This document shows, piece by piece, positions 1 to 64,000 of a stretch of DNA of 64,000 bases. Source of the stretch: Cloeon dipterum (taxonomy: Eukaryota > Arthropoda > Insecta > Ephemeroptera > Baetidae); assembly GCF_949628265.1 (NCBI RefSeq), contig NC_088786.1, positions 36,167,681-36,231,680 on the forward strand, given 5' to 3'. The notes under the pieces are model-generated. The model was given only the letters and a program-made list of their open reading frames with translations, did not search any database and was not told the DNA's origin. A program made the position numbers and the translations under genes. Numbering within the stretch: position 1 is the stretch's first letter; each line of letters starts with the position of its first letter.

Positions 1-458
1 ACACGAGGCTGCCACTTTGCTTCATCCCCGAGACGACCGACTGTCCGCCGGATCGATGCTTGTTTTACAAATATATAAATACATACGGCGAGCCAACTAC
101 ACACTACTTGCACAGCCAGTGTCCTCGCTTTATTCTTTCTTCTCCTCCAAGCACTTTACATGCGCCTACTCGACAGCCAACCATAGGGATGTGAAAAATA
201 ATCGATGCTTTCTTTCTCGCCTCGGGAACGAAGCACTGGGTTTTTGCACAGAGGCTCCGATTCCAGCTGCAGGAAAGGTTGAACAGGAAATGCCGATGGT
301 AATAATTTAAAGGGCGGAATTCGTAACAGGAGGTAAAAAAAATTGAGCACCGGCTCCAGAGGAAAAAATTCTACTAGCGAGAAGAAATTTTTTTGGACTT
401 CTTTAGTTTGGTTTGATTTCTGCTGTCGGTCAAACTTGAATCACCTAATAACTGACAA

Positions 459-790
459 CAGGGTTGCAAAAAAAACCGCATTAAAAAATCAGTGCAGCGC
501 TAAAAAACAGTAATTTTTTTTAAATTAAACGAGTTTCATACAGGTCATGTTAGCACCTCAGTTTTCAATAATTTTCTAATTATTTGCTCATGACCTCGAC
601 TTAAAAAATGGTTAGAGAAATTGAGGCAGAAAATGGCAATTTAAAATAAAAAATCTGCACTGTTGAGGAAATTTTGACCACTCCGACCGCAAATTTAAAA
701 ATTTCCCAGGGAAAAATGGGAAAAATTCATTTAGTGCGCAAGAAAAAACAGTAAGATGCAAATCTGGTAGAACTAAGTCCAATTTTGTCC
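459..790. mobile_element. hAT-like MITE, family A, right end degenerate
   Basis: The left end begins CAGGGTTGCAAA. The interior matches the other family A copies of this window, with the shared blocks TTTTCAATAATTTTCTAATT, CTCATGACCTCGACTT and GAGGAAATTTTGACCACTCC. The right end lacks the GCAACCCTG terminus seen in the intact copy at 5594-5903, so the right border is approximate. Confidence 0.6.
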
Positions 791-1706
791 AATCCTTCAA
801 GTTGATATCTCTATATACTTCTTTACTTTTTCACATCCCTAGCCAACCTCTAGTTACTGGACCTCTACAACAGATCTCACCGTCGACTCAACTCGGAATC
901 CGGCGTATTCTGCGTCGGTGGGTGCTCTGTTTTGCACCATTTTGTCTTTGTCGCTGCTCCGCGCGCAACCTTGCAACAAGAAACGTTCTGCGTGTGCCGT
1001 GCGTTCGGCGTGGCTCAACTCACCTTGAGGGGTCGCGTGATGGTCACAGTCTCGATGGTGGTCGTGGGCGCCATTTTGCCCTCAGACGGGCGCCTGTGAA
1101 GAGAGAATAATAATAATTACTCGTTCAGTGGTGATTATTGCTGTACGTGCGGTCTGGCCGGTTAAATTTTACGGCTCGTTTAGCCCAGTCGGCGCGAGAT
1201 ATCAATCAAAATTTCACTGCCAAACATGACGGCGGCTCAACAAAATTGGAATATACGTATATGCGGCGCTGTAAACTTTATCACAAGGGCCCTAAATGAA
1301 TTTCGGCGATTTATGATGAAGCTGTAAATTCTGGGCCGTGAGAGCGAGATTGTGCCTGTTGAAATTATGCATTACCAGGCTCACTCAATGGATGCCATGA
1401 TTTCTAATTAGGGCAGAACAGCTTTATTAAGTTGAAATTTATTAAAAATAGGGCAGTGATTTATTTCTGCTTGAACATATAAATTCGAGCAGAAAAAAGA
1501 AACATTATTGTGGTCTCACCTGTTAGGGATATGCAGGTTGTTGGGCCGCAGCGTTAGTCACTCAGGGGTTCCTTTCGGGGTCAAAGTGTTTGCGAGCGGG
1601 TCAGCACACACGCGAGAGCGGCAGAAGTCAGTCTCGTCTTGACTTTAAGTGTTCACTGCAGACATGCAGTTAGTTTTTCTTCTTTCAAGACAAAGAGCAC
1701 AACAAC

Positions 1707-1757
1707 AAAACACACACACACACACAGCGAGCAGAAAGAAAGAAAGAAAGAGAAGAA
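1707..1757. repeat. Simple repeat, (CA)n followed by (AAAG)n
   Basis: A run of CA dinucleotides is followed closely by repeated AAAG units. This is an ordinary microsatellite with no associated gene. Confidence 0.8.
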
Positions 1758-2420
1758 AAATAAAAGGGTCGGAGATAAAACGAGTGTGAGAGAGCTAGGG
1801 CAAACGCTTCAGCGAGGCTTTTGAGAGTGCTGCTGCTGCTTTATGGAGCCGTCGGAAAATAACATTTGTGCCGACCGGCGACTGCCGGGAGGTCACTCGG
1901 CAAAGACACGCCCGTATCAGATTATCGGTCCGCGACTGACCTTTGCGGCCGCGGGCATGGAAAATGGGCCTCCGGGGGATCGGCTCGGCTCGCAGACCGA
2001 GACGACCCACCGACCGACCGCCAATTTGACCCAAAGTGTGAATTGCCACTTTTCCGCGACTGATTCATTGCTTCTTTTTTGTTGCTTCCCTCGAGAAATG
2101 AATTGGGCGGGCCGAGAGAGAATGACACAAATGATATCGTTCTTTCTGTGCGGCGAGAGAGTTCAGACACCACTTGCAAGCGCGTTAACCCGTTCACGCT
2201 GGAATCTGGGTGTAGTACACAAGCCTTGTGCCGGTACCGATAAAGGCTTGAATGTGCATTCCACATTTTTAATTAATTACGTCGTTCTGTTTTAAATAAA
2301 TCCAGTCTACATGGCTTCAACTCTTGCACCGATTATAGGTGCAGCGCAGGAGAAGGAAAAACGCTTCTCCCTTTGTCGTAACAAGCTAGCCAATTCGCAG
2401 GAAATCGGAAAAGGATAAAT

Positions 2421-2743
2421 ATGTTTCCTTCGACTTTTGGCACCGGATTTTTGGAATTAAAAAAATACTAGATTTTTTATGTGCGTGAAACCGAAATGTT
2501 CTGCTTCAAAACAGCCGAAATCAGCAGCAAACTGAAAGAATACAATATGGCAGGCAAGAGTGCACTGCTTGCCGGTCATAGGGGGCGTGGTGCACCGCCA
2601 TATTGTATTCCCTCGGTTACACCCCTTTCTTTGGCGACCGATTTCGGCTGTTTCGACACCGAACATTTCGGTTTCACGCACATAAAAAAATCGGAGGAAA
2701 AATCTAGTATTTTTTAATACCAAAACCCGGTCGAAGGAAACAT
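2421..2743. mobile_element. Foldback MITE, family C
   Basis: The element starts ATGTTTCCTTCGAC and ends with the inverted counterpart TCGAAGGAAACAT. The inverted match continues inward for about 150 bp per arm, including TATGTGCGTGAAACCGAAAT on the left and its complement on the right, and a GGGAATACAATATGG-type block near the centre. Two further copies lie at 22633-23126 and 58020-58294. There is no coding capacity. Open frames inside it are by-products of the palindrome. Confidence 0.75.
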
Positions 2744-5593
2744 CCCTTGCCAATTTGCAGCAGGCAAAGGAACAAATGTGTTGATCGCATAATTTTCATC
2801 CTAACGAAGAGATCGCTTGCTCGACGTCGGCCCGCGGAAAAGGGGCAGAGAGAGAGAGATGGTTTAAGTGGCTGTCAGCGCACGTCGGACGCCGCGGATC
2901 GTGCACAGTCAGCAGCTAATTCGATCGAGTTAACTCACAACTTGGCCAGGCTGGCACCAATTTTTTTCTTCTCATAACCGAGGGGGAGGCAGGTCGATAA
3001 CATTTTTGAGTTTTTAACCACGCCGAATTGAATGCGGAGATACAAATAAAAACTGGGGAAGGTAGGGCCATCTGGCACAATCCTTGCAACTGCCAAAAAG
3101 CGGGTTTTACGAGCGAGGAAACTGCCGAAACGACCTATAATACACGCGGCGTCCTTCAGAATGGAAGCTGACCTATCAAAGTTACGACGCAAATGTCGGC
3201 ATGGAGGACATCGGGGAAAACAAATCAAATGCTGACTCACTCAAGAAAGTGCACAATCAGAATTTTATACGGCCGCAATAAATTCCAGGTGGAGGAGAAA
3301 GAGCGGCGAGCAACAGACGCTCTAATCCCCGGCAACGGAGCTTCAAGTGGGCCGTAAATTACCGCACTGAAGAGGGATTTAAGAGAATGGGCCACTCAAT
3401 CATCGGGCCATAAATTAGGCGTTAATAATTCGTCCTTCGCGCGCGGCAACGGACGGGGGTGGCGAGGGGGTGGGTGCCGTTAGGCGGCAAAGTTGGCTCG
3501 AAACTTTCTCTTGCGCGGGAGACACGCCAAGCTCGGTTCCGGCAGATTAAGACGCAAATAAAGCGACTTGTACCTCCAGATTTGCGCTTTGATCGAGTCG
3601 GGCCAATTGCGAGCAGCTGCCACTCCCATCGGGCCGAGTAATCGCAAGATGCAGCAACTAGTGCACAAGACAAGTTGCTCCGCATCATTATTACGCCGAG
3701 ATTACTGCAGCTTTTTTGCTGCGGCTGCTGCTCTGGATTATTTTAATGATGGTTGGTTGCTACAGCTCACTTATCTTGTGGCGCGTCATTTCACTAGACC
3801 GAAATAAAGAGCTCGGCTTAACTATTTAAATTAAAGCACAAATTAATCTAAAAATGCTGAGGAAACAGATTATTTCTTGTATGTGCTCTTTCACACGCTG
3901 TGTTGTGTTAATGCATCGAGTGTGCGAATTGAATTTTTGTGCTACCGGCTGACGCCGTCGGAATATTTTTCCAAGCCAGCCAGCCACGCACGCCATTGAC
4001 ATTTTTTGCCCGCCGCGCGCGCAATATTAAAAAACAGCGGGCCGCTGCGGAAAAATAACAAGCGTCGCCGGGCGGAATTTTATTTGCACTAATTTCCAGC
4101 AGCGGCTGCGGCGGCGACGGCGGCGGCGGAGACTCCATCCTGCGCAAGCGGCGTTTTTGTTCGCAATTACGTCGAGTGCAGCGAAAAGGTGTGCGCGGCA
4201 GAGAGAGAAAGAGGCAAAAAAAGCCAAAAGCAATTTGCCAGGCGAGACACACGGGCTGGCGCGCGAAATGTGATTAACTGCGCGGAGAAACGGAAAATCG
4301 TGCAGTGCGTGATGGAAAAAGGAATAAAAACATCTAGGTCACACATTAGCCGCCGGGGGAGAAGCGGGGGCGGCTCATTATCACGCAACGAACCGCCTCC
4401 GGGCCTGCCTGGAGTGTGTGTCGCCAATTGACGTCTTGTGCGTGCTTTTGTCTTTGCTAATTGTTGTGGTGGCTATCGACGCGGCGCACTCGTGCAGAGC
4501 AGCGGAAAAAAACAACCCTGCCGACCTTGCGGCGCTTGATGCGAATTAGTAGCCTCCACGCTCACGCCGGAAATTTCCCACAGCGCGGGAGGCACGATAA
4601 TTGAGCTGGAAAATTCTTGACAGAAGCCGCCACTTTTCTCCTAAAAATACATACAAGCACCCCCGGTTTTTGGCGAACCTTTGAGGACGGGTCGATAATC
4701 ACACCTGGCTCACTCGATATCAAAAATGCGTTCAATGTTACGGCTAATTAAATTTAATTCTAAATGGAACTTAATGTGAAGCTCAATAAAACTGATTTTT
4801 TTATTATTTAAAAAAACAAGGTCTCCTCGCCTTTGAAGGAGTTCAGGTCAATGTTGGGGGGCGGGCTTTGGATGGCTTCACGTTTATAAAAAAAACCACA
4901 CGGCTGTTTCGATCCATTAGCTTGGTTTGGATAGTAATGGAATGAGCCCATCAGTGTGAGCAATTATCACGATATGAGCATTAGCAGGAAAATAAGTATA
5001 AAAATAAAACACCAACACTGTTGAAAATCTAAGAAAATAGATGTCCGCTTTTCAGAAGTGTTTTCTAAACTGTGTTACATTTCAATCAACAATTAAGAGG
5101 GCCAGCGGGGAGAGTGATTTTATTCTCCCCGCATACAGTATATTTGTGTCGCCAAGGCGACATAACAAGCTAAGCGCGGTCTAGAATTTTCACTAAATAC
5201 GCATATAGAACGCGAGAGTGACTTCTCCTCTGCACCAGCTCGTCTCCTTTCCGCGCATTAGAGCAACTTGAGCACCATGATGTTCGCGCGATTGCGGAAA
5301 ACCAATGCGAAAAACACCAGCGCTCTAAACGAGCTGTGCATGAAAGGCCTGAGATGTGGCGCAGATATTTCCAGCCAAAGATAAGATTGAAGCACCGGCC
5401 CAGTGCCAACAGCGCCGAAACTGGATGCTAAAAATAATACCGTCTCCGATCTGCATTCGTTTCGAATTGCGCGTACTTTTGGTGACATTAAATTCAGATG
5501 AATAAAAACGAGCAACCCCCTAGAGGCTATGCACCAGCTTTTAACTGCGCTATAAACTTAGTTATTAACTTGGGACATAATCTGTATTCAGCA

Positions 5594-5903
5594 GAGGGTT
5601 GCAAAAAACGGCATTTAAAAAATGCAGTGCAGGAGTAAAAAGCGGTTTTTAAATTTTTACCAGTTTCTGGCTGGCACCTCTGTCAGTTTTCAATAATTTT
5701 CTGATAATTAGCTGATGACCTCGACTTGAAAAATCGTCAGAGAGAAACTTTTGGAGAAATTGAGGCAGCAAAATGGCAATTTAAAAGAAAAATCTGAATT
5801 TTAGATTTTCCCAGGGGAAAAATAGAACCAATTCATCTCTTACGTAAGAAATTAGTAAAAATTTAGTGGTAAAAACCAGTTGTACGCAAATAATGCAACC
5901 CTG
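5594..5903. mobile_element. hAT-like MITE, family A, with 8-bp target duplication
   Basis: The 310-bp element starts GAGGGTTGCA and ends TGCAACCCTG, which are inverted repeats apart from the outermost positions. It is flanked on both sides by ATTCAGCA (5586-5593 and 5904-5911), an exact 8-bp direct repeat of the length hAT elements generate. This is the best-bounded copy of a family seen at least seven times in the window. It is non-coding and must have been moved by a transposase encoded elsewhere. Confidence 0.85.
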
Positions 5904-7189
5904 ATTCAGCATATTATACGATTAAACAAAACTGCATCGCAAAAACTACATTCCCCCAAAGCAGGAAGGCATTGAAATAAATTCTGATTAAGTGGAGTGA
6001 GAGCTATAGTCGTGAAATTGGTGTTTTTGCGCGAACGAATCAATACGCAATATCAAAAATAAAAGCAACATCCATGAATCTCGCGTGCAAATCGTTGTAA
6101 TCACGCTCGGCATTATTTCGGCGAATCCGGCGCGATATTTTCATCACGCAAAAACGCATTAGTTTCGAATCGCGCGTAAATCATCGGGGCAGAGGTGAAA
6201 TGCGATAGTGTGCTGCAAATAGAGGCGAGATACAAATCCGGGAAACAAAGCCGTCACTCTAATGATCCTCTCGTCCAGCCGTGCCGCCGTGCCGTCCATC
6301 CGATTTATTTATCTTTTGCGGCTTCGGTGTGCGCACACAACACACAACTGCTGATGTATTTACTCTCGCTTCCGACCACCGACTCGAATTCGTTCGAATC
6401 GGACTAAACGCACTATTGTGTTACCTGCACTGTTTTTTTAGGGATTAATACGAGCGCACTGGTGAGCAAGAAGCACGAGACGCCGCTGAGATTCGTTTCC
6501 CTCGCGGTTGCACCGTGCGAAATTGAATTTTTATCAGAGAAACGCGCACAACTTCTGCTGCCGTTTCTATATTTTTCACTTGTATGACGAAGACTGAACA
6601 GCTGAAGGATTTCGGGGTCGTTTAGTGAATATATAAATAATAAATACTTTGCCAAGCGCACTCAAACAAAATAAAGAGAAGGGAAAATGTGATTTCTTTA
6701 AAATTTCCTCACCGATGACACTGCAAGAATAAATTATATAGAAAAGGAACGAACTGAAATGTCATGTTTATAAAGTAAATAACTTAAGGATAAATAAGGA
6801 GTGCCTGTTTAGTACTGACAATGAATCACAAGGATTTCGCGAGAAGCAGGAAATTTTGGCGGGTTTGAGATTGAGACCCTTCTATTATTTAAAATAGACA
6901 CAATAATAATCACCAAGGGGCTGGATTCACGCAGATATGGCGTCTGGAAGGGTACGGTGGGAAAATTTCAAAAGTAAAATGAAATTGGCTTGAAAAAGGT
7001 CGCATGAAATGAATATTTTTATTGCTATTTTCTTTACTAACAGCTGATTAGGCGAATAGACCTTTAGATGGCACATCAGGGCAATGAAAATGTAACAAAA
7101 TACGCGGGAATTAAATCATTAGGTCGGCACGCCTCTTTTTCGACGCTTCTGATTGTCCGCTGGACTGTCTTCCGATTGGCCTCTATTAA

Positions 7190-7468
7190 TTCGACGCCAT
7201 ATTGACTTCTGACCGGCGGGAAACCAAAACAGATCGCAACCTGGCCCCCGGTGTGAATTACGACTGCGCAGAAGGTTTTAATTTGGGTCACGCATGCGCA
7301 GTGATGAGTTTCAGCCTCCCTGTGAGATGAAGAAGCGATCTGAACACACTGCGCATGCTTAAGATGCGCATACGTTTACTGCGCAGCTTCTAATTATTAT
7401 AAATTTCGACGCCATATTGACTTCTGACCGGCGGGAACCAAACACAGATCGCAAACTGGCCCCCGGTG
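7190..7468. repeat. 64-bp direct repeat pair flanking a GCGC-rich spacer
   Basis: A block starting TTCGACGCCATATTGACTTC occurs at about 7190-7253 and again at 7405-7468 in the same orientation, nearly identical. The roughly 150-bp spacer carries several TGCGCA or GCATGC palindromes. Direct rather than inverted ends separate it from the MITEs nearby. It could be a local tandem duplication or an unrecognised element. Confidence 0.55.
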
Positions 7469-9302
7469 ATAATAATAAAAATGGAGCGAATTAATTTTCT
7501 ACGTTTGTCCTTGCTGACAGTCTTAGTAATAAAAAAACATCAAGCACCCAGCATAACAATTTTCCAGTCCATTAGCGGATTAAGGATCTCTTCGATACGA
7601 TCATTTTTATTATTTTCTCGTCACAGTCAAACAGATTTGGACAATGGACACCGTCTACAGTTTTTTCTGTTGCAGAATAATCGGTCTGGCGCAAAAGCAG
7701 CCAATTCACGGCGGAGGAGCAGAAACAAAAGTGCAGCCGAGGGAAAAGCAGAACTCGTTCTCCCACAATTAATCACAAGCACATTCACAAGTGCCGTGCC
7801 AGCCAGCCAGCTAGCAGAATAAGAAATAAGGAGAGAGAAGTGGCGTTCGTTGTGCCCGAGCGAAAAGAAGCGCAAAGGCTGGAGAGGCAACATTGTGCAG
7901 CTTTCACTGCCGCCGCCGACGGTTGTTTTGCAAATTTAGGTCACGACCCGCGAACAATGAGCGCGACACGAAGGAGCACGAAAAAATGTAACAAGAGTTG
8001 CTCGGTTTCCGAGCGAAAAAAAAGGGCGAAAATCGTTCTTGGTTCTTGTCCGCACATTAGGCAGAGAGACGCACCCGCACGCGCGCGCCGTTTTACTTTT
8101 CACGAGGGTTGATTCGGCGGCCCAGACGCCCTTTGGCTCGATTTTTATCGACTTATTGATTTGTCCACTTGCTGCATCATTCTTTCGCAAGTGAAATTGC
8201 TTTTCTGTGTCAATATTGCCTCCGACAGAGAGCAATCTGACCTTTCGGGGATAAAAAAAACCACCTCGCCATTAACGAATTCCGTACTCAATTGCGCACT
8301 GGGAAAATGCGATTTTTTTTTGCGACGAAAAAGGCAATCAATCACATAAACGAGAAGTTGGAAGCTTTCGTTTATATCGTTTAATAATAGATTCTTCTAT
8401 TTCGTTTTCGATTGATTTATCCTCAAGGCAAAAACAGGGGTACATTTTACTCCTATGAAATTAAATAAAATAAAATCAAAACAATATCTTAAGGAAAAAA
8501 ATAACATTTAGCAGAAATTTGAACGTGAAATAAAAAATATATTTCCAAATCCCACGGTTCTTTTATTTTTCGCACAAATTAGCCAAGCAATGAATTTATT
8601 TCTGTTATGTGCGCCGCAGGAAGCGAGCAAAATTAGATTCAAAGAATTGAGACACGCCCCAATTTGCCGGGATCAAATTTATGTATGTATGTGCGTTCCC
8701 ATCGGTGCTGTGTGCTCTCATTCATATTCAAATGCAAATTCGGTGCAGCGCGAGGCCAGTGGCTGCAAATCAGCATGCATAACAATGCATGCACGCCAAC
8801 AACAACCATGGCAACCGTCGAACAAACTTGAAATAATACATTTTCCAAAGAGAGCAACAAGCCTCGAGTCGATAACATCATCGACATCCATAAAAAGAAG
8901 TGTTACGATGATTCGTCCCCTGCCCTGCACCTTTGTTGACACATTTAAAAGATATGCGATGCACAGCAAAAAAGGGGGCGTGTCTAACTATGCGTCAAAT
9001 TTGAGAATGTGTTTTCCGCGGAATCGTGTTTCTCTGTTTTGTCTGTGAATCTGGCAAAATTTTAGTATTTGGCTGAATTTATTTCGATGAGTCTCTTCGT
9101 CAGCCCGATCGAGATCGTAAATAAACAAGAGAGGCGTGCCTCCTCATCATCGAAAGCAGCAGCGCGATTCGGAATCAAAAACCCCGCCGCAGTGCGAAGA
9201 TGCTCGCTGATCTAAATTTAGACTTGATTTTTATTTTTTCACACTCGCATGCGGTATTAAACGGGACGTACAACTAGGCAGGTGCCTCTGGCACGCGTTT
9301 AC

Positions 9303-9430
9303 CTTTCGTTCTGGTAATCCAGGACCACGGAAGAGGAGTCGAACTCGCTGAAATCTGGCAGAGAGTCACCTTCGAAGCTAAATCCACCACTCACTGCAGC
9401 TGCTCGAGCTGAACCTTTACTCGCCGCCAT
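9303..9430 (-). CDS. First coding exon of an unidentified gene
   Basis: On the minus strand a strong start context (gccaccATGG) opens a 42-codon reading frame beginning MAASKGSARAAAVSGG and ending SSSVVLDYQNE. It closes at a good donor, AAAG|GTAAAC at 9303/9302, with one or two bases left for the next exon. The segment is rich in Ala and Ser, then acidic (FEGDSLPDFSEFD). I do not recognise the family. No following exon could be found between 1 and 9302, so the next one probably lies outside the window. Just upstream is TATCGAT, close to the DRE promoter element of flies. What is seen is the start context, the open frame and the donor. That it is a real gene is inferred. Confidence 0.55.
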
Positions 9431-9899
9431 GGTGGCAATCTATGGCACTGGGCGCCACTATCGATGTTTATCGAGAAGAGTTCCTCAGCATCTTCGTTGC
9501 TCAGGGCTGCATTGATGATTAACCGAATGAATCATGCTTAATTCACAAGTTTAAACTGCCCTGATAAAAATTTTAGCTCAAATTAGAAGTTATTTTTTAT
9601 TATTCGCGGAATTTTTGGGAAAATAGTATCGATCTCAATTTTGATGCTTTTTGCGCACGCGTTTTTATACCCTGCCAACAGAGGGCAGACTCTCTAATGC
9701 CCATTACCGAATTATTCTAAGACCGCAATGAGCTCAATTTTGTTGTAAAGGAAATAAAACATTGTTTTAGAAATATATAACAGTTAAAGATTTAATAGCA
9801 TCAGTTCAACAGACTTTGAATTGAAAGTATTACATCAGAGCTAAAATAAGCATGAAGTCTTTTGCAGTTCAAAAGAGCATTTTTTAGACGAATCCAAAA
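9431..9899. other. Spacer between divergent/tandem minus-strand genes
   Basis: This stretch should hold the promoter of the 9303-9430 gene on one side and the 3' untranslated region of the thiolase gene on the other. A minus-strand ATTAAA (TTTAAT at about 9791) may serve the thiolase as a polyadenylation signal. Nothing else is recognisable. Confidence 0.4.
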
Positions 9900-11998
<2,099 letters not shown>

Positions 11999-12958
11999 CT
12001 TCAAGCTGTAGACTCTGCACTCGATCTAACACCTTCTAATGCTGCCGTTACTTGCACAAATCAATTTTTTTATCTTCGGAACCAAGTGCGCTGGTCGCTG
12101 ATAAATAGACAACCTTTGATCTTTGTCTTTCTTTAAAGGGACAGAGCACAGAGCAGGTGTTTTGACTGTTTTGCTTTTGCTAGCTGGCTGGCAGTGAACG
12201 AACACCGGCTCGGCAAATTAAACCGGTATTAAAAGTGGTCGTTCTGGTTTAACCTCCTGGCAAAAAGTTGGAGAATGTGATGAAAAATCAAATTTTGGTG
12301 CAAAACAAAGGTAAAAGCGTGAGAAGGCATGAAGCAGGTAAAATTAATAAAGGTATATTTCCACGATTCTGGGGTTACGTAAAATAGAAAAGAAACCGAT
12401 TATGGTTCCGCCAGTTAATTTACCGACATCAGCCGGCGATCCTCTAGCGGCTGCTTTTGTAAACATTAAAAGAAACAAAAAGGAAAAGGACTGGATTTGT
12501 CAGAGGAAAACGGGATCGGTGTCTTGTCATTTTTTTCCTTTTTTAATTGCTGATTATTTTGTATTGCACTCTATCCTTGTGATAAGGATAATGGTATGTA
12601 TAATCCATACACGTTTGTTAATATCATATTTTTGCCAAATTCAAATTTTGAAGCGAATATGACGTCTAAAAAGCATGTAAAACTCTATTACACGGCGCTA
12701 TTAAATTTCTCTCGTTAAGCATTGAGGAAGTTGTTTGATTAATCACTCCTCAGGAATTCTTCCAGCGCTCAAATAAATATATAAACAATAAAATACACGG
12801 ACGTGCGGGCAGACACGCTCTTTCGTTTTTAAGACAATACAATTTTGAAACAATATGAATGACTTAATTAATTATTATTAATTGTCTTTCAGCAGTCGAG
12901 CCTCGCCTTCGACCAAGCAACATCGGCGCTCTTTTAGACAACAAACCCTTGATCCAGA
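11999..12958. promoter_or_regulatory. Divergent promoter interval, thiolase / Salvador
   Basis: This 960-bp spacer separates two genes transcribed away from each other, so it should contain both promoters and 5' untranslated regions. An open frame at 12402-12662 is short, has no domain similarity and is not needed by either gene. No convincing TATA box was identified. Confidence 0.4.
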
Positions 12959-15905
<2,947 letters not shown>

Positions 15906-16311
15906 TCAAGCAATTCTCTATTAATCTTAGCAACTAGTATTTGCGTATTCTGCGCAGAGCCAATAGCTATATAAATGATACATGTCATCGTGAATCACTC
16001 GATATACATATTATAGATTTTCTGAACAAATATTAATATTGTTCTTCGCGCACTCTGATATATATGATAATTCTATATTTTACTGTGAAGTCTTTAAAGA
16101 AAAAAAAACTGCAGCTATTTGTGAGTTAAAGACGGGCAGAAAGGTTTGCAGGAATCATTTAATTTATTTTTCCTGCCCATTTTATCGCCGTCCTTGTCCC
16201 TTGTAATTTTCATGGTGCTATTACATTTAATTGAAACTTCGAGCTTTAATTAAATTTGTATTTCAATCACTTCTGATTAAATTTACACAATTTCAGTACA
16301 TATAACGATTT
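15906..16311. other. Convergent 3' spacer, Salvador / small membrane protein
   Basis: Two genes end facing each other across about 400 bp of AT-rich sequence. It should hold both 3' untranslated regions. No coding potential or repeat was recognised. Confidence 0.5.
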
Positions 16312-16675
16312 TTATTCAGCATCGCTAGGTTTAATCGGCTTAATCACTTCTACGTTGCTCTTGCCGAAACCGTCAAATGTGTGTACTGTAACAGTGCGGT
16401 TATTCATCTCTAGATACTGAGCCCACGCTTTCCCTGGAAAAGTCAAAAGTTGAAATCAGCACGAATTCAGCAGTTTCTTTCTTTCTCAAACCTGTGTTAT
16501 CTTTGTTGGGTCGCTCAGATTTGAGGAATTGATATCCTATCAAGCAAAAAGCGTTCCAAGAGACAAACATGTACAGCAAAGATAGCTTCTCTTTCTTATT
16601 TATGGCAGACGTTACAGGAATTGGAGTCATCCGCCGCCGGAAAAATTTCCTCAATCCCTTCATCAGGCCCAGCAT
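16312..16675 (-). CDS. Small single-pass membrane protein, unknown function
   Basis: Two coding exons (16675-16492 and 16433-16312) give a 101-residue protein. It opens MLGLMKGLRKFFRRRMTPIP, a basic segment reminiscent of a mitochondrial targeting or membrane-proximal region. One hydrophobic stretch follows at about residues 32-50 (LSLLYMFVSWNAFCLIGYQF), then a polar C-terminal half ending KPIKPSDAE. The splice is well supported: donor ACAG|GTTTGA, acceptor TTCCAG|GG, frame continuous. An in-frame ATG 39 bp upstream is less likely because a splice acceptor-like TTCCTTAG sits between the two. I do not recognise the family with confidence. A mitochondrial inner-membrane small protein is a guess from the charge pattern. 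The gene is divergent from Lst8. Confidence 0.75.
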
Positions 16676-17315
16676 GATTTCTAAGGAAATTAATTCTGAA
16701 ATAATGCAACACAAGTAGTATTAGTGTTATTTTAAATGAATACATTATACACAAATAAAAATCATGTAAAATTCGCGGAGTAAAATGATTAATGATGAAA
16801 ATTCCAATTTTTTAGTTGTCTATTTGGTTTTAGATTAAAAAAATGTTGTGTTAAAAGGAGATATTTAGACAATTTTTTTACCAAAACCTTGCTCCTAAGT
16901 ATTTCAAACAAAACCAAAGTTATGATCTTTCGTGTTTCGTGCTGCTGGTGCTGGCAGGAAACATTGTTTACTAAAAATAATAATCCATGGTGTCGGATCA
17001 GATGTTTGTTTGCATAATTTTGTTTTGCGGTCGCACTGGTGGCAGCACCAGAGAGTAAAAACATCTGACAAAACAAAAGAGTCACGCCTCCTCTCTCCTG
17101 ACGTTTTGTCGATAACCATACGCAGGGGATCGCATTGCGGTCTCGCCTTTTGATGATTTTCGAAATATTCGACAAGTATTTTGTTTTCCTTTCAGTTTTT
17201 GTGATTATCCAGCTGCTATTCATTCTTTGAATCCTGAAGGTAGGCAATTCTGTCGTGCGTTTATCATACACAGACGTCTTAAAGACTTTGACATTTTATT
17301 CGCAGCGCGCGCGAA
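16676..17315. promoter_or_regulatory. Divergent promoter interval, small membrane protein / Lst8
   Basis: The two genes diverge across 640 bp. For Lst8 a 5' untranslated exon probably ends at 17239 (CCTGAAG|GTAGGC), with the next exon starting at 17306 (TTCGCAG|CGCGCG), 10 bp before the ATG. No repeat of the listed families is present. Confidence 0.45.
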
Positions 17316-18757
17316 ATGATCGGCGGCGAGGAGGGCTGCGTCGGCGACTCGAGCGAGACGGTGATTTTGGCCACGGGTGGCTACGACCACACCATCAAAT
17401 TGTGGCAAGCACACACTGGCAACTGCCAGAGGACTCTCCAAAATCCAGAATCTGTAAGTGGGTCGGCAGGAAAATTTATTTTTATTTCAAACATAAAAAT
17501 TCGCAACTCTTTTGTTTGCAGCAAGTCAATGCACTTGAAATAACTCCAGACCGACAGCGCATTGCGGCAGCAGGTACGTGCATTTTTTATGTTTTGCGCA
17601 TGTCCTTTGGTACTTCGTTGTTAATTTATTCATTCCACCGTAGGCTACCAGCACGTCCGCATTTACGATATAAACGGCTCGATCAACACCGCAGCCGTGA
17701 ACTGCGAAGGCCTAACCAAAAACGTAACGTCTGTCGGCTTTCAAGAAGATGGCAAGTGGATGTACACCGGCGGCGAAGACTGCAGTGCCCGCATTTGGGA
17801 TCTGCGCAAAGGCTCCATGCAGTGCCAGAGAATATTCCAAGTTTCGGCGCCGGTCAACTGCGTCTGCCTGCACCCGAACCAGGCTGAACTGATCGTTGGC
17901 GACCAGAGCGGCATTATCCACATATGGGACCTGAAAACTGACCACAATGAGCAGCTGGTGCGATCAATAAAATGTTTTATATACGAGATCAAGCTTGTAA
18001 AGCAGCTAATAGAGCGCCAATGGCGATCGCGAAATTTTATCAGAAGTATATGCGAGAATCGGGTATTTTTTTCTCGAATCTAAATAAAATCGCCACGATT
18101 TTTGCTCAACAAATTTAATATATTAATTTTTCTCTGGGAGCAGTCAATTAATATATTATTTATTCTTATTCTAGATCCCCGAGACGGATGCTGCAATTTT
18201 ATCAATGGCCGTGGACCCACTTGGATCATTCCTGGCAGCAGTGAACAACAAGGGTCGCTGCTTCATTTGGGAACTGGGCGGTGGCACGACCGAAGAGCCG
18301 ACGCGTCTCATCCCCAAACACAAACTGGAGGCCCACAAACGACACGCCCTCAAGTGCCGATTCAGTCCGGACTCTCAGTAGGGCGAGCCGACTATTTACG
18401 CGTTTGTTTTCTCAAAATTTTATCGATTTTTATTTTTCAGGATGCTAGTCACTACCTCTGCAGACCAAACGGCGAAGATTTGGGGGACGGAAAAGTTCGA
18501 AAATCCGCAGGAGCTTACCTGCGATGCCCAGCGCTGGGTCTGGGACGCTGCCTTTAGTTTGGACTCGCAATACGTCGTCACAGGTTGGCTCAATTTTTTA
18601 AAATTACTTGGTAAATTCTATAAAATCGATGGTTGCAGCTTCCTCGGACGGCGTGGCTCGGCTGTGGGACGTGGCTGAGGGATCAATTAAGAGGGAGTAC
18701 ACTGGCCACCAAAAGGCTATCACCGCCTTAGCTTTGGAGGACGTCGCCAGGGATTAA
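17316..18757 (+). CDS. Lst8: Lst8, WD-repeat subunit of TOR complexes 1 and 2
   Basis: Lst8 binds and stabilises the TOR kinase domain in both TORC1 and TORC2. Six coding exons: 17316-17453, 17522-17573, 17644-17957, 18175-18377, 18441-18583, 18639-18757, giving 322 codons, close to the usual 326 in mammals. The chain is a seven-bladed WD40 propeller. Visible blade signatures include [48 protein letters not shown] and [13 protein letters not shown]. The linker [14 protein letters not shown] and the segment [15 protein letters not shown] are typical of the family. The chosen ATG gives a short acidic N-terminus [14 protein letters not shown] before the first blade. All splice phases agree. Confidence 0.95.
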
Positions 18758-19433
18758 AACATATTTGAACTCTTGATAATGTGCACTCACTCACTCACTC
18801 ACAGCTTCATTGCAACAACGATTTCAGCATTGGACGTGACTGAAATTCGGTTTACAAACCTTCGACGATCATATCAATGTGAAAATCGCATTCTGCAACA
18901 TGCCCAATTGAATGATAACGTCTGACAGCTTAATTTCGGAGCTTTGCACTGTCAGGAGGCGACGTGCTCAACTGTTTTTCACTTTCTTTGAATGCTTCTA
19001 CTTCCGAGACATATGTTACGATTAACCACGACACCAATAGAACCAAAATAAGAATTCGCCTTTGACAAAAGAACCAGTTCTGATTCACATATATTAGATA
19101 CATAGCTTAGTAAAATTCCTTGAGAACGTTGAACATTTAGATAATTTTAACGTATTTGATCTAGATTACACACTACTTAGCCTTACTTAAAAAAATAGTA
19201 ACAATAGAACATGCATTTCTCGAGAAAAATGGACCACCTTAACTTCTTCAAAAATCAAGTTTCCCTTAAATATCAAGAATTTGAAAAACAAAAGAATGTT
19301 GCTTGCCTAATATATAATGACAACCCTGAAATGAAAATTGAATATTAAAGACTTGCTGCTGTTATCCTTCAGATTAAGTTTCAACTTCAATTATTCCGCT
19401 TTTCATTTACCCAATCACAGTTTCTGCAAAATC

Positions 19434-19715
19434 CAGGGTTCCGAAAACCCGGGTTTTTTAATTTTGCGCAACCCACTTGGGTTTTAGCGATTTTCCAGAT
19501 TCACTGAATTTTTTAAGAAACATCCCCCATTCCCCAGGGCTTGCCAATTTCGCAATGCGCTAAACTTCGGCATTATTTTTTGTAAAAAAAACACCCTTTT
19601 TGGGTTTTTCTTAATTTTTTTTTAATTTTTATAAACAATTTATTGTTTTTTCGCCTGGGAAAAACTGAAAAAACCCAGGTCGGTTTAAAACGGGTGAGCA
19701 TAATTCTGAACCCTG
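19434..19715. mobile_element. hAT-like MITE, family D
   Basis: The left end CAGGGTTCCGAAAAC and right end ATTCTGAACCCTG are inverted. The interior is AT-rich with repeated CCCAGG, AAACCC and GGGTTT motifs. No clear 8-bp flanking duplication was found. A fragment with similar CCTGGGTTTTTTCGGG sequence lies in an RMND5 intron near 61555. Confidence 0.6.
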
Positions 19716-20073
19716 ATTAAATAATTTCATTTGCATGAGCAGACCTGGATGAAAACATCATCATTCACAGCTTTATTGGAGCCAAGGAGCAATAGTTGTA
19801 TAATTGTAAAAGTTGATGAGGCGAATGATTCCTATATTGCCTTTAATAAAACCTTAGCACTGAAGTCTTCGCAAACTTAAAATAAAATTGTTGTTCAATT
19901 TACTTGTTGATTTCAATCCTTCAAAAACTGATCAAAGGTAGAGGGTGTTGGGGCGAATGGAAACCACGTTTTTAGTTGAATAAGTATAAAAAATATATTT
20001 TTAAAAATCTTAGAATCTAGTATCACAGGCGATTCGCAGTCAGTCATCTCCAAGGGGGCGAGCCGCAGCTTAC

Positions 20074-20083
20074 TTAGTAGAGG
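20074..20083 (-). CDS. Possible alternative last coding exon of the RRM gene
   Basis: A good minus-strand acceptor, pyrimidine-rich and ending CCATTTCAG, is followed by CCTCTACTAAG. If joined to the donor at 23286 it would complete a Gly codon and add Leu-Tyr-stop, replacing the 16-residue end encoded at 22144-22093. The phase fits, but a three-codon exon can fit by chance. Transcript data would be needed. Confidence 0.25.
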
Positions 20084-20619
20084 CTGAAATGGAAAAGATC
20101 TGAGATTAGAGAAACAAAATATGATTTAAACTCTGGAATGGCTATTTCGCCATTATTACATCGGGCTACGGCAAGAGTCGGACCATAGGAGCTGTTCGCA
20201 TGTATTTGGTTGAGCAGGGCAATTATTGACTGATTGTGAGCGGACCACCGCAAAGGGTCCTCGTGAAATAAAGAGCCGCGGTTTTTGCACGGTGGCGGCA
20301 CTTCGGATATTTTCGGTGAGACACATACTAACCTTCGTTCGATCGCACACCAAGCAAGGGCTCGTTCGCTAGCCCTCCTCAAGAGACGCACGCAGATCCT
20401 CCGCTTACTCAACGAATCGCACGAGGATCTTGACGCTGATTTTGCTGACAGCCTGTCGGTGCGCACCCTCTCCCCATCTTTTTTTTAACCCTCGCAGAGA
20501 CTTTTGGCCATTTTCCGCGAGAATTTTTTTATTTAGTAGAATTGATTGAATTTGTGACTTTTGCTTGAACCACCCGATTATTCTACGAAAGAGGATAGAT
20601 ACTGACTGACAATGAGGGA

Positions 20620-21167
20620 TTAAAGTGGAATGATAGTGATTATTTTATTTTAAAATTGTTTTTCATTTACTTCTGACCAAAAAAACAATTTTTTGAATTT
20701 TACAAGTTACGCCCTCTTGAGGAAAGGAAATTAATTGCTTTCGGGGTTAGAAAAGCTATGGAAATTTAATAGTGAGAAGCTAAAAAATTGTACTCTTGAG
20801 ATTTGAAAGTTATTTTTAATTTTTTCAAAAATTGCAGATTTTCGAAAGGGGTCTGTGTTTGGCCTGATTAAAATTCACCAGTTGATTGTAGCGTCAAAAA
20901 CTGCCTATATTCAGAAAGCAGATTAAATTTCCAGTTTTTTCCTATTGAAAAAATTTTCCTCAAATTGACTTTTTTCGCACAAAATTCGTCTGAAAATTTC
21001 AACTGACCTTTAAAATTTTTGGGAAAATAAAAATTAAGTTAATTTATTCGATAATCATCTCAGAAAAATTCCTCTTTTCCTTTTAAAAATTTCTATGATT
21101 TTCAGAGGTAAACTCAGACCCCTATGGCTATCAAACTCACAGGAAAATCCCTATCATTCCTCTTTAA
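20620..21167. mobile_element. TTAA-type MITE, family B, intact ends
   Basis: The left end TTAAAGTGGAATGATAG and right end CTATCATTCCTCTTTAA are inverted repeats, each including the tetranucleotide TTAA, the target site of piggyBac-like transposons. The interior (for example GGGGTCTGTGTTTGGCCTGA, AATTCACCAGTTGATTG) recurs in at least five other places here. It is non-coding. Confidence 0.75.
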
Positions 21168-22092
21168 TTAAAATCAATTAGATGAATGAACATCATTAAA
21201 GGAATATATTTTTCGGGAAGTGATAAAATTTGAGTTAGCGAGCCTGTTTGATCGCATTGTGAACTCCCGAAATGAAAATTCGGCAACCATTCAGTCAACG
21301 AGGAGAATACTTGAATATTTTTTGTCGTTTTGTTTTTTAAAATGCTCCCAAATAAATTTCGTTATTCGACAGTAAAATTTGAAGACGCAGTTAAATGTCG
21401 GAGACACTTCACTTCACCTTTTGCCGATGCGAGTTACATCAGCAGATATTTGCAATGAAATGGATCGGCATTTTCTGTAAATTCTCGCACTCGGTTACCG
21501 TCGCAAATGCTCGCAGAAGCGCAAGAGTATCTATCCACAAAAACGGTCCTCGCATCAAGTCAACTAATAAAAAATGGCACTGCTTCCTGTTTTTTTTTTC
21601 AACCCATTCAAAGCTTTAAAAAATCACCAAGAAATTTGGCGGAGATCCAATGAAAAATTTAAAGTCAAGAGTTATAGACGATTATGATAATTTATTACCG
21701 CATCCAAACGCAAATTCTTTACATTTGTGATCAATGGTGTCTAATTAGAACATAAATAATTACTTTTGATACTGCAATGTATTCCTGAATAAAGATCAGA
21801 TCACACGGCTATAAAAGCTTAAAAAGTAACACCTAGTGAGGCAGAGACGGCGTGGGGGCCGCTCGCTCGGGAATAATCAGAATGTTCTCTGCGATTGGCA
21901 GGCAAACACTAAACTTCTTCTTGTTATTAGTATATTGTGACAACAACAGGATTGTACGCATTTGATCGACTAAATGAATAAATCGGTGAATGTTTGGAAA
22001 AGTGAAAAAGTGGCTCGCGCGCCTCAAGACGGGTTGACACGCAATTCGGCAGCAAGCTCGCTCGCATTTTCTTCGACGGGGCGGCGGGCGGC

Positions 22093-24724
22093 CTAGTAAC
22101 GTCGAGGCGGCATGTCCCTCTCGTGGGGAGCTGCAGGTGGGTAGCTACGAGTAGGAAAACGCATTCGCATTATTAGACAGCAGCATCTCGTCATAAACAA
22201 ATCAGTCCACACAGGTACGCTTGTGGCGAAGGAAAGAACCAAACGCACGCGAATAGACTGGCAAGCGCGCGCACTCAGCACTCGAGTCACGACACTTATA
22301 TTTATACTTCTTATATTATTTAGACTTGACGCAAACGCAACGAGTTTGGAAGGCAACAAGTCGTGTTTCTTTCGAAGCCGAATTACTCGCACGAATTTAC
22401 TCGCACGCGCAAATTCGAATCCTAAGGATACTGGAGTCAAGTTTCTGTTATCGCTTTGGATGCTTACCGTCTGTATGGGTCAGCAGGTGCTCTGTCGTAT
22501 CTGCAACAAATTTAAAAACGGGTTATTTAATTTGAAAGCCTTTGAAATCAATGATTGTTTGAATTAGATCATGCTGGTGAGGGCAAGTTATTTAAATTAA
22601 AGTGCAAAAACACAGCAGTAAGAAAGAAAGGGAGATGTTTCCTTTGACTTTTGGCACTGAGGTTTTTAAAATTAAAAAATACTATATTTTATGGCAGGTT
22701 TTTTAAGTGCGTGAAACTGAAATGTTTGACGTTAAGACAGCCAAAGATGGGGGCGTAACCGAGGGAATATAATACGGCAGAATGGAAGAAAAGAGTGCAC
22801 TGCTTGCCATTCATAGGGGGCGTGGCGCGTTGCCATGTTGTATTCCCTCGGTTACGCCCCCTCTTCAACCGCCGAATTTGGCTGTTTTCGGTTTCAAAGA
22901 GGAGGGCGTAACCGAGGGAATACAATATGGCGGCGCGCCACGCCTCCTATGAATGGCGAGCAGTGCACTCTTGCCTGGCATGTCCGCGTTTGGTTACGCC
23001 CCCCTCTTCGATGGCCGATTTAAGCTGTTTCGACGCCAAACATTTCGATTTGACGCACACCAAAAATTCAGCCATAATATCTAGTATTTCTTTAACAGCA
23101 AAACCCGGATGAAGGAAACATCCCTGATCCAGCACTGATTTTCACTCTTTCTACACACATATTTGCAATAACAATAGCTCAAAATTGGTAAAATTTCGTT
23201 ATTACATTCGTTTAAATGAAGGCACTAACAGCAAACAGAAAAGTGAGTATTACAGTTCCCTGAACAATAGGATTTGAAAACTCACCCTCCGCCCATGGCG
23301 TAGCCACCAGCAGCTGGCGGCGGCGTCCTACGCGTGTAGGGGTCGGCGGGTGGTCTCGCCTCGTACATGGGGCGTCTGTCGTAGGCTCCGGCCATGCTGG
23401 CCTGCGGTGCCACGGCCGGTCGCTCGGCGTAGGTGCGACTCATGTCGCCGTAGCCGTTGGCCGGGGGTCTGCGGTCGTATGCCGGCGCCGGCGGCCGTCC
23501 CATCATGTCAGCAGGGGCGCGCTCAGCCTCGCGGGCTCCCCAGCCGCCCATTTGCCTGTAATTCCGGTCCTCCTTATAGCCTTTTCCGTCTTTTAGCGAG
23601 GTTTTAATTCTACTACTAAACGTGCATTAAAAATATCCGCCCGAGAAATAATGCCCTGGATGGCCAGTTACTGACGAGGCGCATACCTTTCCCTGCCAGC
23701 CATCATTGTCTGCGGCTGTCTGCCCGCACCGTAGCCGTAAGCCTCGTAGCCGTTGGCGCCCCTGTCGTAGTCCTCGTAGCCGCCGGCGCCGTATCCGTTC
23801 CTGGACGGTGGCGGGCCGCTGGGAGGACCGCGCCGTTCGTACTCCCTCGGGAGCTCCCTGGTGTAGGGGGGGCCCCTGCTCGGGGGACCGCCTCGCCCGC
23901 CGAAGCCGCCTCCGAACCTGCCCCCTCCACGGCCTCCTCGCATGGGACCACCGCCGCGGCCTCCGCGTCCGCCCTTCTTGCCTGTTGATTGCTGCCGACA
24001 AAAAATAATTTATCTTTTTTAATTTCTCATATTCGTTTTAACTACCTCAACACTGATTTGCGACCCCATGAAGTTGTAGTTGTCGAGATTCCTGATGGCC
24101 TCAAGGGCCATTTCCTCCGACTTCATGTGAACGAATCCGTAGCGGTTCAGGATGTCACACTCGGTGACCTCGCCATAGCGCTCAAACAAGCGTCGCAGCT
24201 CGATTGGGTCAGCGTTCTCAGGAAGCCGGCCGACGAAGATTTTGGTCAGAGGTGGATTTGCCCCAGTGCAGATTTCTGTTAATACAATAACCAAAAGAAA
24301 CAGACCATTATTAACCCCTTCGATTTGTGTATGATATCTAGTTCATAAAATTGTGCAAACAATAATTATATTCACAGAAAGTTAATGGGATTCCCACAAT
24401 TTGTATGTACACAAAATGTACACATGATAACATCACAATACCAGAAATAATGCCATTAACTCTTAAGTATGTTTAGAAAAATTATGTTTGCACTTGCAAA
24501 TTATCATTCTTAATCGATTGGAAATAAATAGAAAATCAAATTATCAGGGTATAATATGGCCACCACTATGTATCTCCTATGCCAAACCCGGCTTTTGGCA
24601 AACAACCAGCAGTTTTTCCAAAAATGGCTGTGTGTCGGTGTTTATCTCTCCGCAAGATTTGAGGTACAATATTAGCTATTTTCAAAGCTAAAACAATTAA
24701 AAAGTTTCCCTTACCAACACTCAT
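22093..24724 (-). CDS. Single-RRM RNA-binding protein with Gly/Arg/Tyr-rich tail (lark/RBM4-like)
   Basis: Five coding exons: 24724-24715, 24275-24046, 23991-23687, 23555-23286, 22144-22093, total 288 codons. After a short start (MSVEICTGANPPL) comes one RRM at about residues 14-80, with RNP2 KIFVGRL and RNP1 YGFVHM. The segment ECDILNRYGFVHM and IRNLDNYNFMG resemble the RRMs of RBM4 and lark. Unlike those, there is no second RRM and no CCHC zinc knuckle. The rest is low-complexity: an RGG box (GRGGRGGGPMRGGRGGG) and then a Tyr/Gly/Pro-rich region (GYGAGGYEDYDRGANGYEAY). Such tails usually drive RNA binding and condensation, so a role in mRNA processing or granules is inferred. The last exon ends ERDMPPRRY. 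Identity within the RBM family is uncertain. Confidence 0.85.
22633..23126. mobile_element. Foldback MITE, family C, with extra internal arm, in RRM-gene intron
   Basis: Ends are GATGTTTCCTTTGAC and GAAGGAAACATCCCTG. The block around GCGTAACCGAGGGAATA occurs three times inside, in alternating orientation, so the element looks like a palindrome that gained another palindromic unit. It lies in the last intron of the RRM gene. Confidence 0.7.
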
Positions 24725-25353
24725 GATTCAACCACGTTCCTTCCAGTTCCTGCAAGAGAAATATTTCCAAAATTTGTTTTTTCCGGTTGCCGCTGAAAGC
24801 CAGTCTCGTCAAGCGTCTCTATGTTGACTATGGCGTCTGCGTTTTGCGTCCTTTCAACTTAACCGGAAGTTCCACGAAACGCCGACTCGCACTCGCACCT
24901 ACCTGGCGCCGCCGACCTACTACAGCAGTGCAGCATTTGAGCATTGAGCATTCTCATTCTGATAATTTCCTTTTATTCGCCCTTTACGGTTTCAATCGAC
25001 ATTGGTCTGGGTCAGCAGGATTTTATTTATTTTATCGTGTTTAAATTTCAAATTTTTATTTCGATGCGATGGGAAAATTTCGAGTTAGAGTTGTGAAAAA
25101 TCTATAAAATTGTATTATTCAAAAGTTGGCGCATAAAATAACATGTCTGCGCAGAGTGACGTACTTCCGTTCGCCGCAAGAACAACAAAAAATTCTTGTT
25201 TTCATTGACAGGACGGAGGTCCGACGTTTTTTTGACAATTTTGCCTTCACAGTTTTTTTTCCGGCCGCTATTTTGGACAAAAATGGCAAATATTAGCCCC
25301 GCTGTCTAGTCGCCCGCGCGGAGTTCTTCAGAGCGAAACCCGTTGTTGTCAAC
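24725..25353. promoter_or_regulatory. Divergent promoter interval, RRM protein / DNAJC16
   Basis: The two start codons are 629 bp apart on opposite strands. The spacer should contain both promoters and leaders. No repeat or RNA gene was recognised. Confidence 0.45.
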
Positions 25354-28300
25354 ATGAAGTGGAAGAATTGGTTCTTTTTGACCTGCTCCTTGCTGGCCTT
25401 GGGTCTCGCCCTCGGACTCCGGAAGGACCCGTACGAGATTCTGGGCGTCAAGAGGTCTGCTGCCAGCCAGGAAATTAGAAAAGCTTTCAAGCATTTGGCG
25501 AAGGAATGGCACCCGGACAAGAACAGCAACCCTGAGGCTGAAAATAAATTCGTGGAAATCACGGAAGCTTACGAGGTTAGAAATAATTAAAATAATCAAT
25601 TTGTTTTTTAATTCAGGGAATGACGGTTTGCTTTGATTAGCTCCTGATGGACCCAGAAAGAAGGAAAAAGTTTGACAGTTTCGGTATAACTGAAGACGCC
25701 CCAGCCTTTACCAACAAGCCTGATTACAGCCAGTACAGGAGGTTCGATCCTTTGGACGACCTCTTCGGTTTCCAGGGTAGCTCCTTCCGCTTTCATTATC
25801 AAGACAGAGACATAACCATCTTCCACAAACTCAGTGTCACAACCAAGTATGTTCTATTTTTATTTTGTAGCGTAAGAGGTGCTCAACATAATCTAATCGA
25901 ATTTTGCAGAGCGTACGAGAACCACTTGGTCCCCAAAAGCTACCGCACGCCGTACTTGATCTTGTTTTATTCCGACTGGTGCTTCGCGTGTTTGCAAATG
26001 GAACCGATCTGGAGAAGAATCATGGAAGAACTGGAGCCTATCGGGGTTGGCGTCGCCACCGTCCATTCTGAGAACGAACCTCTGCTGGTGAAAAAGGTCG
26101 GGGTCAGCTCGTTGCCTCTGATGGTTCTCCTGATGGACGGCAAGGCCATGCACTACAAGGAGTCGCTCTTCAGCGTCCAGAAAGTAGTTGGTAATATAAA
26201 TGTTTTACAGATTTAATTTCAAGCCACTGAAAATAATTTTTTAATTTAGAATTCGTGAGGAGCAAGTTCCCGTACAAGCTGGTGCAGCCGGTCAATGATG
26301 AGAACATTGAAATGTTCCTCAACTCGTGGACCGACAATCGGGTGAGGATTCTCATCTGCGAAAATCATGATTCTGTGCGGCTCCGTTACATTCTGATGGC
26401 TTATTACTACAGAGACAGAGTGGCCTTTGGGTATGGATGTTGTTCTAAAATGAACTGCAGTGGCTCTATTTATCAAATTCCGCAGATTCGTCCAAGTCAA
26501 GTCGTTGCATGCCAAGGAGGTGGTCCAGCGATTCAAGGTGCCGCTGGATAAAGACACCTTGCTGCTGTTCAACGAGAACACCGAGCGACCTGTGGCCAGT
26601 CTGAGCATGCCAGACATTCCGGTCAAAACCATGCACGACATCATCAGCAACAACAAATACCTCTTATTGCCCAGACTCTCGTCTCAGGCAATGTTTGATG
26701 CGTTGTGCCCGCCTGACTCAGCGCGGCCGCGCAAAAGGCTGTGCGTCATTTTGGTCTCGCAAAATACTCCTTACCACGATGAGCCTCGACAAGTCCTTCG
26801 CCAGTTTGCCCAGGAAACTTCCTACAGCACCGAGAGAGTTCGATTCATGTACATCTTCAAGGAGAGACAAACTGACTTCATCAGCGCGTTGACATCTGGT
26901 ACGATTTTCCCTATTGTCTCATTTATTTATTACTCCCCATGGTTTAATTTGAGCGCCATTAACGAAATGTACCAGGCTATAATTAAAATTACAGATTCTC
27001 AATTTTTTAATTCCAGGCCAAAACAGTCCTCCTGAGCCGACTCTTCACGTTGTCATCATCTGGCGGTGCGACTCAAAACGCATCAAGTACGACTGGCTGC
27101 CTGAGGACTGGGGCAACTCTGAACAACCGCAATGGAACGCGACAAGAGAGCGGCTCAGCACGACCATCCAGCGCCTCTTGCAGTCTGCCGACGCGCTCAG
27201 CTACGAGGCCATAGTGCAGGTTGCTCTCTTGAACCCTTTTAAAATTGCAGAATTAAGAGATTTGTCTATTTGCAGGAGCTTATTGATGAGCATGCGCAGG
27301 GAATGGTCGGACGCATTCTGAACAAAATCTTTGTGGCTTCTGAGTATTTGAGGGACAACGTGACTAAGGAGCAACTGCTGCCCGCGCTCTCTGTCGTCGG
27401 CACTGTTCTGTTCATTGTTGTCGCCGGCTACTTCATGGCCTACCTTGTGTAAGCTTTTGTTCTAATTTTCCCATCAAATTCCTTTGTCACTACTGGTTAT
27501 GAACGGTTTTTACCGCTCAATTTTTGCTCGAGAAATGGAAGAAATGAATTTATTCCTTTCCCCTGTGAAAATCTAAAATTTGCAGTTGGAGTTGTCAAAA
27601 TTTCCTCTACTGTGCAGATTTTATTTCTTTTAAATTGCCAATTTCATCTGCTTCAATTTCCCCAAAAATTACCACTGCACTGCATTTAAAAAAAATGGTT
27701 GCATTTTTTTCAATTTATCCCACTAAGAATTTGGTTAGTACCAAGAAAACTGCGTGCGACGGACCTTGTTCTTGTAAATTTAATCATGGACTTTTCTTTA
27801 CGCTGAACAGACGTCTTGAGGAGGAAAAAATCGCAAAGAGCAGCTCGAACGGCATGTCCGGCGGCAAGTTAAACAACACGCAGCAGCAACTGAAGCTTCA
27901 CGAGCTGCGGCCAGAGACCTACAACGGCATGGTGCGCCTCCTGAAGCCTGGCTGCAGAACCATCGTGCTGCTGGTGGACCAAGAGTCGCGCAAGGAGCTG
28001 CTGATCAAGTTCCACAAAACCGTTTGGCCGTACAGAAAGTGTGTTTGAGTCTAAGCCATCTTGATTCGATGGAAAAGTGACCAGTCTGTCTGGCAGGAAC
28101 AAGACGCTCATGTTTGGCTACCTGAACCTTGAGAAGGGCCTCGAGTGGTACAAGCGGCTGCTGATGCTGAGCTTGCCTGAGCCGCGAGACCTGAACATCA
28201 ACCCGAAAAACTGCATTGGAACCGTCATTTCGCTGAACGGACACCGCAAGTACTTCTGCATGTACCACGCCAAGCACCCTGAGAGCATGAAGGGCAAAGG

Positions 28301-28714
28301 ATCAAAGGTGGGTACTTCAGCAGCCTTAAATGTTTCATCTCTAATAATTCGATTTTCACCAGCGCATGGCTAAAATGACCAAACGAATCAGCAACTACGA
28401 AGCTGGAACAAACGGGGCGTTCATGGGCTTTGAAACCTCGGAGTCTGAAGACACAGAAAACTCTGATTTGGAGCAAGGACCCCCAGTGAAAAATGTGAGT
28501 GCGCATTCAATTAACAGTTTCCCCTAGCACCCCTAGGATTTGGGATATTTATTTTACAAAACCATATGTTCTCCAGGGAGTGAACAGCGACAGATACAGC
28601 AACGTGGTATTCAAGGAAAATTTACTGGATGGCCTAGCGAATTGGCTTGACCGTCTCTTCGAAGGCAGCACATATCGCTACTACATCAATTACTGGCCGG
28701 ATTTTCCCAACTAA
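25354..28714 (+). CDS. DNAJC16: DnaJ homologue subfamily C member 16
   Basis: An ER-type J-domain protein. Mammalian DNAJC16 acts at the endoplasmic reticulum and affects autophagosome size. Eleven coding exons: 25354-25575, 25641-25846, 25910-26190, 26250-26430, 26486-26898, 27017-27219, 27276-27448, 27811-28038, 28097-28307, 28363-28494, 28577-28714, total 795 codons (human about 782). A hydrophobic signal ([16 protein letters not shown]) precedes the J domain ([23 protein letters not shown] motif in EWHPDKN, about residues 26-90). A thioredoxin-like domain follows ([15 protein letters not shown], with a CxxC). Near residue 520 is a single transmembrane segment ([19 protein letters not shown]) and then a cytosolic tail ending [11 protein letters not shown]. 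All splice phases agree. A polyadenylation signal AATAAA is at 29657-29662. Confidence 0.95.
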
Positions 28715-30037
28715 GAATCAGACGAGGAGCAGGGGACGTTCCATCGCTGTCGATTTTTCATTACAGTTATGATTTCAAGACTGTTGGGCCGATTTGGCAT
28801 CCAAGAAGTAAATAGTCAACACAGGTATACTAACATGTGTCATAGGAAAAACGTACTTGCGTTCCCTCAAAAAGCGCACCGCAGTAGCGTGTAAATCAAG
28901 GCAGGCGACGGAGCTGGTTTTTTGCATTTTTTATTTCCCACCTCAGGGTCAGAGGAGTGGACGATTCAAAACTCGGAATGCAGAGATTGAGGTCCGATTT
29001 TTTTACTGTTCATATCCTCTGTCATTCTTGAAGCTTAAGTTTCATTGTGCCATTGTTATTACTATTTTTTCCCTTACAAATCGTTATCATGATAATTGCC
29101 TTTGCAAACTTGACGAGTTAAAATATTGTGATTAAAATTCATGTCTTGATCCCCGCTGGACACTGAAATGATGTTGTGATTTTACGTGACTTGAGTTGTT
29201 GTTGTTGTTGGAAAATGATGTTTAAAAAACGAGGATCTCCGCTAACCGATCAAGTTAGTCTTAAATACATCGCCAATGACCGCCCTGATGCTCACACTTC
29301 TTTCTAGTCAGATGAATTGCTTATCAACTCTTAAGACGCGTTAATCGCTTTGAACGTGTGCCAATTTCTTTCCTTGTTATGTCATTTAATTGAGAAAATG
29401 AGAAGCAAACCAGGCATCGGATTCCTCACAATTTAAGTTACTCGTTATGGCTTTTCCGTAAACTTGCTCTCTCTATCTCTTAAACTTAAATGCACAGATT
29501 GACGAAGAAGGTTTCAGTTAAAAACTAAGAATCAAACCTCACTGATTAGCCTCTAAAAAAATAACTAGCTAAGAGAATTATATATGATAAACCTGACATT
29601 TTACTTGCCAAAAAGGCGACGATGAATGTTTTTCTAATATTCCTGGAATCATACACAATAAACAAGATAAAATCCAAATGCGTGTTTTACGTTTTTAATT
29701 AACACATTAATCAACAGGAACAATAATGATTTTTACACTTGCAGAAGATGTGTGCCTAAAATTAAATAATCTAAACCCAGTTTAAAATCATGGTTGTCAA
29801 TCGAAACTGCTGCTGCTGCTGAGACAAGGAGCTGTTGAAAATTAATGCGCGCATTTGAAACAATTACTATGGATCGAATAACTTGTTAATATAGCAAATT
29901 TATTCTAGGCTTCGCTCCGCAGGTGGGAAAGTCTGTCAAGCTGAAGCCGAGCCTCTCGCCACTCATTCTCTAGACTGCCTGCAAAAATCACTGGTTAAAT
30001 TATCACTCTCCGTCAGGGCGAATTTAGAGCACACACG
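28715..30037. other. Convergent 3' spacer, DNAJC16 / Mic10
   Basis: Mostly the DNAJC16 3' untranslated region up to about 29680, followed by Mic10 3' sequence. A short CTG run lies near 29810. No coding or RNA gene was recognised. Confidence 0.5.
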
Positions 30038-30674
30038 TTACTGGACCTTCGGTCTACTGGATGCTGTTAATCTGTTGAAATCCTTGGAGCAGTTGGCCCA
30101 GGCTATTCCGATTCCGAAACCTCCGCCGAGAATGATTGGCCAGCGTCGTCCTATTAATTAATAATGAATTAATATTCATTCACGGGGCAGCTAGTGGACT
30201 AGGGATACATACTAATAAATTCCTTATTGTGAACTAGTTTTTTATGCTACACATAGATAGTCTCATTAGACTGTTATGTTTTAAAAAGATATTCTATGAT
30301 GATAATATATGTGTTATTGTTATAAATGACACTGCCTGTACTTACGCTTGAAAAATAGGAGTGAAAAGACAGAACCAAGTGCGAGGCCTCCTCCTGCAAT
30401 CAGGAATATCAAATTAGTAAAGCAAACACTTCAAAATCAGAAGAATATTTTGCATAAATGTCAGCCGGGTAGACAGATTGCGAAGGAGCTTCAGGAACAA
30501 CAATGAAAACTTCGCGATTTCCGATTTTTCGACGAATTAAGCATTTAAATTTTGAGCACAGGAGCACGTAGCGTGAAATTATCGCTCACCGAATTTGATC
30601 AGGCCGTCAGTAACGCAGTTTTCGGCGCTTTTTCCGAAATCCAGCTCTGGGGTCGGCATGGTGACAGGTGCCAT
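30038..30674 (-). CDS. Mic10: MICOS complex subunit Mic10
   Basis: Mic10 oligomerises in the mitochondrial inner membrane to bend cristae junctions. Three coding exons: 30674-30590, 30393-30346, 30150-30038, 81 codons. The chain has two hydrophobic hairpin segments with the family glycine motifs: GGGLALGSVFSLLFF, then a basic loop KRRR, then IILGGGFGIGIAWANC. The N-terminal SAENCVTDGLIKF matches the family. Two in-frame start codons are possible: 30674 (MAPVTMPTPE) and 30659 (MPTPE, preceded by gtcaccATGC, a better context). The first is chosen only as the more inclusive. The gene is divergent from SdhB, 354 bp away. Confidence 0.9.
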
Positions 30675-31028
30675 CTTTTAGAAAGACAAAAACTGCGAAT
30701 TTCGTTTGTTTCTTGTTCAAAAAAGGGCGGTTATGCGATTGTTGCTCTCTCTGCAGGTTCTTTGTTGTGATTGTTGATGGTTTGTTGAATACTCACCAGA
30801 TGTCCACGAGCGCAGCGAACTGCAAACAAGCAGCCAAGACTAGAAAGAACGCCATTTTTATTTACAGGATTAATCTTTGAAATCTGTTACAACTAGTATA
30901 CAAACATGGCGTTCGTTTGAGGTCTGGAAAAATATTTTAAATAGCAAAATACACTAGGCAGGCCCCCGGAATCACAGCTCACAGCTGGCAGAGTTGGTTT
31001 TGTGGTCTCAGATTTGACGATTTTCGCG
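30675..31028. promoter_or_regulatory. Divergent promoter interval, Mic10 / SdhB
   Basis: Two mitochondrial genes start 354 bp apart on opposite strands, which suggests a shared promoter. The interval also contains a minus-strand open segment with a donor at 30797-30855, listed separately. Confidence 0.45.
30797..30855 (-). CDS. Possible upstream ORF or first exon with signal-peptide-like sequence
   Basis: ATG in a good context (aaaaATGG) opens 19 codons, MAFFLVLAACLQFAALVDI, then a strong donor TCTG|GTGAGT. The peptide is hydrophobic like a signal peptide. No matching downstream exon was found. If spliced to the CTGCAG|AGAG acceptor about 25 bp upstream of the TTGTTGCTCTC tract, the frame stops at once, which would make it a short uORF in a Mic10 leader exon. 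Alternatively it is the first exon of an unseen gene. Confidence 0.3.
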
Positions 31029-32469
<1,441 letters not shown>

Positions 32470-33896
32470 TTCACCAAATCTTACCCGTGTTGTAGATATT
32501 AAAACTGTTGTAAAGATTTTAATTATGGTGCGAAGGAGAAACAACTACTGTCGTTAATTATAAAACATAAACACAATTGCTGAGTAATATTATATTGGTG
32601 TTATTAACTATATTAAAATCATCTGGGTCAGAATGCTTGAATCTAAAAGGAGAATTCAATGAGTTCTTCATAAAAACATTTTATTGGAAGAACGTTAAGT
32701 TTCGATTATTATTCATCAAAGAATTTTTCAACAAAAGTCGTTAGCAGCCGCCATTCTTGACTTAATTAAATTACAGTGTTTAAAATTATGAAAATATAGT
32801 TAGTTGTTGATAAAATTTAGTGATTTCATATTTCCGCGCTTATTTTTAATAAAGAGAAGGAGAATGCGCGTGAGAAAATAGATCGTTCAATTTGTCCGCT
32901 GGCATCTACAAAATCGATTGTTTGACGCAAGACGAAAATATTTTTCACGATTTGAATTAATACCGAAAACAGTTTAAGAGATAACAAGAGCAATTTCAAA
33001 AACAAAACCACCGAAAATATTCAAGTTCTCGCGAGCGACCGGCTGCAGGGAGGGATAGCTGCGCAGTGCGCACCGGAAAGCGGAAACGCTCATTTTGCTG
33101 TGTGCTGTCGGTAAGTACGTGCGTCTGGCGACTCGAGTTCTCGATTTCGAAGTCGGAATTCACCTGGTGCATTGCGATTTTCAGGAAGACACGCATTCGA
33201 CAAAGGAACAGGGAATGCTTGTTTAAAGAAGACCAAGGACGGACTCTCTGGATACAGTAAAGTGAGTAGAATCCGCCGGCCGAGCTGCTTTTGTCCGCGA
33301 CTCGTGCACGCACGTCAATACGTATGATGATGATGATGACACGTCGACTCGGACGAGACTGGGCCCGAGTCGAGGTCGTTGCGCGGCCCACGGCCCGCCG
33401 ATCGGGCACGGGCCCACGTTCGCCGGAACGTGGGCCCTGCCCCGGCGGCGCTCCCTCCGTCGCCGTCGCGATTTCCAGACGGAAAGAATTAATTGCGGCC
33501 TTCAAATCTTTGGCGACGTGTCACACATTTCGGCATGCATGCATAATACACACACGCGTCCTCCATACGGTGGGACCTTTTCCGACCCACCGCTTTGCCT
33601 ATTTTTCCAATCATGAAAGGAAACCTTACGTAACTAAGGTTTGGCTTTTGTTTCGTCATGCCAGTCGATTTTGAAATTCCTGAGTGGAAAGAAAGGCACG
33701 TTCAGTCGGTACACGTGTGCGACATTCCGACTCCTGCCTTCCTCCAGTCGCGTCCGTTTTGAATATTTTCCTCGACTTTGCTACATACTTTCTCACTATT
33801 CAGACGTTTTTAATAATTAATAACTCATCCTCTTTGGTAGTGTTACTGTAACGACTTGGCGCGAACAAGGACTTTCCCTAAGAAGTGCAGCAAGCA
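32470..33896. other. SdhB 3' spacer and vigilin promoter/leader
   Basis: The left half is AT-rich 3' sequence of SdhB. From about 33000 the sequence becomes GC-rich and likely holds the vigilin promoter and untranslated exons. Plausible leader exon borders are a donor at 33110 (GCTGTCG|GTAAGT), an exon 33185-33261 ending TAAA|GTGAGT, and an acceptor at 33890 (GTGCAG|CAAGC) just before the ATG. A strong hairpin lies at 33403-33444. Confidence 0.45.
33403..33444. other. GC-rich hairpin in vigilin upstream region
   Basis: Arms GGGCCCACGTTC (33410-33421) and GAACGTGGGCCC (33426-33437) are perfectly complementary with a four-base loop GCCG. The pairing extends outward through GGGCA and TGCCC with one unpaired base, for about 17 pairs. 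It lies between the putative leader exons and the coding start. Confidence 0.7.
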
Positions 33897-36800
33897 ATGA
33901 TGGAAGGAGAAGCAGCTTACGAGCCCTCAACGGCAGCCCCGACCTACAGCTACGATGAGGTGTTCCCGGCGTTGCCTGAGTCGGCGCCCGGCCCGCAGAC
34001 CACGTCCAGCCAGATGGGCCAGTGGAGCACGACCAACAACAAGATGCGCGTCGGCTCCTCCGTGGTCACCCAGGTCTTCAGGGTGCCGTACGAAGAGCGC
34101 AAAATGGACATGAGCGAACGCTTTGGCGAAGGCGACTCCAAGGGTGCGTGAATTTAGTTCAGAAAATCGTTTCGAAAAGAGACACACACACACTAACAAT
34201 GTTTTGTCAGACGCTCTTTCGTAATTCCTAGCATTCTTTTAATTTTTAAAATGGCGTGCAGGAATCTGCCAAGACATCATGGGAGAGACAGGGGCGCACA
34301 TCGAGATTTCCCAGTCCAAGGACCAGTCGCTGACGTTCCTGGTGACCGGCAAGCAGACCGCCGTGCTGGACGCCCGCAGGAAGATCCTGACGCACTTCCA
34401 GACGCAGGCGAGCACGACCATCTCGATCCCGAAGGAGTACCACCGCTTCATCCTCGGCAAAGGCGGCAACAAGCTGAAGGAGCTGGAGAAGAACACGGCC
34501 ACCAAGATCTCAATCCCGCCGACGGCCGACTCATCCGACAAGATCGTCATCACCGGCACCAAGGAGGGCATCGAGAAGGCCGTGCACGAGATCCGCGTCA
34601 CCTCGGACGAGCAGTCCAAGCAGGCCTACGAGCGCCTCGAGGTGCCCAAGATCTACCACCCCTTCATCGCTGGGGCGCACAACGAAAAGGTTGTTATAAT
34701 TTTTCATTCAAATAACTGGTAACTTTGAAATGAATTAATGCTTGACAACATTTTGATTGTGTAATTGGGCTGTTCCCTTTTGGAAGTTCTCTCCATTCAA
34801 ATTACAATGTTTTCGTGTCTAGCAAGCATTTTATCTTTAAAAATAGCCTGCTATTTGTTGGCTTCTCGAGGTCTTTTGATTAATTGATTTTGCTTTTGCT
34901 GCTGATAGCAAATAATTCCGACGTGATGTGTTTTCAAGCTTTGTTCCACACAAACAAACTGGATTTAAAAAATTTCCATGAAATTTTAAATTAATGAGTG
35001 CTGCAGAACAACAATATATTTAATTAATCGTTCTGAAATCACAATTCACGACACACGCAACGCTAAATGCATGAAAAATTTGACTCTTGAACTAAATTGA
35101 TTCTGCTTGTGAACTGCAGGTCAATGCCCTGATGAGCGAGACTGGCGTCCGCATCAACATTCCGCCTCTGTCTGTTCAAAAGGACGAAATCACCATCGCC
35201 GGCGAGAAGGAAGGCGTTATGCTCTCTAAGCAGAGAATCCTCAGCGTCTTCAATGAAATGGTCAGTTTTACATAAATTGCAAAAGTTCAGTCTGACCTGC
35301 AAAAAAAAATGCAGAGCAGCGTTAAAAAACATTATTTTCAATTTTTACCAGTTTCTTGCAGGCCAGGTTTGCACCTTAGTTTAAAATAATTTTCTAATTA
35401 TTAGCTCGGAACTAATTTTTTGGAGAAATTGAGACAGAAAATGGCATTTTAAAATAATAAATCTGCACAGTAGGGGAAATTTTGGCCACTCTGACCGCAA
35501 ATGTAAGATTTTCCGAGGGGAAAAATTAATTTCTTTCACGTCTTGCGCAAGAAATTGGTAAGCAACCCTGCATTCACATGATGACACGATGACGAGGCTG
35601 ACTCGTTTCTCTCCCGACTGGAAGGAGCAAGTTTTTTGATCCCTCTAGGAAGTCGAGAAACGAAATGATGCTTTGGCATATCTGATTAAAAACGCCAAAA
35701 CCCCAGCAAGCGGAAATGAAGCATCATTCATTCTGTGCTGTAATAATTATTGAGCCTTATCTGTGTGTTGCAGGCAAAGAAATGCGCAACTGTTTCCGTG
35801 GAAGTTATTAAGTCTCAGCACAAATACGTCATTGGACCCAAGGGAAGCTCGATCGCCGAAATCCTGCAGGAGACGGGCGTGAGCGTGGAAATGCCGCCAA
35901 GCGACACGCCTAATGACACCATCACCCTCAGGGGCCCTCAAGACAAACTCGGACAAGGTGAGAACCATTTTCATGCACCCTGTGTAGATTCAGTCTTATT
36001 AAAATGAAAAAATAATTTTTGTGAGATGATTCTCAAATAAATTAACTTAATTTTGGGTATTTTTATTTTCCCCCACTTTGTGCGAAAATAGTTTATTCAA
36101 GAAAAATTTGCTCAGTATGAAACAAACTGGAAATTTAATCAGCTTTCCGATTATAGGCAGTTTTTAACGCTGCTATCAACTGGTGAATTTTAATGTGGCC
36201 AAACTCAGACCCCTTTCAAAAATTTGCGATTTTTAAAAAAATATAAAATAACTGTCAACTCTTGAAAGTACTATTTCTTATCTTCTCACAATTAAATTTT
36301 CATTATTTTTATCACCCCAGAAGCAATTAATTTCCTTTGCTTAAGGAAGAGGGCGTAACCGGTAAAATTTCAATACTATCGGTTATCATTTAATATTCTC
36401 GTATTCTTAAATTAAAAATATCACTACCCTTCATCCCAAATTTAAAATAATATTATTGAAATCTAACATTCAAGAATTATGATAATAACCTTATGTTGTT
36501 GAAAAGGTATTGAACAACATATTATTTATTGTGATAATTCTGGCGTAAATATTTTCACAAAATATTTTTATCGACAATAACAGCTAGCAAAAATATTTTT
36601 AACGTGGTGTTTGTGGCCACAGATTTTAATCTAAGGCAGCTGTTCAGTAGAAACACTGTTAGTAATTATTTTTCGGTTTAATTGCAGCTCTGAGCATGGT
36701 GTACCTGAAGGCCAACTCTGTGCGCACGACGACCGTGAGCGCTCCAGCCTGGATCCACAAGTACATCATCGGCCGCAAGGGCGCCAACATCAAGCAGATC

Positions 36801-39800
36801 ACCCAGGACTTGCCAAAGGTTCACGTTGAGTTCACCGACATCACGGACAAGGAGGGCAAGATCAGGATCGAAGGGCCGCCCGAGGAGGTCGAGACTGCAC
36901 AAAAGTCGCTCGAGGATCTGGTGAGGAACTTGATTGGAACGCTGACGTTTGAGGAAATCGTGGTCGACCCCAAATTCTACAAGCACATCATTGGCAAGGC
37001 GGGAGTGAACAGTAAGTTTTGCGCCGCGAATTTACAATTTTGATTTTTAACCGATTTATTTTCCCGGCAGTCAACCGCATCAAGGAGGAAACAAATGTGA
37101 TCATCAACATCTCCGACAATGACGGAAAGAACATCATCCGCATTGAAGGAAACAAGGAGGGCGTGGCCAATGCCAAGAGGGAGCTGGAGGAGATGGTGCA
37201 CAAGTTGGAGAACGAGAAGGAACGCGACATCATCATCGACAGGCGGTTCTACAAGAGCCTGATCGGCTCCAAGGGTGAGAGGATCCGCGAGGTGCGTGAG
37301 AAGTTCAACCAGGTGCAGATCACGATCCCGGGGCCGGGCGACAAGCGCGACGTGGTCAAGATCAGGGGCGCCAAGGAGGACGTGGACAAGTGCTACCGGC
37401 ACATGCAGAAGCTGGTCAAGGAGCTTGGCGAGAGCAGCCACGTGCTGGAGGTGCCCATCTACAAACAGTTCCACAAGTACATCATCGGCAAGGGCGGCGC
37501 AAACATCCGCAAGATTCGCGACGAGACGCAGGCCCGAATCGACCTGCCAGGCGAGGGCGAGAAGAGCGACGTCATCACCATCACTGGCAAGAAGGAGAGC
37601 GTCGAAGAGGCCCGAGACAAGATCCAGAAGATTCAGAATGACATGGTAACCGCCGCGTCTCTCAGCTTCCCATTCGAACAGGTCGATTTTTTTTATTTTC
37701 TGTCAGTGACTGAGAGTTTTCATGGGTTTTATCATGGTCTAATTAGAGTGGTAGCTACATTGTCTCGCACACGCTAAAACCTGCATTTTTCTGGATTAAC
37801 ACTGCGTTGCTGGTTTTTCTGCAATTTTGCACATTTTTCTGGAACACAAATGCATTCTTGTGGAAGATCAAAAATTCGGATTTCACGAAATCAGTGATGA
37901 AGCCACTGGTTTCACCTAAATACCGAAAATTTCAACTCTCATTGTAATTTTCCAAAATTAACATTGTTTTGCGATTTTGACCAGCCAAATTTAACCAGGG
38001 TGGTTAAAAACGGTTAAAACCTGGCAATTTTTGGCTTGGCCTCTTTTTTTAAATTGGTTTGGAATTTATTGCTGAATTTAATAGCTTTTTTTTACGACTG
38101 AAACACTGATAAGATTATAATTTTGATGTTAAATTTATAATTTTCATCATTGAAGTCTTACAATTTTAAAATTTAAGGTGGAAATTTTCTTGAAATATTT
38201 ATTTTGTGAATTCCTTAGATTTTGCCAGCTTAAAATTGGCTGGCCAAAATTATTTCTAAAAAGCCGGCATATTTGGACACTGCGGGTGTCGCGTAAAAAT
38301 CTGGCGTTTCAAATAAAACCCTAGTGCTGGGAGGTAATAAAAAAAGGTGGCCACATTTGGCCCAAGCTCCTCTACTGCCATTTTATCCACTCATCAGCGG
38401 TGTTATTTGGGACCTGGTGAGCTCTTAGCCAATAGGCTCTAAAAATAAAAATATTGTTGTCACATTTTTGTTTTTAACTAACCAATCGGCCTGGGCTCAA
38501 AGGTAATTTAATTTTTCTATTTCACTAATCTGCCATTTTGCTTTGGTAGGCTAACATTGTGAGCGAGGACATCACCATCCCGCCAAAGCACTACAACTCC
38601 CTGATCGGTGCCGGTGGCAAGCTCATCCACGCCATCATGGACGAGTGCGGTGGCGTGACCATCAAGTTCCCTCCGACCGACAGCAACAGCGATAAGGTGA
38701 CCATCCGCGGGCCTAAGGACGATGTCGAGAAAGCGAAGCAGCAGCTGCTCGAGCTGGTGACCGAGCGCCAACTCTCGGGCTTCACGGCTGAGGTGCGCGC
38801 CAAAGCGCAGCACCACAAATTCCTCATTGGCCGCAACGGCGTCAACATCAAGAAGGTGATGATTTTTATGAGAATTGTTGTATTATTAAATTATGACTGG
38901 GAGATGGGATCAATCCTAGGAGTTCCATGAATATGAAAATATACTTATTAAATTTATTTGGCAGATCCGAGACTCGACTGGTGCTCGCATTATCTTCCCC
39001 ACGGACAAGGACGAGGACAAAGAGGTCATAACCATCGTTGGCAAGAAAGATTCCGTTGAGAAAGCAAAGGCTGAACTGGAGGCTACCATAAAAGAGATTG
39101 TAAGTAATGTTATACAAATCAGGGATGTTAAAAACCCGCATTTAAAAAAATTGGTAAAGTTTTTTTCAATTTTTACCAGTTTCCTGCAGGCAACGTTTGC
39201 ACCTGTTTTCAATGGCAATTTAAATAAAAAATCTGCACAGTAGAGGAAATTTTGAGCACTCCAAACGCAAATTTTAAATTTTCACTGGGGAAATAAGGAA
39301 TAAATTCAATTCTTAAGCAAGAAATTGGTAATAATTGAGTAGTAAAAACCAGGTGGTAAGCAAATGAATTCACATGATGACACGATGACGAGGCTGACTC
39401 GTTTCTCTTCAACTGGAAGGAGCAAGTTTTTTGATCCCTCTAGAAAGTTGAGAAACTGAGTGATGCTTTGGCATATCTGATTAATATCGCCTGAAAGAAA
39501 TTGAGTTGCCCCTAGATTTCCGCAATCAAAGCAATTTCAATTACTCTGGCTGAAACTAATTTGATTTTCTTAAATCTGGCGAATTGCTAAAATGGAATGC
39601 GCGTGTTGCAGGACAACATCGTGGAAAGCGACATGTGCGTGGACCCGAAGCACCACCGGCACTTCGTGGCGCGGAGAGGCGAGGTGCTGCACCAGATCGC
39701 GGACCAGTACGGCGGCGTGATGATCTCGTTCCCGCGCGCCGGCATCACCTCTGACAAAGTGGTGCTCAAGGGCTCGAAGGACTGCGTCGAGGGCGCCAAG

Positions 39801-41640
39801 CAGCGCATCAAGGAGATCGTGCACGACCTCGAGTCGATGATCGCGATCGAATGCATCATTCCACAGAAGCACCACCGCACCGTGATGGGCGCCAAGGGCT
39901 TCAAGGTGCAAGGCATCACCCAAGAGTTTGACGTGCAGATCAAGTTCCCAGAGCGCGAGAATTTCAACAACGGTGAGTCTTTATTTTTTTTTGTCCCGAA
40001 AGTGAAGGAAATGAACAATCTTTGCATCTGTGGTTCGCAGGCGAGCAGGAGGAGCACGTGAACGGCGACGGCGCGAACAGACCGTGCGACACGATCCGCA
40101 TCACGGGCAAACAGGAGAACTGCGCCAAGGCGAAGCAGGCGCTGCTCGACCTCGTGCCTGTGACCATTGAGGTCAACGTGCCCTACGAGTACCACCGCTC
40201 GATCATCGGGCAGAAGGGTCGCGACGTCCGCGAGATGATGGAGAAGTACGACGTGCACATTGTGCTGTCCCCCGCTGACCAGAAGCTGGACGTGATTAAG
40301 ATCACGGGCGCACCCAGCGCCGCCGCCAGCGCCAAGGAGGCCGTCGAGGAGCGCTGCAAGCAGCTCGAGGAGGACCGCGCCGACCGCCAGTTGCGCTCCT
40401 TCGAGCTCAAGGTGAGGCCACCCTCGCGATATTTACTTTAAAGAGGAATGGTAGGGAATTTCCCTGCAATATCTGTTAACACTATCTTTTCTCTTTAAAT
40501 CGATGGTATAATTTTATTAATTGACATGATGATTCGATGACGAGGCTGACTCAGCTGCAAATGGTTAAGAGCGCAAGTCTTTTGTTCTCACAACAGTTTG
40601 CAGCCGAAGTGATGCTTGGCTAGTCTGATCCAACTCTAAATAAATGCTTGATAAACCGAGCCAATCGTATTTAACTTCTAAATCAATAAAACCCACGGCT
40701 TGTTTCAGCTTGAGGTCGACCCAGACTTCCACCCTAAGATCATTGGCAAGCGCGGCGCTGTCATCACCAAGATCCGGCAGGACCACGACGTCCAGATCAA
40801 CTTCCCGAAGAAGGGGGACCCAGAGGAGCATATCATCACCATCACCGGCTATGAGAAAAACACGGAAGCTGCTAAGGAAGATATCATGAGGATTGTGAAC
40901 GAACTGGTACGTTTTTGAACCGTAAATTGCCAGATTTTTCAATTCATTTGGCTTCTGAATGTAATCCAAGCTAAAATTAACTGTCGTTTTAATCACGGGA
41001 ATGGTTTTCACGTTGTTGCAGAACAAGATGGTCAAGGAGCAAGTGTCGATCGACCACAGGGTGCACGCTCGGCTGATCGGCCAGCGCGGACGGGCCATTC
41101 ACAAAGTTATGGAGCTGTACAATGTAGATATCAAGTTCCCGCGCAGTACCGACCCCGACCCGAGCCTCGTCTCCATCATTGGTGCTGAAGAGAACGTGGC
41201 AGAGGCCAAGGAGTCCCTCCTGAACCAGGCCGAGGAATACGTAAGCATTTTATTTCAGGACACTCACACGGAACGGAATCACAAGTCTTTTGAGAAACAA
41301 CTGTCTCTTCTCCATTCACAACGAAAATCCTTTTCAGAGACGATTTTAATCAGAGGAAACTTAAAACTAAAGCGCGACGTCGGACTGATTGCAGATGCAG
41401 GATGTGAACGAGCAGCTGGAACTGGAGCAGTACACGCGGCCGTCGACGCGCTCGGACAAGGAGGGCGGCGCTGGGGCTAACCCCGGGGAGACAGGGTTCG
41501 TGGTGAAGGGCGCGCCGTGGGAGCAGTCGACGCCCAACACGTCGAGCATCGAGGACTTCCCGTCGTTCGGTGGCGACAACTCTGGTACTGCGGCGCCGGC
41601 GGCGCCCAGCACCAGCGGCCCCTGGGGCCCCCGCCGCTAG
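33897..41640 (+). CDS. HDLBP: Vigilin (multi-KH-domain RNA-binding protein; fly Dp1, vertebrate HDLBP)
   Basis: Vigilin is a ribosome- and ER-associated RNA-binding protein. The fly homologue also binds single-stranded satellite DNA in heterochromatin. Thirteen coding exons: 33897-34143, 34262-34689, 35120-35260, 35774-35957, 36688-37011, 37071-37645, 38550-38855, 38965-39099, 39612-39972, 40041-40411, 40709-40906, 41022-41240, 41395-41640, 1244 codons (human 1268). After an N-terminal PAM2-like region (YDEVFPALPES) come tandem KH domains. Their GxxG loops read GKGG, GAHN, GPKG, GRKG, GKAG, GSKG, GKGG, GAGG, GRNG, ARRG, GAKG, GQKG, GKRG and GQRG. A degenerate KH without the loop precedes them. 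The divergent GAHN and ARRG loops have counterparts in human vigilin. The C-terminus has GFVVKGAPWE, DFPSFG and PWGPRR as in the family. Coding GC is high. A distal AATAAA is at 43271. Confidence 0.97.
35282..35570. mobile_element. hAT-like MITE, family A, in vigilin intron 3
   Basis: The interior blocks of the family (TTTTACCAGTTTCTTGCAGG, AATCTGCACAGTAGGGGAAA) and the right terminus AGCAACCCTG at 35570 are present. The left end is diverged. It directly abuts the snoRNA candidate at 35572-35690. Confidence 0.65.
35572..35690 (+). ncRNA. C/D-box snoRNA candidate 1 in vigilin intron 3
   Basis: Ordered boxes: C ATGATGA (35578-35584), D' CTGA (35598-35601), C' ATGATGC (35665-35671), D CTGA (35682-35685). 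Between D' and C' is a helix, TCGTTTCTC pairing with GAGAAACGA, continued after a bulge by GACT with AGTC. The guide-like segment before D' is CACGATGACGAGG, and before D it is TTTGGCATAT. It ends about 85 bases before the next exon (35774), a usual distance for intronic snoRNAs. The terminal stem is weak. Box order, spacing and two paralogues support the call. The target is unknown. Confidence 0.6.
36009..36369. mobile_element. TTAA-type MITE, family B, copy in vigilin intron 4
   Basis: Reverse-oriented family B interior, including AGATGATTCTCAAATAAATT, GCTATCAACTGGTGAATTTT and GAGGGCGTAACCGGTAAAAT. Termini are not clear. Confidence 0.6.
37790..38060. repeat. Degenerate repeat related to family E in vigilin intron 6
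   Basis: It shares AACTCTCATTGTAATTTTCC-type sequence and GGTTTCACC motifs with the element at 15086-15338. No terminal inverted repeat was found. Confidence 0.35.
39117..39365. mobile_element. hAT-like MITE, family A, shortened copy in vigilin intron 8
   Basis: It contains TTTTACCAGTTTCCTGCAGG, AAATCTGCACAGTAGAGGAA and the right-hand AAACCAGGTGGTAAGCAAAT of family A, with an internal deletion relative to other copies. It lies directly upstream of snoRNA candidate 2. Confidence 0.55.
39366..39487 (+). ncRNA. C/D-box snoRNA candidate 2 in vigilin intron 8
   Basis: Boxes: C ATGATGA (39374-39380), D' CTGA (39394-39397), C' GTGATGC (39460-39466), D CTGA (39477-39480). The sequence is close to candidate 1 through most of its length. 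In the internal helix GACT/AGTC of candidate 1 is replaced by AACT/AGTT, so pairing is kept by a double change. The outer helix GTTTCTC/GAGAAAC is unchanged. The segment before D' is identical to candidate 1. The next exon begins at 39612, about 125 bases on. Confidence 0.6.
40521..40632 (+). ncRNA. C/D-box snoRNA candidate 3 in vigilin intron 10
   Basis: Boxes: C ATGATGA (40526-40532), D' CTGA (40546-40549), C' GTGATGC (40609-40615), D CTGA (40625-40628). The D'-adjacent segment CGATGACGAGG is the same as in candidates 1 and 2, but the internal helix is a different sequence, GCTGCAAA pairing with TTTGCAGC, and the D-adjacent segment differs (TTGGCTAGT). The fold is therefore kept while its sequence changed. 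It ends about 77 bases before the next exon at 40709. Confidence 0.6.
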
Positions 41641-43745
41641 ACCCCACTCTCTGCTTAGCCTTTAGCCACCGCGTTCAAGCTCATCTAGCTCAATAACCAC
41701 GCTGCGAGACTCTTCAAACAACACACACACACACATGCAAAGATTAAAATATTGATAAGAAAAATTCGGTACGACAAAGAAACAAACAAACGCGCGGTTT
41801 CCAACGATTTTTGGTTCTGTTGAAACGGGTGGAGAGAGAGAGAGATATTGAGAGAAAAAATATCGGTTTATTTCAGCTATTTTATCCTCCGTAGTTTTAA
41901 TACATACTTGCGTTATAATTTTTGTACAGCACTCGCAAACATTTTAACGTACTTGTTTAGTGATGATGATGTAAGCGACTAAAGCCCTGAGACCACGCGA
42001 GCGAAGCAGTTGATTATTCCTTCCTCACTGGCTCGCTGCAAAGCAAACCGACCCAGGCCTGCCTTTCTGGACTTTGATTGACGGATAATGTTTGGACGTT
42101 GACACGAGTCTTCCTGTAATGCTGTTCGAAAAGTCACGCGCGCGCCTATTCGATCGGTGTAACTCGTTTCTTATATACACATTATTTGGGTCACAAACAC
42201 ACAGACACACACACGCAGTCGTGCTGCAGATCATTTGTTATTCCCTTTTTTACAAGATTATTAAGTTGATGTTTGCTTGTTTTTCGTCTGTAGCGCATTT
42301 TATGGGAAGAGCCATTCGAGTGATGAATTTAGAATTACTACATAACACTAATTAAATGTGTAACAACCAGTGATAAAACGAGAGAGGGGGAGGGAAGTTA
42401 CGAAAGAAAGAAGACGCATGCACGTGCACGCACGCACGACCAATCGATGATTAATTATTATTATTATGCCCGAGAAATTGTAATTATTGTTCGGTTCTTT
42501 TCACACACACACGCGTACACGGATTAATTTGCTCGCGCCGAGTCGCGCGCGCGCGGGTGGTGGTGTTATATCATGTATTTTTGTCTATTTCAATGCAATT
42601 ATTCGATTATCGTCGCGCCATAATCAAGGGCAATCTTTGGAAAGCGGAACGGAAAGAAATTATTACACGTGGAAAACAAAATAGACTGACGTTTTTAAAA
42701 AAAAGATTAAATTACCTGCAAAGGTGTAAAAACAAAAAATGTCCTACTGCTACTTTCTTTCTTTTTTTAATTAACACAGCGATTTAAATACTGTAGTAAA
42801 TGTTTTAATATTGTTTTACTTAAATTTTTATATAGGGGAGAGTGATTTCTGTGTTTCTCTGCAAACAACAAAACAAACAAACAAAAAACCGCGGCGGAAA
42901 GCATGCGCGCATTGTTTTTCCTGTTGGCTACATCTATGATTATTATTATCTTTGATCAAGTAAAACTGCTGCTGAAACCTGACGACAAAAACAAATTGAT
43001 TGAATGAATGAATGATACAAGAATTTAATTACCAGCTAACGTCCTTTGAGGAAGAAAGAACTCGATAAGTAAACCCACTCTGGTGCTATCAATCGGGCAT
43101 AATGAAGAAGTTGAAAATCAGGAATTTACGTACGGCATACAAAAGACGAACTTGTTTGAATTTGCCTGGTGTCTTACACGCGCATTATTGTGTACTGTTG
43201 ATTGATATATTATGAGACAAAAACTAAATCTACGCATATTACAATGTAAGAATATAAAGGTGGCAAATCAAATAAAACTGACAAATGTTAAACTCGGTCC
43301 TTTTTGTTCACAAAATAAACCCCACCTTAAAAATTAATTTCCAAGGAATGCTGACGCTTCAAATTGTCCAACACGCAATACTGCAATTTGCCTGGAAGTC
43401 GTTTCAGGGTAATAACCACCACTGATTATTTTTTGTTAATGGAGAACTGGCTCTTACACGACAAATCGTCCGTCTTAATGAGTAAATTTGGTTGTAATTA
43501 CAGGATAATTATGTAACTATGGATGATGACATCCGCGATGAGAAAAAAATCCGTTGGCATACAGTTTAATAATTTAAAATTATAATTCCATTAATACCTT
43601 TGCTAATGGAAGAAACGAAAGTAAAATTAAGTAACACGCTCGTTTACATTGTGGAACCGCCCAAATTTATTGTCAAATTACAACATGTAATTTATTTTCA
43701 CAAAGCTCGTATTTATTTGATTGAGAGATTCTTAAAAATTGAGGG
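41641..43745. other. Vigilin 3' untranslated region and lectin 3' spacer
   Basis: Probably a long vigilin 3' UTR to the AATAAA at 43271-43276, with CA-rich runs near 41720, 42180 and 42500 and a GA run near 41830. The remainder up to 43745 contains a minus-strand AATAAA (TTTATT near 43665) for the lectin gene. No coding potential was recognised. Confidence 0.5.
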
Positions 43746-44901
43746 TCAAATATTCAAGTATAGGCATTTGGCAGGCACTTCGCACACAAAGTTATTAGAT
43801 TTAGTGCAAGGGCCGTCGAGCAATCTTTCCAGGAAAGGTTGTAGATCTGCATCACTGTGGAAGTAGCCGCACGTACTTTCTGCGGTGCCAAAATAATCGT
43901 TGGGCTGAGAGTTGGACCACAACGGACTGTCGATGGGAAGCTTGGTCATGTCGTGCCACCTGAAGTCACCGGGCGATGATTGCCCGACATTCGACGGCGA
44001 CACCCACCAGTAGTAGTCTAAAATCACAAAACAAGAAAGTTGCTCATTTTCAAGACTGAAATTGTTCAAGTACTAAATTTGAGGAAAAAAATTATTTTTC
44101 TTACATTTCGTTCCCATACGCAGTGCTAACGAGCGCACGCCTTTGATCTCTTCAATGGTCTTCGGGGAGGCCAGGTGCATGCCGTACGTCTCGCAGAACT
44201 CCTTTGCTTTAGCCCAGGTCATCTGAGAATAAAAATATTTTCGATTAGAATCCAAAAAATTCTTCCATTTCAGCTTAGGGGAAACAATTAATAAACGAGT
44301 CTAATTTATAAATAAACTTGCCTTTTCTGTCGAAAAGTAGTAGTTCTTGTCCTCTCTGAAACGCTTCAATGGTAAATCTGAAACAAAGAAAAGCGCAAAA
44401 GCGATTGAATTATATAGTTCAACTTACCAAAAAAAAAATGGCTGAACTTACCGACTTTAACGCATTTGGCCTGAAAAAAATAAGAGGAATATGAGAGATA
44501 TTATTCGTTTTTGTTGAAGTTAAAAATTTACAATTATTTAATATAAAATATTTTGTAATTTAAGATTTGATTTTAATTGATCGAAACTGGTCGAGAATTA
44601 AAACGAAAAATTTAAAGAAGCCCGGTTTAATTTATTTTCAATAATGAACACAACCTCGAGTGGTCGCGGCTTTTTATTCAAACTTTAAATATCATTTGTT
44701 TTTGACACAAAGGGGTTTTAAAATCTCAAATAGAAGAAACAGACAGAGAAAAATACTAATGAGCAACGCAACAATTAAAAGTTGAGCGGAAATGACATTT
44801 TCGTTGTTATTATTAACCTCTCCTCCGTGGCGACGCTCTTTACAACCGCAAGCAGTAGCTGCTGCGAGAAAAGCGGCAAGGATGAACCACGACTTATGCA
44901 T
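43746..44901 (-). CDS. Secreted C-type lectin-like protein
   Basis: Five coding exons: 44901-44818, 44470-44452, 44377-44322, 44222-44105, 44017-43746, 182 codons. The first exon is a signal peptide (MHKSWFILAAFLAAATACGC) followed by a short basic linker. The rest is a single C-type lectin fold: FREDKNYYFSTEKMTWAKAK, FCETYGMHLASP, YYYWWVSPSN, FRWHD, WSNSQPND, and the cysteine pattern ending STCGYF...CTKSNNFVCEVP. The site that usually reads QPD or EPN is QPN, and no WND motif is seen, so calcium-dependent sugar binding is doubtful. Insect proteins of this kind act in immunity or on surfaces. The intron after 44322 starts GC (AAAG|GCAAGT). A non-coding first exon probably lies near 46765-46830, ending at GAGA|GTAAGT. 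Confidence 0.88.
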
Positions 44902-45960
44902 CTTCCTCGGATGAACAGCTCTGAAAAATGACAAAAAGCTCATTCAAAATTATTTGTCACAAATAAATTAGGGAGGGAACAAAAAACTTTTTTCAGGGTG
45001 AAAATATTGCCATACTTTCAATGCAAAAATAAAAATTCTGGAAGGGAAATTCTTGTACATATTTCCGATAAATAGAGATTTGCGGTCATTCAAGTCTCCG
45101 CGGTCTCTGCGCCCAGCACATCCATCATCTCAAAAAATTACCAAAGACTTTTTTGTCATTTCTTGGAAATTTATATAAATTATTTCATTATATATGCAAT
45201 TAAAATGTTGCATAAGAATAAAAAGCCTGGCTATATTTTAAGAAGTTACGTCAAAATCAATTTGTTCTACTAAAAGCCAACGCACAGAATTACGAATTTT
45301 CTTTTGTTGGTGCTTTAATGGATTTCTCCTGAAAAATTCCTGTCTCAGCACCTCTCTTAATTTATTGCACCCTGCTGTACCAAGAACTTTATTGAGAGTC
45401 TTAATTGTTTCGGCTGGAATTTTGGTTATATGATGCAACCGTGAGATCAGGTTGCAACCTGCAGTCAACTACATACAAAGGACCCTTTATTGGCAGTGGA
45501 ATTTTCCGTTAACCTTTTGCTACCTGATAGCACTTTACCCGTTTTTTTTGTTCACACCGTTTAGGATATTTTAACATAAATTCAAGCATTAATTTGTGTG
45601 TGGCGCGTGTACATATTTTTGGGAGAAATTTGTTTGAATTTGTTTAAAAAATATAATTAACAAAGTTCAAAGTTTTAGCTCTCATCAGAATATGAATTAA
45701 TTTAGCATCAAATGTATGTAAAATTTGTAAAAATGGATGAATTATAGAGTTTAGTGTTTAATAAATTGTGAATTATTTTTACCATTCAAACGGCTTTTGT
45801 GATAATTAAATTTAAATATGATCCTCTTACTCAAGGGATTTTTTACTCATTGTGAAAATTTATTATAAACTTAACTAAATTAATAATGTACTTCAGTCCT
45901 GAATTGTAGCGGTCTCGAATCTCTGTAATTTAAATATATCAAGAACAAAACTACAACAAA

Positions 45961-46401
45961 TTAAAGTGGAATGATACTGGGCAACAATTGAAAATTATTT
46001 AAATTGTTGGATGCCTTAAACAATTGACCGATAAACAATTTTTCAACAATTTGCAATAATAAAAAAGGACCTTCCTACAAGAAAAATTCAAATTTTGCCA
46101 ATTTTCTCCAAAATTTCGAGTGCTCGAACATATTTTCTTGGCATATTCTGATTCCTCTCGTCGAGATCTGTCCAACGGTGTATGCCACTTATTGGGGAAA
46201 CTCTTGGTTTTGAAATTAAATCGGATTTCAAGTAAGGAGACAGCTATTACCATTTGAAAAGCACGCTAACTTTCCAGCCAATTTTCTCAAAAAATTACAG
46301 AGCTTCTTAAATCTATTTAGGCTTTGACTGAATCCTAAAGGACGAGTTTATGCATTGGCAACAAGCATTTTCCAGGCTTTTCCAGTATCATTCCTCTTTA
46401 A
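45961..46401. mobile_element. TTAA-type MITE, family B subfamily, intact ends
   Basis: Left TTAAAGTGGAATGATACTGG and right CCAGTATCATTCCTCTTTAA are near-perfect inverted repeats including TTAA at both extremes. The interior differs from other family B copies, so the ends are shared by elements with unlike interiors. Confidence 0.75.
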
Positions 46402-47261
46402 CCTTTGAAAAAAAACACGTCTTATGTGCGGCTCAAATTGATCTCTTTTATGTTGATGCTTGATTGCATCATCTAAATTATACCGCTATTAGCGCTCAGG
46501 TTCAAAGAAGGCGAGCGCAAGTTAATAAAAAATTTAAATAAAATTGCCCATCACTATATTTAAAGCAGGATGATGATAATTTACATATTTTACGTTTATT
46601 CTCATTAATAAAATTTAGTTTAACTTGCTGTAAAAATTTCCCCAAAAGAAAACCAAAACGCATGCATTTTTTGTAACAATAAGAAGCCAAAAACTCATGG
46701 ATAACCTCTCTTATTTACGCGTGCAAGTTTATCAAAGAAAAGAGTATAAAAAAATGCAACTTACTCTCCTGAATGGAATAGGCGAAACCGGCGACGACTG
46801 CTGACCGTTCGAGACGAGGAACGTGAATGAATGACGACTCGGACTCGCGCGCACCCTTCTCGCTAGCGGTGGCTAGGGTAGTGCGCCTGCTCGCTCAGGG
46901 TAAAAGCGCCAGAGGTTAATGGCCCGCTGGCTTTAGCTTACGAAAAGTAGGAGGCGCTTAATTTGCTCTTAGTTCAAAACGCATTGTTCGCTTTCATTGA
47001 CGCAAGTTGACTCACTATAAAATTTGGAAATCAACTTCTCTACGTGATATTGGGTAAAAGATTGATTTTAAAAGCGTGTTTAATTTATACATTTTTTATT
47101 ATTTACTATCCGCAGAATTAATGAGCTGCGATTGATAAGGAAAAGCAGGGAAGATGATTTTCTCTTTGTAACTTCAAAAGTAAATTCAAAAAATCACTGT
47201 TTCGTGGAAATTCTTTCTAGTGATTTAAACAGATATTTTCAGATGGATCTCAGCCGTTTAT

Positions 47262-47623
47262 AGACCGTTTTTACGAAGTTTCTGAGCACACCAATCGATT
47301 CTTGAGGGTCGAATTAGGTATAATTGATATTTTTCCCGCCAAAAAGCCCAGCGCGACGTGCGAACTTTTTTCCCGCCAAAACAATATGAATGCGAGAACT
47401 GCGCATGCGTCAGAGCTGGTTTGCGCACTTGCAGAGATAAATGGCTTCTTTGTTAGATTCAGCCAGCTATGACGCATGCGCACTTCTCGCATTCATATTG
47501 TTTTGGCGGGAAAAATAGTTCGCACGTCACACTGCACTTTTAAGTTGGAAAAAACATCCACTTAACCTAATTCGACCCTCAAGAATCGATTGGTGAGCTC
47601 AGAAACTTTGTCAAAGACGGTCT
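47262..47623. mobile_element. Long foldback MITE (family F) just downstream of NOL9
   Basis: Arms of about 160 bp are inverted copies. AGACCGT starts both arms, then TTTCTGAGC, ACCAATCGATTCTTGAGGGT, CCCGCCAAAACAATATGAAT and GCGCATGCGTCA recur in the same order on each. The centre is only about 40 bp. It begins about 105 bp after the NOL9 stop, so NOL9 transcripts may include it and fold into a long duplex. Confidence 0.8.
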
Positions 47624-47728
47624 TTAAAGAAATTTTACTGGTTCTTTTTCTCAAAACAAACAGAGGTTTAAATCACGTTCATTGCCTCGAAAATATCAAT
47701 TGTTGTGCACACAAAGTTCGGTCACGCT

Positions 47729-50700
47729 TCACGACGCAGCTCTTTTGTCGAACAACGAGGCGATCGGCCTGAAGCCAAGCTTGACTGGTGCACTGGTGGT
47801 GAGGCCCGACTCCTGGCAGACGTAAGGAACACTGCCTTGCACTCCGGTCGTCCGGACCACCTGCGGCAGTTGCACCGCGCCCATCAACAAACAATTGACA
47901 TCTCTCAGCTGGTCGTCCGCTTCCGGCGTCTGCAGATACAGTTGACCCGCTGCAAGGTCAATGCCGCACACGATACCTGATAATTTTAAAATTTATTCAC
48001 TACTTTAAAACATTTTAAGCAGCCAAGGGGTGCCAAAAACCAGCATTTTTTTAATTTTAACTACAGTTTCTTGCAGGCGTTTATCTTGCACCTCAGATTT
48101 CAATAATTTTCTAATTATTAGCTCATGAACTCGACTTGAAAAATTGTTAGAGAGAAACTTTTGGAGAAATTGAGGCAGAAAATGGCAATTTAAAAGAAAA
48201 AATATGTACGGTAGAGGAAATTTTGACCACTCCAACCGCAAATTTTAGATTTTAACTGGGGAATTTTGAAATATATTCATTTCTTGCGCAAGAAATTGGT
48301 AAAAACTGAGCCTGATTGATTTATAAATAGACCTAAAATTAAGCAAAGTTACCATATCCAAAGCAAGGCAGCGTTGGCACTGGTTTTGCGACGACCTTTG
48401 GTGAAAAGAGCAGGTTGCCGCCTTTTGGGTTCAAAATGTGCGGGTCGTTCTTATTAATTCGGCAAAGGGCAACCAAGCTGCCAAGCAGCGCCTTGAAGAT
48501 CAGATTTGGGTGGACGTACTCGTGAGAAACTCCCAAGACCAGATGTCCGAGCCGGATGCTGTGGCGCAAATTTTTATTTTAAAATCTGTCTGAGCTTCAG
48601 AATCGATTTCTTATTTCTTACACATAAGGAGCTGTTTGCAGAATAGAGAAGTTTGGAGCTCTCATCAGTGGACTCAGGTAGGAAAGGAGGGAAACTTCTC
48701 TCAATGTGCTAGGCGGCATTCCTCTGAAAAAAATACAATATTTAAATTTCTTAAAGTGGAATGATGATTTTTTTTATTTTAACCAATTTTTTCATTTAAC
48801 TCTTATCTAAAATGCCCCAAAATCCAATTTTAATTGCTTCTGGGGTGAGAAAGTTTATGAAAATTTAATTGTGAGAAGATAAAAACCAGTATTTTTTATT
48901 CTTGTTAATTTTTATTTTATCAAAAATTGCAGATTTTTTAAAGGGGTTTGTGTTTGGCCTCATTAAAATTCACCAGCTGAAAGTAACGTCAAGAATTGAC
49001 TACATTCAAAAGGCTGATTAAATTTCCAGTTTTTTCCTATAGAGTAGATATTTCTCAAATTAACTATTTCTATCACAAAATTCGTCTAAAAATTACAACT
49101 GGCCGTTGGAGAACCTTTGATTTTTTTATTTATTCAAAAATCATCTCAGGAAAATTATTTATTTTTATTTTTAAGATTTTCAGAGGTAAACTTGTGCATT
49201 AATGGACATTCATCAACCAAATTATGTAGCCAGAAATAAAAATATACCTCTGGTGGGAGTCAGAAACGGAAGTTTTTCCTGAGAGCGAGGGAAGGTCGAG
49301 GACTCTGCAGTTATTGCCGAGATGGAAGGTTCCTTCAGGGTAATTCCTATCCGCCGAGCTGCTCTGGATGTTGACGACCGTGGTGAGACAATCTTCCATG
49401 CACAGCCGCACAATGTTGACCATGATGTCCACGCCGATGTCTGGAGGGAATAAAAAGTAAGCTTCCATTGCAAAAAATTGCATTTTTAAACTACAAATTC
49501 TGTGCTGTAGTAAAAAGCATTTATTTTGTTCAATTTTAACCAGTTTCTGGCTGGCACCTCAGTCAGTTTTCAGTAATTTTCTAATTATTAGCTCATGAAC
49601 TCGACTTGAAAAATTGTTAGAGATAAATTTTAAGAGAGATTGAGGCAGAAAATAGCAATATAAAAGAAAAAATCTGCACAGTAGAGGAAATTTTGACCCC
49701 CTCCAACCACAAATTTTAGATTTTCACAGGTGAAAATGGGAAAAATTCATTTCTTGAGCAAGAAATTGTTAAAAATTAAAAACCGGTTGGTAACCAAATG
49801 CATTAATTGAAAAACTTAAAAAATCGTACCTGAATTGAATCCCATTGTATTGACGAGCAGAGGTTTGCCTTGGCCAAGCTCAGCGTAGGCGGACATCAAC
49901 CTCTGGACGGCCCTGTTGTACTCTGTAAGGCAGCGCTTCACGTCCACTTGGCCCAGGAAATAACTCCTGCAGCCGATTTAATGAGTGAAAAAAATCAGGA
50001 AATTACAAACTCAAACACAGACCTGACAGGCCGTTTCTGATTGGCGAAGGACGGGCCCAGCAGCGGCTCTGTGACCTTGACCAGCGACACGCAACCTGGA
50101 GGAGTGAACTCCGACTGGCCAGGGTCGCAGTCCAGGACGAACACGCCGCGCTCTTCCTCCGGCTGCTCGCTGAGCAGTGTGTTTGCCAGTATTCGCAGAA
50201 AGGTCGACTTCCCAACGTCCTTGCCGCCCGCCATTATTACCTTGAAACAACCCTGGAACCCTGAAAAATATAACATAATTATTTAATGCAGAGTAATAAA
50301 TAATTTATTCCCATAGAAAATCAAAATTAAAAATAGAAAAAGGAAAAAGGGGCATTTTGCTAAGCTCTTTGTGGATTTAATTATTTTTTTTACTCTATAT
50401 TTCAACAATCCTGAGTAAATCCGCGCAGAGCTGACAAGGAATTTTCTAATTATTAGCTCATGACCTCAACTTGAAATTTTTTTAGAGAAATTGAGTCAGC
50501 AAATAGCAATTTAAAAGAAAAAATCTGCACAGTAAAGGAAATTTTGACCACTCCGACCCCAAATTTTAGATTTTCACAGGGGAAAAATGGAATAAATTAA
50601 TTTCTTGCGCAAGAAATTGGTAAAAATTGAGTGGTAAGCAAATGCAACCCTGAAGAATATCCTTACGAGCCGTTCAAATATTTAATTATTTCATAAAATC

Positions 50701-51635
50701 ATTCAATTTAAAATAAGCCAAATACATACTAGGCAGCTTGGCGTCAAACTTGAGCCTCTTAACCAATGTTCGCCAGGTTTTGTCGATCGTAATGACCTTC
50801 TCGCTCGACTGCTCGGAGAGAAACCTGCAGTCGAGACTCCTCTCAGCAAGAATACGGGCCGACGCGGCCGGCTTGTGGCCGCCTGACCGGTCCTTGGAGG
50901 CGCCAAACAGGCCGACGCTGGTGCACAGCCTGCGCAGACAGTCGTCGAGGTGCGAGTCGAACTTTTGCAGCCGCAAAACGGTGCCAGGCTGCACCTCGAA
51001 GCCGACCAGCGACAAGCCTCGCGAGGAGAAGACGGAGACGGGCGTGTCCGGCGCCAGCGGCCAGCCCAGCACCGACGCCTCGCCCTGCAGAAGGGTGGCC
51101 TGCACCCGGCCGTGAAGGTTGAGCTGTTGCCTCCTGGACACACGCACTTCAAACACCTTCGCCTCGATCTGACGGAACTCGACGGTTTCGCTGGACGCTT
51201 GAGGCTGAAATTGAAAATTATTGGAGTAGAGGAGACCAAGGGAAACAACGCGATGGTTATTTTACTTCTTCTTCAGATTGGCTCGAATCCGAGGAGTTCG
51301 GGTCTTTGAGAATCTCAGGATTTGTCTTTGAATCTTCTTTATTCTTCTGTTTTGATGGGGGGAGTTTCTTTTTTATTTTCGCAGGCACCTCGTGATCTAG
51401 TTCAGTCACGACAAATCCATTTCCAGGCGAATGCTGTCTTTTGTGCTTGACGCCACTGCAGGATTTTGAATTAATACCAACACATTGTAAACGAAATGAT
51501 GCTGATTTTAAATTACCTCATTAGTTTTCCTCGTTTTCCTATTTGTTGTGGAGATGCACCCTTGGGAAGGACGACTTTGTTTCCTCGACTCCTCATCTGT
51601 CGAGTCGGATTGCTTCCGTTTGTCGTTTTATTCAT
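47729..51635 (-). CDS. NOL9: Polynucleotide 5'-hydroxyl kinase NOL9 (Grc3 family)
   Basis: NOL9 phosphorylates 5'-hydroxyl RNA ends in the nucleolus during processing of the internal transcribed spacer 2 of pre-rRNA, with the LAS1L nuclease. Nine coding exons: 51635-51517, 51455-51266, 51204-50730, 50260-50023, 49966-49830, 49440-49248, 48723-48622, 48558-48353, 47976-47729, 635 codons. The N-terminus is basic and Ser/Lys-rich (nucleolar targeting is likely). The kinase core has Walker A GGKDVGKST (exon 4), the following acidic motif VLDCDPGQSEFTPPG typical of Clp1/Grc3, and PLLVNTMGFNSDIGVDIM. The C-terminal beta domain includes RLGHLVLGVSHEYVHP and GIVCGIDLAAGQLYLQ. All phases agree. Introns carry three family A and one family B MITE. 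Confidence 0.93.
48010..48310. mobile_element. hAT-like MITE, family A, NOL9 intron 8
   Basis: Shared family A blocks TTTCAATAATTTTCTAATTA, GCTCATGAACTCGACTTG and GGAAATTTTGACCACTCC. Both termini are degraded. Confidence 0.55.
48751..49195. mobile_element. TTAA-type MITE, family B, NOL9 intron 6
   Basis: The left end TTAAAGTGGAATGATGA is intact. The interior matches other copies (AAGGGGTTTGTGTTTGGCCT, AATTCACCAGCTGAAAG, GATTTTCAGAGGTAAAC). The right end is lost. Confidence 0.6.
49495..49800. mobile_element. hAT-like MITE, family A, NOL9 intron 5
   Basis: Family A interior (TTTTAACCAGTTTCTGGCTG, ATTAGCTCATGAACTCGACT, AAATCTGCACAGTAGAGGAA). Ends are diverged. Confidence 0.55.
50430..50652. 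mobile_element. hAT-like MITE, family A, NOL9 intron 3
   Basis: The right end ATGCAACCCTG at 50652 is intact and the interior (GGAATTTTCTAATTATTAGC, AAATCTGCACAGTAAAGGAA) matches. The left end is truncated. Confidence 0.6.
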
Positions 51636-52480
51636 CTTATTAATGCTCACCTGATAATCAATATTGAAACATTAGACGTCAAACTAGCCTAATAAAGGTT
51701 TGCCACCTGCATTAAACTAGTTTGTTGGAATATCCTGAGCTCGGAGAGTTCAAAAGCTACAGAGAGACACGTCATGAACTGACCTGAGGGCATCTGCCTG
51801 CTCACCTGCAGTGAAAAATACAAATTTTGGGACTTCAGAGGTGAGCTTTCAAACCTCAGCAATTCGTAAACATTACCCACGTGTGTGCAGTTCAGTTGTA
51901 TGTTGTATGCGCATGCCACTGTGCCGTGTTTGATTCGAAATCTTCGGCGACGAAACAGCTGAAGAAGGGGGCGTAACCTGGGAGCATGCAAGAGTGCACT
52001 GCTCGCCCCTCACAACATTTTATAATCATTTTTTCCTTGTGAAAGCCGCCTAAGTGCTCAAGTAATTAAGCCCTTCTAATTCCAAAACTTGTAGCTTAAT
52101 GAATTTTAACTTATATTTAGTTGAAAAATTAGTAAAATTTAATCTACCGTTAAAAAATTGTTATAGTTTTCTTTTTATTAATTTTGCTAGCTTTTTAAGT
52201 AGAAGCTTATATTTCTTGCACATTTCTCTCCAAATTGAAATCAATTTTAACACACATTAAAGGCTCAAATAATATACCACATTAATTTCCTATTTTTTCT
52301 GAAGAATCCTATCTAAACTTTTGCAAATAAAAAACACCATTTTTTGCCAACTCCACGATTTATTAAAAATGTAAACTGTCAGCTGTGAGAGGGTTTTCCC
52401 AGCGTTAAATAATAGATAGAAAGTCAACAATAACCGGAAAAAAGATGAGTCAAGGAGTCAGCTGAAGTTTGTTTATCTTT
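51636..52480. other. NOL9 promoter and eIF2-gamma 3' region
   Basis: Both flanking genes are on the minus strand. A minus-strand AATAAA (TTTATT at about 52358) fits the eIF2-gamma 3' end. A fragment of family C sequence (GGGGGCGTAACCTGGGAG and AAGAGTGCACTGCTCG) lies at 51955-52012. Nothing else is recognised. Confidence 0.45.
51955..52012. repeat. Family C foldback fragment
   Basis: AAACAGCTGAAGAAGGGGGC followed by GTAACC and AGAGTGCACTGCTCG matches the core of the family C elements. Ends are missing. Confidence 0.45.
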
Positions 52481-55400
52481 TCACGCTTGAGGTTCGATAA
52501 TCTTTCCACGTCGGATCTGTCCCCAACCAATCAATCTAGAAATAAAAATGATTTAGTATGATAAAGCAGCGAACTTAATGAAATAACTAACCGCCAATGC
52601 TTGTCTATACGTCTGCTGAGGGCGACTTTCTCGCCGTACTCGGTGCAAACTGGAAGTTGCAAGCGCACGACGGCCACGTCCGACTTGGCCTGCAGAACGA
52701 TGCCGCCCGTCGACATGGAGCCAATGTTCAGCAGCAGCGCTTCCTTCTTCTCCAATCGTTGCACCTGAAAAGGTTCACAAATTTTCTCCAGTCAAACAAC
52801 AGCTCAAGGGTGGTTAACGGTGCTTACCCTAGCCGCTTTCTTGTCTCCGTCAATCTGCACACCAAGCAGTCTCCTCAGCAGGTAGTAGGTGATCTCGATT
52901 TCAATGTAGATGTTGGGCAGGGTTCCTACAGCGCCAAGAACCTGACCAACCAGACGGTCAGCACGGCAAAGAGTGGGATCGATTTTTGTTCCCACGCCTG
53001 CAAAGAAAAAATAAAGTCAGTTTAATTAAAGTGATCAAATGCTTCTCATTATCAGAAAAATTATAAATTATAAAAAATATATTTTTCTGAGATGATTCTC
53101 GAATAAATTAACTTGATTTCGGGTATTTTGATTTCCCCCAAAAATATTTTAAAGGTTCTTTAACGCCCAGTTGATATTTTTAGACGAATTTGTGCGAAAA
53201 TGGTTAATTTGAGAAAATTTTGCTTCATGAGAAAAAAATCAGCTTTCTGAATTTAGGCAGTTTTTGACGCTACTATGAGCTGGTGAATTTTAATGAGGCT
53301 AAACACAGACCCCTTTCGAAAATCTGCAATTTTTGAAGTATAAAAAATAAGTTTCAAAACTCGAAAGTTCCATTTTTTATTTTCCTTCTCACTATTTAAT
53401 ATTCATAATTTTTCTAACCCCAAAGCAATTAATTTTCTTTACCCAAAAAAGAGGGTGTAACCGGTAAAATTCAAAAAATGATTTTGGGACACTTTTCATG
53501 TTTAAAATAAAGATTCATTTTCATTCCACTTTGAATGCAAAAGATTTCCCATCTCGACAGCGCGAGAGAAATCAACACAGAGAGAGAATGTTGAATTACC
53601 AATGAGACCGCCGGGCACGGCGAAGTCAAGCTTGTTCTGCTCAGCGCACAGAGAGACAATCCTGGTGAAGATGGGCTTGCAGGTTGTCTCGCCCTTGGAG
53701 TCCTTGGAGACAATGCCAGGCCGCACCTCGACCTCCATGCCGACCTTGAGCATGCCGCGCAAGATGCTGCCGCCGGCGACGCCACCCTTGAGCTCGGCAG
53801 CCTCGCATCCGGGTTTGTTGACGTCAAACGAGCGGATGATGATGAGTCTCGGTGCGGACGTCAGGTCTCGATCAGGCACCGGCACCTTCTTTACGATGTA
53901 CTCGCACAACACCTCGATGTTGTACTTCAGCTGAGCCGAGATGGGGATCACAGGCGCTCCTTCGGCCACGGTACCTGACACAAATTCGTATTATTAACAC
54001 AAAATTGAGATTTCTTTGACTAAGTAAGGCAAAATGTAGAGGGATAATTACTAATTGCATTTTCAAATTACCTTGCACGAATTTCAGCACCTCCTGATAC
54101 TGTTCAGTGGCTTGACCTTCCTTGACCAAATCGATCTTGTTTTGCAAAATGATGATGTTGTTGAGCTTCATGATTTCAACTGCGGCCAGATGTTCTTTCG
54201 TCTGCGGCTGAGGGCATGGCTCATTTCCAGCTGTGGGTTTAAAATTATTGTTGAAATAAACTAAACTTATTTGTCGTAAATTAGAGCGTCCATTTCCCAG
54301 GTTTTGCCCAGTCCCGGGACAATGTTTTAATTTTTTTTTGGGAAAATCCAAAACGATAATAAAGCTTCCTGGGAAATCCTGGCTCACTCGTCGTTCCATG
54401 CAAATGTCTCAAAAATTTTTAATGTTGAGGAAAAGGTATCAAATATTATTTTTAAATTAAATATAATCATCTTTTTCTTGTTTCCTGTTCATGGTGCATG
54501 TTATTAAATTTTACCATTGGAGCAGTTTCAGGCGAATTTGGAAATTTAAAGGTCAATTGGACGGGATTTTGGCGTTGGAATTTTTACTAGCCACTTATAT
54601 TTGCTTAATAAATTGCTGCTTGTTAATAAAGATGGAGCCCAACCCGCAACTGACGCTCAAGTTTTAATTTTAAGAATTTAAAAAAAAATCCAGCCAGTTG
54701 CGGCTATTGTACAAAAAATATATATTTAAAAAAGGGATTTTTAACACATCGGCATAATCAAAATGCATCATTTCTCACCAATAAGCAAGAGGGCTGCGTC
54801 CATCACTGCAGCACCGGACAACATGGTTGCCATCAAGATGTCGTGGCCAGGGCAGTCGACAAAGGAGACGTGTCTCAGCAGCTCGTAGTGGCCGGTGCAG
54901 TTGAGCCTCTGGCAAGGGAACGAGTTCTCTTTGGCAGAGCCGCCCGACGTGTAGCAGGCGGGACGCGGACATTTTTCATTGTTACACTTAAAGATCTTAG
55001 CGTTGGCATATCCTGAAAGACAGCATAACCATGATAAATCATAAACTTAATCCTAACAGATTTGGCCGTGCGGAAAGCGGTTTACACTAAATTTCAATTT
55101 CGATTCTATTTCTCCCAACAAGTCGTATTATTTTACAAACATCACATTAGGAGAAATAAGGCATTAATTGTAAGCAAGACACATACGTAGTTACAAAACT
55201 AGTCTTTATTAGTTGAATTTAACATTCATTTCAGAGGTGATACCTTTAAATCGACAGGTTTTGGTATTTTTGGTATACCCTTCCGAATTTTTGTACGGAA
55301 AGCAAATGCATTCTTTATATCAGAGATTGTTATTTTAACAAACTATTATTGTATTGACCGTGGGCGCGGTAAATTTGACTGCCGTACCGGCAAAAGCAAA

Positions 55401-58400
55401 AGCCGATGTGAAAATATATCAAATAATAATTTTTAAATTAAGTTCTTCACCAAACTCAATACTGTGCTCCAGTCGTTGGTGTTGTGACAAGATCGGTTCA
55501 CAAAACAGCAGATTTTGGACTCTAAAGGGAGCCGGAGTGAGAAAAACGGGTCTTGTCCGTAATGGCAGCTTGAAATGACCCTGTGACGCAAGCCAAACTA
55601 AATTGAACGAAAGAGTGCTGCCCGGAATGTCATACAAATCAATTATTAAAATTCCACAGAGCGGCATACGCTGCTTCCGCACTTGCAGGCGAACGCGCTG
55701 TTGACACTCCGCTTGGACTTGGGGCCCTTTTTGCGGCGCTTCAGCAGGTACTGCGCTGTGTAGTCAAAGAAGATCTCATCGCCGCACTGAATGTCCCTGA
55801 TGGCAAACATGCCCAGGCGCGGCATATGAGGATCCAGGCAGTCTACGAAAACCCCGTAGACCCCGAGGTTTGGCTCGCACGAGTGGTTGATGAAGTGCGA
55901 GACGTTGCCCCTGACGGTGGCGTCAACAGAGTAAGGAAGGATCTCGTAGCCTTCCGAGTCAAATCGCTCTTGTTCAGTGGTCGGATTGAAGTCGAGGTCA
56001 AAGATGTAGTTCGACTTGCCCTTGTACTCGTCGCGCGTGCGCTGATGCACAACCCACCTGCCAACGCGGAAATGCAATTAAGGTTAGTTCCGCCGACTGA
56101 GACACAAAAGACAACTCTCCCACCCCTGAATCACAAGATAAATTGGAAATTTCCAGAATTGGACCTAATTAAAGTGGGATGATTGGGATTTTTTTTTATA
56201 AAAAAGGGGTAAACATCTGACGAAAAGAGTCCCTTATTTGTAATTTTACTGGTTACGCCCCTTTATTGAGCAAAGGAAATTCCGGGTTGGGAAAAATTAT
56301 AAAAATTTAATTGTGAGAATATGAAAAATAGTACTTCTTTGTAGTTCTGAAAGTTATTTTTAAATTTTTCAAAAATTGCAGATTATCAAAAGGCCTTGTT
56401 AAAATTCACCAGTCTAAAAAACTGATTAAATTTCTAGTTTTTATTCTACTGAGCATATTTTCCTCAAATTAATTTGTCTTTTCTATTTTTATGATTGTTC
56501 TATTCCCAGAGAGTAGTCAAATTGCCCGTAATTTGATCATACCTTGCGATCATTTCGCCGACGTACTCGCAAACAAAAGTTCCCTGTGGAATGTACTCGC
56601 GGGCCTGCACTCCCCAGCCCTTGTCTTCTGTCTTGAATATTTTTAGCTTGAGCTGGCTGCCCTTCTGCACGACCCGGTTGATGCAGCTGTCGGGACACTT
56701 GCAAGCCTTGTTGCACTCAAAGATAGGATTGCCATAGTTTATCTCAAGCAAACCCCTGCTGTTGTAGGCGAAATTGACGTCTGCCAGCTGTGGACAGCAC
56801 TGAGCCTTGTTATCGCACGTGTCGCACTCACAGCCGACCGGAGGATCCTCTGGGATCACAATTTCCTCGTGCGCAACATTCTTGCTAATGGGCTAAAATT
56901 CCGATTGAATCAAAGTTTAGAAATATTTGTTTAGTCAAAACATTAGAGGCTTGAGAAATGGTCAGAGTTTGGGTTGAAATTTGAAGCGCTTTAAAAAAAA
57001 TTCATACGAAAGGGAAGAGAAACGCGTCTCAAGCCTCCAAAGCAAAAATGAAATGGTTTGAAGTCGAACAAACCTGAAAGCTGAGTGGAGGGAAGCCGAG
57101 GTCGACGTTGTTCTCGATGGAGAGAAGTTCGTTGCCGCTAACTTCGTTCAATTTCTTGATGAAATTCTTCATGAAAGCTTGCTGCTCGAACTGGATGCGA
57201 ACCTGTTCGCGCTTCAGCACCATTCGCTTGATCATGGCCAAGAGGTTGTCGTTGCCCTGATCCTGCAGAACCTTGAAGATGTGCGACTTGAGCAGTTTGG
57301 GGTTGGGCAACGGCTCCTCATGCTTCGGCAGCTTGAAGATGGTGTTGTAGTCTGCAATGGTCATGCCGGCCACCACCTCACACTCGTACAAGGTCGCCTT
57401 GCCCCCCAACGGCTCCAGGACGGGCAGTTGCTCCGAGATGCGGAGAAAGCGCGCCTGCAGCAACTCAGGGTACTTTTTCTCGAACTTTCTGATCAAAAGC
57501 CGAGCGTTCTTGAGGCCAGACTTGGGCTCCCACGAGTTGTGTTCAGGCGCCCAGCCTTTCCACTTGACCAGGTAGTGGAACTCGTCTTCGAAGACCATGC
57601 GGTCCTCAATGCTCTCAACCTCGTACTCATTTAAAACGGTCAGCCCCACCGTCAGGTCTGGTTTCTCCGCGTTGGCCGGCACCTCCCGCGTCTCCGTGTC
57701 CCTCGCGTCGATCGAGTAAAAGGGGTTGCGGGCCTTTCTTTCTTTCTGCTTTGCACCCATCCTCTTCCTCTTTCGCCTGCGCACACAATATTCGGATCGT
57801 TCTCCAACAATGTCAACTCGGGAATTAAAATCGGCTACCCTTGCCTAACACTAAAATTAATAGAATAATATTGCCAAATGGATTTTCGGGATTGGAAAGA
57901 GGGAAAATATTGAAATTTAACCCTTTACTTATGGCTTAATAGTGTCAAGATTTAAAATTATTAACAGTTAGCATTTTATCATATCAATAGGGTCTCAAAA
58001 TAAATAAATCAGCCATAAAATATAGGATTTTTCAATACCAAAACCCTATCGCACCCTTCGATTTGTCGCACCAGGGATTTTAGTTTTGAAAACCATAATT
58101 TGCAGGCCGTTTTTTTTTTACTTTTTGGCGTCGAAACTGCAGAAATTGGCCGCAAAAGAAGGGAATTAATGTATTCCCTCGGTTACGCCCCCACTTTCGC
58201 TGTTTCGACGCCAAACATTTCGTTTCGCGCACATTAAAAAAATCTATAACATTTAATACCAACGCACCCCTGTGCCAAAGGTCGAAGGAAACCCCTGATT
58301 TAAAAAAGTATAAAACACGACTCAACTAAAGTTGGACAGGCATGGTTTAGAGAAGCTCAAAATATCAAAAATATAGCTGGCAAGAGTAGCCGACAGAAAT

Positions 58401-59652
58401 TCCCGAAGCAACTTCAGGCCAATGATTACTTCTTGGAGGAAACGCTATTGCCGGAGGAAGAGGTCGAGAGATTCCTCTTCCTGCCTGGTTCGCCGTTGCT
58501 GGGGCCACTCTCTTGGCTCATCTTGTCACTTTCAGTGGTCGAAACGGTGCACTGTATGCGTCCATCAATCATTTGCTGGCGCACTTCTTGCTGATCCGAC
58601 TTGTCGGCCATCGGTTCGTCCGGCCCCAACGCGTTCTCGGTGTCGCAATCCCTACTCGCCTTGCCTTTCTCCATGTTAATCTGAAACCGTTTAATTGGTC
58701 ACACAAGTCAGCTGTTTTGCAACTCGGTCTGGCGGAAGGCAAGCCAGAAAAAACCGTGCATTCCGACAGAAACAGAGTTTTGAGCAGTTCCCAATTAAAG
58801 ACGGTTCCGAAACTCTGGAGAAAGTGAGGCATTCAATTTAGCTACCACTCGTTCATTCGTTTCCCCAACATTTTGGTTGGCTTACTTGCCTAAAGAATGC
58901 AGAGATTCCACCTTGCCTTCCGCACGGCCAAGCATAAAAACACAACTGTCCTGAAAACTCACCTAATTTAATGGTGATGTTGCGTTCAAGCTCGTTCTTG
59001 AAGCGGACAGTCTGGACAGTGGAAATGGCCTTCACGACAGTCGATTTACCGTGGGCTACGTGGCCGATGGTTCCTGTTATTTCGCATAAATACAAAATAA
59101 TAATGTCAGAATAAGTGAGAAATAAATTATAACGGAAACACCCACCAATATTGATGGTAGCTTGCTTCGAAATAACTTCTGGGGAGATAGCAGTGAGCTC
59201 CGAGAAATTCTGAAAACATTAATTTAGAATGTTATTAAAAATTATGTGGTTAACAGCTTGCATAGAAACAGTAAAGACATAAAACAAAAATTGTCATCCA
59301 TAACATACATGCAGAATTAAATGGTAGATAGACACGTATGGCAATGGGACAGAGGAAAGAAAATTTAGACGCAGCTACATGATTCCACGATCAGATTTTA
59401 GTATCGTGTGTACAAAATCAAAGTAATATTTCCGCTGTGTGGATTGTGGATCGCTACCATGCATTAATGCCATGTGGCAAGAGGCGGTGGCCAACTGCGC
59501 CGGCAGAACGCGATCCACGCCATCGCTCACCGGCTCAAATTATCGGCAAATTTAGCCCGAATCCGCCAAAGGTCAAAATAATGGTCAATATTGTGTAATT
59601 TACTCACAATTTCCGAGTTATTGTCGCTCAATTCCACCGAGCCGTCCGCCAT
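52481..59652 (-). CDS. eIF2gamma: Eukaryotic translation initiation factor 2 subunit gamma
   Basis: The GTPase subunit of eIF2, which carries initiator Met-tRNA to the ribosome. Nine coding exons: 59652-59608, 59209-59146, 59073-58963, 55012-54779, 54230-54072, 53974-53600, 52997-52828, 52764-52592, 52535-52481, 461 codons (human 472). G motifs: GHVAHGKST (G1, the family form), VDCPGHD (G3), QNKIDLV (G4) and ISAQLKYN (G5). A zinc-ribbon insert reads [12 protein letters not shown] with a later C. The domain II/III segments [14 protein letters not shown] and [13 protein letters not shown] are near the C-terminus. The start [12 protein letters not shown] is short, and exon 2 picks up the conserved [14 protein letters not shown]. 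Intron 3 (58962-55013) is unusually long because it contains all Su(var)3-9 specific exons on the same strand. The gene diverges from RMND5. Confidence 0.96.
53075..53470. mobile_element. TTAA-type MITE, family B, eIF2-gamma intron 6
   Basis: Reverse-oriented family B interior: TGAGATGATTCTCGAATAAA, GAGCTGGTGAATTTTAATGA, AAACACAGACCCCTTTCGAA, AGAGGGTGTAACCGGTAAAA. Termini are unclear. Confidence 0.6.
55646..59652 (-). CDS. Su(var)3-9: Su(var)3-9 / SUV39H histone H3K9 methyltransferase, sharing exon 1 with eIF2-gamma
   Basis: It trimethylates histone H3 lysine 9 to build heterochromatin. Proposed exons: shared 59652-59608, then 58680-58430, 57776-57074, 56892-56543, 56057-55646, 586 codons. 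The first private exon (58680-58430, beginning INMEKGKAS after the splice) is polar and Ser-rich. Its donor AAGAA|GTAATC joins in phase to exon 57776, giving a basic KKRKRKR run, a probable nuclear signal. Then comes a chromodomain ([35 protein letters not shown]), a pre-SET Cys cluster ([24 protein letters not shown]), the SET domain ([20 protein letters not shown], then NHSC) and post-[11 protein letters not shown]. The exon at 58680 enters in phase 0, which matches only the eIF2-gamma exon 1 donor. Translation could also start at its own ATG (58674). Confidence 0.88.
56169..56460. mobile_element. TTAA-type MITE, family B, Su(var)3-9 intron
   Basis: The left end TTAAAGTGGGATGATTGGG is intact. 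The interior contains GGTTACGCCCCTTTATTGAG and AAAATTCACCAGTCTAAAAA. The right end is lost. Confidence 0.6.
58020..58294. mobile_element. Foldback MITE, family C, Su(var)3-9 intron
   Basis: It contains TGTATTCCCTCGGTTACGCC, GTTTCGACGCCAAACATTTC and the right end GGTCGAAGGAAACCCCTG. The left half is shortened and diverged (CACCAGGGATTTTAG near 58068). Confidence 0.6.
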
Positions 59653-60296
59653 ATTACAGGGAAATAAGAATTGAATGTTGAATCGTGTTGCATAAGCCAA
59701 AGGGAGCGCTGTGATTGGTCGAGAGGCAAAGCAAAGCCCCACTTCGCCGCCAATATTCAACATCAAAGCCGCGCTGGGCGCGAAAGAAATTGGAGGCGGT
59801 GGGTGGAGGTACTGGAGGTCAAAGTCGAGCGAGAAAAATCGCGGGAATGCTGACGGAAGAAAAAGGAGCGGAGAAGGAAAGGAAACCGGCCAAGGGTCGT
59901 ATATCAAATTTACTGACACCTGGCACTTCAGCAAATTTCTTATTTCACTGAGTGTGAATACGTAATAATTTCTGAAAATATCAGAATGTACAGACATATT
60001 ATTTTTTTGGTACATATTCGTAGTAAAGGTCAATGGCTATGTTGTCATCAATAGCATCAATTCATTTGTTCAATTTCAGTGGAAAAAGTGACAACGTCTC
60101 ATTGTCAGCTGCAACCCAAATGTTATTGTTATTTGCCGTTATTCCAATGAGCCCGCGCGCCCCGCTGTGAACCCTTTAAACATCGGCTCATCGGCTGTTC
60201 AAAACAGTTCAAAGTGAGGTGAATGTCTCTTGGCGCTAGCGTCGCCGGCAGCTGATTGGAGAAAACTTCTGACTTCTCACTGCAGCAAACACAAAC
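59653..60296. promoter_or_regulatory. Divergent promoter interval, eIF2-gamma and Su(var)3-9 / RMND5
   Basis: This 644-bp interval lies between opposite start codons and must hold the promoter used for both eIF2-gamma and the Su(var)3-9 splice form, and that of RMND5. No repeat or TATA box was recognised. Short open frames present are not supported. Confidence 0.45.
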
Positions 60297-62060
60297 ATGG
60301 ATGCGTGCACTGGAGTGGAGAAAGAAGTGGAAAAAGTTCTCAACAAATTCGGAGGAATAAACGAGCATGCGGACCGAACGCTGAACGAATTATGCAGCCA
60401 CATAGAAAGTCTGAAGAACAGCATGGAAGAAGGTGAGGCCAGTCATCCGACGAGGCGAAAAAAGCCATTGTTTACTTGCGATGTCACAAGTCGCAGAAAA
60501 TAAACAAAGCACTCAAATTCTGTCTCAGCTCCGTCGCAACACGAGCTCTCGGCGGGCCAGATTTTAATTATCAAACAAGCCGCGTCCAAGGTGAAAGACA
60601 CTGTCCAACGACTAGCCTCTGACCACCGAGATCTGCACAGCACCGTCTCCAAAGTCGGAAAAGCCATCGACAGGGTAACCCAGGCGAATTAATTATGTAT
60701 AATTATTATCAAATAATCGTTCTCCCTCTTGTAGAATTTCGTCTCGGACTTCGCCTCGACCAGCAGGGAGGAGGTTTTTGCGGGGCAGGACAAGGTTGAC
60801 TTGCTCAACAGGGTCATTTGCCAGCATTTTTTTCGCCAAGGCATGATTGACATCGCAGAAGAATTAGGAAAGGTCCGTGGGAAATTTAGACTCACCGTGA
60901 GATTGTTAATCCTCCATTTTATATGTGTAGGAGGCGGGGTTGCAAACCAGCATCAGCAACAAGGAGCCTTTCCAGGAGCTCAACCAAATTTTAGACTGCC
61001 TGAAACAGCGAAATCTCCAGCCAGCGCTCGAGTGGGCAACCTCCCACAGAGAAAGACTCGCAGCCCAAGTAAGGAAATAACACAACAATATTTTTCAAGG
61101 CTCGATCGATCTCAATTGCAGAACTCGTCCCTGGAGTTCAAACTGCACCGGCTGCAGTTCATCAACCTGGTGGAAAAGGGCGTGAATCACCAGTCAGAGG
61201 CTGTCAACTACGCGCGCACTCATTTGTCTCAATTCGTGACGCGCCACGAGAAGGAGATCCAGAGCCTGATGGGCGCGCTGCTCTTCCTGCCGCAGGGCCT
61301 GCCCGGCTCGCCGTATAGTCACCTGCTCGACCCCTACGTCTGGGTCGAGATCCACGAGGTATTCATGAAAGACGCGTGCGCCCTGCTTGGCCTGAGCGTC
61401 GACAGCCCGCTCTCCGTCTGCATCAACGCCGGCTGCACCGCCTTGCCAGCGCTGCTCAACATTAAACAGGTACAAAATACTTAATTGATATCAGACTTCA
61501 CCACTAACAGACATAGTGTGTCTTTAAAGAGGAATAATAGTGAATTTCCAAGCCGACCTGGGTTTTTTCGGGTTTTTTCAGGCAGAAATAACCAATAAAA
61601 CCCACTATTTTACCCTAGGCTCCAATATTTTCAGTAAAAAAATGCGGAAAAATAAGGAAATGGTGTTTTTTGGCATTAAAAAGTATTGCTGCATTTTTGC
61701 GCCTTATTTTTAGGCTTATAATTTTACACGCTTTTTTTGAAAAAGAAATAAACGCCCATTGTGCAGCATCCTCTGTTCCGATTCCAGGTGATGCAGCAGC
61801 GGCAGGTGACGGGCATTTGGAGCGGCAAGGACGAGCTGCCCATCGAGATCGACCTGGGCAAGGAGCACAGGTACCACTCGGTGTTCGCGTGCCCCATTCT
61901 CAGGCAGCAGAGCACGCAGAACAACCCTCCGATGCGGCTCGTGTGCGGCCACGTGATCTCGAGGGACGCGCTCAACAAGCTCAGCAGCGGCAGCAAACTC
62001 AAGTGCCCCTACTGTCCGGTGGAGCAGAACCCGACCGACGCCAGACAAGTGGTATTTTGA
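60297..62060 (+). CDS. RMND5: E3 ubiquitin ligase RMND5 (CTLH/GID complex)
   Basis: One of the two RING subunits of the CTLH (yeast GID) ubiquitin ligase. Six coding exons: 60297-60432, 60529-60674, 60735-60872, 60931-61068, 61122-61469, 61788-62060, 392 codons (human RMND5A 391). Domain order: an N-terminal helical region ([20 protein letters not shown]); a LisH motif ([20 protein letters not shown]); a CTLH segment ([20 protein letters not shown]); a CRA region ([20 protein letters not shown]); and a C-terminal degenerate RING with [26 protein letters not shown] and LKCPYCP. The protein ends in VVF, close to the family's conserved C-terminus. All phases agree. The last intron contains transposon-end fragments near 61526-61600. 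Polyadenylation AATAAA lies near 62349. Confidence 0.95.
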
Positions 62061-62550
62061 AATCTGAACGCCACGCTCTTTGTTAAAGCTGACGAAACTA
62101 ACTCGAATTGTGTTGTACTGTTGATAATTATTTGTACTTGTCACACACTACTTGTCCACGCTGCTTGTAACAAGCCCTTTAAAATGTACATAGTATAAAA
62201 TATACATATTATAATATAGTTGTCACTCTATTAAGCTAGAATTTTGCACCTTGCAGACACCGAATTTGTTGATATGTATAATGTTTTATTTTCGATTTTA
62301 TTTTCAATCAAGGTACATGATGCTGTGAATTAATATGATAATGGTCAAATAAACCTGATGATATAAATATAAATAATGTAGTACTACTAGTTTTTCTCAA
62401 TAAGAAGTAAGAACCAGGTTTTTCCAAAAGCTCCGGTGCCAAAAGTGGAAGGAGATCACTAAAAATATAACAAAAAGTGGTCAGAATGTAATTAACATAA
62501 TTAAATAGCTAATTAATTTCAAAACAAACCTAGGAAATCAAACAAAAAAA
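62061..62550. other. RMND5 3' untranslated region
   Basis: AT-rich sequence with an AATAAA near 62349-62354. It then runs to the tRNA terminator. No other feature is seen. Confidence 0.5.
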
Positions 62551-62623
62551 CGCCCGAACAGGGACTCGAACCCTGGACCCTTAGGTTAAAAGCCTAATGC
62601 TCTACCGACTGAGCTATCCGGGC
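62551..62623 (-). tRNA. trnK-UUU: tRNA-Lys (anticodon TTT)
   Basis: The minus strand folds as a standard 73-base cloverleaf. The acceptor stem GCCCGGA pairs with TTCGGGC, with G as discriminator. The D arm is GCTC...GAGC, the anticodon arm TTAGG-CTTTTAA-CCTAA has anticodon TTT at 62590-62588, and the T arm CAGGG-TTCGAGT-CCCTG is intact with the GTTCGA box B. No intron is present. A run of seven T on the coding strand follows directly and serves as the RNA polymerase III terminator. It reads UUU/AAA-family lysine codons. Confidence 0.96.
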
Positions 62624-63016
62624 TGATATTGGAATTTATAACATGTAGCATATTTATACTCACTTGCTTGTTTTCGGTAAGTTATGTATTATATTTCTTG
62701 GTTTCTTAACATTTGAACCAAATTTGGGGGGCAATGCGTCTTAAAATAAAGCATTAATTCATTTTAAAAGCAACCATCTTTCAACCATTTGCTTGCAAAT
62801 AACGCTAGATCAGACGAGCTGATGACATTTGCAGCGCGAAATTTCAAAATCTGACTATCAGCTGGGAGCTGGGACTGCACCTGGACTGCACGCACTCGCA
62901 CTGTCGCACTCTCAATCAATTTTCAATGTTGTCGTCCTCTTCCACTGTCTTGTTTTGCCAATTTTGACGTGAAAAACAAAAATTTCGCCCTTTTTTCTCA
63001 TGTGACTTGGTTCACA
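62624..63016. promoter_or_regulatory. Spacer: tRNA-Lys upstream and PARS2 promoter
   Basis: The interval between the tRNA 5' end and the prolyl-tRNA synthetase start should contain the latter's promoter. There is a run of CTGGGACTGCACCTGGACTG near 62865-62890. No other feature was recognised. Confidence 0.4.
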
Positions 63017-64000
63017 ATGAGTCTTTTCGGATCTCGTGTTTTACTTCGCCAAAGCCGGTCGTGGTTGCATCATTCTCAGCACCGAGAAATAGTCACCAAA
63101 GTCTCATCGATATTCAGACCAACCTATTCTGCCTCCAAAGAATCTAATGTCACGTCGAAAGAGATTGCTTCCAAGAGTCAGCAAGTATGTAGAGCAAAAA
63201 ATCTGACGTGTTATTATTTGGTCCCTAACAGTCCTTAATAATTTTCAGCTTCTTGTGGAGTTGGGATTTATCAGAGCACAGTCACCAGGCACATTTTGCA
63301 TTTTACCTCTAGCCCAAAGAATCTTATATAAAATAGAAAATATAATCGACGCTGAATTAAGGAAAATTGGCTGCCAAAAATTGCATTTAGCTTCTTTAGC
63401 GCCGTCAAGCTTGTGGAATAAAACTGGTTTGTAAATAAACTACCATAAATTATACTGGAAATAATGTTAATATTTTGTGCACAGGTCGATTGAAGAGCAT
63501 GGACGAGGAACTATTTAAATTAAAGGACAGACATGACCAAAACTACATTTTAAGCCCGGTAACGTTCAATTAAAAAATTAAAGTCCTGCCCATTTTTACA
63601 ATTTTTTACTTAGACCCACGAAGAGGCCATCACGCACTTGCTGGGTACAGCTGGGCATATTTCCCACAAGCAACTGCCACTGATGTTATACCAAATTTCC
63701 ACAAAATTCCGCGACGAAATGAAGCCACGGTCGGGTCTGCTGAGAGCCAGAGAGTTCCTCATGAAGGACCTTTACACCTTTGACGCAAGCTTGGAAGACG
63801 CCGAGAAGACTTACCACCTTGTCAGGGATGCGTACGAGAAAATCTTCAACAACCTGCAGGTTCCATTCGTTAAAGGTGAGAACCGCGGAGTTGAATAATT
63901 TCAATCTAATTTATAACAATTATTATTATTTCCAGTTCAGGGTGATTCTGGTCTGATGGGTGGCTCCAGGAGTGAGGAGTTCCACTTCTTGTCCGACGCC
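63017..64000 (+). CDS. PARS2: Mitochondrial prolyl-tRNA synthetase, 5' part (cut by window end)
   Basis: It charges mitochondrial tRNA-Pro. Exons seen: 63017-63184, 63249-63426, 63485-63558, 63614-63875, and 63936 onward, open to the window end, 249 codons so far. The N-terminus [20 protein letters not shown] is a basic mitochondrial presequence. Class II synthetase features follow: [20 protein letters not shown], motif 1 region [15 protein letters not shown], motif 2 stretch [15 protein letters not shown] and [20 protein letters not shown], then DLYTFDAS. The last residues, [20 protein letters not shown], match the family. The C-terminal part, including the anticodon-binding domain, lies beyond the window. 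Confidence 0.93.

Follow-up and report, generated by a model that had tools for sequence, protein, structure and literature searches.

Three introns of a predicted vigilin gene, in the 64,000 nucleotides of Cloeon dipterum DNA analysed here (the window), each carry a segment that is, in all likelihood, a box C/D snoRNA guiding the methylation of one conserved G of 28S rRNA. In the mechanism that we propose, splicing of the vigilin pre-mRNA and subsequent trimming would free the snoRNAs, and their C'/D' half would bind 28S rRNA via GATGACGAGG-CTGA, so that fibrillarin would 2'-O-methylate the G in CCTC-G-TCATC, a position that corresponds to Gm2288 in yeast, Gm2278 in Arabidopsis and, by our own count, G2596 in Drosophila. 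The D'-C' hairpin would close the internal C'/D' motif and keep the halves together, and the element beside box D would no longer guide the neighbouring A (human A3764; Drosophila A2589 by our own count), contributing at most an accessory pairing of 6-7 bp immediately 5' of the guide duplex. Expression, RNP assembly, methylation and accessory pairing are what we infer from the features described below. The mechanism itself is textbook, and the copies are a modestly modified known type.

The exons of the host, when joined, give a single open frame with a single terminal stop, and a 370-aa part of the predicted protein matches Pfam KH_1 (4e-75) and KH_Vigilin (5.9e-23), with a chain named Vigilin as its top PDB match; judged by this predicted protein, the host is vigilin. 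No vigilin- or HDLBP-hosted snoRNA was found in the literature searched, which largely excludes subscription papers. The copy-bearing introns are the 2nd, 7th and 9th among the 11 delimited from position 34500 onward, which agrees with the numbers 3, 8 and 10 given to them in an earlier, sequence-only reading if one intron lies upstream of 34500. That reading had placed boxes C, D', C' and D in the three introns, and all of them are present where it put them, with C and D in order and an internal C'/D' in every copy:

35578-35685, plus strand: snoRNA copy 1, box C to box D by box order, 108 nt, in intron 35261-35773; C ATGATGA 35578-35584, D' CTGA 35598-35601, C' ATGATGC 35665-35671, D CTGA 35682-35685
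39374-39480, plus strand: snoRNA copy 2, box C to box D by box order, 107 nt, in intron 39100-39611; C 39374-39380, D' 39394-39397, C' GTGATGC 39460-39466, D 39477-39480
40526-40628, plus strand: snoRNA copy 3, box C to box D by box order, 103 nt, in intron 40412-40708; C 40526-40532, D' 40546-40549, C' GTGATGC 40609-40615, D 40625-40628

Copy 2 is identical to copy 1 at 100 of 107 aligned positions (93%) and copy 3 at 69 of 103. The distance to the next exon had been put at about 75-125 bases; from box D to the 3' splice site it is 88 and 80 nt in copies 1 and 3, within that range, and 131 nt in copy 2, beyond it. A terminal stem is not clearly seen: beside the boxes 2-3 bp form, with near-terminal duplexes of -0.1 to -1.6 kcal/mol, and more extended external pairing could occur (copy 2, -13.3 kcal/mol); by contrast, a snoRNA-like RNA on contig C5, to which we return below, has an 11-bp terminal stem. 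Copy 2 also has an additional CTGA immediately 5' of C', at 39456-39459 (CTGAGTGATGC), a second D'-like box.

The segment next to D' had been described as unchanged in all three copies, and it is so to the letter:

35588-35597, plus strand: D' guide GATGACGAGG of copy 1, 10 bp to 28S CCTCGTCATC in an ungapped scan, duplex -17.9 kcal/mol
39384-39393, plus strand: D' guide GATGACGAGG of copy 2, letters identical to copy 1
40536-40545, plus strand: D' guide GATGACGAGG of copy 3, letters identical to copy 1

A search for rRNA complementarity before D', as the sequence-only reading had proposed, shows that this guide pairs with 28S over 10 bp with no mismatch, flush against box D'. The 28S stretch used for the scan and the duplex calculation is supported by the genome's own 28S-like copies, a 21-mer being exact at 2 of 7 places and the copy at C5:1494431-1494539 showing 94% identity over 109 nt. 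In the stretches read, the target site sits in insert-disrupted copies, and none of these stretches shows an intact 28S gene there. The fifth-nucleotide rule, in the form stated in PMC5389607, makes the G of CCTC-G-TCATC the predicted methylation target, at position 5 of the 10-bp antisense. One row of the table in PMC8817022 equates Dictyostelium Gm2554 (CD14) with yeast Gm2288 (snR75) and Arabidopsis Gm2278 (AtU15), and the preceding row equates Am2547 with yeast Am2281 (snR13), human Am3764 (U15A/B) and Arabidopsis Am2271; Arabidopsis U15 addresses the G through its D' guide, according to a passage in PMC8053127. With the copies, a candidate guide of clear position is added for a conserved 28S mark that is listed in yeast, plant and amoeba and has no human entry in that table. 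We regard them as genuine and very probably functional guides of the Gm2596 type.

The Drosophila number 2596 is our own, counted from the Rfam name snoMe28S-Cm2645 minus 49 nt, the target G lying 49 nt 5' of the C that this snoRNA addresses (the same spacing was counted by eye). A snoRNA:Me28S-G2596 is named among the exonic fly snoRNAs in a part of PMC5932544, unlike our intronic copies, which are likened to it by a name that fits the same 28S G by our count. In PMC13228274, a fly methylation map, the main text is silent on 2589, 2596 and 2645, so that the fly guide is known by name and the fly mark is without confirmation in that text. Elsewhere in this genome, at C5:1346001-1356000, 28S is interrupted beside the guide target and copies of the 28S target flank are spaced 119-129 nt apart. 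A long reading frame there resembles an R2-type rDNA retroelement, and the snoRNA guide could pair with the target-flank repeats.

Among known snoRNAs, the copies resemble the U15/SNORD15 group. The covariance-model search that had been suggested (cmscan of an 8-kb stretch at a loose threshold) places SNORD15 on copy 1 (22.3 bits, E 0.14), copy 2 (22.7 bits, E 0.11) and copy 3 (19.6 bits, E 0.66), all below the gathering score of RF00067 (75 bits); the matches, of which two alignments were printed, run through the C-box/guide/D' block. The same search gives E 0.91-1.3 for families without any relation to it at other places of the region, so the SNORD15 scores are unconvincing by themselves. 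The copies share with this group the block of C box, ACGATGACGAG and D' (copy 3 has TCGATGACGAG), the 28S site and the long RNA. They differ from it in lacking a D guide for the A, in their host, which is vigilin and not RPS3, and in an Rfam score under gathering; because of the absent A guide and the low score, we do not file the copies as SNORD15. Yeast snR75 (Gm2288), which is likened here by target alone, guides the equivalent G and leaves the A to snR13, as proposed for our copies, and a table in PMC3511168 unites RF00067 (U15), snR13 and snR75 in Rfam clan CL00045. The copies very probably act as snR75 and the D' half of U15 do. Plasmodium snoR21 (26.8 bits on copy 1, E 5.4, gathering 90) and Tetrahymena TtnuCD10 (23.4 bits on copy 2, E 7.9, gathering 85) have the same block and layout, and for neither do we claim homology. 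Three paralogs within one host gene are ordinary, since chicken U15 has three copies in introns 4, 5 and 6 of RPS3, as tabulated in PMC2653536.

Between D' and C', each copy carries a long helix, as had been noticed:

35602-35664, plus strand: spacer hairpin of copy 1, 63 nt, -23.2 kcal/mol, 0 of 500 mononucleotide shuffles as good
39398-39459, plus strand: spacer hairpin of copy 2, 62 nt, -19.0 kcal/mol, 6 of 500 as good
40550-40608, plus strand: spacer hairpin of copy 3, 59 nt, -22.2 kcal/mol, 0 of 500 as good; sequence largely replaced, pairing kept

Each hairpin folds with 19-21 pairs; taken as whole RNAs against dinucleotide shuffles, the advantage is modest (z -1.48, -2.64 and -1.45 for copies 1-3). 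The claim that copy 3 replaces the helix and keeps its pairing is borne out by two-sided changes at 6 of 21 pairs, a count reached by none of 500 shuffles and compared with 0-3 in slid controls. In the sequence-only MAFFT alignment of the three rows, 54 of 60 cells of the stem pair, and the observed number of further pair types is reached by 21 of 500 shuffles. The structure was derived from the same three rows, which represent in effect two lineages, and for this reason we regard the stem covariation as good, not overwhelming, evidence. When run on the full-length RNA, RNAalifold joins the guide regions to one another, which we took as an artefact, and 11 of its 32 pairs were dropped before counting. 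The difference between copies 1 and 2 that had been offered as compensatory, GACT/AGTC versus AACT/AGTT, is real in its letters and uninformative about structure, the pair probabilities being at most 0.014; folding favours CTGGA/TCTAG by 3.4 and 4.2 kcal/mol, and such a pair also arises in 1341 of 20000 random placements of 6 changes. Nor is the spacer of about 60 bases unusual, as had been thought, because U15-group RNAs are themselves long: the Rfam models measure 146 (SNORD15), 145 (Plasmodium snoR21) and 117 (Tetrahymena TtnuCD10), and chicken U15 is predicted at 158 nt in PMC2653536, possibly some 20 nt too long. Pairing of the apical loop to 28S, as in Arabidopsis U15, is limited to 6-7-mers, which we judged to be within chance.

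In the genome search, the exact block turned up in these introns only. We searched the 190-Mb genome with RTGATGA-N3-GATGACGAG-N-CTGA (RTGATGANNNGATGACGAGNCTGA) at up to 2 mismatches, the counts being lower bounds, and found at least 4 places, 3 of them exact and identical with the vigilin copies and one on contig C3 with 2 mismatches; the reversed-pattern control gave at least 2. Exact box C, GATGACGAG and D' were thus found together at the three vigilin-intron places only. The bare 15-mer has one further exact genomic place, on contig C2, which we rejected as a fourth copy, as by eye it is coding sequence without box C. A DNA search with copy 1 recovers copies 1 and 2 and one with copy 3 recovers itself only, so that equally diverged copies would escape both, unlike the pattern search, which recovers all three. 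Our own covariance model, built from the same three copies and hence no independent check, returned these and one minus-strand match of 16.7 bits in seven sequence sources, a smaller space than the whole genome.

It was claimed that functional RNAs had been copied from intron to intron of one host gene. The block, found in exact form here alone, the 10-bp match to a known methylated site, the stem changes of copy 3 and the higher identity of copies 1 and 2 than of the repeat beside them (93% versus 72%, see below) speak for this claim; the unusual spacer and the compensation between copies 1 and 2, which were part of it, do not stand. The alternative that survives best is that a single copy is active and the others are decaying, three copies reflecting dosage or drift with no separate roles. 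We consider this unlikely but worth keeping in mind: copies 1 and 2 are 93% identical, and intragenic duplication is described as the main source of chicken snoRNA paralogs in PMC2653536, but guide and boxes are intact in all three copies and the stem is paired even in the diverged copy 3.

How the copies arose can be approached through a dispersed repeat of about 250-280 bp that adjoins two of them:

35295-35570, plus strand: dispersed repeat by copy 1, ending in CAACCCTG 7 nt before box C, ends set by eye
39120-39366, plus strand: dispersed repeat by copy 2, 3' end shortened, stopping 7 nt before box C, ends set by eye
about 478-745: further copy of the dispersed repeat in the window

Among 800 candidates, 40 matches to this repeat were scored, with 73-81% identity (the query itself aside), and the repeat beside copy 2 was not among these 40; the ends look like inverted repeats by eye (CAGGGTTGCA and CAAATGCAACCCTG), and no such repeat was seen by eye in the intron of copy 3. 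The repeats by copies 1 and 2 are identical at 153 of 212 positions (72%), versus 100 of 107 in the RNAs (93%), a difference (Fisher 3.7e-6) that is meaningful only if repeat and RNA were duplicated together; if they were, selection has kept the RNA. One shared repeat insertion followed by duplication of the unit is the simplest reading. The repeat could instead have inserted independently beside each copy, in keeping with the single derived change that the two share (each shares up to 8 and 7, respectively, with other copies) and with their mutual closeness, which ranks only 18th and 12th of 22, so that they are not nearest to each other. Against independent insertion, the position with respect to box C is the same for both repeats, and a 41-row tree of the repeat does not reject one clade (p-AU 0.74; the held tree is 10.75 log units better, and no branch is starred).

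On the other side of the RNA, the element before box D was said to change in the third copy, and it does:

35672-35681, plus strand: D-side element of copy 1, TTTGGCATAT, which pairs with 28S GCCAAA over 6 bp at most
39467-39476, plus strand: D-side element of copy 2, same letters as TTTGGCATAT, 6 bp to 28S GCCAAA
40616-40624, plus strand: D-side element of copy 3, TTGGCTAGT, which pairs with 28S TAGCCAA over 7 bp at most

The longest 28S matches of the two forms (6 and 7 bp) lie just 5' of the guide duplex, and shuffled elements match at such length in 583 and 132 of 20000 cases, figures that come from related and not independent copies. We regard accessory pairing of the D side with 28S as a suggestive lead. 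By hand, both registers put the same 28S G, and not the A, at position 5, and the U15 guide for that A (GGCATTTG, human A3764) is absent from all three copies. That the copies are full U15 dual guides, whose D guide also methylates the neighbouring A, is therefore highly improbable: the GGCAT of GGCATTTG is kept in copies 1 and 2, but the D element pairs over 5-7 contiguous bp in other registers, and a separate RNA on C5 carries TGATGAATACGAAGGCATTTGTCTGA. The pattern TGATG-N1-30-GGCATTTG-N-CTGA has one genomic place, C5:8292857-8292882 on the minus strand (control 0). It falls within that RNA, which is box C/D-like and has a relative at a distance of about 0.9 kb:

contig C5, minus strand, near 8292.9k and 8292.0k (L031 about 1501-1590 and 606-701): pair of box C/D-like paralogs, carrying GGCATTTG and GGCATTTA

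The relative with GGCATTTA is the one with the 11-bp terminal stem. Both RNAs carry an upstream GCTACCTTA, antisense to 28S TAAGGTAGC, and this element and the A guide are both antisense to 28S around TAAGGTAGCCAAATGCC; GCTACCTTA is a possible accessory element. An extra base-pairing region of yeast snR13 has been shown to matter (section 12 of PMC5389607). A cmscan of this stretch found no box C/D family and gave a weak H/ACA match, SNORA21 (18.1 bits versus 80), overlapping the second RNA. One hand-read part of the host matches Pfam GIP1_N at 24.8 bits, under the cut-off of 26.4, and two other frames gave no Pfam match. By resemblance, the host may be a UBAP2/lingerer relative.

We tentatively suggest, as a possibility of rather low probability, that this lineage has split the ancient dual guide U15, the vigilin-intron RNAs keeping the G guide while their A guide became an accessory arm, and two RNAs in another gene taking over the A guide with an accessory element of their own. 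If so, the accessory arm would pair with 28S (T)AGCCAA(A), 2-3 nt 5' of the G-guide duplex, and both arms could bind at once; in Arabidopsis U15 the two spacers cannot bind simultaneously, per a section of PMC8053127. This may be a clean case of a dual-guide snoRNA with its two functions in different host genes, and the possible split would be useful for testing how guide arms turn into accessory pairing arms.

That the boxes arose by chance in an intronic repeat family is barely credible: the dispersed repeat does adjoin copies 1 and 2, but the block lies outside it and has 3 exact genomic places against 40 scored repeat copies among 800 candidates, and the intron of copy 3 is without the repeat by eye.

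Two further observations concern other small RNAs. At C5:14918459-14919549, four snoMe28S-Cm2645 matches cluster within 1.1 kb (25.9-30.4 bits, gathering 48), possibly another within-gene snoRNA expansion; sub-threshold matches to this model also occur in 9 of 14 prokaryote genomes used as a control, and it is therefore the clustering, not the score, that counts. In the window itself, an Rfam scan at gathering thresholds returns only a tRNA gene, at 62551-62623 on the minus strand (73.4 bits), whose anticodon reads TTT by eye.
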